Below are positions 1 through 35,544 of a stretch of DNA of 35,544 nucleotides, piece after piece; positions within the stretch are counted from its first letter, which is position 1; every line of letters begins with the position of its first letter. The stretch is taken from IMG/VR virus record IMGVR_UViG_3300022928_002142, positions 1 through 35,544 of that record, one strand, 5' to 3'. Below the pieces are notes generated by a model, which was not told the origin of the DNA, made no database searches, and saw only the letters and a list, made by a program, of their open reading frames with translations. The position numbers and the translations under genes are program-made. This stretch comes from a virus.

Positions 1-1
1 A

Positions 2-133
2 AGGAAGCGAGTATTAAAAGACAACGCTACCCGCTTATTCCCTAGTTTAAAAGTCACCCATGCAGTAGCCGACGCTTTATTAATTTTGTATTGGTATTCC
101 GAGAAAAGAGGTTTTTTGCTCCCTAATTCGTAG
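2..133 (+). CDS. RuvC-like Holliday junction resolvase, C-terminal end (5' truncated by window edge)
   Basis: An open frame enters from the left edge and ends at a TAG at 131-133, giving the last 43 residues of a protein. The stretch LFPSLKVTHAVADALLILYW has the form of the C-terminal helix of phage RuvC-family resolvases, where the final acidic catalytic residue sits in an H-x3-ADA motif. That family cuts four-way DNA junctions and branched replication intermediates before packaging, which fits a place at the edge of the replication module. Only the last motif is visible, so the assignment rests on a short segment and the earlier catalytic residues cannot be checked. The gene runs in the same direction as the replication genes after it. 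Confidence 0.6.
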   Translation, partial: RKRVLKDNATRLFPSLKVTHAVADALLILYWYSEKRGFLLPNS

Positions 134-139
134 ACAATC

Positions 140-244
140 TGTATACAAATAGATTTTCTTATTACCAATACCCTGTAGAAATGGGGGCTAGATAAGAAAA
201 TCACATTAACAAAAACTTTTTGTTTGCATTGTGTATACAAATAG
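140..244. repeat. Paired 13-bp direct repeat with palindromic core (TGTATACAAATAG)
   Basis: The same 13 bases occur at 140-152 and 232-244, 92 bases apart. The core TGTATACA is a perfect 8-base palindrome, as expected of a site for a dimeric regulator. A one-mismatch relative (TGTATACT) lies at 9997-10004, just upstream of the integrase. Confidence 0.6.
152..202. repeat. 11-bp inverted repeat between the two direct repeats
   Basis: GATTTTCTTAT at 152-162 is the exact reverse complement of ATAAGAAAATC at 192-202, with a 29-base loop. There is no U-tract after the second arm and the stem is AT-rich, so it does not look like an intrinsic terminator. A protein-binding site or mRNA structure is more likely. 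Confidence 0.55.
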
Positions 245-294
245 TACACGATGTTTACATATGAACAAGATGACCAACCAAAAAAGATAATGCG

Positions 295-516
295 ATGTGC
301 CCAAAATGTAACAGCAAAGCTAGCAAAGTTATCCGAACAGTCCGATACTCTGACAGGATCTACCGACGAAGAACCTGCAAGTCGTGCGGACATAACTACA
401 CCTCACTTGAGGTTTACGAAGGCGTTCTCGCCAAAGCTACCGACGCACTTAACAAAGTTGTTATGGAAAGAGACATTTACAAAGAAAAGCTCCTGTACCG
501 AGAATCCTGTGCATGA
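295..516 (+). CDS. NrdR-type zinc ribbon protein (73 aa)
   Basis: The N-terminus begins MCPKCNS and continues with an Arg-rich YRRRTCKSCGHNYTSLE, giving two CxxC pairs about 27 residues apart. This matches the zinc ribbon of NrdR, the repressor of ribonucleotide reductase genes, but the ATP-cone that follows in NrdR (about 150 aa in total) is absent. The rest is a short helical tail. It is probably a small DNA-binding regulator acting early in infection; the target is unknown. Another frame open from 251 to 736 covers the same DNA, but the zinc ribbon in this frame is far too well formed to be chance, so I take this as the coding frame here. The ATG at 295 has no clear Shine-Dalgarno sequence. 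Confidence 0.7.
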   Translation: MCPKCNSKASKVIRTVRYSDRIYRRRTCKSCGHNYTSLEVYEGVLAKATDALNKVVMERDIYKEKLLYRESCA

Positions 517-736
517 TGACTATGGAGATGACACAAACATTGCTCTTCAGAAATTTTACGACAATGCGGAGCCTAACACCTGTTACACTTTGGAAGAGAT
601 TGCTCAAGGTATTGGAGTCACCCGTGAACGGGTTCGCCAGATTGAAGCTGAAGCACTCAAGAAGTTCCGCCGTCGGTTTGCTCAGATGTGTAAGAATGAC
701 GGGATAGACCCCAAGGAATTATTTAGCGATGATTAA
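509..736 (+). CDS. Stand-alone sigma-70 region 4-like protein (GTG start, 75 aa)
   Basis: The C-terminal half reads YTLEEIAQGIGVTRERVRQI and then EAEALKKFRRRF. This is the -35-recognising helix-turn-helix of sigma-70 region 4, with the hallmark GVTRERVRQIE recognition helix. No region 2 or 3 is present, so it cannot be a complete sigma factor. It may act as a co-activator or anti-sigma-like adaptor that redirects host RNA polymerase. The frame is open back to an ATG at 251, but that stretch overlaps the zinc ribbon gene and looks like non-coding translation. A GTG at 509, overlapping the zinc ribbon stop by 8 bases, gives a compact coupled gene, so I prefer it. The 3' end overlaps the kinase start by 8 bases. 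Confidence 0.6.
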   Translation: MHDDYGDDTNIALQKFYDNAEPNTCYTLEEIAQGIGVTRERVRQIEAEALKKFRRRFAQMCKNDGIDPKELFSDD

Positions 737-1196
737 TATAATTGGATTATGTGGACCGATGGGCGTGGGTAAGTCTACCTATGCTAGAAAGATAGCGGAA
801 GAGCAGGATGGGGTTGTTTACTCCTTTGCTGATACACTGAAGGAGATGCTTGCCGTATTGGTTGGTCGTCACCCTGTGTATGAGAACAAGAGTCATCCGA
901 TTGAATGGCTTGGCGGTGTGACAGGAAGATCTCTTTTACAGTCTTTGGGTACCGAGTGGGGCAGGAACATGGTTGGTAGCGATATATGGGTGCAATCTCT
1001 GGAAAATAAATTTCAGTCTTCTTATGCACCGCTTCGCTTGATTGACGATTTAAGATTTGAAAACGAGGCTCACATGGTTCGTCGCTTGGGCGGTGAGGTG
1101 TGGCTCGTGAAAAGGGATGGTATTGAATACACCAATGAGCACTCTTCGGAGACTCCCCTACCCGATCACTTAATAGATAAGGTGGTCGAGCTATGA
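729..1196 (+). CDS. Deoxynucleoside monophosphate kinase (155 aa)
   Basis: A Walker A loop, GPMGVGKST, lies at residues 9-17. It is followed by LLQSLGTEWGR (about 69-79) and DDLRFENEA (about 106-114), both typical of phage dNMP kinases of the T4 gp1 type. These enzymes phosphorylate dNMPs to dNDPs with ATP in the cytoplasm, refilling the precursor pool for phage DNA synthesis. At 155 aa it is shorter than T4 gp1, in line with the compact versions common in other phages. It starts inside the end of the sigma-like gene; AAGGA lies about 11 bases upstream of the ATG. The family call is firm; substrate preference among dNMPs cannot be read from sequence. Confidence 0.75.
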   Translation: MINIIGLCGPMGVGKSTYARKIAEEQDGVVYSFADTLKEMLAVLVGRHPVYENKSHPIEWLGGVTGRSLLQSLGTEWGRNMVGSDIWVQSLENKFQSSYAPLRLIDDLRFENEAHMVRRLGGEVWLVKRDGIEYTNEHSSETPLPDHLIDKVVEL

Positions 1197-1215
1197 ATTT
1201 CAGTATGTTTAACAG

Positions 1216-1284
1216 ATGAGCCTGTTTACAGTACTGATGCTTTTAGTCCTAGGAATGGCTTTTATTTTCTACTTATACAAATGA
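1216..1284 (+). CDS. Tiny single-span membrane peptide (22 aa)
   Basis: MSLFTVLMLLVLGMAFIFYL followed by YK is almost entirely one hydrophobic helix with a Lys at the end, enough to span a membrane once. Its stop overlaps the helicase start as ATGA at 1281-1284. Upstream, an 8-codon reading frame (1193-1219) overlaps the kinase stop as ATGA and this peptide's start as ATGA, so kinase, leader, peptide and helicase form an unbroken chain of coupled starts. No Shine-Dalgarno sequence is visible, which fits translation by re-initiation. The overlaps and composition support a real gene, but it is very short and its function is unknown. Confidence 0.45.
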   Translation: MSLFTVLMLLVLGMAFIFYLYK

Positions 1285-2723
1285 CTTACGAATTATACGA
1301 TTGGCAGGAGCCTCATGCTCGCAAGCTCGCATTCGCACTGAATCGATTTGATGTTGCGATGGATGCTAGTGACATGGGTACAGGCAAGACCATAGTAGCA
1401 GTAAAAGTAGCGAGAAGTTCAGGGTTAATACCTGTAGTCATTTGTCCTAAAGCAGTTGTACCTAACTGGAGGAAGGTTATCGGTTCTGTTTACGGATACG
1501 ATGATAGTTTTGATGCTATGGTATTTAACTATGAGAGTTTAACTCGTAGTAAGAAAGACATTCCAATTATTGAGCGAACAGGCAGGAGTAAGTTTCGTTT
1601 TCGCTTAGATCGTCGTCGTGTAGTATTAATATTTGACGAGGTTCATAAATGTAAGGGTGACAAGAGCCTCAATGGTAAGTTATTATACTACGCCAAGGAG
1701 CAGAGGTTTAAGACTTTATTACTTTCAGCTACTGCAATCCATGACCCTCGCGACATGAAGTCTATAGGGTACGCACTTGGATTGCACGGCTACCGAGACT
1801 ACTGGAACTGGTGTCTACGCAATGGATGCCGTAAGGGTTTCTTCGGGGGCCTCGACTTTGACAGTCGTGGTTCCTCGAAGATTCTCAAAAGACTGCACGA
1901 GTCAATTTTTGGGAGTGGATTGCGTGGGAGTCGCTTAAGAATAAGTGATTTACCTGAAGGATCTTTCCCCGAGAACTTTGTAATGGTTGAGTCTTATCAA
2001 GTATCCGCCGTTGATTTTGATGACTGCTATTGGCAGATGGGTAAGGAGTTAGAAGAAGAGGGTTTGGTTGATATGACTGAGGACAACCCTTTGACTATTA
2101 TACTGCGTGCTCGTCAGCAGGCAGAGTTGATGAAGATTCCTGCTATCTGTTCTTTAATTGAGGAGTCATATGCTGAGGGTAATTCGTTAGCTGTGTTTTT
2201 AAACTTCCGCGAGAGTTTAGAGAAGTTAAAGGAGATGGTTTCAATAACTGTTCCCCATGACAAGATTGCAGAGATTAAGGGAGGTCAGTCCGATGACGAG
2301 CGTATTACAGCGATAGAAGATTTTCAGTCTAACAAGAAGCGTGTTATGCTGAGCATGATTTCAGCAGGTGGTGTAGGCATATCCCTGCATGACGAAACTG
2401 GAAATGCCCCGAGGGTTTCAATCATCAGCCCTGGTTTTAGTGCTATTGAACTACGGCAAGCTCTTGGTCGTATATATCGCTCGGGAGGCAAGACCCCTGC
2501 CCGTCAGTACATAGTGTTTGCTGATGGTACGATAGAGGACTCTGTACGCGATGCGGTACGCTCCAAACTTAATAAGTTAGATTTGCTAAACGATGGCGAT
2601 CTCACTGATCCGATTTTCGAATTATATGATAACAAAAATAATAAACACCGTGAGAGCCTTCGTGTGTCGTCTGCTGTGCAGAAAGCTAGAAGTCTCTCCT
2701 CCACCGTCACAGCGAGTTCCTAA
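1281..2723 (+). CDS. Superfamily 2 (SNF2-like) DNA helicase/translocase (480 aa)
   Basis: Helicase motifs appear in order: Walker A DMGTGKT (31-37), the Walker B/DExH box FDEVHK (118-123), motif III LLSATAI (147-153), motif IV around VFLNFRESL (305-313), motif V SAGGVGISLHD (361-371) and motif VI QALGRIYRSG (393-402). The layout with a lone Q-like DWQEPHA near residue 7 is that of SNF2/SSL2-like phage helicases. These use ATP to move along DNA, helping origin opening, fork restart or recombination. The gene is coupled by ATGA to the tiny peptide upstream and is followed 12 bases later by the next gene. Helicase identity is secure; whether it unwinds or only translocates is not determinable here. 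Confidence 0.85.
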   Translation: MTYELYDWQEPHARKLAFALNRFDVAMDASDMGTGKTIVAVKVARSSGLIPVVICPKAVVPNWRKVIGSVYGYDDSFDAMVFNYESLTRSKKDIPIIERTGRSKFRFRLDRRRVVLIFDEVHKCKGDKSLNGKLLYYAKEQRFKTLLLSATAIHDPRDMKSIGYALGLHGYRDYWNWCLRNGCRKGFFGGLDFDSRGSSKILKRLHESIFGSGLRGSRLRISDLPEGSFPENFVMVESYQVSAVDFDDCYWQMGKELEEEGLVDMTEDNPLTIILRARQQAELMKIPAICSLIEESYAEGNSLAVFLNFRESLEKLKEMVSITVPHDKIAEIKGGQSDDERITAIEDFQSNKKRVMLSMISAGGVGISLHDETGNAPRVSIISPGFSAIELRQALGRIYRSGGKTPARQYIVFADGTIEDSVRDAVRSKLNKLDLLNDGDLTDPIFELYDNKNNKHRESLRVSSAVQKARSLSSTVTASS

Positions 2724-2735
2724 ACGCCCAATACT

Positions 2736-3023
2736 ATGAAGTTAAACGAAGAGGAAGATAGCAAGCCAACAGATCCAATAGATCTATTACCTGATAATGT
2801 TATGGAGAGGCTTATCGCTCGATCTGCCGATCTCGCTACTTACATGAGTGATCGTCAAAAGCACTACGAGAATTTCTTGCAGGGTAATGTTAGTGATTCA
2901 TCTACTATGGCACTTACTGAACGACTTGCTTTCTATGAGCTTACGATAGATGCATTAATTCTAAGACAAGCTGAGGTAGAGCAGAGACTTGGCGGTACTA
3001 TAAACGATGGAGGTAGTAACTGA
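2736..3023 (+). CDS. Small acidic helical protein of unknown function (95 aa)
   Basis: I do not recognise this protein. It is rich in Glu and Asp, has no Cys, and from residue 20 on looks mostly helical (MERLIARSADLATYMSDRQK and ALTERLAFYELTIDALILRQ), so it may form a short coiled coil. No catalytic motif or membrane segment is seen. It sits between the helicase and the nuclease and its stop overlaps the next start (TGATG at 3021-3025), so it is made with them and is likely an accessory replication or recombination protein. Confidence 0.6.
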   Translation: MKLNEEEDSKPTDPIDLLPDNVMERLIARSADLATYMSDRQKHYENFLQGNVSDSSTMALTERLAFYELTIDALILRQAEVEQRLGGTINDGGSN

Positions 3024-3313
3024 TGTCATCTCCGATAGCACATCACGAGTTTGGTCCGAGTACTTTAAAGTACATTGAGGTCTGCCCAGGCTATAGGAGC
3101 AGTGGTGACACAAACCCTATGGCTGAGGAGGGCACTATGTTGCACGACCGAGTGGAGCGTGCTGACCTTTCTGACCTTACAGATGAGCAGAAAGGGTTAG
3201 TACAATTCTGCCTAGATTACGCGAAGCCTTTTATAGATGAGGCTGACTTTTTTAAACATGAACAAAGATACGAAATCAGATTATATGGAGATAAAGACAT
3301 ACAAGCTAGTTGA
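3023..3313 (+). CDS. PD-(D/E)XK exonuclease, N-terminal part (split gene, Cas4/DUF2800-like)
   Basis: The 96 aa hold the start of a Cas4/RecB-like nuclease of the phage DUF2800 type. There is a serine/threonine-rich opening with a lone Cys in LKYIEVCPGY (Cys21, the usual first iron-sulphur ligand) and then the motif I helix EEGTMLHDRVE with His41. The frame stops at 3311-3313, just where the family would continue into the G-T-x-D motif, which is found instead in a separate frame from 3475. GGAGG about 9 bases before the ATG makes the start convincing. Both halves keep sensible sequence, so they may assemble as a two-chain enzyme; a recent disruption or sequence error is the alternative. Confidence 0.65.
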   Translation: MSSPIAHHEFGPSTLKYIEVCPGYRSSGDTNPMAEEGTMLHDRVERADLSDLTDEQKGLVQFCLDYAKPFIDEADFFKHEQRYEIRLYGDKDIQAS

Positions 3314-3482
3314 CATGAACGGTGGTCATTCTAACGCCCTTACAGCAAAGCTTGACGAGGGTATTATAAAGGTAATAACGGACGATGGTAATAGCCTTCC
3401 GTTAGGGAGATATCTTCTCAAGGAAGACATGATGGAGTTTATAACGAATGTTGTAGATCCTATTCTGAACAGCGATGGATAA
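3285..3482 (+). CDS. Small ORF nested between the two nuclease parts (about 65 aa)
   Basis: This third-frame ORF fills the interval between the nuclease parts. From the ATG at 3285 it reads MEIKTYKLVDMNGGHSNALT and continues with a protein-like mix of charged and hydrophobic residues to a TAA at 3480-3482. Upstream ATGs at 3237 and 3258 are also in frame but lie deeper inside the N-terminal nuclease part, and none has a clear Shine-Dalgarno sequence. Its stop overlaps the downstream start by 8 bases. I recognise no family: it lacks the motifs of LAGLIDADG, GIY-YIG or HNH homing endonucleases. It may be a gained gene, or an insert domain of the nuclease that now lies in another frame. Confidence 0.45.
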   Translation: MEIKTYKLVDMNGGHSNALTAKLDEGIIKVITDDGNSLPLGRYLLKEDMMEFITNVVDPILNSDG

Positions 3483-4320
3483 GATGTTGAAGAGCATTTT
3501 CGGAACCTCAGATTTAACCTGTGTTAAGGGAGATCACATGGATGTTCTTGACTGGAAGTTCGGAAGAAATGCGGTAGATAAGGCAGAAGAAAACATCCAA
3601 GGTTTGGCTTATGCACTTGGTGCAATGGATGAGCATAAGGACTGTAAGACTGTTACCATTCACTTTGTTTTGCCTAGGCGTGGGGAAACTCACCAGCACA
3701 CCTTCACTCGTGATGAGCTAGAGGATGCGAGATTTAGGATTCGTTTAATTATAGAGAAAGCACTTCAGCCGACTCCTGCATTGAATCCAAATACTGACTC
3801 CTGCCGTTATTGCGGTCGCAGAGTTGATTGCCCTGCTCTTGCGGACAAGATGTTGCCTCTTGCAAAGAAAGCTCAGTCCTCCGTCGAGGACTTCGAGATT
3901 GCTATGTGGGAGTCCGCTGACCCTGCCTTGGTCACCAATGGTGAAACAATCGCAAAGATGAAGCGTGTCGGTTCAGTCATCGATAACTGGAAGAAGTCAG
4001 TTGACAAGAGGGCATTAGAACTAGCCCATGAAGAAGGTTTAGAAATACCTGGGTTCTCGGTTTATTTCCGAGCACCTTCTATAAAGCTAGACAGTGCAGT
4101 TGATGCATTTGAAGCTGTAAAGAATTCAGTATCACCCGAAAAGTTTCAAGAAGCTTGTTCGGTAAGCCTACCAATTTTAGCAAAGGTCTACGCAGATTCT
4201 AGGGGTATAACTCAGAAGAAAGCTAGATCCGAGCTAGAGAACCTGCTTGCGAAGGCAGGTCTGATTCCGTCGGACGAGGACAGGATAAAGACCCCATACC
4301 TTCGAGCAAGCAGTAACTAA
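3475..4320 (+). CDS. PD-(D/E)XK exonuclease, catalytic C-terminal part (split gene, Cas4/DUF2800-like)
   Basis: The 281 aa open directly with IFGTSDLTCV (motif II Asp13), then VLDWKFG (the D-x-K of motif III, Asp26 and Lys28) and ENIQGLAYALG (the Q-x3-Y motif, Gln42). A cysteine cluster CRYCGRRVDC follows (Cys110, 113, 119), matching the three C-terminal iron-sulphur ligands of Cas4/AddB nucleases; the fourth would be Cys21 of the upstream part. The last 150 residues are helical. Family members are exonucleases for recombination or end processing. Joining LYGD of the upstream part to KMLKSIFGTSD here restores a normal spacing, so the two ORFs look like one ancestral gene interrupted by about 188 bases. 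Confidence 0.7.
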   Translation: MDKMLKSIFGTSDLTCVKGDHMDVLDWKFGRNAVDKAEENIQGLAYALGAMDEHKDCKTVTIHFVLPRRGETHQHTFTRDELEDARFRIRLIIEKALQPTPALNPNTDSCRYCGRRVDCPALADKMLPLAKKAQSSVEDFEIAMWESADPALVTNGETIAKMKRVGSVIDNWKKSVDKRALELAHEEGLEIPGFSVYFRAPSIKLDSAVDAFEAVKNSVSPEKFQEACSVSLPILAKVYADSRGITQKKARSELENLLAKAGLIPSDEDRIKTPYLRASSN

Positions 4321-4366
4321 TCAGTAATAATCACAAAACATAACTAGTCGTAAGACACAAAATACA

Positions 4367-5131
4367 ATGAGCACAAGTACACAAGACAAAAAAGCCTCTA
4401 AGAAAGAGGCAAAAAACGAAATCGTAGATCCAATCGCTAACGGAGCCGAGCTAGGTGCTCCTAACCTACCTGTATTGGGTGAGGTAGTTGGGGACTTCGA
4501 CACAGGTGATATGTCTTTCACCGAGTTGAAGATTGCACAGGCTGTTGGCCCGTTATCGGATGACTACAACAAGGGTGATATCGTGATTGGAGACAGCACG
4601 GATCGCATAAAGATCGGTAGCATTGGAGGCGATCCACTAGAGATCACTGTAATGAAGCTGACAAAGTCGTTCGTGGAGGATGTTCCTTATAATGGGGATG
4701 AGATGCCACGGACAGCTAATACCAAGGAGGAGGTCTATGCAATGGAAGGAACCCTTGGTTGGTCTAAGGATGAGAACGGGAACAGAGTCAAACCTACATG
4801 GAAGCCTGTTGCGGAGGCTGTGGTCGCAATTAAGCAACCTGACGGGATTGATGATGTTCAGTGGTTTCCTTATCGGCACATGAACGAAGAGGAGGAGTTC
4901 GAGAATTATGCGTTGGCTACTTGGAAGATCCGAGGAACAGCGTATTATGCTGCGGTTGATCCGATCGTTAGTGCAGCTAAGACCTATATGCGAAGCGGTT
5001 TGATGTACGGCTCTTTTAAGTTGAGCACGGACAAAAGAACCTTTGGAGCAAACAATGTGGCAATACCTGTCATTAAAAGAGGTAGTCCAAACCAGCAGTC
5101 ATTCGCAGAGTGGCTCGCAGAGTTTGTTTAA
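4367..5131 (+). CDS. Conserved phage replication/recombination protein, possibly ssDNA-binding (254 aa)
   Basis: After a Lys/Ala-rich flexible start, the protein has FTELKIAQAVGPLSDDYNKG and then DIVIG. This opening resembles a family of roughly 250-aa phage proteins found beside nuclease and polymerase genes, with a pattern like 'lkiaQ..sp...kg....Gdi'. The middle looks beta-rich and the C-terminus ends in WLAEFV. Position between a Cas4-like nuclease and the DNA polymerase suggests a single-strand DNA-binding or recombination partner, but that role is inferred from neighbourhood and I see no diagnostic fold motif. The gene stands 46 bases from the nuclease and is followed by a strong terminator. 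Confidence 0.5.
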   Translation: MSTSTQDKKASKKEAKNEIVDPIANGAELGAPNLPVLGEVVGDFDTGDMSFTELKIAQAVGPLSDDYNKGDIVIGDSTDRIKIGSIGGDPLEITVMKLTKSFVEDVPYNGDEMPRTANTKEEVYAMEGTLGWSKDENGNRVKPTWKPVAEAVVAIKQPDGIDDVQWFPYRHMNEEEEFENYALATWKIRGTAYYAAVDPIVSAAKTYMRSGLMYGSFKLSTDKRTFGANNVAIPVIKRGSPNQQSFAEWLAEFV

Positions 5132-5151
5132 CTCTTAGTTTCAAAAACCTT

Positions 5152-5186
5152 GGGGGGTGGGTTCGGGATAGCCCACTCCCCATTTT
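5152..5186 (+). terminator. Rho-independent terminator after the 254-aa gene
   Basis: A 10-bp GC-rich stem pairs GGGGGGTGGG (5152-5161) with CCCACTCCCC (5172-5181) with one G-T pair. The loop is 10 bases and is followed by ATTTT. It lies 20 bases after the stop codon, so it would end or attenuate the first part of the replication operon before the polymerase. Confidence 0.75.
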
Positions 5187-5210
5187 CACCCAAAAAATTT
5201 TATATGTTAT

Positions 5211-7124
5211 ATGTTATACACAGCAATCGATTACGAGACAGAGTATGGTAACAACCTGTCAGTAACAACATCGGGTAGTCGCAACTACGCTAACGAGCTT
5301 AGTAAGACTCAAATTTATATGCTATCGGGCTACAACCCTGTTATGGGTGCGATAGCTGGACCTCCTGAGGAGTTCCCGTGGTCAAAGGATATGGTATTAG
5401 TCGCTCACAATATGAGTTTTGATTGGGCTATGCTATACAGAACCGTAGAACTTGGAATGGCTCCCGAATGGGTGCTCGACCTACCAACTTTCTGTACCGC
5501 AGATATGTGTGTATATAACTACATATCTAGAAGTTTAAACTTAGCAGTTAAGGCAGTCTTCAATGAAGACCTTGATAAAGGTATGCGTAACTACATGAAG
5601 GGTAAAACATGGCAGGATGCAATAGATCAAGGCAAAGACAAAGATCTCTTGCAGTACGCAAAAGATGATAGTTATTGGTGCTTTAAATTATTTGAGGCCT
5701 TACAGCCACACTTCCCCGAGCATGAGGCTCGCATTAGCGAACACACAAGGCACATGGCGTGGCGTGGTGTTCCTTTTGATAAGGGTCTTGCAGAGCAGAA
5801 ATACTCTGACCTTAGTCACAAGCGTTTCGAGCTACTTTCTTACTTAAAGTGGACTGATCGTAGGGATGAGAAGTATCGTCAAAACTACAAACCTAGCTCC
5901 CGTAGAGGGTTGGCTTCAGAGTGCGAGCTTCACGGAATACCTGTTCCTAAAAGCATGGCTCAAAGCGATCCTAGTTTTCTGGAGTGGGTAGATGAATACG
6001 GAAACGAGCACAAGTTTGTTCGTGCATACTCTGACCACTACAACATCAATGTTCATGCTAATCGTGTTAAGTCTATGATTGGTAGGGCTGTTCAAGACGA
6101 AGAGGGTAATTGGAGGATGAGTTACGGCATGAAGTATTGCGGTGCTGATGCAACTTTAAGGTTTAGCGGTGATGCAGGTTTTAATGTTCAGAATATGCCA
6201 CGGGCAGAGAAGTGGGATACTAACTTACGGCATTTACTTTCTGCCCCCAAAGGTAAGACTTTTGTAATTGCTGACTATAATGCGATTGAGCCTCACCTAT
6301 TAGCCCTAGTGCTTGATGATGAAGACACTCTCGAACTTTTACGGCAGGGCTACAACCCTTACGAAGCGAGTGCTCGATTAACTATGGGTTACGAGGCAGA
6401 AGGTTCTTTGAAGAACGAAGACCCTAATCTATATCTCCTCGCAAAGATTCGTGTTTTAGCTCTTGGCTACGGCAGTGGATGGCACAAGTTTTATGAGCAG
6501 GTAAAAGACTATGGAAGGCTTGATGTTCTTAGTAAACCTATGGGCAAAGACACTCAGTTTAAGTTCGGAACTTTTATTAAGAAGTATGCAAAGGATCGTC
6601 TTGAGGAGTGGAAAACGCTAGACGATGACACTAAAATCCACTGGGTAAATGCGTGGGTTCAGGTGACTGACTTTAGGGGCAAAAACTCTTTACTTACAAA
6701 AAAATGGAGGGAGTTAGAGAAACACTTTGTACGGAGTGTCGGTAAAGATTTTTCTTACAAGCTTTTGAATGGTGAGTACATAAAATACTTCAGTGTTCGT
6801 CATGAGAAGAACCCTCAGGGATACTCTTGTTTTACTCGCAGAGGTGAGAAAAGAAGGTCTTGGTTTTATGGCGCTAAGATATTGGAAAATATAATTCAGC
6901 GAGAAGCTCGTTCAGTTTTTTCCAACGGGTTGCTCAACTTAATAGATAGTGATTACGATGTGGTAATGCATGTCCATGACGAAGTTGTTGTCTTGGTTGA
7001 CGAAGACAACGCAGAACAGCAAGCAGAGAAGATATCGGAGCTTCTTACCCTCCCTCCTAAGTGGATTGGTGACAGGCTTCCGCTTAAAGCAGAGTATCAA
7101 ATATCAAGGAGGTATCAGAAGTGA
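5211..7124 (+). CDS. Family A DNA polymerase with 3'-5' exonuclease (637 aa)
   Basis: The N-terminus carries a DEDDy proofreading exonuclease: D7-x-E9 in IDYET, AHNMSFDWAM with Asp71, and YAKDD (Tyr149, Asp153). The polymerase domain has motif A FVIADYNAIEPHLLA (Asp355, Glu360), motif B LLAKIRVLALGYGSG (Lys412, Tyr420), the helix WFYGAKILENIIQREARSV, and motif C HVHDEV (589-591). This is the phage replicative polymerase. By eye, the residue aligned with E. coli Phe762 is Leu416, a state reported to be frequent in temperate or slowly replicating phages. The usual motif B Arg754 position reads Tyr408, and DYSQIE is DYNAIE. No 5'-3' exonuclease domain is present. The ATG at 5211 is the first in frame and has no Shine-Dalgarno sequence. 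Confidence 0.9.
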   Translation: MLYTAIDYETEYGNNLSVTTSGSRNYANELSKTQIYMLSGYNPVMGAIAGPPEEFPWSKDMVLVAHNMSFDWAMLYRTVELGMAPEWVLDLPTFCTADMCVYNYISRSLNLAVKAVFNEDLDKGMRNYMKGKTWQDAIDQGKDKDLLQYAKDDSYWCFKLFEALQPHFPEHEARISEHTRHMAWRGVPFDKGLAEQKYSDLSHKRFELLSYLKWTDRRDEKYRQNYKPSSRRGLASECELHGIPVPKSMAQSDPSFLEWVDEYGNEHKFVRAYSDHYNINVHANRVKSMIGRAVQDEEGNWRMSYGMKYCGADATLRFSGDAGFNVQNMPRAEKWDTNLRHLLSAPKGKTFVIADYNAIEPHLLALVLDDEDTLELLRQGYNPYEASARLTMGYEAEGSLKNEDPNLYLLAKIRVLALGYGSGWHKFYEQVKDYGRLDVLSKPMGKDTQFKFGTFIKKYAKDRLEEWKTLDDDTKIHWVNAWVQVTDFRGKNSLLTKKWRELEKHFVRSVGKDFSYKLLNGEYIKYFSVRHEKNPQGYSCFTRRGEKRRSWFYGAKILENIIQREARSVFSNGLLNLIDSDYDVVMHVHDEVVVLVDEDNAEQQAEKISELLTLPPKWIGDRLPLKAEYQISRRYQK

Positions 7125-9238
7125 TGAGTGAGGTTTTTTGTATAAGGAATAGAAGAGAGAAGGTTGTAGAGAATAGAGAGCCTTGGAATTTTGATAGATC
7201 AACAATTCCAGAATTCCCTACTAAAGAAGCTTTCCGAGCATGGGAGAGTAGCCGTGAAGCTAGCACTTGCTGTTACTCTTTAGTAGAGGGGGAGATACCT
7301 ACCGACATAATATCTAAACGGAATTCACCTAAGTGGTTACATGGTGTGGTTGCAGACTTTGACTGCAAGATGAATCAAGACCAGTTTAATGCGTTTATGA
7401 CTCGCGTGATAGACGCTGAATACCAACCCGCATGGGTGAGCAGATCTTATTCGGGAGGTGTTCACTTAATGTATCTTTTTGAAAACAAGATACCTTACAC
7501 TACAAGTGCACATTTCAATCGGTTCATGACTCTTCTTCGTAAAGAGCTGGAGGTTGAGAAACTTGGTCCTGACTTTGACAAGAAGACATGGACTAACACA
7601 GCTACCTACTATAGCCCAGGAACAGATTGGCAACAGGTAAGCCGTGAGCCTTTAGGTGAGAATCTATTGTACAGCTTGTTGTACAACTCATCTAAAGTTA
7701 ATGACTTTTCGGGTGCAGGGGTTGAGATACCTATTGAAATCCTTGCTGAGGAGATGGAGAGACAGCATCCAGGTGAGCTACCTAACATGAAAATTGGTGA
7801 TAGGTGCAGATTCTTTTGGGGTGACAACCAAGGGAACAACGCAACTTCATGTGTAGTTCGCCCCGAAGGCATGACTGTCTATACAGACAAAGCCGACAAG
7901 CCGTTCTACTCATGGGAGGAGATTTTAGGTAGGGATTTTGTAAGAAGGTTTGAAGATGATCGTATCGGAGGTTGCATTGCTCCTTACTTTTTTGACGGCA
8001 AGGAATACATGTTTGTCGATGATGGTAAGTTTGAAGTTCTTTCAAAAGAATCCCTGAGACTTGCTTTAGAGTGTCGTCACGGTCTTAGGAGCCGACCTCC
8101 TAGAAGTGGAGGTGCTTCTGAGATGCATAAAGCGATCTACAATATTGAAACGAGCAAGCGAGTGGCAGGGTTTTTACCTTTTGTTTTCTTAAAAGACAGG
8201 CTGGTTCAGTTCCGTGGTAAGACATACTTCAATACATCTACCATTAAACCGATTGACCCTGTAGAGCAGACCTGTAAATGGGGCGAGGGTTTTCCAGTGT
8301 TAGCGGAGTGGATGGAGCATATGTTTGGGGAGGAGCAACTTCGTTATGAGTTAGCTTGGTTAAGCTATGCCTATAAGAATGCAGAGAAAGGCGAACCAGA
8401 GAAAGGTCACGCACATTTTCTTTGCGGTGCCCCGAACTGCGGTAAGACGCTATACAATACCACAGTTTTAGGTGGTTTGTTTGGCGGTCATATGAAAGCT
8501 ACAGAATACTTCATGTCCGTAACAAGCTTCAACGATTACTTATTTGAAGAGGGTTTCTGGACAATTGATGACTCTGAACCTGCTTCTGACAAAAAGCAGT
8601 TAGATAAATTTACATCTATGGTGAAAGAGTTTGTTGCTAACGATGAGTTTCAGATTAGCACTAAGTTTAAGAAAAGCGGTCGTGTATTTTGGCGTGGTCG
8701 TTTGGGTGTTACTCTTAATGACGACCCCGAATCGATTAGATTAATTCCTGATCTCGGGATGAGTGTTATGGACAAGCTTATGGTTTTTCGTTGCAATTCT
8801 GGTTTTAACTTTACCCGTAAAACGAAAAGTATAGTCGAAAGTGAGCTATCTAGCTTCGCTAGCTACCTCAAAAATATGGAAATTGATGAGGATTTATCAG
8901 ACATAAGATTTGGTGTAAAAGCTTTCATTAATGAGGATATTAAACAAATGCATCGCCAAAGCGGTGAGCTTGAGACATTTATCTCTATATTTGATTGGGC
9001 TAGAAATACTCTAGCAAATTCAGACATCCCTGGTCGAGAATGCTATTGGGAAGGCACTGCTGGTGAGCTGATGAGTTTAGCTGAAGGTGAAGGAGCTAAA
9101 GTGCTAATCAGAGGTCTTAGTGCTACTGATGTAGGGATTGGTCTAACGAAACTTTTTCTACAAGGCTGGAGTGGCTTACAGCGTATTCGAGGCCATTCAA
9201 ACCGAACTCTTTGGCGGATTGAGGGGGCTGACTTTTAG
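7121..9238 (+). CDS. Primase-polymerase / SF3 helicase fusion (705 aa)
   Basis: The N-terminal 200 residues look like an archaeo-eukaryotic primase: VVADFDCKM gives the D-x-D metal motif (Asp79, Asp81) and SRSYSGGVHLMYLF gives the S-x-H motif (His115). The C-terminal part is a superfamily 3/D5-type helicase with Walker A GAPNCGKT (436-443) and Walker B FWTIDDSEP (Asp483-484). Such PrimPol-helicase fusions, for example in phage NrS-1, both prime and unwind at the phage origin. The start is GTG at 7121 or ATG at 7124, overlapping the polymerase stop. AGGAGG at 7107-7112 is 8 bases from the GTG, which I favour. The last 116 bases overlap a convergent gene on the other strand. Confidence 0.8.
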   Translation: MMSEVFCIRNRREKVVENREPWNFDRSTIPEFPTKEAFRAWESSREASTCCYSLVEGEIPTDIISKRNSPKWLHGVVADFDCKMNQDQFNAFMTRVIDAEYQPAWVSRSYSGGVHLMYLFENKIPYTTSAHFNRFMTLLRKELEVEKLGPDFDKKTWTNTATYYSPGTDWQQVSREPLGENLLYSLLYNSSKVNDFSGAGVEIPIEILAEEMERQHPGELPNMKIGDRCRFFWGDNQGNNATSCVVRPEGMTVYTDKADKPFYSWEEILGRDFVRRFEDDRIGGCIAPYFFDGKEYMFVDDGKFEVLSKESLRLALECRHGLRSRPPRSGGASEMHKAIYNIETSKRVAGFLPFVFLKDRLVQFRGKTYFNTSTIKPIDPVEQTCKWGEGFPVLAEWMEHMFGEEQLRYELAWLSYAYKNAEKGEPEKGHAHFLCGAPNCGKTLYNTTVLGGLFGGHMKATEYFMSVTSFNDYLFEEGFWTIDDSEPASDKKQLDKFTSMVKEFVANDEFQISTKFKKSGRVFWRGRLGVTLNDDPESIRLIPDLGMSVMDKLMVFRCNSGFNFTRKTKSIVESELSSFASYLKNMEIDEDLSDIRFGVKAFINEDIKQMHRQSGELETFISIFDWARNTLANSDIPGRECYWEGTAGELMSLAEGEGAKVLIRGLSATDVGIGLTKLFLQGWSGLQRIRGHSNRTLWRIEGADF

Positions 9239-9620
9239 GTCTTCCTGGCCTCCCTTTTTTCCCAAACGCACCTTTTTTTCGAAGTCTGCTACGGACCGAT
9301 TCTTCTGACACTCCTAACATCTTAGCGATTGTCCTCGGTCTGTAGCCTTCGAAGAATCGGGCTTCGATAAAAATTTGAGATTTATTGAGCCTTCTCCTGA
9401 TTCTTCTTTGATCGATGGCATATAAATAGTTTTTGTTATCTAATTTAACATCAAATTTTTTATTTATTGCCCCGTCAGATTTAGAGCTGTTTGACATTTT
9501 TTGAACAGCTTCTTTTGTAAGCCCCAAGGACTTAAGTATGTGGTTCACCTTGTGCAGATTTCTTCTGCGTAAATTCTTTTTTCTGGAAACTTTACTATAG
9601 CTTCGCTTGCTACTATACAC
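9123..9620 (-). CDS. Small basic helix-turn-helix DNA-binding protein (165 aa)
   Basis: The protein is strongly basic, opening with Lys/Arg-rich segments, and its centre reads YRPRTIAKMLGVSEESVRSR, a clear helix-turn-helix of the resolvase/sigma type. A Gly-Arg-Pro-rich linker (GKKGRPGRPK) like an AT-hook follows. It starts at GTG 9620 with AAGGAG at 9625-9630 four bases upstream, a good Shine-Dalgarno sequence that fixes the start. It begins inside the end of the next upstream minus-strand gene and ends within the convergent primase-helicase gene, with a 116-base overlap. Placed beside the attachment site and integrase, it is a candidate regulator of the lysis-lysogeny choice or an excision factor; that is inference from position. 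Confidence 0.6.
   Translation of the reverse strand: MYSSKRSYSKVSRKKNLRRRNLHKVNHILKSLGLTKEAVQKMSNSSKSDGAINKKFDVKLDNKNYLYAIDQRRIRRRLNKSQIFIEARFFEGYRPRTIAKMLGVSEESVRSRLRKKGAFGKKGRPGRPKSQPPQSAKEFGLNGLEYAVSHSSLVEKVSLDQSLHQ
9223..9260 (+). terminator. Possible terminator at the end of the replication operon
   Basis: GGGGG (9223-9227) can pair with the CCTCC of 9249-9254, with a smaller inner hairpin AGG-TCTT-CCT, followed by six T residues at 9255-9260. It overlaps the stop codon of the primase-helicase gene and lies inside the convergent gene. The stem is short, so this is a weak call. Confidence 0.35.
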
Positions 9621-9802
9621 TCGTCTCCTTCTTCTGAGAATTGTAAACCAAACTTCATATCCACTATGGAAGCTCCTTCGTTCTCATATGCAGCAAGTCT
9701 GATCTGCGGTAGTAGTTCGTCAACTAGCTGTTTAGCTTGGTTGCCGATTGCGTTAATAACAGGTTTTTCTAATTTCTCCGAAGAGTCCAATAGGTTTGAC
9801 AT
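9545..9802 (-). CDS. Small acidic protein of unknown function (85 aa)
   Basis: I do not recognise the family. From the ATG at 9802 it reads MSNLLDSSEKLEKPVINAIG, then a helical region and a strand-rich end, ASIVDMKFGLQFSEEGDE. Composition is that of a folded soluble protein. The frame is open to a GTG at 9853, but the extra 17 residues look less protein-like, so I prefer 9802. Neither start has a Shine-Dalgarno sequence. Its 3' end overlaps the start of the helix-turn-helix gene by 76 bases in another frame, so the pair is probably co-expressed. Confidence 0.5.
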   Translation of the reverse strand: MSNLLDSSEKLEKPVINAIGNQAKQLVDELLPQIRLAAYENEGASIVDMKFGLQFSEEGDECIVASEAIVKFPEKRIYAEEICTR

Positions 9803-9892
9803 AGATATTAATGATGAATACAAGTGACCCAATAGTATCCCATTAATATACACACGGTCTCTTAATTACGCAAGTACTTGATAGACAACATT

Positions 9893-9934
9893 GCTCAGGT
9901 GGCGGAATTGGTAGACGCGCTAGACTAAGGATTT
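9893..9934 (+). other. 5' half of a leucine tRNA gene; candidate phage attachment site
   Basis: The 42 bases contain an acceptor 5' arm (GCTCAGG), a leucine-type D arm (GGCGGAATTGGTAGACGC), the anticodon stem 5' arm CTAGA and a 7-base loop CTAAGGA. The match to tRNA-Leu then fails: the anticodon stem closes poorly with TTTCT and no TTCGA T-loop follows. A weak remnant, CTGAG at 9975-9979, could still pair with the acceptor arm at about the right distance (88 bases). As read, the anticodon is AAG, rare in bacteria and one base from UAG. With a tyrosine recombinase starting about 90 bases downstream, this is most likely attP identity with a host tRNA-Leu gene, as described for the cyanophage P-SSP7. 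Confidence 0.55.
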
Positions 9935-10027
9935 CTTTGGTAATAGTCAAATCTGCACAAGATCCGCATAAACACTGAGATGTGCTGTCGTCAGTATGTA
10001 TACTAAGAGGTCACAATAAAATTAAAA

Positions 10028-11176
10028 ATGACCCAAAACAGCACTAGAACTAAAAGAGGAAATCGTATATTCAAGAAGAACCCAAGCTCCAAAGGTTGGA
10101 CTTTCATGAAACAAGTAAACGGCAGAAGGTATTACTTCCCATTGGGGGTAATTTTATCGGACGCGAAGACATTGGCAGATGAGATAGATGCGTATGCATA
10201 TTTAAATCCTATTGCCGATGTCGTAAAAAAGTTCAGACCAAATGGTTTGAGCGTCGGCAACGACATATTCCAGAATGCTACCATCGGGGATGTTGCAAAA
10301 CGCTACAGGCTACTCGCACCATCTGAGTGTGGGGTTGAGCCCTCAACAATTAAGACCTATTTATTGGTCTTAAATAGGGTTATTCGTGAGGCGACTGGTA
10401 AAAACCCAGAGAGGTTTTATGTGAGCGACTTCACCCCTTCCCTAATATCTGAGTTCAAAAGGAGAAGGCTTGAGGGGGTTACCGATTTTGATAAAAGGAT
10501 CTCGATAAAGAGAACCATAAATAGCTACATGAAGCAGATCCAAGGCATTTTCTCAAAGCGAGCTCTCAAGCTGTATAAGGATTTCGATGTGAGTGCAGTT
10601 GTTGAGACTTTAAAGGATTTTGATCCTTACGATAAGATTGGAGTTAAGTACAAACTTCCATCGTATGATTTGATAGCTAGGACTCACAAGCTGTTGGAAT
10701 CTTATGATAGTTGTAAAGACCAGTATATAGCTCTTTCTTTAGCCCTTCATTTCGGTCTTCGTCGCAAGGAGATTCTAAATGCAAAGAGGAGCTGGTTTAC
10801 AAAAGTAAAGTCTCAGTTTAAAATTGCCGTTTTTACCGATGAAACATTTCGTGTAAAGGCAGGAGAAGACGGATACGCCTTCGGCTCATCCGTCATAGCA
10901 GAGAAGATTTTGACTATGTCCGACGGGTTTGAATATCTTATAACAGGAGGAGAGAGGCATGCCTTAGACCCCGTGCTAAAAGACTTAAGAAGGATTGGAT
11001 GGGACCGAATGAAACCATTGCATGAGTGCAGGAAGCTGTACGGATCCTATTGGGCTAGCAAGGAAGGTTTATATTTTGCTCAAAAGACATTGAGGCACGC
11101 TACTCCACTTACAACGAATGATTACTATGCTGATCTCATTGACCAAGAAGAGATCATGGAGCTATGGAGTGCCTAG
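10028..11176 (+). CDS. int: Tyrosine recombinase/integrase (382 aa)
   Basis: The C-terminal catalytic domain has the family residues: Arg245 in HFGLRRKEIL, the HECR box (His332, Arg335), LRHATPLTTNDYY with His357 and the nucleophile Tyr366 or Tyr367. A likely Lys is in the beta-hairpin near 278. Residues 80-200 form a helical core-binding (SAM-like) domain, and the basic N-terminus may bind arm sites. The enzyme would join the phage genome to the host at the tRNA-Leu sequence just upstream. There is no clear Shine-Dalgarno sequence before the ATG; a TATACT at 9999-10004 may be part of its promoter. Its stop shares the palindrome CTAG with the stop of the late operon on the opposite strand. 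Confidence 0.9.
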   Translation: MTQNSTRTKRGNRIFKKNPSSKGWTFMKQVNGRRYYFPLGVILSDAKTLADEIDAYAYLNPIADVVKKFRPNGLSVGNDIFQNATIGDVAKRYRLLAPSECGVEPSTIKTYLLVLNRVIREATGKNPERFYVSDFTPSLISEFKRRRLEGVTDFDKRISIKRTINSYMKQIQGIFSKRALKLYKDFDVSAVVETLKDFDPYDKIGVKYKLPSYDLIARTHKLLESYDSCKDQYIALSLALHFGLRRKEILNAKRSWFTKVKSQFKIAVFTDETFRVKAGEDGYAFGSSVIAEKILTMSDGFEYLITGGERHALDPVLKDLRRIGWDRMKPLHECRKLYGSYWASKEGLYFAQKTLRHATPLTTNDYYADLIDQEEIMELWSA

Positions 11177-12054
11177 AAGCTTTTTCCGTACATATGCCCG
11201 ATAGCCATTTCTCGTAGAGCCCAGGGGTATCTTTTGTCAGACACAATCATTAGCTTAATCTTAAATCTTCTTCCTCGAAGGTTTACAAAAATCTTATTGT
11301 GTTCATCGACCTGCCCTTTGTACTGACCTTTGTACTCTTTTTCTTCATTGCATATGTATGCGTAAAGAGCCCCGAAACTGTTTTTATGGAATGAAAGATC
11401 TAATCGGTGTACCTGCTTTTCGTTGTGCTCATCCCCAAGATGAATCCAATTGGTTTCAGCAATAGCCATATACGCATTTCTGTAGTACCTTGGATCTCTA
11501 ACTTCGCCTACACCTAAGACAGGTTCATCGAATGGGCTTGAATGATACACCCCTCTGTATGAAAAACCTTCACCTTTTGCAGAAGCCACCACAGAGTAAT
11601 CCTGATCAGTTGGCTCTATTGGTTGATGAATATCTGGATATACCTGATCTAGTTGAGGACTAGCTGGAAATACTGGATTATTTAGGTCTAACAGATTTGT
11701 TTTATTGACTACTTGTTTCTCACTGACCGCAATAACTTCTCCAGAGTTATCTCTTGTTGTAATGGCAGTGACAGAGTTATCCACAAAAGGCCCTGACAGG
11801 CTGTCAGTTCTTTCGTCAAAAATATAACCTTTATATTTAGGTGGTTTTGTAACCCCCTGCCAAGGTCTGTACTCATTGATTACTTCTATTGAGACAACAT
11901 TACAACCGCAGTCGTCTTCTTGTATGACAGGCTCAGCAAACTCTCCACATATTCCTGGAGGCGGTCCATTATCGTACAGCGGTATTGTGTTTTCGCCACT
12001 ACACAGGCTTGTTTCGCAGACTATGTCCGTTACAAGTGGGATATCGTAGCTCAT
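11173..12054 (-). CDS. Putative virion protein, last gene of the late operon (293 aa)
   Basis: I cannot assign a named family. The N-terminal part is Cys- and Pro-containing with no regular repeat. The C-terminal 80 residues are compact and basic, with LDLSFHKNSFGALYAYICNE and a LRGRRFKIKLMI segment. That looks like a beta-rich domain in phage structural proteins ending in W-A-x-R-E-M-A-I-G-H. The gene overlaps the 1000-aa gene by ATGA (12054-12051) and ends at 11173, sharing CTAG with the integrase stop. It is most likely a tail or baseplate component. No membrane segment or enzyme motif is visible. Confidence 0.5.
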   Translation of the reverse strand: MSYDIPLVTDIVCETSLCSGENTIPLYDNGPPPGICGEFAEPVIQEDDCGCNVVSIEVINEYRPWQGVTKPPKYKGYIFDERTDSLSGPFVDNSVTAITTRDNSGEVIAVSEKQVVNKTNLLDLNNPVFPASPQLDQVYPDIHQPIEPTDQDYSVVASAKGEGFSYRGVYHSSPFDEPVLGVGEVRDPRYYRNAYMAIAETNWIHLGDEHNEKQVHRLDLSFHKNSFGALYAYICNEEKEYKGQYKGQVDEHNKIFVNLRGRRFKIKLMIVSDKRYPWALREMAIGHMYGKSF

Positions 12055-15053
12055 TCGATTCCGATTTTCCTTGTGGGTATTGATATCTCTTCAGCAAATC
12101 TTTTATAAGTTACATTGTATGTAAATTTTTCTTTGCCGTTTTCAAATATTTGCGAAACCTTATTTAGCTCGTCAGGTTTTAATCGCGGTATGCTGCTGGA
12201 TATTTTATCAGGATCTTTTGTATATGAGTAGAAGAATGTAGGGATTTCTATTTGGCCTATTGCGTAGTATTCTTCGTTTTCCCAAGAGAAGCAGACTGTA
12301 GGAAATGTCGGTATTGCTTGATGAGGGCAAAACCCCGTCTCTTGGCCGCATGTACGGCCGTCTACTGTCTTAAACCCGTGTTCAAATGTAGGTAAGTCCC
12401 AGCTTGATTTTAATGTGATTAAGCCTCCGTTGTAGTCTTTTGTATCGCTCTTGAAAGTGTTATCTGAATCTATAGATATTTGTGACAACCCAAATGTATC
12501 TGCGTCGTCTAAGTCTATTACAATCTGCCCGCTGTAATTCGATTCAAAGTTTATCTTTAATAGATTTTCCAGACCGAGTCTTAGAGACATATTACCTTTT
12601 GCGTCGATAAGGTCATATGTTAAAATTCCATCATTAACATTTTTAAAAAAATGTATATCTTTACCAGCCCCTAACTCTCCGCATAGCAACTGGTTTCCTC
12701 CATTTTCTTTGAAATCGGTGTCTCTTGTAAAAAACTCAAATCCTTCCAGGAAATCGTAATTGATTAACTCAGACTCTCCTTGGAATTTAATAAGTTCTCT
12801 GTAGTTTCCTGTTTCTGATAGATCTAGCTGTTCTATAAATTGCTTAAATATTTTATCGCTTCCTGTGTTTTCCCATTCTCTACCAAAAGCTTCTGAGTCT
12901 TCAGTGTTCAGATAGTTTTCTACTTTCCCTGAGAGTGTTGGTAGTTCTGACGGCAATGAGCCTGAGGAGCTGGTGCTACTGGATGAGGGGCTGCTTTCGA
13001 AACCTATGTTTTTAAAACCTGGCAACTTTATTGTAATTTTTTGGCTTACAGCTTTACCGTATTGCTTAAACTCGTCGTACCAATAAAGAGTAGACTGCTC
13101 TCTTTCCTTAGAAAAATCACTTAGATCATTGGGGCTAGTGTCAGGGGTTAACAAGACATCAATTGTATCGATGTCAGATAACTCAGATCTATGAAAAATC
13201 TTAGAACCTCTGATATATTCTGTATTCTTGAGTTCTGGACGGCTTGCAGAAAATCTTTTCTCAGCAGTATCCCACCCATTGTAGGACGCGAGGCTGGACA
13301 ATAGAGTATTGCCGTGATTCTCTACTTTTATTTGCCAGTAACCGTTATTAAGACTGCTTAGAACTATCTGTACGCCGTCGTACTCCCTTCCAGTATCTGG
13401 GTTTACGGTTTTATCGACATTTCCATAAATAAAACTTTCAGTGAAACCTCTACTGTAATCGCCTTCAAGATATGACAAATCCTCTCCAGGAGGTACCCAG
13501 CCGTATAAATCAGAATTTTCATCCACAAGCTCCATCCACTCTTTAGGGCTTTGAGGTATTGAATTCCCATAAAGCGGTCCGCTTTCTTCGGTTTCTATCT
13601 TATTAAAATAAAGTTTGTCAGCCCATCCCCTAAGATTTGCTGTAAACCATTTATCTGGATAAGGGGTAGCATCGCCGTATATGGAGTAAATAGCTTTATC
13701 ATCGTCATTTGCGTCTTCTCTAAGCTTTATATCTTCAACATGTACAATCTCAGCATCAATACTGGGTGTCACTAGGTCTGGAATAATGGTTTTTTTAAAA
13801 TCACTTTTAATATTATCAGATAGAGCTACAGCAGCAATGTTTATACTACCTCCGCTAGGTGTCGCGTGCGTCCCTATGATGTCTCCGTCTATTTCAAAAG
13901 ATTCTGATTTGTATTCAGTAGAGGGATCCCATTTGTCAGAAGACCCAAAATTAGTCAGATTCTCAAAGTTATCATCTCCGTACTCATGCCAAAATCTTTT
14001 TACGAACCATTTATTTGTGCCTATCTTCGATATCGTTACTAAAGCATTTTTTGTAGGCATTAGCTCTGGATCTATAACTGGAAACCCTAGTACACTTGTC
14101 GCATCTTGGCCTGATGATAGGTCACTATAGTCAACGCCTATTTCTTGACCTAACGATGGATGTAGATGCCTTTTGCCCAATGTCCCATCAGAACCTGCCC
14201 AGAAGTCAGGAGACCTGTTTACTAGGCCGTCATTGTCATCTATTACATCTATTCTAATATCATAACCAGACGATCTTCTTCTGATATCAAAGAAGTTGTG
14301 GTCATGTGGCCAGACATTCGGCCAACTGGTGTCCTCTTCAAAGTAGTATCCTAAGGGTGAGACTCCTCTTTTAACTTCAGCTTTTGTTCCTGATTCTAAG
14401 TCTGTAACCTCAAAAGTGATTGGCTCTTCATCAATAGAATCTCCAACAAGAAAGGATCCAGCAAAAACAGGATTTACTAAACCTCCTGATGAGCTAATGC
14501 TTGCTTTGCTAAATACATTTAATCTCACCCCCGCAGCCGATGGGGTTTTTAATAGATAAGCATTCTCCCCATCCAGCATTCCGTGTCCTGACCTAGCCTC
14601 AAGCCAGTGTGTTCTACTACTGTCGTCTAGGTCGCAAGCCCATCCACACATCCACGGATCTCCCGTGATCGGTCTTTGAAAAACTTTTTTTTCACCTGTA
14701 AAATACCATTCGGGGTCGTCTTCTCTAATACGCTCTCTGTAAAACTCTCTGTTTATTAGAGTTATCTCTTCACCATCTATAAAAACGCCAGAAAAAGCCC
14801 TTTCTTCTAGAGACAGTATTACATCATTTGGTATTCTTACACTGTCGTATACCTGATTGAGCCATTCAATGAAATCCTCTTTTTCTTCAGGTATTGACCC
14901 GTAGTCTGTAAGTCTTTTACCGAAAGGCCCTAAGTATTCTCCAACTTTTTCTACGAGCTCACCTATGTTCAGTGAGGCGTAGGTAATACCTCGCTTAAGA
15001 GGTGGGCTTGCTACTCTCTTTAGAGGCTGGTAACCGTTTCCATAAGTCTGCAT
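12051..15053 (-). CDS. Large putative virion protein, unrecognised (1000 aa)
   Basis: This is the longest gene in the window. The sequence is rich in Ser, Asp, Gly and aromatic residues, with few long helices, as in tail spikes, fibres or other beta-rich virion proteins. A serine-rich linker (SSPSSSSTSSSGSLP) about two thirds along separates an N-terminal part of roughly 670 residues from a C-terminal part, suggesting at least two domains. There is no heptad-rich tape-measure pattern and no sugar-hydrolase motif I could identify. It lies 7 bases after the Fn3-like gene and overlaps the last gene by 4 bases. A receptor-binding or tail-structural role is a guess from composition and position. 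Confidence 0.5.
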   Translation of the reverse strand: MQTYGNGYQPLKRVASPPLKRGITYASLNIGELVEKVGEYLGPFGKRLTDYGSIPEEKEDFIEWLNQVYDSVRIPNDVILSLEERAFSGVFIDGEEITLINREFYRERIREDDPEWYFTGEKKVFQRPITGDPWMCGWACDLDDSSRTHWLEARSGHGMLDGENAYLLKTPSAAGVRLNVFSKASISSSGGLVNPVFAGSFLVGDSIDEEPITFEVTDLESGTKAEVKRGVSPLGYYFEEDTSWPNVWPHDHNFFDIRRRSSGYDIRIDVIDDNDGLVNRSPDFWAGSDGTLGKRHLHPSLGQEIGVDYSDLSSGQDATSVLGFPVIDPELMPTKNALVTISKIGTNKWFVKRFWHEYGDDNFENLTNFGSSDKWDPSTEYKSESFEIDGDIIGTHATPSGGSINIAAVALSDNIKSDFKKTIIPDLVTPSIDAEIVHVEDIKLREDANDDDKAIYSIYGDATPYPDKWFTANLRGWADKLYFNKIETEESGPLYGNSIPQSPKEWMELVDENSDLYGWVPPGEDLSYLEGDYSRGFTESFIYGNVDKTVNPDTGREYDGVQIVLSSLNNGYWQIKVENHGNTLLSSLASYNGWDTAEKRFSASRPELKNTEYIRGSKIFHRSELSDIDTIDVLLTPDTSPNDLSDFSKEREQSTLYWYDEFKQYGKAVSQKITIKLPGFKNIGFESSPSSSSTSSSGSLPSELPTLSGKVENYLNTEDSEAFGREWENTGSDKIFKQFIEQLDLSETGNYRELIKFQGESELINYDFLEGFEFFTRDTDFKENGGNQLLCGELGAGKDIHFFKNVNDGILTYDLIDAKGNMSLRLGLENLLKINFESNYSGQIVIDLDDADTFGLSQISIDSDNTFKSDTKDYNGGLITLKSSWDLPTFEHGFKTVDGRTCGQETGFCPHQAIPTFPTVCFSWENEEYYAIGQIEIPTFFYSYTKDPDKISSSIPRLKPDELNKVSQIFENGKEKFTYNVTYKRFAEEISIPTRKIGIE

Positions 15054-15060
15054 TCCATCA

Positions 15061-15417
15061 CTACACTGTTAGAACAGCAACATCGCCAGGCCCATACCCA
15101 GCCACATTTTTAGAAAAAACTCCATAAGTGTATGTACCACTTGCTACAGACTCGTCGCTGTAGGTTGCTTGCCCCAGTGCTGCGTAGTCAAGTGTGGTAC
15201 TGTCTGATGAATTGATAGGTGTAATACTGCCTGAATTTTCTGCACTGTATGCATTTACAAAAGCCGTAGCTTGATCGGCACTAACAATCCCATTATTGAG
15301 CGGGTATGTTGCTGACTGATCCCCGTTGAGTCTAAAGATATGGATTTCATCTATGTTTGCATTCAGATTACCAGATCCGTCGTCTGGGTTTACCCAAGTT
15401 ATTGTTACATTAGCCAT
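15061..15417 (-). CDS. Stand-alone fibronectin type III-like protein (118 aa)
   Basis: The protein opens MANVTITWVNPDDGSGNLNA and ends with SGTYTYGVFSKNVAGYGPGD followed by VAVLTV. The early W-x-x-P strand and the closing Y-x-Y-x-V-x-x-x-N-x-x-G-x-G strand are the outline of an Fn3 (Ig-like) sandwich. It has almost no sequence outside one such domain. Ig-like domains on phage particles usually decorate capsids or tails and bind carbohydrates or cell surfaces weakly. A related gene lies at 17426-17707, on the far side of the 638-aa gene. No signal peptide is present. The fold assignment is by pattern and is moderately secure. Confidence 0.55.
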   Translation of the reverse strand: MANVTITWVNPDDGSGNLNANIDEIHIFRLNGDQSATYPLNNGIVSADQATAFVNAYSAENSGSITPINSSDSTTLDYAALGQATYSDESVASGTYTYGVFSKNVAGYGPGDVAVLTV

Positions 15418-15474
15418 AGTTATTAATTTGTTATTGTTCTAAAATATTAGCAATCGGTTGTTTTACGGTGCGGT

Positions 15475-17391
15475 TTAGATGACTTCAGTTGTGACAGTTA
15501 TTTCACTAGTATTTCCTGTGGTGTATATGCCTAGAGAGTGAACTGTAGGATCTTCAGTTTCCCTTGAGTATGTTATATTGTGTCCTATGACATTAGAGTA
15601 AGGGTAGTTTATAATTGGTTGTGAACTATATCCTGGTACAAATGGGCTTTGGAAATGGTAGCCTTCCGAAGTGTATGCTGGATCCTCATACGGATCGCCT
15701 ATGCAAAAACCCCAGAACTTATAACTATAAACATTTCTGTTATTAACGAGTGAATCTGGGCCGTGGTAGCCTACAAGATAATAATATCTCAAGAAGTGAC
15801 CTGGTCTTCCTGAGTGTTCGTAAATTTCTTTTGGAGATTCGTCCGCACTAGGCTCTCTTATTCCTAAAACTTGGTTCCAGACACCTTCGGCATTGAAGAT
15901 ATCCTGGGTATTTTCATCCATGTAAGAGATGCTTCCAAGTGAACTAGAGTTGAATGTTATCCTTTTATTAGTCGAGAGTATGCTTATGTTTAAAGGACCG
16001 ACTGGAGGCACTTCGCAAGTGTTTACAGGTATGTCTGAACTAAAAAAATGCTGAGATCTTAGTGCTGATCCGTAGACATCTACACTAGCACTAGGTAACG
16101 CATTTCTGTTATTTTTCCACTCAGGGTTCTGGGATGTCCAACTATGTAAGTTTAAAAACTGAACTTGTTTGTAGTATGTACTGTTAAGGAATGAATTATA
16201 GGATGAGTAATTCTGAATATAGCCTTGTGTCGTGCTCCCTCCTCGAAACTGATTATTGTTGTCATAAGCGGATACCCTCATGTTTTTCGGTCCCATCGGT
16301 TCGCTAGTGTTGCCAAAGAAACTGTCGTCTTCTGTTGTCCAAGCACTCCAAACATTGCCCGATCCAGACCATCTATCCCTACTCCTGGCACTCATTCTAG
16401 TAGTAGCATTGAGGTCAATGACTGACCTATTTACTACAGGCATTCTTACAAAAACCCTCCAATTACTGGGCTGGTCAAATACTAAATCATCTTCATCTAC
16501 AGCCCTCATCTTATTTACTAGCCTTGGGTTGATTAGTGCGAAATCTGCAATTTTATTGGTATCTTCAACACCGTTAATTATAGGATGCACCCTCCAATAG
16601 TGGACAGGGGTAATTTCTTCGTCTATGCTATCTACATCTCCGTAACTAGTATTACAAATGTCTATAGGCTGGAGGGTGGTTCCTTGTTGATTGAATACTA
16701 ACCCTTCATCTACACTGTAGTCTCCTTCTCTGTTATAGAGGTGTATGTTATAAGATTCTGCATTTTCAACATCACCCCATCTAACTCCATAATCTCCATC
16801 GTCAGCTAAAAGTAAAGGCTCTAGCTGAACATCTAAATTGATATTTGACGGCCCGTAAGTAGGTACACTCACACCTGTTAAGTTAAATGGGCCATAGCTT
16901 GGAGAAGCTACAGCATCAATTCCTGTAGGCCCGAAGCTAGGTCTAGTTGTTACAGTTAGTTCAGATGGTCCTAAAGCTGGCGGTAGTACATCCCCAAGCC
17001 CGTATGGACCAACCAATGGTGCGTCAGGCCAGATCATTTGAGCTTGAAGATTAACGCCTCCTTCTGGTCTGTCTCTAATTATGTGATCTATGTATAGCCT
17101 TATACCGTATGACTGCGATGCATTTACCCTAAGAAGTATGTCATGAACTCCTTCGTTCATGTTCCAGTCAGTGTTCCCGAATAAATCAGCAGTTCCGACA
17201 ACATTAGTATCCATCTGATAACCGTCTGATCTAGCGTATGCTTTTACAACAGAAGTATCTAGGGTTTCACCTAGATAGACTTCTCTTTGTAGCTCCGATA
17301 TATCTAAGACAACATTCTCGTCGCCAAAACAAAGAGATGCGGGTACAGCTTTTAAAACTATACGATCTGGAGGGTTGGGAGTAGTTGTCAT
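15475..17391 (-). CDS. Putative tail/virion protein with 13-aa Y-G-P repeats (638 aa)
   Basis: Residues 122-190 hold about five degenerate 13-aa repeats of the form P-x-Y-G-P-x-x-I/L, such as PSYGPFNLTGVSV and PTYGPSNINLDV. Just before them, HIIRDRPEGGVNLQAQM matches a D-x-P-G motif repeated in neighbouring genes. Residues about 200-290 (YGVRWGDVENAESYNIHLYN then HYWRVHPIING) look like another Fn3-like domain. The rest is rich in Asn, Ser, Tyr and aromatic residues without a recognised family. The gene is flanked by two single-domain Fn3-like genes. I take it as a tail or fibre component that combines adhesion-type modules; the exact place in the virion is unknown. Confidence 0.5.
   Translation of the reverse strand: MTTTPNPPDRIVLKAVPASLCFGDENVVLDISELQREVYLGETLDTSVVKAYARSDGYQMDTNVVGTADLFGNTDWNMNEGVHDILLRVNASQSYGIRLYIDHIIRDRPEGGVNLQAQMIWPDAPLVGPYGLGDVLPPALGPSELTVTTRPSFGPTGIDAVASPSYGPFNLTGVSVPTYGPSNINLDVQLEPLLLADDGDYGVRWGDVENAESYNIHLYNREGDYSVDEGLVFNQQGTTLQPIDICNTSYGDVDSIDEEITPVHYWRVHPIINGVEDTNKIADFALINPRLVNKMRAVDEDDLVFDQPSNWRVFVRMPVVNRSVIDLNATTRMSARSRDRWSGSGNVWSAWTTEDDSFFGNTSEPMGPKNMRVSAYDNNNQFRGGSTTQGYIQNYSSYNSFLNSTYYKQVQFLNLHSWTSQNPEWKNNRNALPSASVDVYGSALRSQHFFSSDIPVNTCEVPPVGPLNISILSTNKRITFNSSSLGSISYMDENTQDIFNAEGVWNQVLGIREPSADESPKEIYEHSGRPGHFLRYYYLVGYHGPDSLVNNRNVYSYKFWGFCIGDPYEDPAYTSEGYHFQSPFVPGYSSQPIINYPYSNVIGHNITYSRETEDPTVHSLGIYTTGNTSEITVTTEVI
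16822..17028 (-). repeat. Degenerate tandem 13-codon repeat inside the 638-aa gene
   Basis: About five units encode P-x-Y/F-G-P followed by a short strand ending in I/L-x-V. They occupy residues 122-190 of the encoded protein. The protein pattern is clearer than the DNA pattern, so the repeat is old and kept by selection on protein sequence. Confidence 0.6.
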
Positions 17392-17425
17392 CTAAAATAC
17401 CCCCGCACTTAGGGCTTTATTAATG

Positions 17426-17707
17426 TTAAGGGATTACGGCGGTTGCTACATTAGACAGCTCGCCTTCCCCTCCCGTATTCCACCCTGCAATAGTGTAGTA
17501 GTATGTATTAGTGCTACTAGTGTCCTCGTCTGCGTAGGATGTTTGAGAAGAATCGATCTCAATATAGCTACCAGCTTGAGTTTTGAGTTCGCTCTTGCTC
17601 GGTGCAGACCCCGCACTACTGGTAGCTTGACCTACTTTATATAGGAAATATTTTTCAGGAGCACCTCCAGAGGTGGGTGCAGACCAAGATAAGTTTACTG
17701 TTGCCAT
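17426..17707 (-). CDS. Stand-alone fibronectin type III-like protein (93 aa)
   Basis: The whole protein is one Fn3-like domain: a first strand VNLSWSAPTSGGAPEKYFLY, a middle TSYADEDTSSTNTYYYTIAG, and the end WNTGGEGELSNVATAVIP, where the typical Y-x-Y-x-V/I-x-A-x-N-x-x-G-x-G-x-x-S-x strand is plain. It is the clearer of the two single-domain Fn3 genes here and probably a paralogue of the one at 15061-15417. Likely role: virion surface decoration that improves attachment. The bases before both starts share CGATTG and TTAGAA at similar distances, which may reflect a duplicated leader. No signal peptide or membrane segment. Confidence 0.65.
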   Translation of the reverse strand: MATVNLSWSAPTSGGAPEKYFLYKVGQATSSAGSAPSKSELKTQAGSYIEIDSSQTSYADEDTSSTNTYYYTIAGWNTGGEGELSNVATAVIP

Positions 17708-17756
17708 AGGTTTATATTCTAATTTGCGGAGTTAATTTTCAATCGTTTGTATTTAA

Positions 17757-19904
17757 TCATATATTAACCTTTTTACCTATAATCTGGTCCCACTTTTCTT
17801 TTTCGTAGAAAGGGCATCTCCCGTTTTTACAAGCTTCGCTCCAGCTAATTCTTGTCTCAATTGTCTTAAAAATCCCAGGCTCAAGTTTAGTGCTGTATGG
17901 TGCAAATTTGTTCATCTCGGAATAGTCCGATGGGTTTACACCTATTTTAGGTATAAGCCTCCATGATATGTATGTTGGGTGCATAGGAGGTTTCCACCCT
18001 TGCACTCTTCCGTTTACATAGTACCCTTGAATAGCAGCGTCGTGAGGTATGCTATCGACATCTACAGTCCATTGAGTTGTAAACGGTGCGTCATCTATGT
18101 TTCTAGTAGAGTTAATTTTATCATCTTCAGCGAAATCAAAAAGCTCGTCTACATAGTTAATTAAAGCGAGATACTCAGCCTCCCATTCAGGTATTATTAT
18201 ATCAAAGTCTACAGTTCTTGGTATAGGCCAGTTTGATATATATTGATATCCTGACTCGTTGGAGTACCATCCAGGGAATCCTGGGAAGATATTAAGGAAA
18301 TTGTAGTAGACAGAACGAGATGCGTGGATTTTAGCATCGTTATTATCACCTACAGGTACATCACCGATCATAAACCTGCCATACCTTAAAGCCTGATCCC
18401 AACGCATATGGTTAGGGTAGTAGCCACTTATTTGACTAGCGTAGAATGAGACGGCAGCGCTAAAACTGTTAAAATCTGTACTATAATCTACATCCCCAAG
18501 TTTTATTACAATGTCATTCTTAATAGTCTGGTCATCAGGTAGCTTCATGAAGAACCCTCTGTTTCGACCGCCAACACCAAGCTTATACGACCCAAGTGGG
18601 AGAGAAGGTGCTTTAGCCCCTTCAATATACTGAGCTGCAATAATTGCAGACTTTTTAAGGTAATGGAAAAACAACCACCCGCTTTGTAGGGTTGGTCCTC
18701 TGTACTCAATAAATTCGTAGAGCTCCCTTACACTCCTTTGCATATCCTCAAGTGACTCCTCAACACTTTGGTAGGTTCCGTTTGCGTAAGGTGGGGGGTG
18801 GCCCGACTGAGTTGGCGTAGTCACCTTATTTGTTATCGGATCTTGAGGTGGTCCGCCAGGTGGTCCGTAAGTAGGCATTGGTGGGAGTGAAGAGTAATCC
18901 TCTTGGTTAGATTTGGTACCAGCCTGGTCGTCGAGATCTAAACCGCCCTCCCTTTTATCTCCATTTATATAGTGCTGCCATGCAGGATCTTCCTCAACAT
19001 CTAAAAGGCTGTAGTGTAGAACTATAGACTTCGTATCAGGGTAGATATCGTGAGACCCTAGAACAAAAGACGACGACTTACCTAAATAAAGCTTCCATCC
19101 ATTCTTAGCAAGCCTGTGGTATATCTTAATCATAAGTTCTCTACAAAACTTTTCCGTTATTTTCAGGTCATTGCTTAGCCATATCTTAGCCACTGAACCT
19201 AGAAAAGATGGGTTTATTTCCTTAACCCATTCGTATTTTGATCTATTTATGTTCGAACTAGCCCCTAATTGTGCAATAGCACTGTCTCTATCTTCAACAG
19301 CTACAGGCTTATCTCTTAGCTGTACGCTTTGTCCAGATGAACATGCAGCTTGTAGTGTTTCTACATATCCAATCTCCCACTCATTTATTGGCGTTATTCC
19401 AGTATCAACAAACCCAGTAGGTGTACAGCCTCCTCGGTTTGCTACTTTTTCAACCACGAGTGCTTGTTTATTTATGTCGTTACCATACCCATTAACTCCT
19501 TTGCTGGATCTCCCCCAGGGAACTCCATCCATTAACACAGAAGGTGCGTTATGTCCGTGCTCGAATATTCTATATGACTCAGTTATGAAGTGCTGCCCGT
19601 CAAAACCTTCACCGAAGTGGTCTGTTAAGTATACGGTATACAACCCTTTTTCAAGGCCAGCTATTAGTAGAATTGTTTTTTGCCCCTTATCTTCAGTTAA
19701 ATAGTATTTAGCTCCCCACGCAGGTCGCCCCTCTCCTTTTGGAACTCCAGAATGTCTGCTATTTACGGTTTTTCTTTTTTTACCAAACTTACTCTTCCTG
19801 ACATAGACAGGTTCTAGACAAGATCCTGACTTACACCATTTGTCGTCATCTATAAAACCTAAATATCTAAGCTCTGCCCACGGTATATAAATATCTACAC
19901 TCAT
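17757..19904 (-). CDS. Large putative virion protein, unrecognised (715 aa)
   Basis: I recognise no family. The N-terminal half has paired cysteines (CKSGSC near residue 25) and mixed alpha/beta character. A Pro/Gly-rich linker, MPTYGPPGGPPQDP, lies at about 345-358, followed by a more helical region with ESLEDMQRSVRELYEFIEYR. The Y-G-P-P element echoes the repeats of the 638-aa protein. The gene lies 2 bases downstream of the metalloprotease gene, so the two are made together, and the end of the late operon is about 6.6 kb further on. A tail or baseplate role is likely from context only. Confidence 0.5.
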   Translation of the reverse strand: MSVDIYIPWAELRYLGFIDDDKWCKSGSCLEPVYVRKSKFGKKRKTVNSRHSGVPKGEGRPAWGAKYYLTEDKGQKTILLIAGLEKGLYTVYLTDHFGEGFDGQHFITESYRIFEHGHNAPSVLMDGVPWGRSSKGVNGYGNDINKQALVVEKVANRGGCTPTGFVDTGITPINEWEIGYVETLQAACSSGQSVQLRDKPVAVEDRDSAIAQLGASSNINRSKYEWVKEINPSFLGSVAKIWLSNDLKITEKFCRELMIKIYHRLAKNGWKLYLGKSSSFVLGSHDIYPDTKSIVLHYSLLDVEEDPAWQHYINGDKREGGLDLDDQAGTKSNQEDYSSLPPMPTYGPPGGPPQDPITNKVTTPTQSGHPPPYANGTYQSVEESLEDMQRSVRELYEFIEYRGPTLQSGWLFFHYLKKSAIIAAQYIEGAKAPSLPLGSYKLGVGGRNRGFFMKLPDDQTIKNDIVIKLGDVDYSTDFNSFSAAVSFYASQISGYYPNHMRWDQALRYGRFMIGDVPVGDNNDAKIHASRSVYYNFLNIFPGFPGWYSNESGYQYISNWPIPRTVDFDIIIPEWEAEYLALINYVDELFDFAEDDKINSTRNIDDAPFTTQWTVDVDSIPHDAAIQGYYVNGRVQGWKPPMHPTYISWRLIPKIGVNPSDYSEMNKFAPYSTKLEPGIFKTIETRISWSEACKNGRCPFYEKEKWDQIIGKKVNI

Positions 19905-19906
19905 TT

Positions 19907-20647
19907 TTAATCTTTTGTAAAACGGTCCAAAAACCCCTGTTCGCTTTCATAGTTTCTATTACTGAGGTGGTATCTGATGTAATGGCTTAGGTCTCCGTAT
20001 TCTTGAAACTCATCTAAAGGTAACCCATCCAAATCTATTTTTTTTTGCCTAAGCCATCTTGTGAAATCTTTTATCCCTGCTGGAATGCCAGCTTGCTTAA
20101 TTTCATAATCAAGAAACCTAGTACCTAAGTAACACGCTGCATAAAATCGCATGGTTTCGGTGTCTGCATTCGAAAATGGCTGTAATTCCCTAACGAGTTC
20201 ATAGAAATCTTCGTCTGAAGGCTGAGTGCCTATTTGATTAAGAACACGCTTATCCCCTTCAGTTAGCATGAGTGCTAACCCTTCTGTAAGCCAGTTATTT
20301 CGACTTGTTCTTCTTATGGTATTTTGACCTTCAAGAACATGGACCATTTCATGAGCTATTACTTGATCCCAGTAAAGACCTTCGTCAGAGCCCTTAACAA
20401 GGTCGCTCCCCTCTTCGTAAAAGTGAGCATTTATTGTCAATGACACTACATCGTAAATTCTTGTACTCTCGTTTTGACTGCGAGTAACGAAAGCCCCCAT
20501 ACTTAAATTTTCGTCATCAATTATTTTCACATACAGGGAGTCAGAAGGGTCTTCAATCCATCCATATGCTTCCTCTATGACGGCACCTGAATCAACAATC
20601 CACCCCTTAGTCTTATCAAGTAACTCGCTATCTCTGCTTTCTGACAT
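19907..20647 (-). CDS. Zinc metalloprotease, flagellinolysin-like (246 aa)
   Basis: The centre reads VIAHEMVHVLEGQNT followed by NNWLTEGLALML and EGDKRV. This is an H-E-x-x-H zinc site (His99, Glu100, His103) with the third ligand Glu122 in W-L-T-E-G-L-A, a gluzincin layout. The H-E-M-V-H, W-x-x-E-G-L-A, G-x-x-x-R-V series closely resembles the catalytic domain of flagellinolysins, the proteases embedded in some bacterial flagellins. No signal peptide or membrane segment is seen, so it would reach its target in the particle or after lysis. It lies between two large virion genes with 1-2 base gaps. Possible roles are virion protein maturation or cutting host surface protein during entry. Confidence 0.7.
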   Translation of the reverse strand: MSESRDSELLDKTKGWIVDSGAVIEEAYGWIEDPSDSLYVKIIDDENLSMGAFVTRSQNESTRIYDVVSLTINAHFYEEGSDLVKGSDEGLYWDQVIAHEMVHVLEGQNTIRRTSRNNWLTEGLALMLTEGDKRVLNQIGTQPSDEDFYELVRELQPFSNADTETMRFYAACYLGTRFLDYEIKQAGIPAGIKDFTRWLRQKKIDLDGLPLDEFQEYGDLSHYIRYHLSNRNYESEQGFLDRFTKD

Positions 20648-20648
20648 A

Positions 20649-22640
20649 TTAGTAGGGGGTTGTTGTGTTATTATGACCTAATATTTCATAACCGTTAATG
20701 ACTGATCTCGGTATGTCATACTTGTAATAAACATTCATCCCGTAGCTTCTTTGGTTAGCGTCTAGTGGGTTTGGCGATACTTGAAAACTATATACCACGC
20801 CAGTAGTACTCCCTGCGTATGTTCCGAAGATGTTAAACTGCTCTAACGATTCCGCGTAGTTGTCTAATTTATGCAATTTCGCAGCATAAGCATACTTACC
20901 ATCTTCGTTTTCTCTTACATTATTATACCACCTGCAAAGAAGCACTACATATCTTTCTACCGCTGGCTCGTATATCAAGAAGTGAGAATATTGATAAGTC
21001 CATCCAAAGCTTTGATCGAGCCTCCACGCGTGGTGGTCACCGCTTCTTGAGGTTTTCCAGTATACACTGCTTCCATAGTCACCGCTGAATGACATATCGG
21101 TCGTGTTTCTTTTGCCTATGTATTTCCATTGTGGCCACATAGTCCATAACCTTTTTCCAGTTGTACTCGTGTGACTGTAGGCGTATTTTATTTCATCTGA
21201 TTTTTGGAAATGGGGTTTGCTTGACTGCTTACTGCGGTATGCCTCCTCGATGCTTTTGGCAGAGCCAAAGCCGTCATTTTTTTGAGTTTCATCAAGGGTA
21301 GGAGTGGAGATAGTCCCTCCAGTTAAATTTTTAGTGTGTATGGATCCGTAGAAATCATCACCGTAATCTTGGTAAGCTGTGTCGGGGTACCATTGTTTGG
21401 TTATAAACACATAATGAGGGCTTATTTGATCTGCCGATGCATTGTTCGGTATGACAGACTCATTTGACTGCTCAGGGCCTCCTGATACATCCTCACCTTG
21501 GACTGCACCAATGTCTGCATTAAATGCTTTTACTTCGAAATTATACTCCCCTGGGCCGCTCCCTCTAAACCAGTTAATACCTGGCCTGTCAGCAAAAACT
21601 CTATAATGCAAATTGTTAGGACCGTTAACAGGCACACTATCCTCTATCTTAACAATCGGAGGTTGTGTTACAGTTGTTGTAGCTTCTAAATCAAACTCAC
21701 CTTGGTATGAAATGACACTTCCTTCAGGGAAGTATACAGGCAGTCCTTTTGCTATAGCCTGCTCTTTGGTTTCTGCCCATTTGCCGTCAGACTGAAACTG
21801 TTGAGTTTGCCAGGGCGTATCTATTGGTCTAAAAGTTTCTCCTATAATCGCTAAATAGAGTTTAGAGCTGCCGTCCTTAAACTTAGAAAGAGCACCGCCT
21901 GATCTATCAACAGTCACAGGAGCTGATAAACCTTTCACAATTCCAGGTACATCAGCTATTACTTCAGTTTTTAGACCCCCCGCATAGGGGTTTCCAACTG
22001 AGCTACCCACCATCCACGCGAAAATCGACCACCTTGGAACATCTGGTATAATCTCTTCTACATTTAGATCTAGCTTATCTACAAGAGACATAGCCACTGA
22101 AGGTGAGTCTCTATCCCACCTTACACTTCCTGGTTTGTCCGAGACAATACTACGCACCTTAAGAGGATTGGGTTCATTCCACAGTACTTTTTGATATTTA
22201 TAAGGAGGTTCAGGGGCACGAACGGAAGTAGGTTCAGGGGCACGAACGAAAGTAGGTGGTGCAGGAGGTATAAAAATAATTTTCGGAAAAGCTTTGAGAT
22301 TGCTGATAATGCCTGGTCTATCCCTCACAATACCATAAGTCCTTAAAGATAATGACCCTGGCGGTGTTTTAACTCCTTCAGGCTCGAATTGTATACTAGC
22401 TATATCTGAGAGTCCGTCGAGCGTTCCATCTTTTATAAAGTATAGGGTCCTTGAAAAGGTGAATATATTATAGCCTGTGTCTGCTGTTTCAAAAGAAAGA
22501 ACTACTGGGTCTGTGTTTCCTTCAGACCTACTAAGCCACTCCTCAAATAGCTCTTTTAAGTAAACCCTTTTAGGTACAGAGGTGGATCCTAGACCAGGTG
22601 TGCTGGGCCCTAATATATCTGTAAGTTCTGTCTTTGTCAT
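20649..22640 (-). CDS. Putative virion protein with D-x-P-G repeats (663 aa)
   Basis: The N-terminal 380 residues carry several copies of a short element: KTPPGSLSL (91-99), IVRDRPGIISNL (104-115), IVSDKPGSVRW (165-175), VIADVPGIVKGL (227-238) and VFADRPGINWF (348-358). An 8-aa Pro-rich duplication (TFVRAPEP, TSVRAPEP) lies at 130-145. The C-terminal 280 residues are rich in Tyr, Trp, His and Asn and look like a globular beta domain with no recognised family. The start overlaps the upstream gene by ATGA (22640-22637). Shared repeats link it with the two genes transcribed just before it and with the 638-aa gene. Probably an extended tail component. Confidence 0.5.
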   Translation of the reverse strand: MTKTELTDILGPSTPGLGSTSVPKRVYLKELFEEWLSRSEGNTDPVVLSFETADTGYNIFTFSRTLYFIKDGTLDGLSDIASIQFEPEGVKTPPGSLSLRTYGIVRDRPGIISNLKAFPKIIFIPPAPPTFVRAPEPTSVRAPEPPYKYQKVLWNEPNPLKVRSIVSDKPGSVRWDRDSPSVAMSLVDKLDLNVEEIIPDVPRWSIFAWMVGSSVGNPYAGGLKTEVIADVPGIVKGLSAPVTVDRSGGALSKFKDGSSKLYLAIIGETFRPIDTPWQTQQFQSDGKWAETKEQAIAKGLPVYFPEGSVISYQGEFDLEATTTVTQPPIVKIEDSVPVNGPNNLHYRVFADRPGINWFRGSGPGEYNFEVKAFNADIGAVQGEDVSGGPEQSNESVIPNNASADQISPHYVFITKQWYPDTAYQDYGDDFYGSIHTKNLTGGTISTPTLDETQKNDGFGSAKSIEEAYRSKQSSKPHFQKSDEIKYAYSHTSTTGKRLWTMWPQWKYIGKRNTTDMSFSGDYGSSVYWKTSRSGDHHAWRLDQSFGWTYQYSHFLIYEPAVERYVVLLCRWYNNVRENEDGKYAYAAKLHKLDNYAESLEQFNIFGTYAGSTTGVVYSFQVSPNPLDANQRSYGMNVYYKYDIPRSVINGYEILGHNNTTTPY
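22207..22254 (-). repeat. 24-bp tandem duplication in the 663-aa gene
   Basis: GGTTCAGGGGCACGAACG-x-AAGTA occurs twice in a row at 22207-22230 and 22231-22254 with one mismatch. It encodes two copies of an 8-aa Pro-rich unit. Near identity indicates a recent slip or duplication. Confidence 0.8.
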
Positions 22641-24742
22641 GGCTGAGCGTTGCTAAAACTCCACTGAAATGCTTTTTCTGTACCTGCTTTATATCCAGGA
22701 CTATCCACTTCAGGTATGCCTGCTATAAAGTTTAAATACTCAGCCCCACTGAGGCCTGTTACTATTAGGTCACCCTGTGATGGAGTTATTAATGTGTCTA
22801 AGGTAAAGTAAGGCCCTTGTTCACTTCCTTCGTTCCTGAAATAGTTTAGTACAAAAGAGCCTTCGATTATAGCACCAAGTTCAGCGTTTAACGCTACAAC
22901 TCCTGGAGGGTCAAAAAATATTTCTTTGTTTAAGGTAACGCCTGAAGGAGGTTCGACAGATATAACAACATCTCTTGAATATGTTGATGATCTCCCATCA
23001 TTATCCATTGCTGTCAGGCTGACAGTAAATGTACCCTCGCTGTTGTATATTTGCGTAGGGTTAGTGGTAGTTGCAAAGTTGCCGTTTCCAAAATTCCAAG
23101 AGTAGAAAGCTATAATCGATTCCCCTTGTACTGTTCTGTTTAAGAATCTAGCCTCTGCGGAATTCCCATCAAAATTTTCTTTTTCTACTTCAAAGAAAGC
23201 GACTGGTCCGCTTGTAACTTCCTTTTCTAGTTCAATAACTCCAGGTATGTCTGGAATCACAAAGTCTAAGTTTATACTTGTCATCCCAGGAGGGAAGAAA
23301 CTAGGTAGCTGAGTACTTAAATCTAAGAAGTCAAACTCAGGTACACCGAAACCTAGCTGTATGTCTCCCGAAGGTCTATCTGAAGCAATACTGTCTACTT
23401 CAAGATTTACGCCGACGATGTCGAAGTTTACTATATTGTCTATCCCTAGAAAGATCTGCCCAGGCTGGTCTAGAAGCCCGTAAGAAAAGCTTTCGTACAC
23501 AAGCCTAGTAGAGCTGGGCGGGTCAGACTCAATGCTATCCACCCTTATCTGTACTGAATCTGACTGGTCGCTGTATATTTCTGCTTTTAATGATAGTACA
23601 GTCCCTGGGCTATAGGCTGTATCAGTACCGTCTTTACTAAGATTTATGAAGTGCTCATACTCTTTTGACTTAGCATAAACAATGTACATGCCAGCTTCGG
23701 CATTATATGTAGCAAAGCTTTCAGTTAAGTCATCTTTCAGCTCTCTATCCCAGACCCCTTTTGCTTTTGCGGATGCCTGATCTGAGTCAGCAGGTTCTTG
23801 AGACATTTCATGCGACTTAGTAGTAGACTCATCTTTGTATATCTGCTTGTCATGGCCGAGCCAGTATTTTTTGTCTGACTCACCTCTTACTACTTGGTTA
23901 TTAACAGAAGCAGAAAAAACACCAGAGGGTGCTTGCTCAACTCGAAAACCTGTCTCCGCCTGGTCTGTCTTTACTGGGTATAGTATGTGGCAACCTTTAT
24001 CTGTATGAACAATAACAGCATCTCCTCTTACAGAAAGAGATGTTATTCTAGAAGCATTGCTCATTAGAATTTCCACAGTGCTTAAGTTTCCAGGGTTAAA
24101 CACAGTGTTTTCTGTAGAGTGCGGGCTGTCTCTTCTTTTTACTGTGCTTCCAGCAGGTTCTGTAATATAGACAGTTAATGGAGAGTCTGGGTTTCCAGCA
24201 GCGTAAAGACACTTTCTTGGTCCAACCAAAAACATTGTGCATTTCGGAAACTTAGACCACTCATGAGCATACTCTTTGTAGTCGGGTTTTTGTTTATATA
24301 TTTCAGAAGAGTCTTGAGTCCCGCCATCTTCGCTGATGAAAATAGCATCTTTGGATCCATCTCCAAAGGCATAGGTGTTGTTGCCTACGGATGATAAGAC
24401 ACATTTCTCTTCGAGAAATGTGTCATCATTTATAATTGGGTACACTTCACCTAGCTCTAATAAAGGAGCATTGTCCTTCGATCTTAGTGCTAAGTCGTGA
24501 ACTTCGTTATCTCTCGATACCAAGAGTAGTGAGTTTCCTTCACTGTCGTCTGCTCCATTTATTGAGTTTTCAGATCCAGATGACATATCTCCGTAGTCAC
24601 CCAGCTCCTCCCACACGGGAGCGGAACGCAATCCACCCTGTCCGTGGGGGATGCATCCTTCCACTAGTCGAAGACTGCCCCGATCCGCATCATCGCGGTG
24701 CGTTTCAATCCCGCTGAAGGAGACTATCCGAAAGTACCTCAC
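22637..24742 (-). CDS. Putative beta-propeller tail protein with a PKD domain (701 aa, GTG start)
   Basis: The first 370 residues resemble the propeller-like nozzle/stabilisation proteins of short-tailed phages: LRLVEGCIPHGQGGLRSAPV near the start, then repeated strands ending in short Gly/Asp turns. D-x-P-G-type repeats follow from about 394 to 510 (LLDQPGQIFLGI, SIASDRPSGDIQLGF, VIPDIPGVIELEKEV). A PKD domain spans about 513-595, with YSWNFGNG and YNSEGTFTVSLTAMDNDG, and another repeat (FDPPGVVALNAEL) at 610-621. The GTG at 24742 is 7 bases after the small Cys-protein stop and is the natural start. Propeller identity is tentative; the PKD domain is clear. Confidence 0.55.
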   Translation of the reverse strand: MRYFRIVSFSGIETHRDDADRGSLRLVEGCIPHGQGGLRSAPVWEELGDYGDMSSGSENSINGADDSEGNSLLLVSRDNEVHDLALRSKDNAPLLELGEVYPIINDDTFLEEKCVLSSVGNNTYAFGDGSKDAIFISEDGGTQDSSEIYKQKPDYKEYAHEWSKFPKCTMFLVGPRKCLYAAGNPDSPLTVYITEPAGSTVKRRDSPHSTENTVFNPGNLSTVEILMSNASRITSLSVRGDAVIVHTDKGCHILYPVKTDQAETGFRVEQAPSGVFSASVNNQVVRGESDKKYWLGHDKQIYKDESTTKSHEMSQEPADSDQASAKAKGVWDRELKDDLTESFATYNAEAGMYIVYAKSKEYEHFINLSKDGTDTAYSPGTVLSLKAEIYSDQSDSVQIRVDSIESDPPSSTRLVYESFSYGLLDQPGQIFLGIDNIVNFDIVGVNLEVDSIASDRPSGDIQLGFGVPEFDFLDLSTQLPSFFPPGMTSINLDFVIPDIPGVIELEKEVTSGPVAFFEVEKENFDGNSAEARFLNRTVQGESIIAFYSWNFGNGNFATTTNPTQIYNSEGTFTVSLTAMDNDGRSSTYSRDVVISVEPPSGVTLNKEIFFDPPGVVALNAELGAIIEGSFVLNYFRNEGSEQGPYFTLDTLITPSQGDLIVTGLSGAEYLNFIAGIPEVDSPGYKAGTEKAFQWSFSNAQP
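22958..23206 (-). other. PKD (Ig-like) domain within the 701-aa protein
   Basis: The W-N-F-G-N-G turn followed by Y-N-S-E-G-T-F-T-V-S-L-T-A-x-D-N-D-G is the standard core of PKD domains, which form beta sandwiches on surface proteins. Its placement between D-x-P-G repeats suggests an exposed module on the tail. Confidence 0.75.
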
Positions 24743-24749
24743 ATTAAGA

Positions 24750-24929
24750 TTATGACTTCTTCTTGTAAGGAAACAAGCGGTTGAGTTTTTGCTGTCTTCT
24801 TTTGCAGGCTCCGCATTGAGGTATCCTTAATGTATCAGTAATCACCTTAATTGAATCGCCTAGCCCTTGGCTTTTTTTATTTAGATTAATTTTCCCTGGA
24901 GGGTCTGGTATTATGTTTGTTATTTTCAT
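24750..24929 (-). CDS. Small CxxC protein with one D-x-P-G element (59 aa)
   Basis: The product starts MKITNIIPDPPGKINLNKKS, carries GLGDSIKVITDTLRIPQCGA, and ends with CGACKRRQQKLNRLFPYKKK plus Ser. A C-x-x-C followed by R-R-x-x-x-L-N-x-L-F-P is a pattern I know from small proteins in phage structural operons, where it may bind metal. It begins with an ATGA overlap (24929-24926) with the preceding gene and ends 7 bases before the 701-aa gene, so it fits the operon exactly. The N-terminal I-P-D-P-P-G-x-I-x-L element is the same as the repeats in neighbouring large proteins. Function unknown. Confidence 0.65.
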   Translation of the reverse strand: MKITNIIPDPPGKINLNKKSQGLGDSIKVITDTLRIPQCGACKRRQQKLNRLFPYKKKS

Positions 24930-25924
24930 CTAGGTTTTACGGTTAGTGTGTATTTATATATCTCCATATAATCATCGATATTCTCTGCGACTGGGTTGTA
25001 TTCAAAAACACGAGTAAATTCACCTCCAAGCCAGTGGTCGTAAAATATTCCGTTCCCCCCTGGTACAGCCTTATAATTCCCATTATAAATGGGCGTTGCT
25101 TTAAACATCCAAGCAAACATATCAGGGTAGTATATTATCTCTACGAAATCAAAGTTGATTTGATCGCTATAATAAAAACAAGGGTTGTAACGGTCTAAAT
25201 AGCCCCCACTTCTTTTTGCTTCGTAGTTATATACAGTTGTCTCAGTCTCACCCCAGGTATAGTCTCGGTACTCTATGAAATCGCCCCTTCGGGGGCTCGC
25301 TACTGTACCTATGTTTTCGTGGACATAATACCCTAAAATATATTCAGTTTCAGTAGCAATTACTTTAAGAAATCTAGGATCGTCAGGATCCATCGGTGCT
25401 ACTTCTGTATACTCGTATACTACTTCTACATCTATTATGTCGCCAGGTGGTTCCGCCATAAAGCTTAGATCTTCTCGGCAATCCAAACCATGATTAACAC
25501 ATTCCAAAGACCAGCTTCCGTCAGGTTGTAATATTACTGAGCCTATATGGTCACCAATAACGCTATCGTCATCATACCCATCGTAAACCATAGTCGCACT
25601 GGTAGTGCAATACATAGTCTTATCACATGCTGTTATTTTGATTTGAATATTATTGTCTTCTGGGACTTCTCCTCGCCAGTACGCATAAAGTTTTAACTCA
25701 TCCCAAGGCTGCTCTATCCAAATATAGTATCCAATATTATAGGATGTAGTATATTCGGGGTCGAGCGTATAACGGCCTTGATTTGTGTTTTTATACACGG
25801 GCGTATGGGTTAAGATGCCTCCCCCAGAAAAACTAACATCTACCGTTAAGAAGTTTTTGCACGGGTCGTTACTCATGCCAGCAGGGGGGCACTCGCAGCA
25901 TCCTTTCTTAAAAAAACTAGCCAT
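24926..25924 (-). CDS. Putative virion protein, Cys-containing (332 aa)
   Basis: The N-terminus is unusually Cys-rich for a phage structural protein: FFKKGCCECPPAGMSNDPCK has four cysteines, with more in CDKTMYC and around 140-150. The remainder is rich in Tyr, Asp and aromatic strands (for example YIWIEQPWDELKLYAYWRGE), as in beta-sandwich or fibre proteins. There is no signal peptide or known catalytic motif. The gene starts 4 bases after the previous stop and ends in an ATGA overlap. The cysteines may bind metal or form disulphides after release. Family not recognised. Confidence 0.5.
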   Translation of the reverse strand: MASFFKKGCCECPPAGMSNDPCKNFLTVDVSFSGGGILTHTPVYKNTNQGRYTLDPEYTTSYNIGYYIWIEQPWDELKLYAYWRGEVPEDNNIQIKITACDKTMYCTTSATMVYDGYDDDSVIGDHIGSVILQPDGSWSLECVNHGLDCREDLSFMAEPPGDIIDVEVVYEYTEVAPMDPDDPRFLKVIATETEYILGYYVHENIGTVASPRRGDFIEYRDYTWGETETTVYNYEAKRSGGYLDRYNPCFYYSDQINFDFVEIIYYPDMFAWMFKATPIYNGNYKAVPGGNGIFYDHWLGGEFTRVFEYNPVAENIDDYMEIYKYTLTVKPR

Positions 25925-25928
25925 TTAT

Positions 25929-27956
25929 TTAGACTGGGTTTTTATAGGGAACTTGTATTTGCCTAACCCCGCTATCAGTTGACGGGTCGCATATCTCGAT
26001 AGTCTCCCAGCCGTCAAATTCAACGGGGTCAGTAGAACCTGTAGAGGTTGGGAGTGCGTGTTCCTCGATCTCTATGAGATCTTCCCCATCTCCATCTGTG
26101 GTTTCAACAGTACTGAGTAGACCGCCCCAGTATATGTAGTTCCTGTACTTTTTTGTTATTTTTAGAGTACTTCCCGACGAACCAGATACTATTTCATGCG
26201 ATATTTCGTAGTATAGTTTTTCTACCTGATTAATGGCTCCTGTGTTTGAGTATGGGGCGACACCGTTGTTTCTAAGCAGCGGTACCCATGCACCTTGAGC
26301 GATTTCATTGGAAAAAGCATCACCGACAGATTCTAGAGTAAGAGAAGCCCCAGTCCCTTTTACATTAAAATTAATCGGGTCTTGTGCAGTTTCTATGTAC
26401 CCTTCACCAGGTTCCTCGAAAGCGTAATTTGCAACAGCATCTCCATCTCCAGACCCTGTTCCTGTTCCTGTTGACTGCGTTATGGTAAATGACCCAATTG
26501 TTATCTCTTCTCCATAGGAGGCAACTGTTTCGTCAACAAGTAGACCGCTTTGAAACAAAGTGCTTTTCTGACTAGGCACTGCATAGATAGTTACAGTTTT
26601 TATATCGCCATTTGTAACCTGGGCCACCCTAAATCCAGAGTACCCATTAAATAAAGTTATGTCGTTCTGCCTTTTTATTGTGTACTCAGGGTCTGGTTCT
26701 ATGGGCAGGAAAACAATCTTGTCATCTTTATTAAAATTCCCGCCTTCTACAGCACCCACATTCTCAAATATAGATACTTCTTCAATACCACCTACAGACC
26801 TTTCAGTCAGAGCGATATCGCTTGGATTAAGGCCGAAAGAATTTAAAACAACAGTCCCATTATCAGTTCCTTTTGAAATAATTTCATATGAAGACTCAGT
26901 ATCCCCAGAAGTATGAACGCCTTTTTCTGGAGACCTTGCAGCTTTTCCGCATTCGTCTACTGAAACCTCAATTTCTTTTGCTTTTAGGTTTTTTGATAAA
27001 AGCGTAGACTTATTAAAAACAACAGGTGTGAAGTTAGCATCATAAGATCCGAAAGATATTGCTGTCTCTGTTTTTTGCTTACCTATTTCGAACTTAGTAA
27101 CGATACCCATATAACCAGTAGGCTCATCCCCATCTAGCTGGAAGCCACCGTCTACTGGGTCTTCGGAGAACTTTAAACCGACTATATTTCCTATATCTTC
27201 TTCAACAGGGCTTTCTTTAACTACATCAGTCACGGTCTGTACATAGTTGAGTAGGGTCGTTGTTGAGTTTTTTGTTACATTCGAAACAATGTCTAAGTTT
27301 TCAGGTGTTTCTCCTGATTGTGGTAGAACTATTTCATCTATTTTTATGGTCTTAGGTATTGGCTCACCGTTTCCATCAAGCTCATCAACGCACTCTTCTG
27401 GTTTTGTTCCGCATGTATTCCATGCAGTAAAACTTCTAATGGCATCCCCTGCCTCGTCTCTTTCGCTTGCCAAACAGTCAAATCCATCAGGTTCTGCTTC
27501 CTGTGTACCGCAACCAATACCTTTTATTCCGCTGTCTGGGATAGAGCATATTCCGAGATAATAACACCCATCAGGAACTTCTTCACTAGATTCACTTTCT
27601 TGATTATCTGGATTAATTATTTCAGTCCCCTGACATTCCAGTACTAGATAATCTCCGTGGGATATATTAGTAGGGTACTCAGATATTTTGTCGTACCTAT
27701 ACTTAAATGCTAGCCTGAAAGCTTCCTGTGCATCTTTTGCAGTTTTTATTTTACTGCATTCGTCATAGTCAGTTCCATCTAGCTCTTCTATTTTTATAAA
27801 ATGAACAACTTGGGACTTCCCATTAATTTTTACATCTATGAAATTAGTTTCTTCAGGCAACTCCTGCCCGTCAGTTGCATTCTCAATAGCTTCTGCAAGT
27901 TCCTGAACTTTATCCTCTAGCTCAGAAATTTTCTGCTTGTTCTCTTCGTCATCCAT
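25929..27956 (-). CDS. Putative virion protein with N-terminal coiled coil (675 aa)
   Basis: Residues 5-27 (KQKISELEDKVQELAEAIEN and onward) form a short heptad coiled coil that could trimerise the protein, a feature common at the base of fibres and tail proteins. After about residue 100 the chain becomes Gly-, Ser-, Asp- and Thr-rich with many short strands, including a long Gly/Ser/Thr turn region (TGTGTGSGDGDA). No enzyme motif or membrane segment is visible. The start overlaps the previous stop by one base (TAATG). A fibre-like or tail-surface protein is plausible, but the family is unrecognised. Confidence 0.5.
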   Translation of the reverse strand: MDDEENKQKISELEDKVQELAEAIENATDGQELPEETNFIDVKINGKSQVVHFIKIEELDGTDYDECSKIKTAKDAQEAFRLAFKYRYDKISEYPTNISHGDYLVLECQGTEIINPDNQESESSEEVPDGCYYLGICSIPDSGIKGIGCGTQEAEPDGFDCLASERDEAGDAIRSFTAWNTCGTKPEECVDELDGNGEPIPKTIKIDEIVLPQSGETPENLDIVSNVTKNSTTTLLNYVQTVTDVVKESPVEEDIGNIVGLKFSEDPVDGGFQLDGDEPTGYMGIVTKFEIGKQKTETAISFGSYDANFTPVVFNKSTLLSKNLKAKEIEVSVDECGKAARSPEKGVHTSGDTESSYEIISKGTDNGTVVLNSFGLNPSDIALTERSVGGIEEVSIFENVGAVEGGNFNKDDKIVFLPIEPDPEYTIKRQNDITLFNGYSGFRVAQVTNGDIKTVTIYAVPSQKSTLFQSGLLVDETVASYGEEITIGSFTITQSTGTGTGSGDGDAVANYAFEEPGEGYIETAQDPINFNVKGTGASLTLESVGDAFSNEIAQGAWVPLLRNNGVAPYSNTGAINQVEKLYYEISHEIVSGSSGSTLKITKKYRNYIYWGGLLSTVETTDGDGEDLIEIEEHALPTSTGSTDPVEFDGWETIEICDPSTDSGVRQIQVPYKNPV

Positions 27957-29245
27957 TAAGAAACAAAAGTTAGTTCAACTTTCCAAAGTCTTTTTCCTTT
28001 AAATGATGAGACAGGTGTTATCTTAGTAGTAAGTCTTTCAGAATTCCCTCTATTTAGAGATCCAATGTAAGAAGCACCCCAGGCTATACGACCACCAGCC
28101 TTACTTATAGGTTTTCCTTGATAAACAGCAGGTGCACCATCGCCACAATCGTAGTTTAGAATTATGTTTTTTTGACCTTGGAGTTGCCCTATATTTACAT
28201 TCGTGTCTTCTGTGGATTTAAAACTAACAATGGCACTGTTGCTTTTTTTAAATACAGCGTTCTTTATTAGCTGCTTGTGAGAAAACCCAGACCCGCTTCC
28301 AAAACCTTCAAAATATATATCTACCCAAACACTAGGCCATGAGTTTCCTCCTGAGCCTCCAGTGTACGCAACCATATCTTCGGGTAGAGATTTCCCGACA
28401 TGAAAAAAAGTATACTTCCAAGCTTGTGCAGCTTCAGACCCTCCCGATATGTCACCCCAGTCCATTATACTGAGACCGTTTTGATCGAACCTTACAATCT
28501 GAGGAAGATCTATACTGTTTCTCTGCGTGGATGATGTAGCAGTTGACCAGTACCCCTCAAGAGGTATAATCCAGGATACCTGCCAAAGATCCACACCTGG
28601 GTTTGATATGTCTACCTTTGCACTGTTTTCTAGAGGTTCGCAAACGCCTTTGCTATTAGACAACGCGATAAAAAGGTTTGAGTTGTTTAATTGAGGTGTT
28701 TTTAGCGATCTAGGAAAGTTGTTAGCTGATATGATGTTTGAATTAAAACCATCTATTGAAGGTCGTGTATTCTCAACTGCTACAGGTAGATAATCCCAGG
28801 CATCGTAAAATCCTGATTTTTCAACACTTGGGTGTTTTTGGAAATTAGTTTCTGAGTAACCTCTTTCGTGAGCTTTTCTTAAAACAACATAGTTCCTTGT
28901 TACCTTTTTAAAATCCTTTGATTCAGTTATGTTTTCAGATATGAAAGTATCTCTTAAATCAACAAAGGTTCTAGTAAGATAAGCTTTTTCCATAGAGCTT
29001 CCAGAGGGCTCTATAGTTTGATTTGTCAGGTAGAAGTTTTTGTATTCGGTGTCTTCTTCGCCTATTTCTAGAAAAAGCGGTACACCATCAACCGAGATTT
29101 CGCCAGTAACTGTTGACGAAAAAACCCCGTTTCTTACAACTTTATCGCCTTGTACAACATACTTTCTCTGAATTGTATTATACCCAAACTTATTGTCTTG
29201 GACAATTTTAGGCCGAGAAAGTTGTCTGATTTTCAGATCTTTCAT
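27956..29245 (-). CDS. Putative virion protein, unrecognised (429 aa)
   Basis: The sequence is mixed alpha/beta, basic near the start (MKDLKIRQLSRPKIVQDNKF), with many Gly, Ser and Trp residues in the middle and a strand-rich C-terminus ending WKVELTFVS. I see no known family, coiled coil, signal peptide or catalytic motif. It follows directly on the putative head-tail adaptor (adjacent stop and start at 29246/29245), where many short-tailed phages place further neck or tail proteins. Its function is assigned from position only. Confidence 0.5.
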   Translation of the reverse strand: MKDLKIRQLSRPKIVQDNKFGYNTIQRKYVVQGDKVVRNGVFSSTVTGEISVDGVPLFLEIGEEDTEYKNFYLTNQTIEPSGSSMEKAYLTRTFVDLRDTFISENITESKDFKKVTRNYVVLRKAHERGYSETNFQKHPSVEKSGFYDAWDYLPVAVENTRPSIDGFNSNIISANNFPRSLKTPQLNNSNLFIALSNSKGVCEPLENSAKVDISNPGVDLWQVSWIIPLEGYWSTATSSTQRNSIDLPQIVRFDQNGLSIMDWGDISGGSEAAQAWKYTFFHVGKSLPEDMVAYTGGSGGNSWPSVWVDIYFEGFGSGSGFSHKQLIKNAVFKKSNSAIVSFKSTEDTNVNIGQLQGQKNIILNYDCGDGAPAVYQGKPISKAGGRIAWGASYIGSLNRGNSERLTTKITPVSSFKGKRLWKVELTFVS

Positions 29246-29995
29246 CTACCACCCTGCTCTTCTGCTTAGTCTTAAGTTTTTATGCTTTTGAGGGGAGACT
29301 AATGTAGAGAGTCTTTTCCTAGCTTCGGCTGCACTTCTCATGATAATCTCCTTGTTGTCTCCGTTATACCTGGGATCAACAAGCATCTTATTCTGTGCTA
29401 TTGGAAGAACTATGTCATAGACCAAATCTCCAGGTATTCTGAAAACCTCTTCGTCGAACTCTAGACCCGCAGGCACGATATTCGCGACAATTTCAACCGA
29501 GTATTCTTTATCTGGTACAGGATATACTACGAGTTTAGGTATTACCTGAGTGTCACTCCCGTTATCGGTTTGATCTACAAAATACCATATAGGTCTGTCT
29601 TTTTCAGGCTCCTCCATATTAATTGATGGAAAACGACCTCGATATATTCCGACAGGTCTAAAATCCCCACCATGAAAAGACCTAGCTTTAATCTCATCGC
29701 TTCTCGCATTCATCGGGGATAGTGGACCGTGATCTACAAGAACAGGCGTTTTATCTACATCAATAACCTCTGGGTCAAGTTCTACCTCCTGCACCCCTTC
29801 TTCGAAAACCAGTGTGTACTTTCTTGTAGCCCATCGTGGTCTTCTTCCATCAATAGGTGAGTAGCACTCTCGATATGCTTGGTTTACTGAGATTCTTACT
29901 CTTGCAGCGTCTACTGCTGGAAGTTCTTCCGTTGAATCAGCCCCCAGCATACTTGCGACCTGGTCACATACCTCAATAAAAGAAATCTCTGACAT
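29246..29995 (-). CDS. Putative head-tail adaptor/neck protein (249 aa)
   Basis: The N-terminal helix region (SFIEVCDQVASMLGADSTEE followed by AARVRISVNQAYRECYS) and the C-terminal helix (NKEIIMRSAAEARKRLSTLV) frame a strand-rich core. This layout, an opening 'v...ml...' helix then N-x-A-Y-R, is that of phage neck/adaptor proteins that seat on the portal. Size (about 250 aa) and the position shortly after the capsid gene fit. The ATG at 29995 lies 12 bases after the Lys-rich gene. Without the portal in view the call stays tentative. Confidence 0.5.
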   Translation of the reverse strand: MSEISFIEVCDQVASMLGADSTEELPAVDAARVRISVNQAYRECYSPIDGRRPRWATRKYTLVFEEGVQEVELDPEVIDVDKTPVLVDHGPLSPMNARSDEIKARSFHGGDFRPVGIYRGRFPSINMEEPEKDRPIWYFVDQTDNGSDTQVIPKLVVYPVPDKEYSVEIVANIVPAGLEFDEEVFRIPGDLVYDIVLPIAQNKMLVDPRYNGDNKEIIMRSAAEARKRLSTLVSPQKHKNLRLSRRAGW

Positions 29996-30007
29996 AACAG
30001 ATATATT

Positions 30008-30364
30008 CTAGGACTCCGCTTTTTCCTCGACTACCGCTTGTAATTTAGAAACCCCTTTTTCAAAGTGGTGATCTACATCTTTTTTCTTTACGGCTTTTTT
30101 CTCTTTTTTAGGGGTCTCTTTTTTTTCCTTTTTAGGCACTTCTTTATTCTTCTCCTCCATTAAAACAGAAAAGAACATTCTTTTATAAAGCTTACCCTGT
30201 GTTCTAAAAATATCATCAGCCTCTCTTTGGTTTTTAGGCTCATATGCATAGTGTCTGCTTTCTTTGTCCCACTCGAAGTTATACTGAAAACGGCTCATGC
30301 CCTTTACTCTAATAAGAGGGATTGTGCCCATCTGATCTCTTTTACCAATAATTATAATTTTCAT
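30008..30364 (-). CDS. Small Lys-rich protein of unknown function (118 aa)
   Basis: The first 70 residues are a compact domain (MKIIIIGKRDQMGTIPLIRV, then FQYNFEWDKESRHYAYEPKN). The next 30 are a Lys/Glu tract of repeated P-K-K-E-K-K units, and the end is an acidic helix. The tract is likely disordered and could bind DNA or the inner capsid surface. It is the first gene after the capsid terminator, so its expression would depend on read-through or a separate promoter. It may be a head-completion or minor head protein; no family is recognised. Confidence 0.55.
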   Translation of the reverse strand: MKIIIIGKRDQMGTIPLIRVKGMSRFQYNFEWDKESRHYAYEPKNQREADDIFRTQGKLYKRMFFSVLMEEKNKEVPKKEKKETPKKEKKAVKKKDVDHHFEKGVSKLQAVVEEKAES

Positions 30365-30374
30365 AATGTTTTTT

Positions 30375-30409
30375 AAAAAAAGCCCCTCCCCGAAACTCAG
30401 GGAGGGGCT
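30375..30409 (-). terminator. Strong rho-independent terminator after the major capsid gene
   Basis: On the minus strand, AGCCCCTCCC and GGGAGGGGCT form a perfect 10-bp GC-rich stem with a 9-base loop, followed directly by a run of T residues (the A-run at 30375-30381 on the plus strand). It lies 28 bases after the capsid stop codon and should limit transcription of the genes beyond, giving high capsid mRNA relative to tail mRNA. Confidence 0.9.
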
Positions 30410-30436
30410 AGGGTTAAGCGTGAATGTAGCTAAGGC

Positions 30437-31876
30437 TTAGAATGAGAAGCCAGGGATCTGACGAACTGCCTCAATTAACTGCACACCAGGGATTCTTCCA
30501 TTGGTGTCTTGGTAAGTAGCCATTCCGTAAACGGACTGAACACCTACAGCAGATAAGTGTGCATTATTACCACTATTAGCAAAATCATCATAGTGGAAAA
30601 TCTGTTCATTGAATACACCACCTTTTGCGTAGTATAGTGCAGATTTACCCATTGCTACTGCATATCCAATAGGAGTAGATGCGGAGTTTGCTTGGTAGAT
30701 AACAGTACCTACTGGAAGCGTAACTCCTGCAATAGCAGCAGCATTGTTAGCCTGAGCAGTACCAAGGTCGGCGAGTCCGTTGATTGTGGACCCATCGGCA
30801 CTGATGTTAGCGTAACTTACGCTGTAGTAAGTACCATTAGGCTGTACAATCAGAAGATTGCCTCCACCATTAGGCACAACATGCTGTGCACCACCACCAC
30901 CAGGAATGTTGGAATCAAAGCCAATGAAGTTAGCGAATGTATCCCCACCTAGATTTAGAGCAGCAGCCTGAACAGTGCTTTGAGTAGTAACGAGAGCTGT
31001 TGGAAGAAGGGGTGAACCTTGACGACCGTCAGCAGTGTCGATGATTACATTATGGTTAGCAATCATATTGCCGTCCCACATTGCATAGTTACCGCTGTAC
31101 AGTTTGTTAGAACTGCTACGCTCGTCAGCTTGGAGAATAGCTTCCATGTAATCGGGATCACTGCGAAGTGGACGAAGCACTGCGTCAGGGGCGAAGAACA
31201 GGTAGCCAGGAATCTCGGTTTTATCATCCCCTCCAACATTCATGGGCTCACCGCCTTGAGCGATCAAGGCTTGTTTTGCTTCCTGAATGATGTCGGTACT
31301 AAGACCTTCAGCGTAGGTAACTGCCCCATTAGCTCCGTAGTCGGAGATCAAGTTGGAGGTATTGTTGTTTAAGCAAGTGTCACGAAGGCACGACTGAATG
31401 TGGTCTTGCTCTGTACGCCCTGCCCACTCGGACATAACCTCAGCGGAAAGCTGATCGATGGTTTTACCAGTGAATCTCATAAGTTTGATAACTTGCGTCC
31501 ATGCGACGGCGTGACGAATTAAGTCAACCTCCACACTGAAAGTACCAAACTTTAACTTACCAGTGTTGTTTTTGAGGATTGCTTCCCCACGAACACCTTG
31601 ACCACGGATAGGAGCGACAGAAGTGAAAGTCACTTTATCTGATCCACCAGCGGAGAGATCTCTTTTTTCAACTACAGGAGCAGCCGATCCTTCAGATCCG
31701 ATGAATTTGGAGAATACATTCTTTTCACGAGCATCACGAGTTACGAGCTCCGACCAAAGCCGTGTACGCAAATCGCCGTTAGCGAAAATATCTGTAGTGT
31801 AGTTAGTATTATTTGAAAGAAGGTCAACATTACCAATACCTGGTTGTGCTGCCCCTTGAGTTGTTTTAATAGCCAT
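30437..31876 (-). CDS. Major capsid protein, N4-gp56/DUF4043-like (479 aa)
   Basis: The stretch RGQGVRGEAILKNNTGKLKF (91-110) followed by GTFSVEVDLIRHAVAW matches the G-x-G-V-x-G-x-x-x-L-x-x-N pattern of the N4-gp56 and DUF4043 families of major capsid proteins with an HK97-type fold. Length (479 aa), placement right after a scaffold-like gene, and a strong terminator after the stop all fit the most abundant virion protein. The C-terminal third is rich in Ala, Gly and Asn. The ATG at 31876 lies in an AT-rich 35-base spacer without a Shine-Dalgarno sequence, where a TATAAT is found. It forms the icosahedral shell of the head. Confidence 0.8.
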   Translation of the reverse strand: MAIKTTQGAAQPGIGNVDLLSNNTNYTTDIFANGDLRTRLWSELVTRDAREKNVFSKFIGSEGSAAPVVEKRDLSAGGSDKVTFTSVAPIRGQGVRGEAILKNNTGKLKFGTFSVEVDLIRHAVAWTQVIKLMRFTGKTIDQLSAEVMSEWAGRTEQDHIQSCLRDTCLNNNTSNLISDYGANGAVTYAEGLSTDIIQEAKQALIAQGGEPMNVGGDDKTEIPGYLFFAPDAVLRPLRSDPDYMEAILQADERSSSNKLYSGNYAMWDGNMIANHNVIIDTADGRQGSPLLPTALVTTQSTVQAAALNLGGDTFANFIGFDSNIPGGGGAQHVVPNGGGNLLIVQPNGTYYSVSYANISADGSTINGLADLGTAQANNAAAIAGVTLPVGTVIYQANSASTPIGYAVAMGKSALYYAKGGVFNEQIFHYDDFANSGNNAHLSAVGVQSVYGMATYQDTNGRIPGVQLIEAVRQIPGFSF

Positions 31877-31887
31877 TTTATTTAATA

Positions 31888-31893
31888 ATTATA
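31888..31893 (-). promoter_or_regulatory. Possible -10 box (TATAAT) before the major capsid gene
   Basis: The minus strand reads TATAAT here, 11 bases before the capsid ATG. No good -35 hexamer stands 16-18 bases upstream, and the start point would leave almost no 5' leader. It is a weak candidate for a capsid-specific promoter that would pair with the terminator after the gene. Confidence 0.25.
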
Positions 31894-31911
31894 GTGTTTT
31901 TTGTTAAAACC

Positions 31912-32961
31912 CTATCTAAGAAACTGCCTACCATCTGGCTGACCTAGCATTTGAAAAAGTTGTTCGTTTGAAAGGTTGCCTACATTGTTAAGGACTTGTT
32001 CCGCAGATATAGGTTGGTTTGCGGGTTTTGCAGTCTGTCCTGTTGTCAAAACTTTAGCCTGATTACCCATGACGGGTGGTTGTTGCTGAGGTGCAACTTG
32101 CTGAGGTGCAACTTGCTGAGGTGCAACTTGCTGAGGTGCTTCTGTAGCACCCTTACTCATTGCAAACTCATTTGCCATAATCTCAGGCCATCGTGGTGAC
32201 GCAAAAACTGCTGCATAGTCGGGGTCTTGCTCAGCGTTTGATATAAAGTAGTCAAACTCCTTGCGGTACACCGAGTTCTTGTTATCCAGCTCTGGATACT
32301 TTGAAACGGCATTATTCCGACTCTCCAACGCTCTTTGCCGTTGGGATTCTTGAGCAGATCGAGTTTCTTGTTCTTCCTGCATCTGACGCTGATTTTGCAA
32401 ATTATTGATCTCTAGCTCCTTTCGAAACAGATCTCTTTGAAGCTGTATAGCTTTAGCAGTGTCCATATCTTCAGTAGCCTCAGCAATTTGAGACTCCAAA
32501 GAAACAACGCTTTCTTTCAAACCGTTAAGATTTAATTCATATGGATCTTCTTCTGGTTGGCTCGGTTGTTGAACCTGAGCAACCTGCGGTTGAGCGGTTT
32601 GCTGTCTTCCGTATATTACATCGGAAGCATCTTGAAAACTGCCCTCGAATCCAGACGATCTGTACAAATCAATAACTTGTTGATCGAGCTCGCTTCTTGG
32701 TCTTACTCTTCTTTTCGCCAGACGGTCGGCATCACTTTCAGCCTCGTTCGTCTCTATAATCTCGGTAAAATCCTCCTCTTGATCGCTCACTTCGCCTAAC
32801 GGCTCAGTTTCGCTTTCTTGAGATGGAGTCTCCTCGATCTCGGGGCTTGCAACTTCATTGCTAGCCTCGGTTCCTAAAGCATCTCGGAGAGCGTCGGTTG
32901 CCACATCCGAAAGATCTTGTTGTTGTTGAGGGGATTCAACCACCTCTTCTGTATTTTGCAT
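31912..32961 (-). CDS. Scaffold-like protein, Gln/Glu-rich (349 aa)
   Basis: The N-terminal 100 residues are acidic and low in complexity (Glu, Ser, Asp and Gln, with VVESPQQQQDL), typical of disordered scaffold tails. Residues about 145-220 are a long helix or coiled coil (for example ESVVSLESQIAEATEDMDTA, then RQMQEEQETRSAQESQRQRA). Next comes a Gln/Pro repeat (APQQV three times) and a C-terminal helical segment ending QPDGRQFLR. A helical, charged protein directly before the capsid gene is the usual place and form of a head scaffold, which shapes the procapsid and is then lost. There is no protease motif. No sequence family is certain. Confidence 0.6.
   Translation of the reverse strand: MQNTEEVVESPQQQQDLSDVATDALRDALGTEASNEVASPEIEETPSQESETEPLGEVSDQEEDFTEIIETNEAESDADRLAKRRVRPRSELDQQVIDLYRSSGFEGSFQDASDVIYGRQQTAQPQVAQVQQPSQPEEDPYELNLNGLKESVVSLESQIAEATEDMDTAKAIQLQRDLFRKELEINNLQNQRQMQEEQETRSAQESQRQRALESRNNAVSKYPELDNKNSVYRKEFDYFISNAEQDPDYAAVFASPRWPEIMANEFAMSKGATEAPQQVAPQQVAPQQVAPQQQPPVMGNQAKVLTTGQTAKPANQPISAEQVLNNVGNLSNEQLFQMLGQPDGRQFLR
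32083..32139 (-). repeat. 15-bp tandem repeat encoding A-P-Q-Q-V in the scaffold-like gene
   Basis: TTGCTGAGGTGCAAC occurs three times in a row from 32083, with a partial fourth copy to 32139. On the minus strand it codes for repeats of Ala-Pro-Gln-Gln-Val. Copies are identical, so the array is probably recent and prone to change in number. Confidence 0.85.
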
Positions 32962-33005
32962 ACCAGCAGAATACAGCGTACTGATTTAAAAATTAAGCGA
33001 TTGTA

Positions 33006-33134
33006 TTAGTACTTGTAAATACCTCTTGCTCCAGGCTTCTTTTTCTCAGGCTCCTGGCATTTTTGTTTCTTAATGCACTCTTTATTCTTACAACCTGGGC
33101 ATGGTTTAAATTTTTGTTTATCTTTTTTTTCCAT
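33006..33134 (-). CDS. Small Lys- and Cys-rich peptide (42 aa)
   Basis: The product begins MEKKDKQKFKPCPGCKNKEC and continues IKKQKC, giving four cysteines in a C-x2-C-x4-C-x5-C array flanked by Lys, then a tail ending GIYKY. It probably binds a metal ion or nucleic acid. AGGAGG at 33141-33146, six bases before the ATG at 33134, is the best Shine-Dalgarno sequence in the window and makes a real gene likely despite the length. The start lies inside the end of the previous gene in another frame. Similar small C-x-x-C peptides occur in phage late operons; function unknown. Confidence 0.6.
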   Translation of the reverse strand: MEKKDKQKFKPCPGCKNKECIKKQKCQEPEKKKPGARGIYKY

Positions 33135-33282
33135 TTTTTACCTCCTGGTATACTTTTATAGACATATATATTATAGTTATTAAACCCGCTATACTCCCGA
33201 ATAAGGAATCTAGCGAAGAAAGTCCGAAAGTAGCTAATGTGCCACCAACTCCTGTTACTGCTACTCTGTCGATTATGTTCAT
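33118..33282 (-). CDS. Small membrane protein, possible second holin (54 aa)
   Basis: The sequence MNIIDRVAVTGVGGTLATFG continues to a hydrophobic segment SLFGSIAGLITIIYMSIKVY and ends with a Lys/Arg-rich tail, QEVKNGKKR. The Gly-rich first segment and the second hydrophobic helix could give one or two membrane spans, with a positive tail as in small holins. It starts directly after the holin-like gene (stop at 33283-33285, ATG at 33282) and overlaps the small Cys-rich gene. A holin, antiholin or membrane accessory role is plausible by composition and neighbourhood. Confidence 0.55.
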   Translation of the reverse strand: MNIIDRVAVTGVGGTLATFGLSSLDSLFGSIAGLITIIYMSIKVYQEVKNGKKR

Positions 33283-33747
33283 TTATCGTCTGTGAGGCGA
33301 TGGCCCGAAATAAAAGCCGAGGATTCCCATAAGGGCTGTTTGCCCCATGTATGCAAGGTGTCCGCTACTGAGCGTGATGGGGTCTTGGCTTGCTGGCCAA
33401 GAGATGATTCCGAACAGCAATTCTGTTCTTCCTTCGCCGTTGGCGTTAGTGATAGAAAGGAATTCCGCTTGTGGGAATATGGTACAGAGCAAGACGCAAA
33501 AGCAAAGAGTGCCAATCCCCATAAAAGCAATAATGCGACGAGAAAAATCCCTGAACTCATTATTACCTCCTTCAGCCAGCTTAGCTTGTAGCTTAATGAA
33601 ATTTTCATTTGCTCTACTTTCCCTTGCAATTTCGAGCTCGTGCTTCTGGCGGCGACTCTCAAATAGAAGTCCGAACCCACCTTTGAGCATAGCCCCCATA
33701 GCAGTAGAACCGCCTCCAGTAAGAAGCATAAGAAGGATCTCACCCAT
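33283..33747 (-). CDS. Holin-like protein, GTA/3TM holin type (154 aa)
   Basis: A Gly-rich amphipathic start (LLTGGGSTAMGAMLKGGFGL) is followed by a charged helix (FESRRQKHELEIARESRANE). Two clear membrane segments come next, at about 72-91 (IIAFMGIGTLCFCVLLCTIF) and 131-148 (LAYMGQTALMGILGFYFG). This layout, with R-R at the head of the second segment and F-Y-F-G-P near the end, resembles three-TM phage/GTA holins that open the inner membrane at lysis. GGAGG about 10 bases before the ATG supports the start. The other long frame over the same bases lacks this pattern. No endolysin gene is seen nearby. Confidence 0.65.
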   Translation of the reverse strand: MGEILLMLLTGGGSTAMGAMLKGGFGLLFESRRQKHELEIARESRANENFIKLQAKLAEGGNNEFRDFSRRIIAFMGIGTLCFCVLLCTIFPQAEFLSITNANGEGRTELLFGIISWPASQDPITLSSGHLAYMGQTALMGILGFYFGPSPHRR

Positions 33748-33748
33748 T

Positions 33749-34063
33749 TCACTCCCCTCCTCCGTAACGCATCTTATCTAAAAGCTCTTCATGCTTTCCT
33801 GATATTTTTTCTAAAAAAGTAAGCCTCATATTTTGCTCAGCATCGTCAGGTAAAAACCCTAACTCTCCGCGAGGCCATTTAATCCTAAACTCCGCATTCA
33901 TCTTAACATCATGATTAAGTCGAAGGATCTCCATCTCCAGGGCGTTTAATCGAGCGTAGATCATAGCTCCAGAGTAAACAATGAATATGGCTGTGCCGAA
34001 AACTTTGGCAACGAAGCCTAGGTTGGTTGATACTTTTTTGTTCTCTCCTATCTCGTCGCTCAT
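33749..34063 (-). CDS. One-TM coiled-coil protein of the lysis/virion cluster (104 aa)
   Basis: A single membrane segment (about 17-37, FVAKVFGTAIFIVYSGAMIY) is followed by a helix (ARLNALEMEILRLNHDVKMN) with heptad Leu, and then AEFRIKWPRGELGFLPDDAE. I associate that last segment with small conserved proteins of marine phages. Topology (short inside, long helical part outside) is like a spanin or holin partner, but there is no lipobox. It overlaps the upstream large virion gene by ATGA (34063-34060) and ends two bases before the holin-like gene starts. Lysis or particle-entry role is uncertain. Confidence 0.55.
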   Translation of the reverse strand: MSDEIGENKKVSTNLGFVAKVFGTAIFIVYSGAMIYARLNALEMEILRLNHDVKMNAEFRIKWPRGELGFLPDDAEQNMRLTFLEKISGKHEELLDKMRYGGGE

Positions 34064-35544
34064 AATAATGCTGGGATTAACTTGGAGTTCTTATCGATAC
34101 CACTAATGGTTGGATCACTTGCAATTGCAGGGGGTAGTTTTGTTTCCAAAGACTCATCAACTTGTCCTTTGATGTATTGAATCAACTCCCCATTGTCCTG
34201 CGTCATTGGTTGGTCATATAGGTCTGCGTGGAGAATACTTGTGCCATTGTCACGGAATATTCTCGCACCAGAAATAACCAATGGAGTGTTGCCAGTGTTC
34301 TGTAATTTGATGTCAGCAATGGCAGTATTCACTCGATAGTTCATGTGGTCAATCGCATCGATTGCACCAAACCATTGCCCAATGCCAGTAGAGGTGGTTG
34401 TTTGTTTTACATAGAATGCATAGAACTCTCTGACATCTGCGACCCCATCACCATCAGAGATGTCGATCTGCACATTCGGATAGTCTGCGGACAGGGTAGT
34501 CAGATTGTCTGCATTAATTCCGTTGTCGTTATAGATAGTGTCTGCCTGTTGGTTTGCCTCGAAACTAATACCTACACTCGTTGCGATACCAAAAGCCTCG
34601 TAGGGGAGGAATGCCCCTGTCCCTGCTTGGCAGGTGATTCGCAGACGAATATTGTCACCCAAACTCACTTCTTGGCCTGTGTAAGTGCCAGACGATGTCA
34701 CTTTGTTTCCTGCCGTACCTGCAACCACTAAGTTTTCTACCTCTAGGTTTTTGGTAATATTGAAAAGTTGCAGGGTTGCAGTTGCCTCTACATTTGTAAC
34801 CTCCCAAGGCAGGACCGTGTTTTCCCCATAAGTTCCGATAACTTCTGCATTGTTGCTTAAAGTAATTGTTCCAGTGGTCTGAATATCTCCGACAAAACTG
34901 GATGCCTTGATGGTTAATATGTTACCGCTAATCGCGAATGCAGAAGCAGCATCCGTTACATTTCCGTCAATCACTACATCGTAAGAGCCCGCATTAATGG
35001 AGTTACCTTCCCGTGAAACAATAGTTGATGTTTCTCCTGCGTAATTATCCACTAAGTATGATTTTGCTCTATTGTAGAATTTCTGCGGCGTGTCTATTTC
35101 ACTATTACCATCTGCTGTTGCTTTCGTCTCAGTAATGAGTTGGTCGTCAAACAAAACCCAATTAACAGCAAGTTCGCCTAATCCTTTAAGGGCTTGAGTA
35201 GAGGAGGAAAGTGAGTGGTTATAAGAGCAAAACTGGAATGTAAATTCATCGGCATCCGTATTATCATTTGAACGACGGTCTACCCGATAGAAACCTCCAA
35301 AATTATCAGTATCCCAATCAGAAAAATCAGGCCTTCTCGTATTTGATGAGCTAAGACCCCAGCTGTTATTTGCTTTTACATATAAGTTGGGGTAGTCGTT
35401 TTGCGCACTAGGGTCATCTGCGTTATATTCGTGTAAATGGGCAGAGGTTGTAATCTTTAAGGTTGATATATTACCATTTGCATCCGATGTCGCGCTGTAC
35501 TCAAAGGGGTTAGTGTAATCATATGTGACCGAACCATCAGCATT
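34060..35544 (-). CDS. Putative tail/fibre virion protein, 5' end beyond the window (494 aa visible)
   Basis: The frame stays open without a stop from 34060 to the right edge, so the true start lies outside. A TTG at 35152-35154 is only an internal codon. The visible part is rich in Asn, Asp, Ser and Thr, with repeated short strands, such as VVIDGNVTDAASAFAISGNI and LTIKASSFVGDIQTTGTITL, that look like turns of a beta-helix or beta-roll. It ends with a more globular region and ISGIDKNSKLIPALL. A fibre, spike or other elongated surface protein is likely from composition; no catalytic motif is seen. Confidence 0.55.
   Translation of the reverse strand, partial: NADGSVTYDYTNPFEYSATSDANGNISTLKITTSAHLHEYNADDPSAQNDYPNLYVKANNSWGLSSSNTRRPDFSDWDTDNFGGFYRVDRRSNDNTDADEFTFQFCSYNHSLSSSTQALKGLGELAVNWVLFDDQLITETKATADGNSEIDTPQKFYNRAKSYLVDNYAGETSTIVSREGNSINAGSYDVVIDGNVTDAASAFAISGNILTIKASSFVGDIQTTGTITLSNNAEVIGTYGENTVLPWEVTNVEATATLQLFNITKNLEVENLVVAGTAGNKVTSSGTYTGQEVSLGDNIRLRITCQAGTGAFLPYEAFGIATSVGISFEANQQADTIYNDNGINADNLTTLSADYPNVQIDISDGDGVADVREFYAFYVKQTTTSTGIGQWFGAIDAIDHMNYRVNTAIADIKLQNTGNTPLVISGARIFRDNGTSILHADLYDQPMTQDNGELIQYIKGQVDESLETKLPPAIASDPTISGIDKNSKLIPALL

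Follow-up and report, generated by a model that had tools for sequence, protein, structure and literature searches.

The nuclease encoded in the replication-type gene cluster of this IMG/VR virus is probably a naturally two-chain enzyme of the DUF2800/AdnA-Cas4 type that carries an Fe-S cluster and is co-translated with a small protein encoded between its halves; assembly of the chains, the cluster and the activity are inferred. Within the window, that is, the entire 35,544-base stretch of the virus record analysed here, three overlapping genes in three different frames occupy positions 3023-4320 of the + strand. The first gene (3023..3313), preceded by the Shine-Dalgarno (SD) sequence GGAGG, encodes a 96-aa N-half that shares 52-60% identity with the corresponding half or part in its relatives and includes the first Fe-S-type Cys (C21, codon 3083-3085) and the H motif AEEGTMLH (His codon 3143-3145). 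The nested small gene (3285..3482, 65 aa), whose frame is open from position 3237 on, shares 29 nt with the first gene and 8 nt with the third. The latter (3475..4320, 281 aa) encodes the C-half, with the Asp of GTSD at 3511-3513, DWK at 3550-3558, Q...Y at 3598-3612 and three Cys codons at 3802, 3811 and 3829 (C110, C113 and C119); its start codon and the small-gene stop codon are both contained in the overlap ATGGATAA (3475..3482, + strand). The trio lies in a cluster comprising, in order and on the + strand where mapped, an SNF2-like helicase (1281..2723), which is a conserved neighbour of the nuclease, a 95-aa ORF taken from the ORF list (2736..3023), the three genes themselves, a probable SSB-like gene (4367..5131, 254 aa), a DNA polymerase I-type gene (5211..7124) and a primase/helicase-like gene. 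The SSB-like gene was named from synteny, because annotated SSB or OB-fold genes come next to intact nuclease homologues. A small gene just before the nuclease is likewise present in the related loci L011 and L108.

The C-half matched the DUF2800 family of PD-(D/E)XK nucleases (PF10926, E 1.8e-25, profile positions 113-294 of 368) and, in PHROGs, the exonuclease family phrog_69 (E 5.5e-30). No Pfam family was matched by the N-half alone; it shares 52% identity with the matching part of the intact relative L108 and contains the Cys and AEEGTxLH motifs of the family. The set expected of a DUF2800/Cas4-like nuclease (H motif, GxxD, DxK and QxxxY) is thus complete and divided over two chains, as are the four Cys of an Fe-S nuclease (one in the N-half, three in the C-half). 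A preliminary description of the DNA, made from the letters alone, had already taken the last ORF for a DUF2800-type nuclease, and would have been refuted had the two parts come from unrelated families; both belong to one.

Relatives were gathered by a polymerase scan followed by helicase, N-half and C-half alignments, which yielded more than 100 loci; single-protein scans of IMG/VR with the C-half (P0003) and the small ORF (P0002) gave no matches. After the loci had been sorted by N and C profiles and the gap between the halves dissected, the N/small/C arrangement described for the window was recovered in 37 further non-identical loci, nearly all in different IMG/VR records; one of the loci (L135) is a contig in a Rickettsiales metagenome-assembled genome from the Red Sea. 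All these split loci are metagenomic, and the phages concerned form a widespread group, with no cultured phage known for the split layout. The preliminary assignment of Cys and H motif to the first ORF and of the remaining motifs to the last was borne out across this collection, with the four Cys, GTxD, DxK and QxxxY kept in all 38 loci; the H motif reads EEGTxLH in 37 of them and is a variant in L133. Estimates of dN/dS in 17 pairs of relatives ranged from 0.02 to 0.18 for the N-half and from 0.01 to 0.09 for the C-half; those for the small gene were mostly 0.05-0.31, with one saturated pair and values of 0.79-1.66 in three near-identical pairs with dS of at most about 0.05. Both halves, as had been claimed, are intact, and in the tested pairs purifying selection acts on N and C and, though not as uniformly, on the small gene. 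Sequencing or assembly error, as well as decay of a pseudogene, could be suspected from one record, L012/L024 (IMGVR_UViG_3300046171_000284), which looks indel-ridden; the layout, however, is shared by independent assemblies, with intact motifs and dN/dS far below 1 in both halves, and this recurrence together with the selection leads us to exclude both. The other condition that would have refuted the preliminary description, frameshift errors in the data, therefore fails as well. In that record the frames of the nuclease tail, the SSB and the polymerase are broken, and the state of its fused junction is unsure.

Three loci of the same clade depart from the layout. L108 encodes a single chain of 369 aa with intact neighbouring ORFs, L024 is also fused, with the reservation about its assembly given above, and L011 is split by a 17-nt overlap without the small gene. 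One continuous reading frame, absent from the 38 loci, in which a third ORF lies between the two, is present in L108 and in cultured relatives. In a maximum-likelihood tree built on the C part, in which some long branches meet and the deep branching is uncertain, the state of the small gene requires three changes, and one gain plus two losses appears to be the simplest reading, other orders not being excluded. The N/small/C layout is ancestral to the clade, with L011/L024 and L108 as the lineages from which the small gene most likely disappeared. Unlike the deep branching, the recurrence of the split and of unsplit sister forms is not in doubt. Two other split clades, groups B and C, had separate origins in the C-part tree. 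Group B (L113-L118, L122, L127 and others) has intact sisters (L120, L125 and L128) with one SNF2-nuclease protein of 814-820 aa; in the split forms the helicase carries the N-half at its end (...QIIRRKTGV before the stop), the C-half restarts with MTTIxKDLREIRVKIDL...FGTCD, and the gap between the two holds unrelated ORFs, from one to several. In group C (L038, L040-L043 and L058), the break falls right behind the H motif; in L041-L043 and L058 the two genes share an ATGA/GTGA-type overlap. Both groups showed purifying selection on N and C in the tested pairs.

Several further observations were made on these loci. In L119-L126, L128 and L131 the SNF2 helicase and the nuclease are fused into single chains of about 815-830 aa. 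The ORFs between the helicase-fused N-half and the C-half in L113, L114, L115, L117, L127 and L132 include a zinc-finger-like one, coiled-coil-like ones and, in L132, an HTH-like one, and their content differs between close relatives, resembling a cargo site. A fourth DUF2800 split was seen in eight loci (L002, at 3758-4796, L050, L059, L061-L064 and L066), where the core ends with ...LARMDFDAVA and a stop and the C-terminal domain resumes in the +1 frame across the nearly invariant 30-nt sequence GCAAGGATGGATTTCGATGCAGTCGCCTGA, which could serve as a +1 frameshift signal or else as a restart made of a conserved SD and an ATG; in L067 the frame is uninterrupted at this site.

The position of the break can be read from L108, in which the alignment runs ...MRVKVVYREDG-SSIFGTVD... 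and provides an 'empty site' (VKVVYREDG/SSIFGT) confirming the break point proposed initially. AlphaFold models cover this intact relative and, separately, the small protein, but no complex; the AdnA/Cas4-type fold is accordingly a prediction for L108 and not for the chains of the window. The L108 model (pLDDT 82 overall and above 90 around the break, pTM 0.56) had its best PDB matches in AdnA (7sjr, E 6e-7), RecE (3h4r, E 8e-6) and Cas4 (8d3l, E 5e-5). Since its first two strands span residues 77-87 (beta1) and 94-105 (beta2), the split is predicted to sit where the beta1-beta2 hairpin turns, in a fold resembling AdnA, Cas4 and RecE, which leaves Cys1 and the H motif on the N chain, and GTxD, DxK, QxxxY and Cys2-4 on the C chain. 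In the single-chain DUF2800 homologue of Caulobacter phage GB2A (L008), several tens of residues are inserted in this same turn, as if it tolerated insertions.

The presence of GTxD, DxK and QxxxY in the C-half raises the possibility that this half alone is a working nuclease and that the N-half has become an independent regulator, DNA-binding protein or helicase adaptor, as the N-half appended to the group B helicase might also suggest. We regard this as unlikely, because the N-half has kept Cys1 and the H motif through evolution and L108, from the same clade, is a single chain. In Sulfolobus Cas4 (Sso0001), moreover, four Cys bind the cluster and mutation of any one of them results in insoluble protein (PMC3466216), so that, by analogy, a C-half devoid of Cys1 would hardly make a complete enzyme.

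The junctions bear on how the halves are produced. The genes overlap in 37 of the 38 loci, and in the same number an ATG overlaps or adjoins the stop of N and another that of the small gene, the chance of an ATG per site being about 0.23 in an out-of-frame window of the same size. An SD-like site precedes the C start in 76% of loci, compared with 23% of random positions, and the small-gene start in 21%, which is no excess over that background. This pattern suggests that the small gene may be translated through coupling to N, and the C-half, in most relatives, from its own ribosome-binding site. The C start of the window has no SD, so coupling through ATGGATAA is its likely route of translation. 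The same junctions account for the 'GAT-AA' at both ends of the small gene, which had been taken for the mark of an insertion: the two ends look alike because each contains an overlapping start codon (ATGGAgATAA and ATGGATAA), and the end sequences differ in the relatives. The layout being ancestral to the clade, a target-site duplication at 'GATAA' was rejected, and a recent insertion of the nested gene in the window phage did not hold up either.

A different product, namely a single polypeptide made by programmed +1 frameshifting, ribosome bypassing or RNA splicing, with the small ORF as an inserted domain or intervening sequence, would be in keeping with the register (+1, +1) conserved in most loci and with the insertion-tolerant turn, as illustrated by phage GB2A. 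This explanation is improbable, however, given that the register differs in L022 and L083, L011 is split without an insert and the start-stop overlaps persist nonetheless, that most C starts are preceded by an SD, and that unrelated ORFs separate the halves in group B. No Rfam intron was matched and RNA structure was not in excess (mean z +0.29), which speaks against a self-splicing group I or II intron. A programmed frameshift gene is disfavoured because the register is not conserved throughout and start-stop overlaps are nearly universal. No Pfam intein match was found on the N, small or C ORF (P0001-P0003), and a split intein was ruled out also since the sequence left at the break has no room for one. 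Insertion of a homing endonuclease found no support, the small ORF having no convincing Pfam, PHROGs or PDB match and no homing endonuclease (HEG) domain. Taken together, the evidence disfavours or excludes an intron, an intein, a sequencing error and obligate frameshifting.

The small proteins form one homologous family, of which 37 members were aligned (typically 60-82 aa), with the core YeLtLL...V.G..V..RGd.vyI.T....IPIYaFKMn..L...Lk....W; the search of relatives for the 65-aa ORF, proposed at the outset, thus retrieved homologues at the same place. The window protein is divergent, scoring no better than E 0.15 when its own sequence is left out of the profile, and is linked to the L022 copy by BLASTP (E 1e-8, 31% identity); none of its shuffles attained its real score. 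Of 13 source records searched, eight carry the family, once each and only at the nuclease break. It was not found in the fused L108 and L024 records, nor was any match obtained among 50,697 phage records or in cultured phages. As far as these searches reach, the small ORF appears to represent a new, previously undescribed protein family found only at the nuclease break. 'Cake' matches of the small ORF to the PDB were below every single-stretch threshold and were taken as repeat artefacts. AlphaFold predicted a five-strand barrel-like fold with a C-terminal helix (pLDDT about 95 in the core). In the PDB, Foldseek returned only weak Hfq/Sm/Tudor-like barrels, at best E 0.11, and in the viral library it matched a phage receptor-blocking protein at E 0.037; none of this is strong enough for a function to be named.

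It remains quite possible, if not the reading we prefer, that the split is real and the small gene is a passenger, moron-like and perhaps host-directed, which occupies a permissive boundary and is unrelated to the nuclease. The small gene evolves faster than the neighbouring nuclease halves, L011 is split without it, and the break in group B holds other ORFs instead. Its absence from L011, L024 and L108 indicates that it is dispensable to the nuclease. Against this stands the finding that the same family sits at the same place in 38 loci, translationally interlocked with both halves, and nowhere else in the searched records; furthermore, two of the three clade loci lacking it are fused, suggesting that the split and the small gene go together. 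From this fixed, interlocked place and the absence from the fused records, we infer that the small protein is probably, not certainly, an accessory or assembly subunit.

In the two-chain nuclease that we favour, gene 1 would give an N chain ending after the first core beta strand, with the first cluster Cys and the H motif, and gene 3 a C chain running from the second strand on, with the metal-binding Asp, DxK, QxxxY and the last three Cys. The chains would be translated separately through overlapping-gene coupling, supplemented in most relatives by the ribosome-binding site of the C-half, and would most likely assemble so that the active site and a four-Cys Fe-S 'staple' are built from both, with a beta-barrel-like protein of 60-80 aa, encoded exactly at the break, translated between them. 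Separate translation and assembly are inferred from several lines together: both halves are under selection, L108 is an intact version within the clade, the register varies, start and stop codons overlap, SD sites are present, and ORFs lie between the halves in group B. That the cluster is common to both chains is inferred from the Cys positions, without any data on the cluster itself. Together with the neighbouring SNF2 helicase, SSB and polymerase, the enzyme would serve replication or recombination. A more elaborate version, which we advance only tentatively and with some doubt, is a three-gene nuclease with cluster and active site from two chains, a dedicated small beta-barrel subunit holding the break, and independent re-splits, one of which left the N-half on a helicase.

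Of the known systems, the DUF2800 (PF10926)/phrog_69 phage exonucleases share both models and all motifs with the window nuclease, and their cultured homologues adjoin SSB-like genes, annotated as SSB or OB-fold in some; the cultured examples fetched, however, are each encoded by one continuous gene as single chains of 373-507 aa, whereas the window has two chains with a third gene between them. The AdnA nuclease domain, Cas4, AddAB and RecE are the best matches to the predicted fold of the intact relative, and Cas4 and AddB have the same one N-terminal and three C-terminal Cys; in AdnA, Cas4, AddAB and RecE, unlike here, the H motif, active site and Cys ligands lie on one chain. Fractured genes with split inteins resemble the locus in that a gene of a phage genome is divided into two coding halves, but the halves of the window have no intein, and the break is occupied by an unrelated small gene with start-stop overlaps. 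The SNF2 helicase-nuclease fusions (L119-L128) contain the same nuclease family and have sisters split in the same region, whereas in the window helicase and nuclease are separate genes and the group B helicase retains the N-half. The portions of the open-access literature mentioning DUF2800 that were accessible contained no account of a split gene, and no matching account of split phage nucleases was found in the open-access literature searched; in a paper on Cas4 phylogenomics the word 'split' is absent and disrupted sequences were discarded (PMC5704561).

If true, an Fe-S cluster shared across two RecB/Cas4-type nuclease chains would be unusual, and recurrent splitting makes it testable whether the cluster serves as a staple that holds the halves together. 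The breaks would offer natural points for building split, controllable nucleases, and the new small protein family comes with a predicted partner. For annotation, the lesson is that nuclease genes can appear broken and yet not be so. In one clade the N-half is joined to the SNF2 helicase, which points to a physical helicase-nuclease link, as in AddAB or AdnAB. Finally, a tyrosine-recombinase-like integrase gene lies at 10028-11176 on the + strand of the window, and the virus may be temperate.
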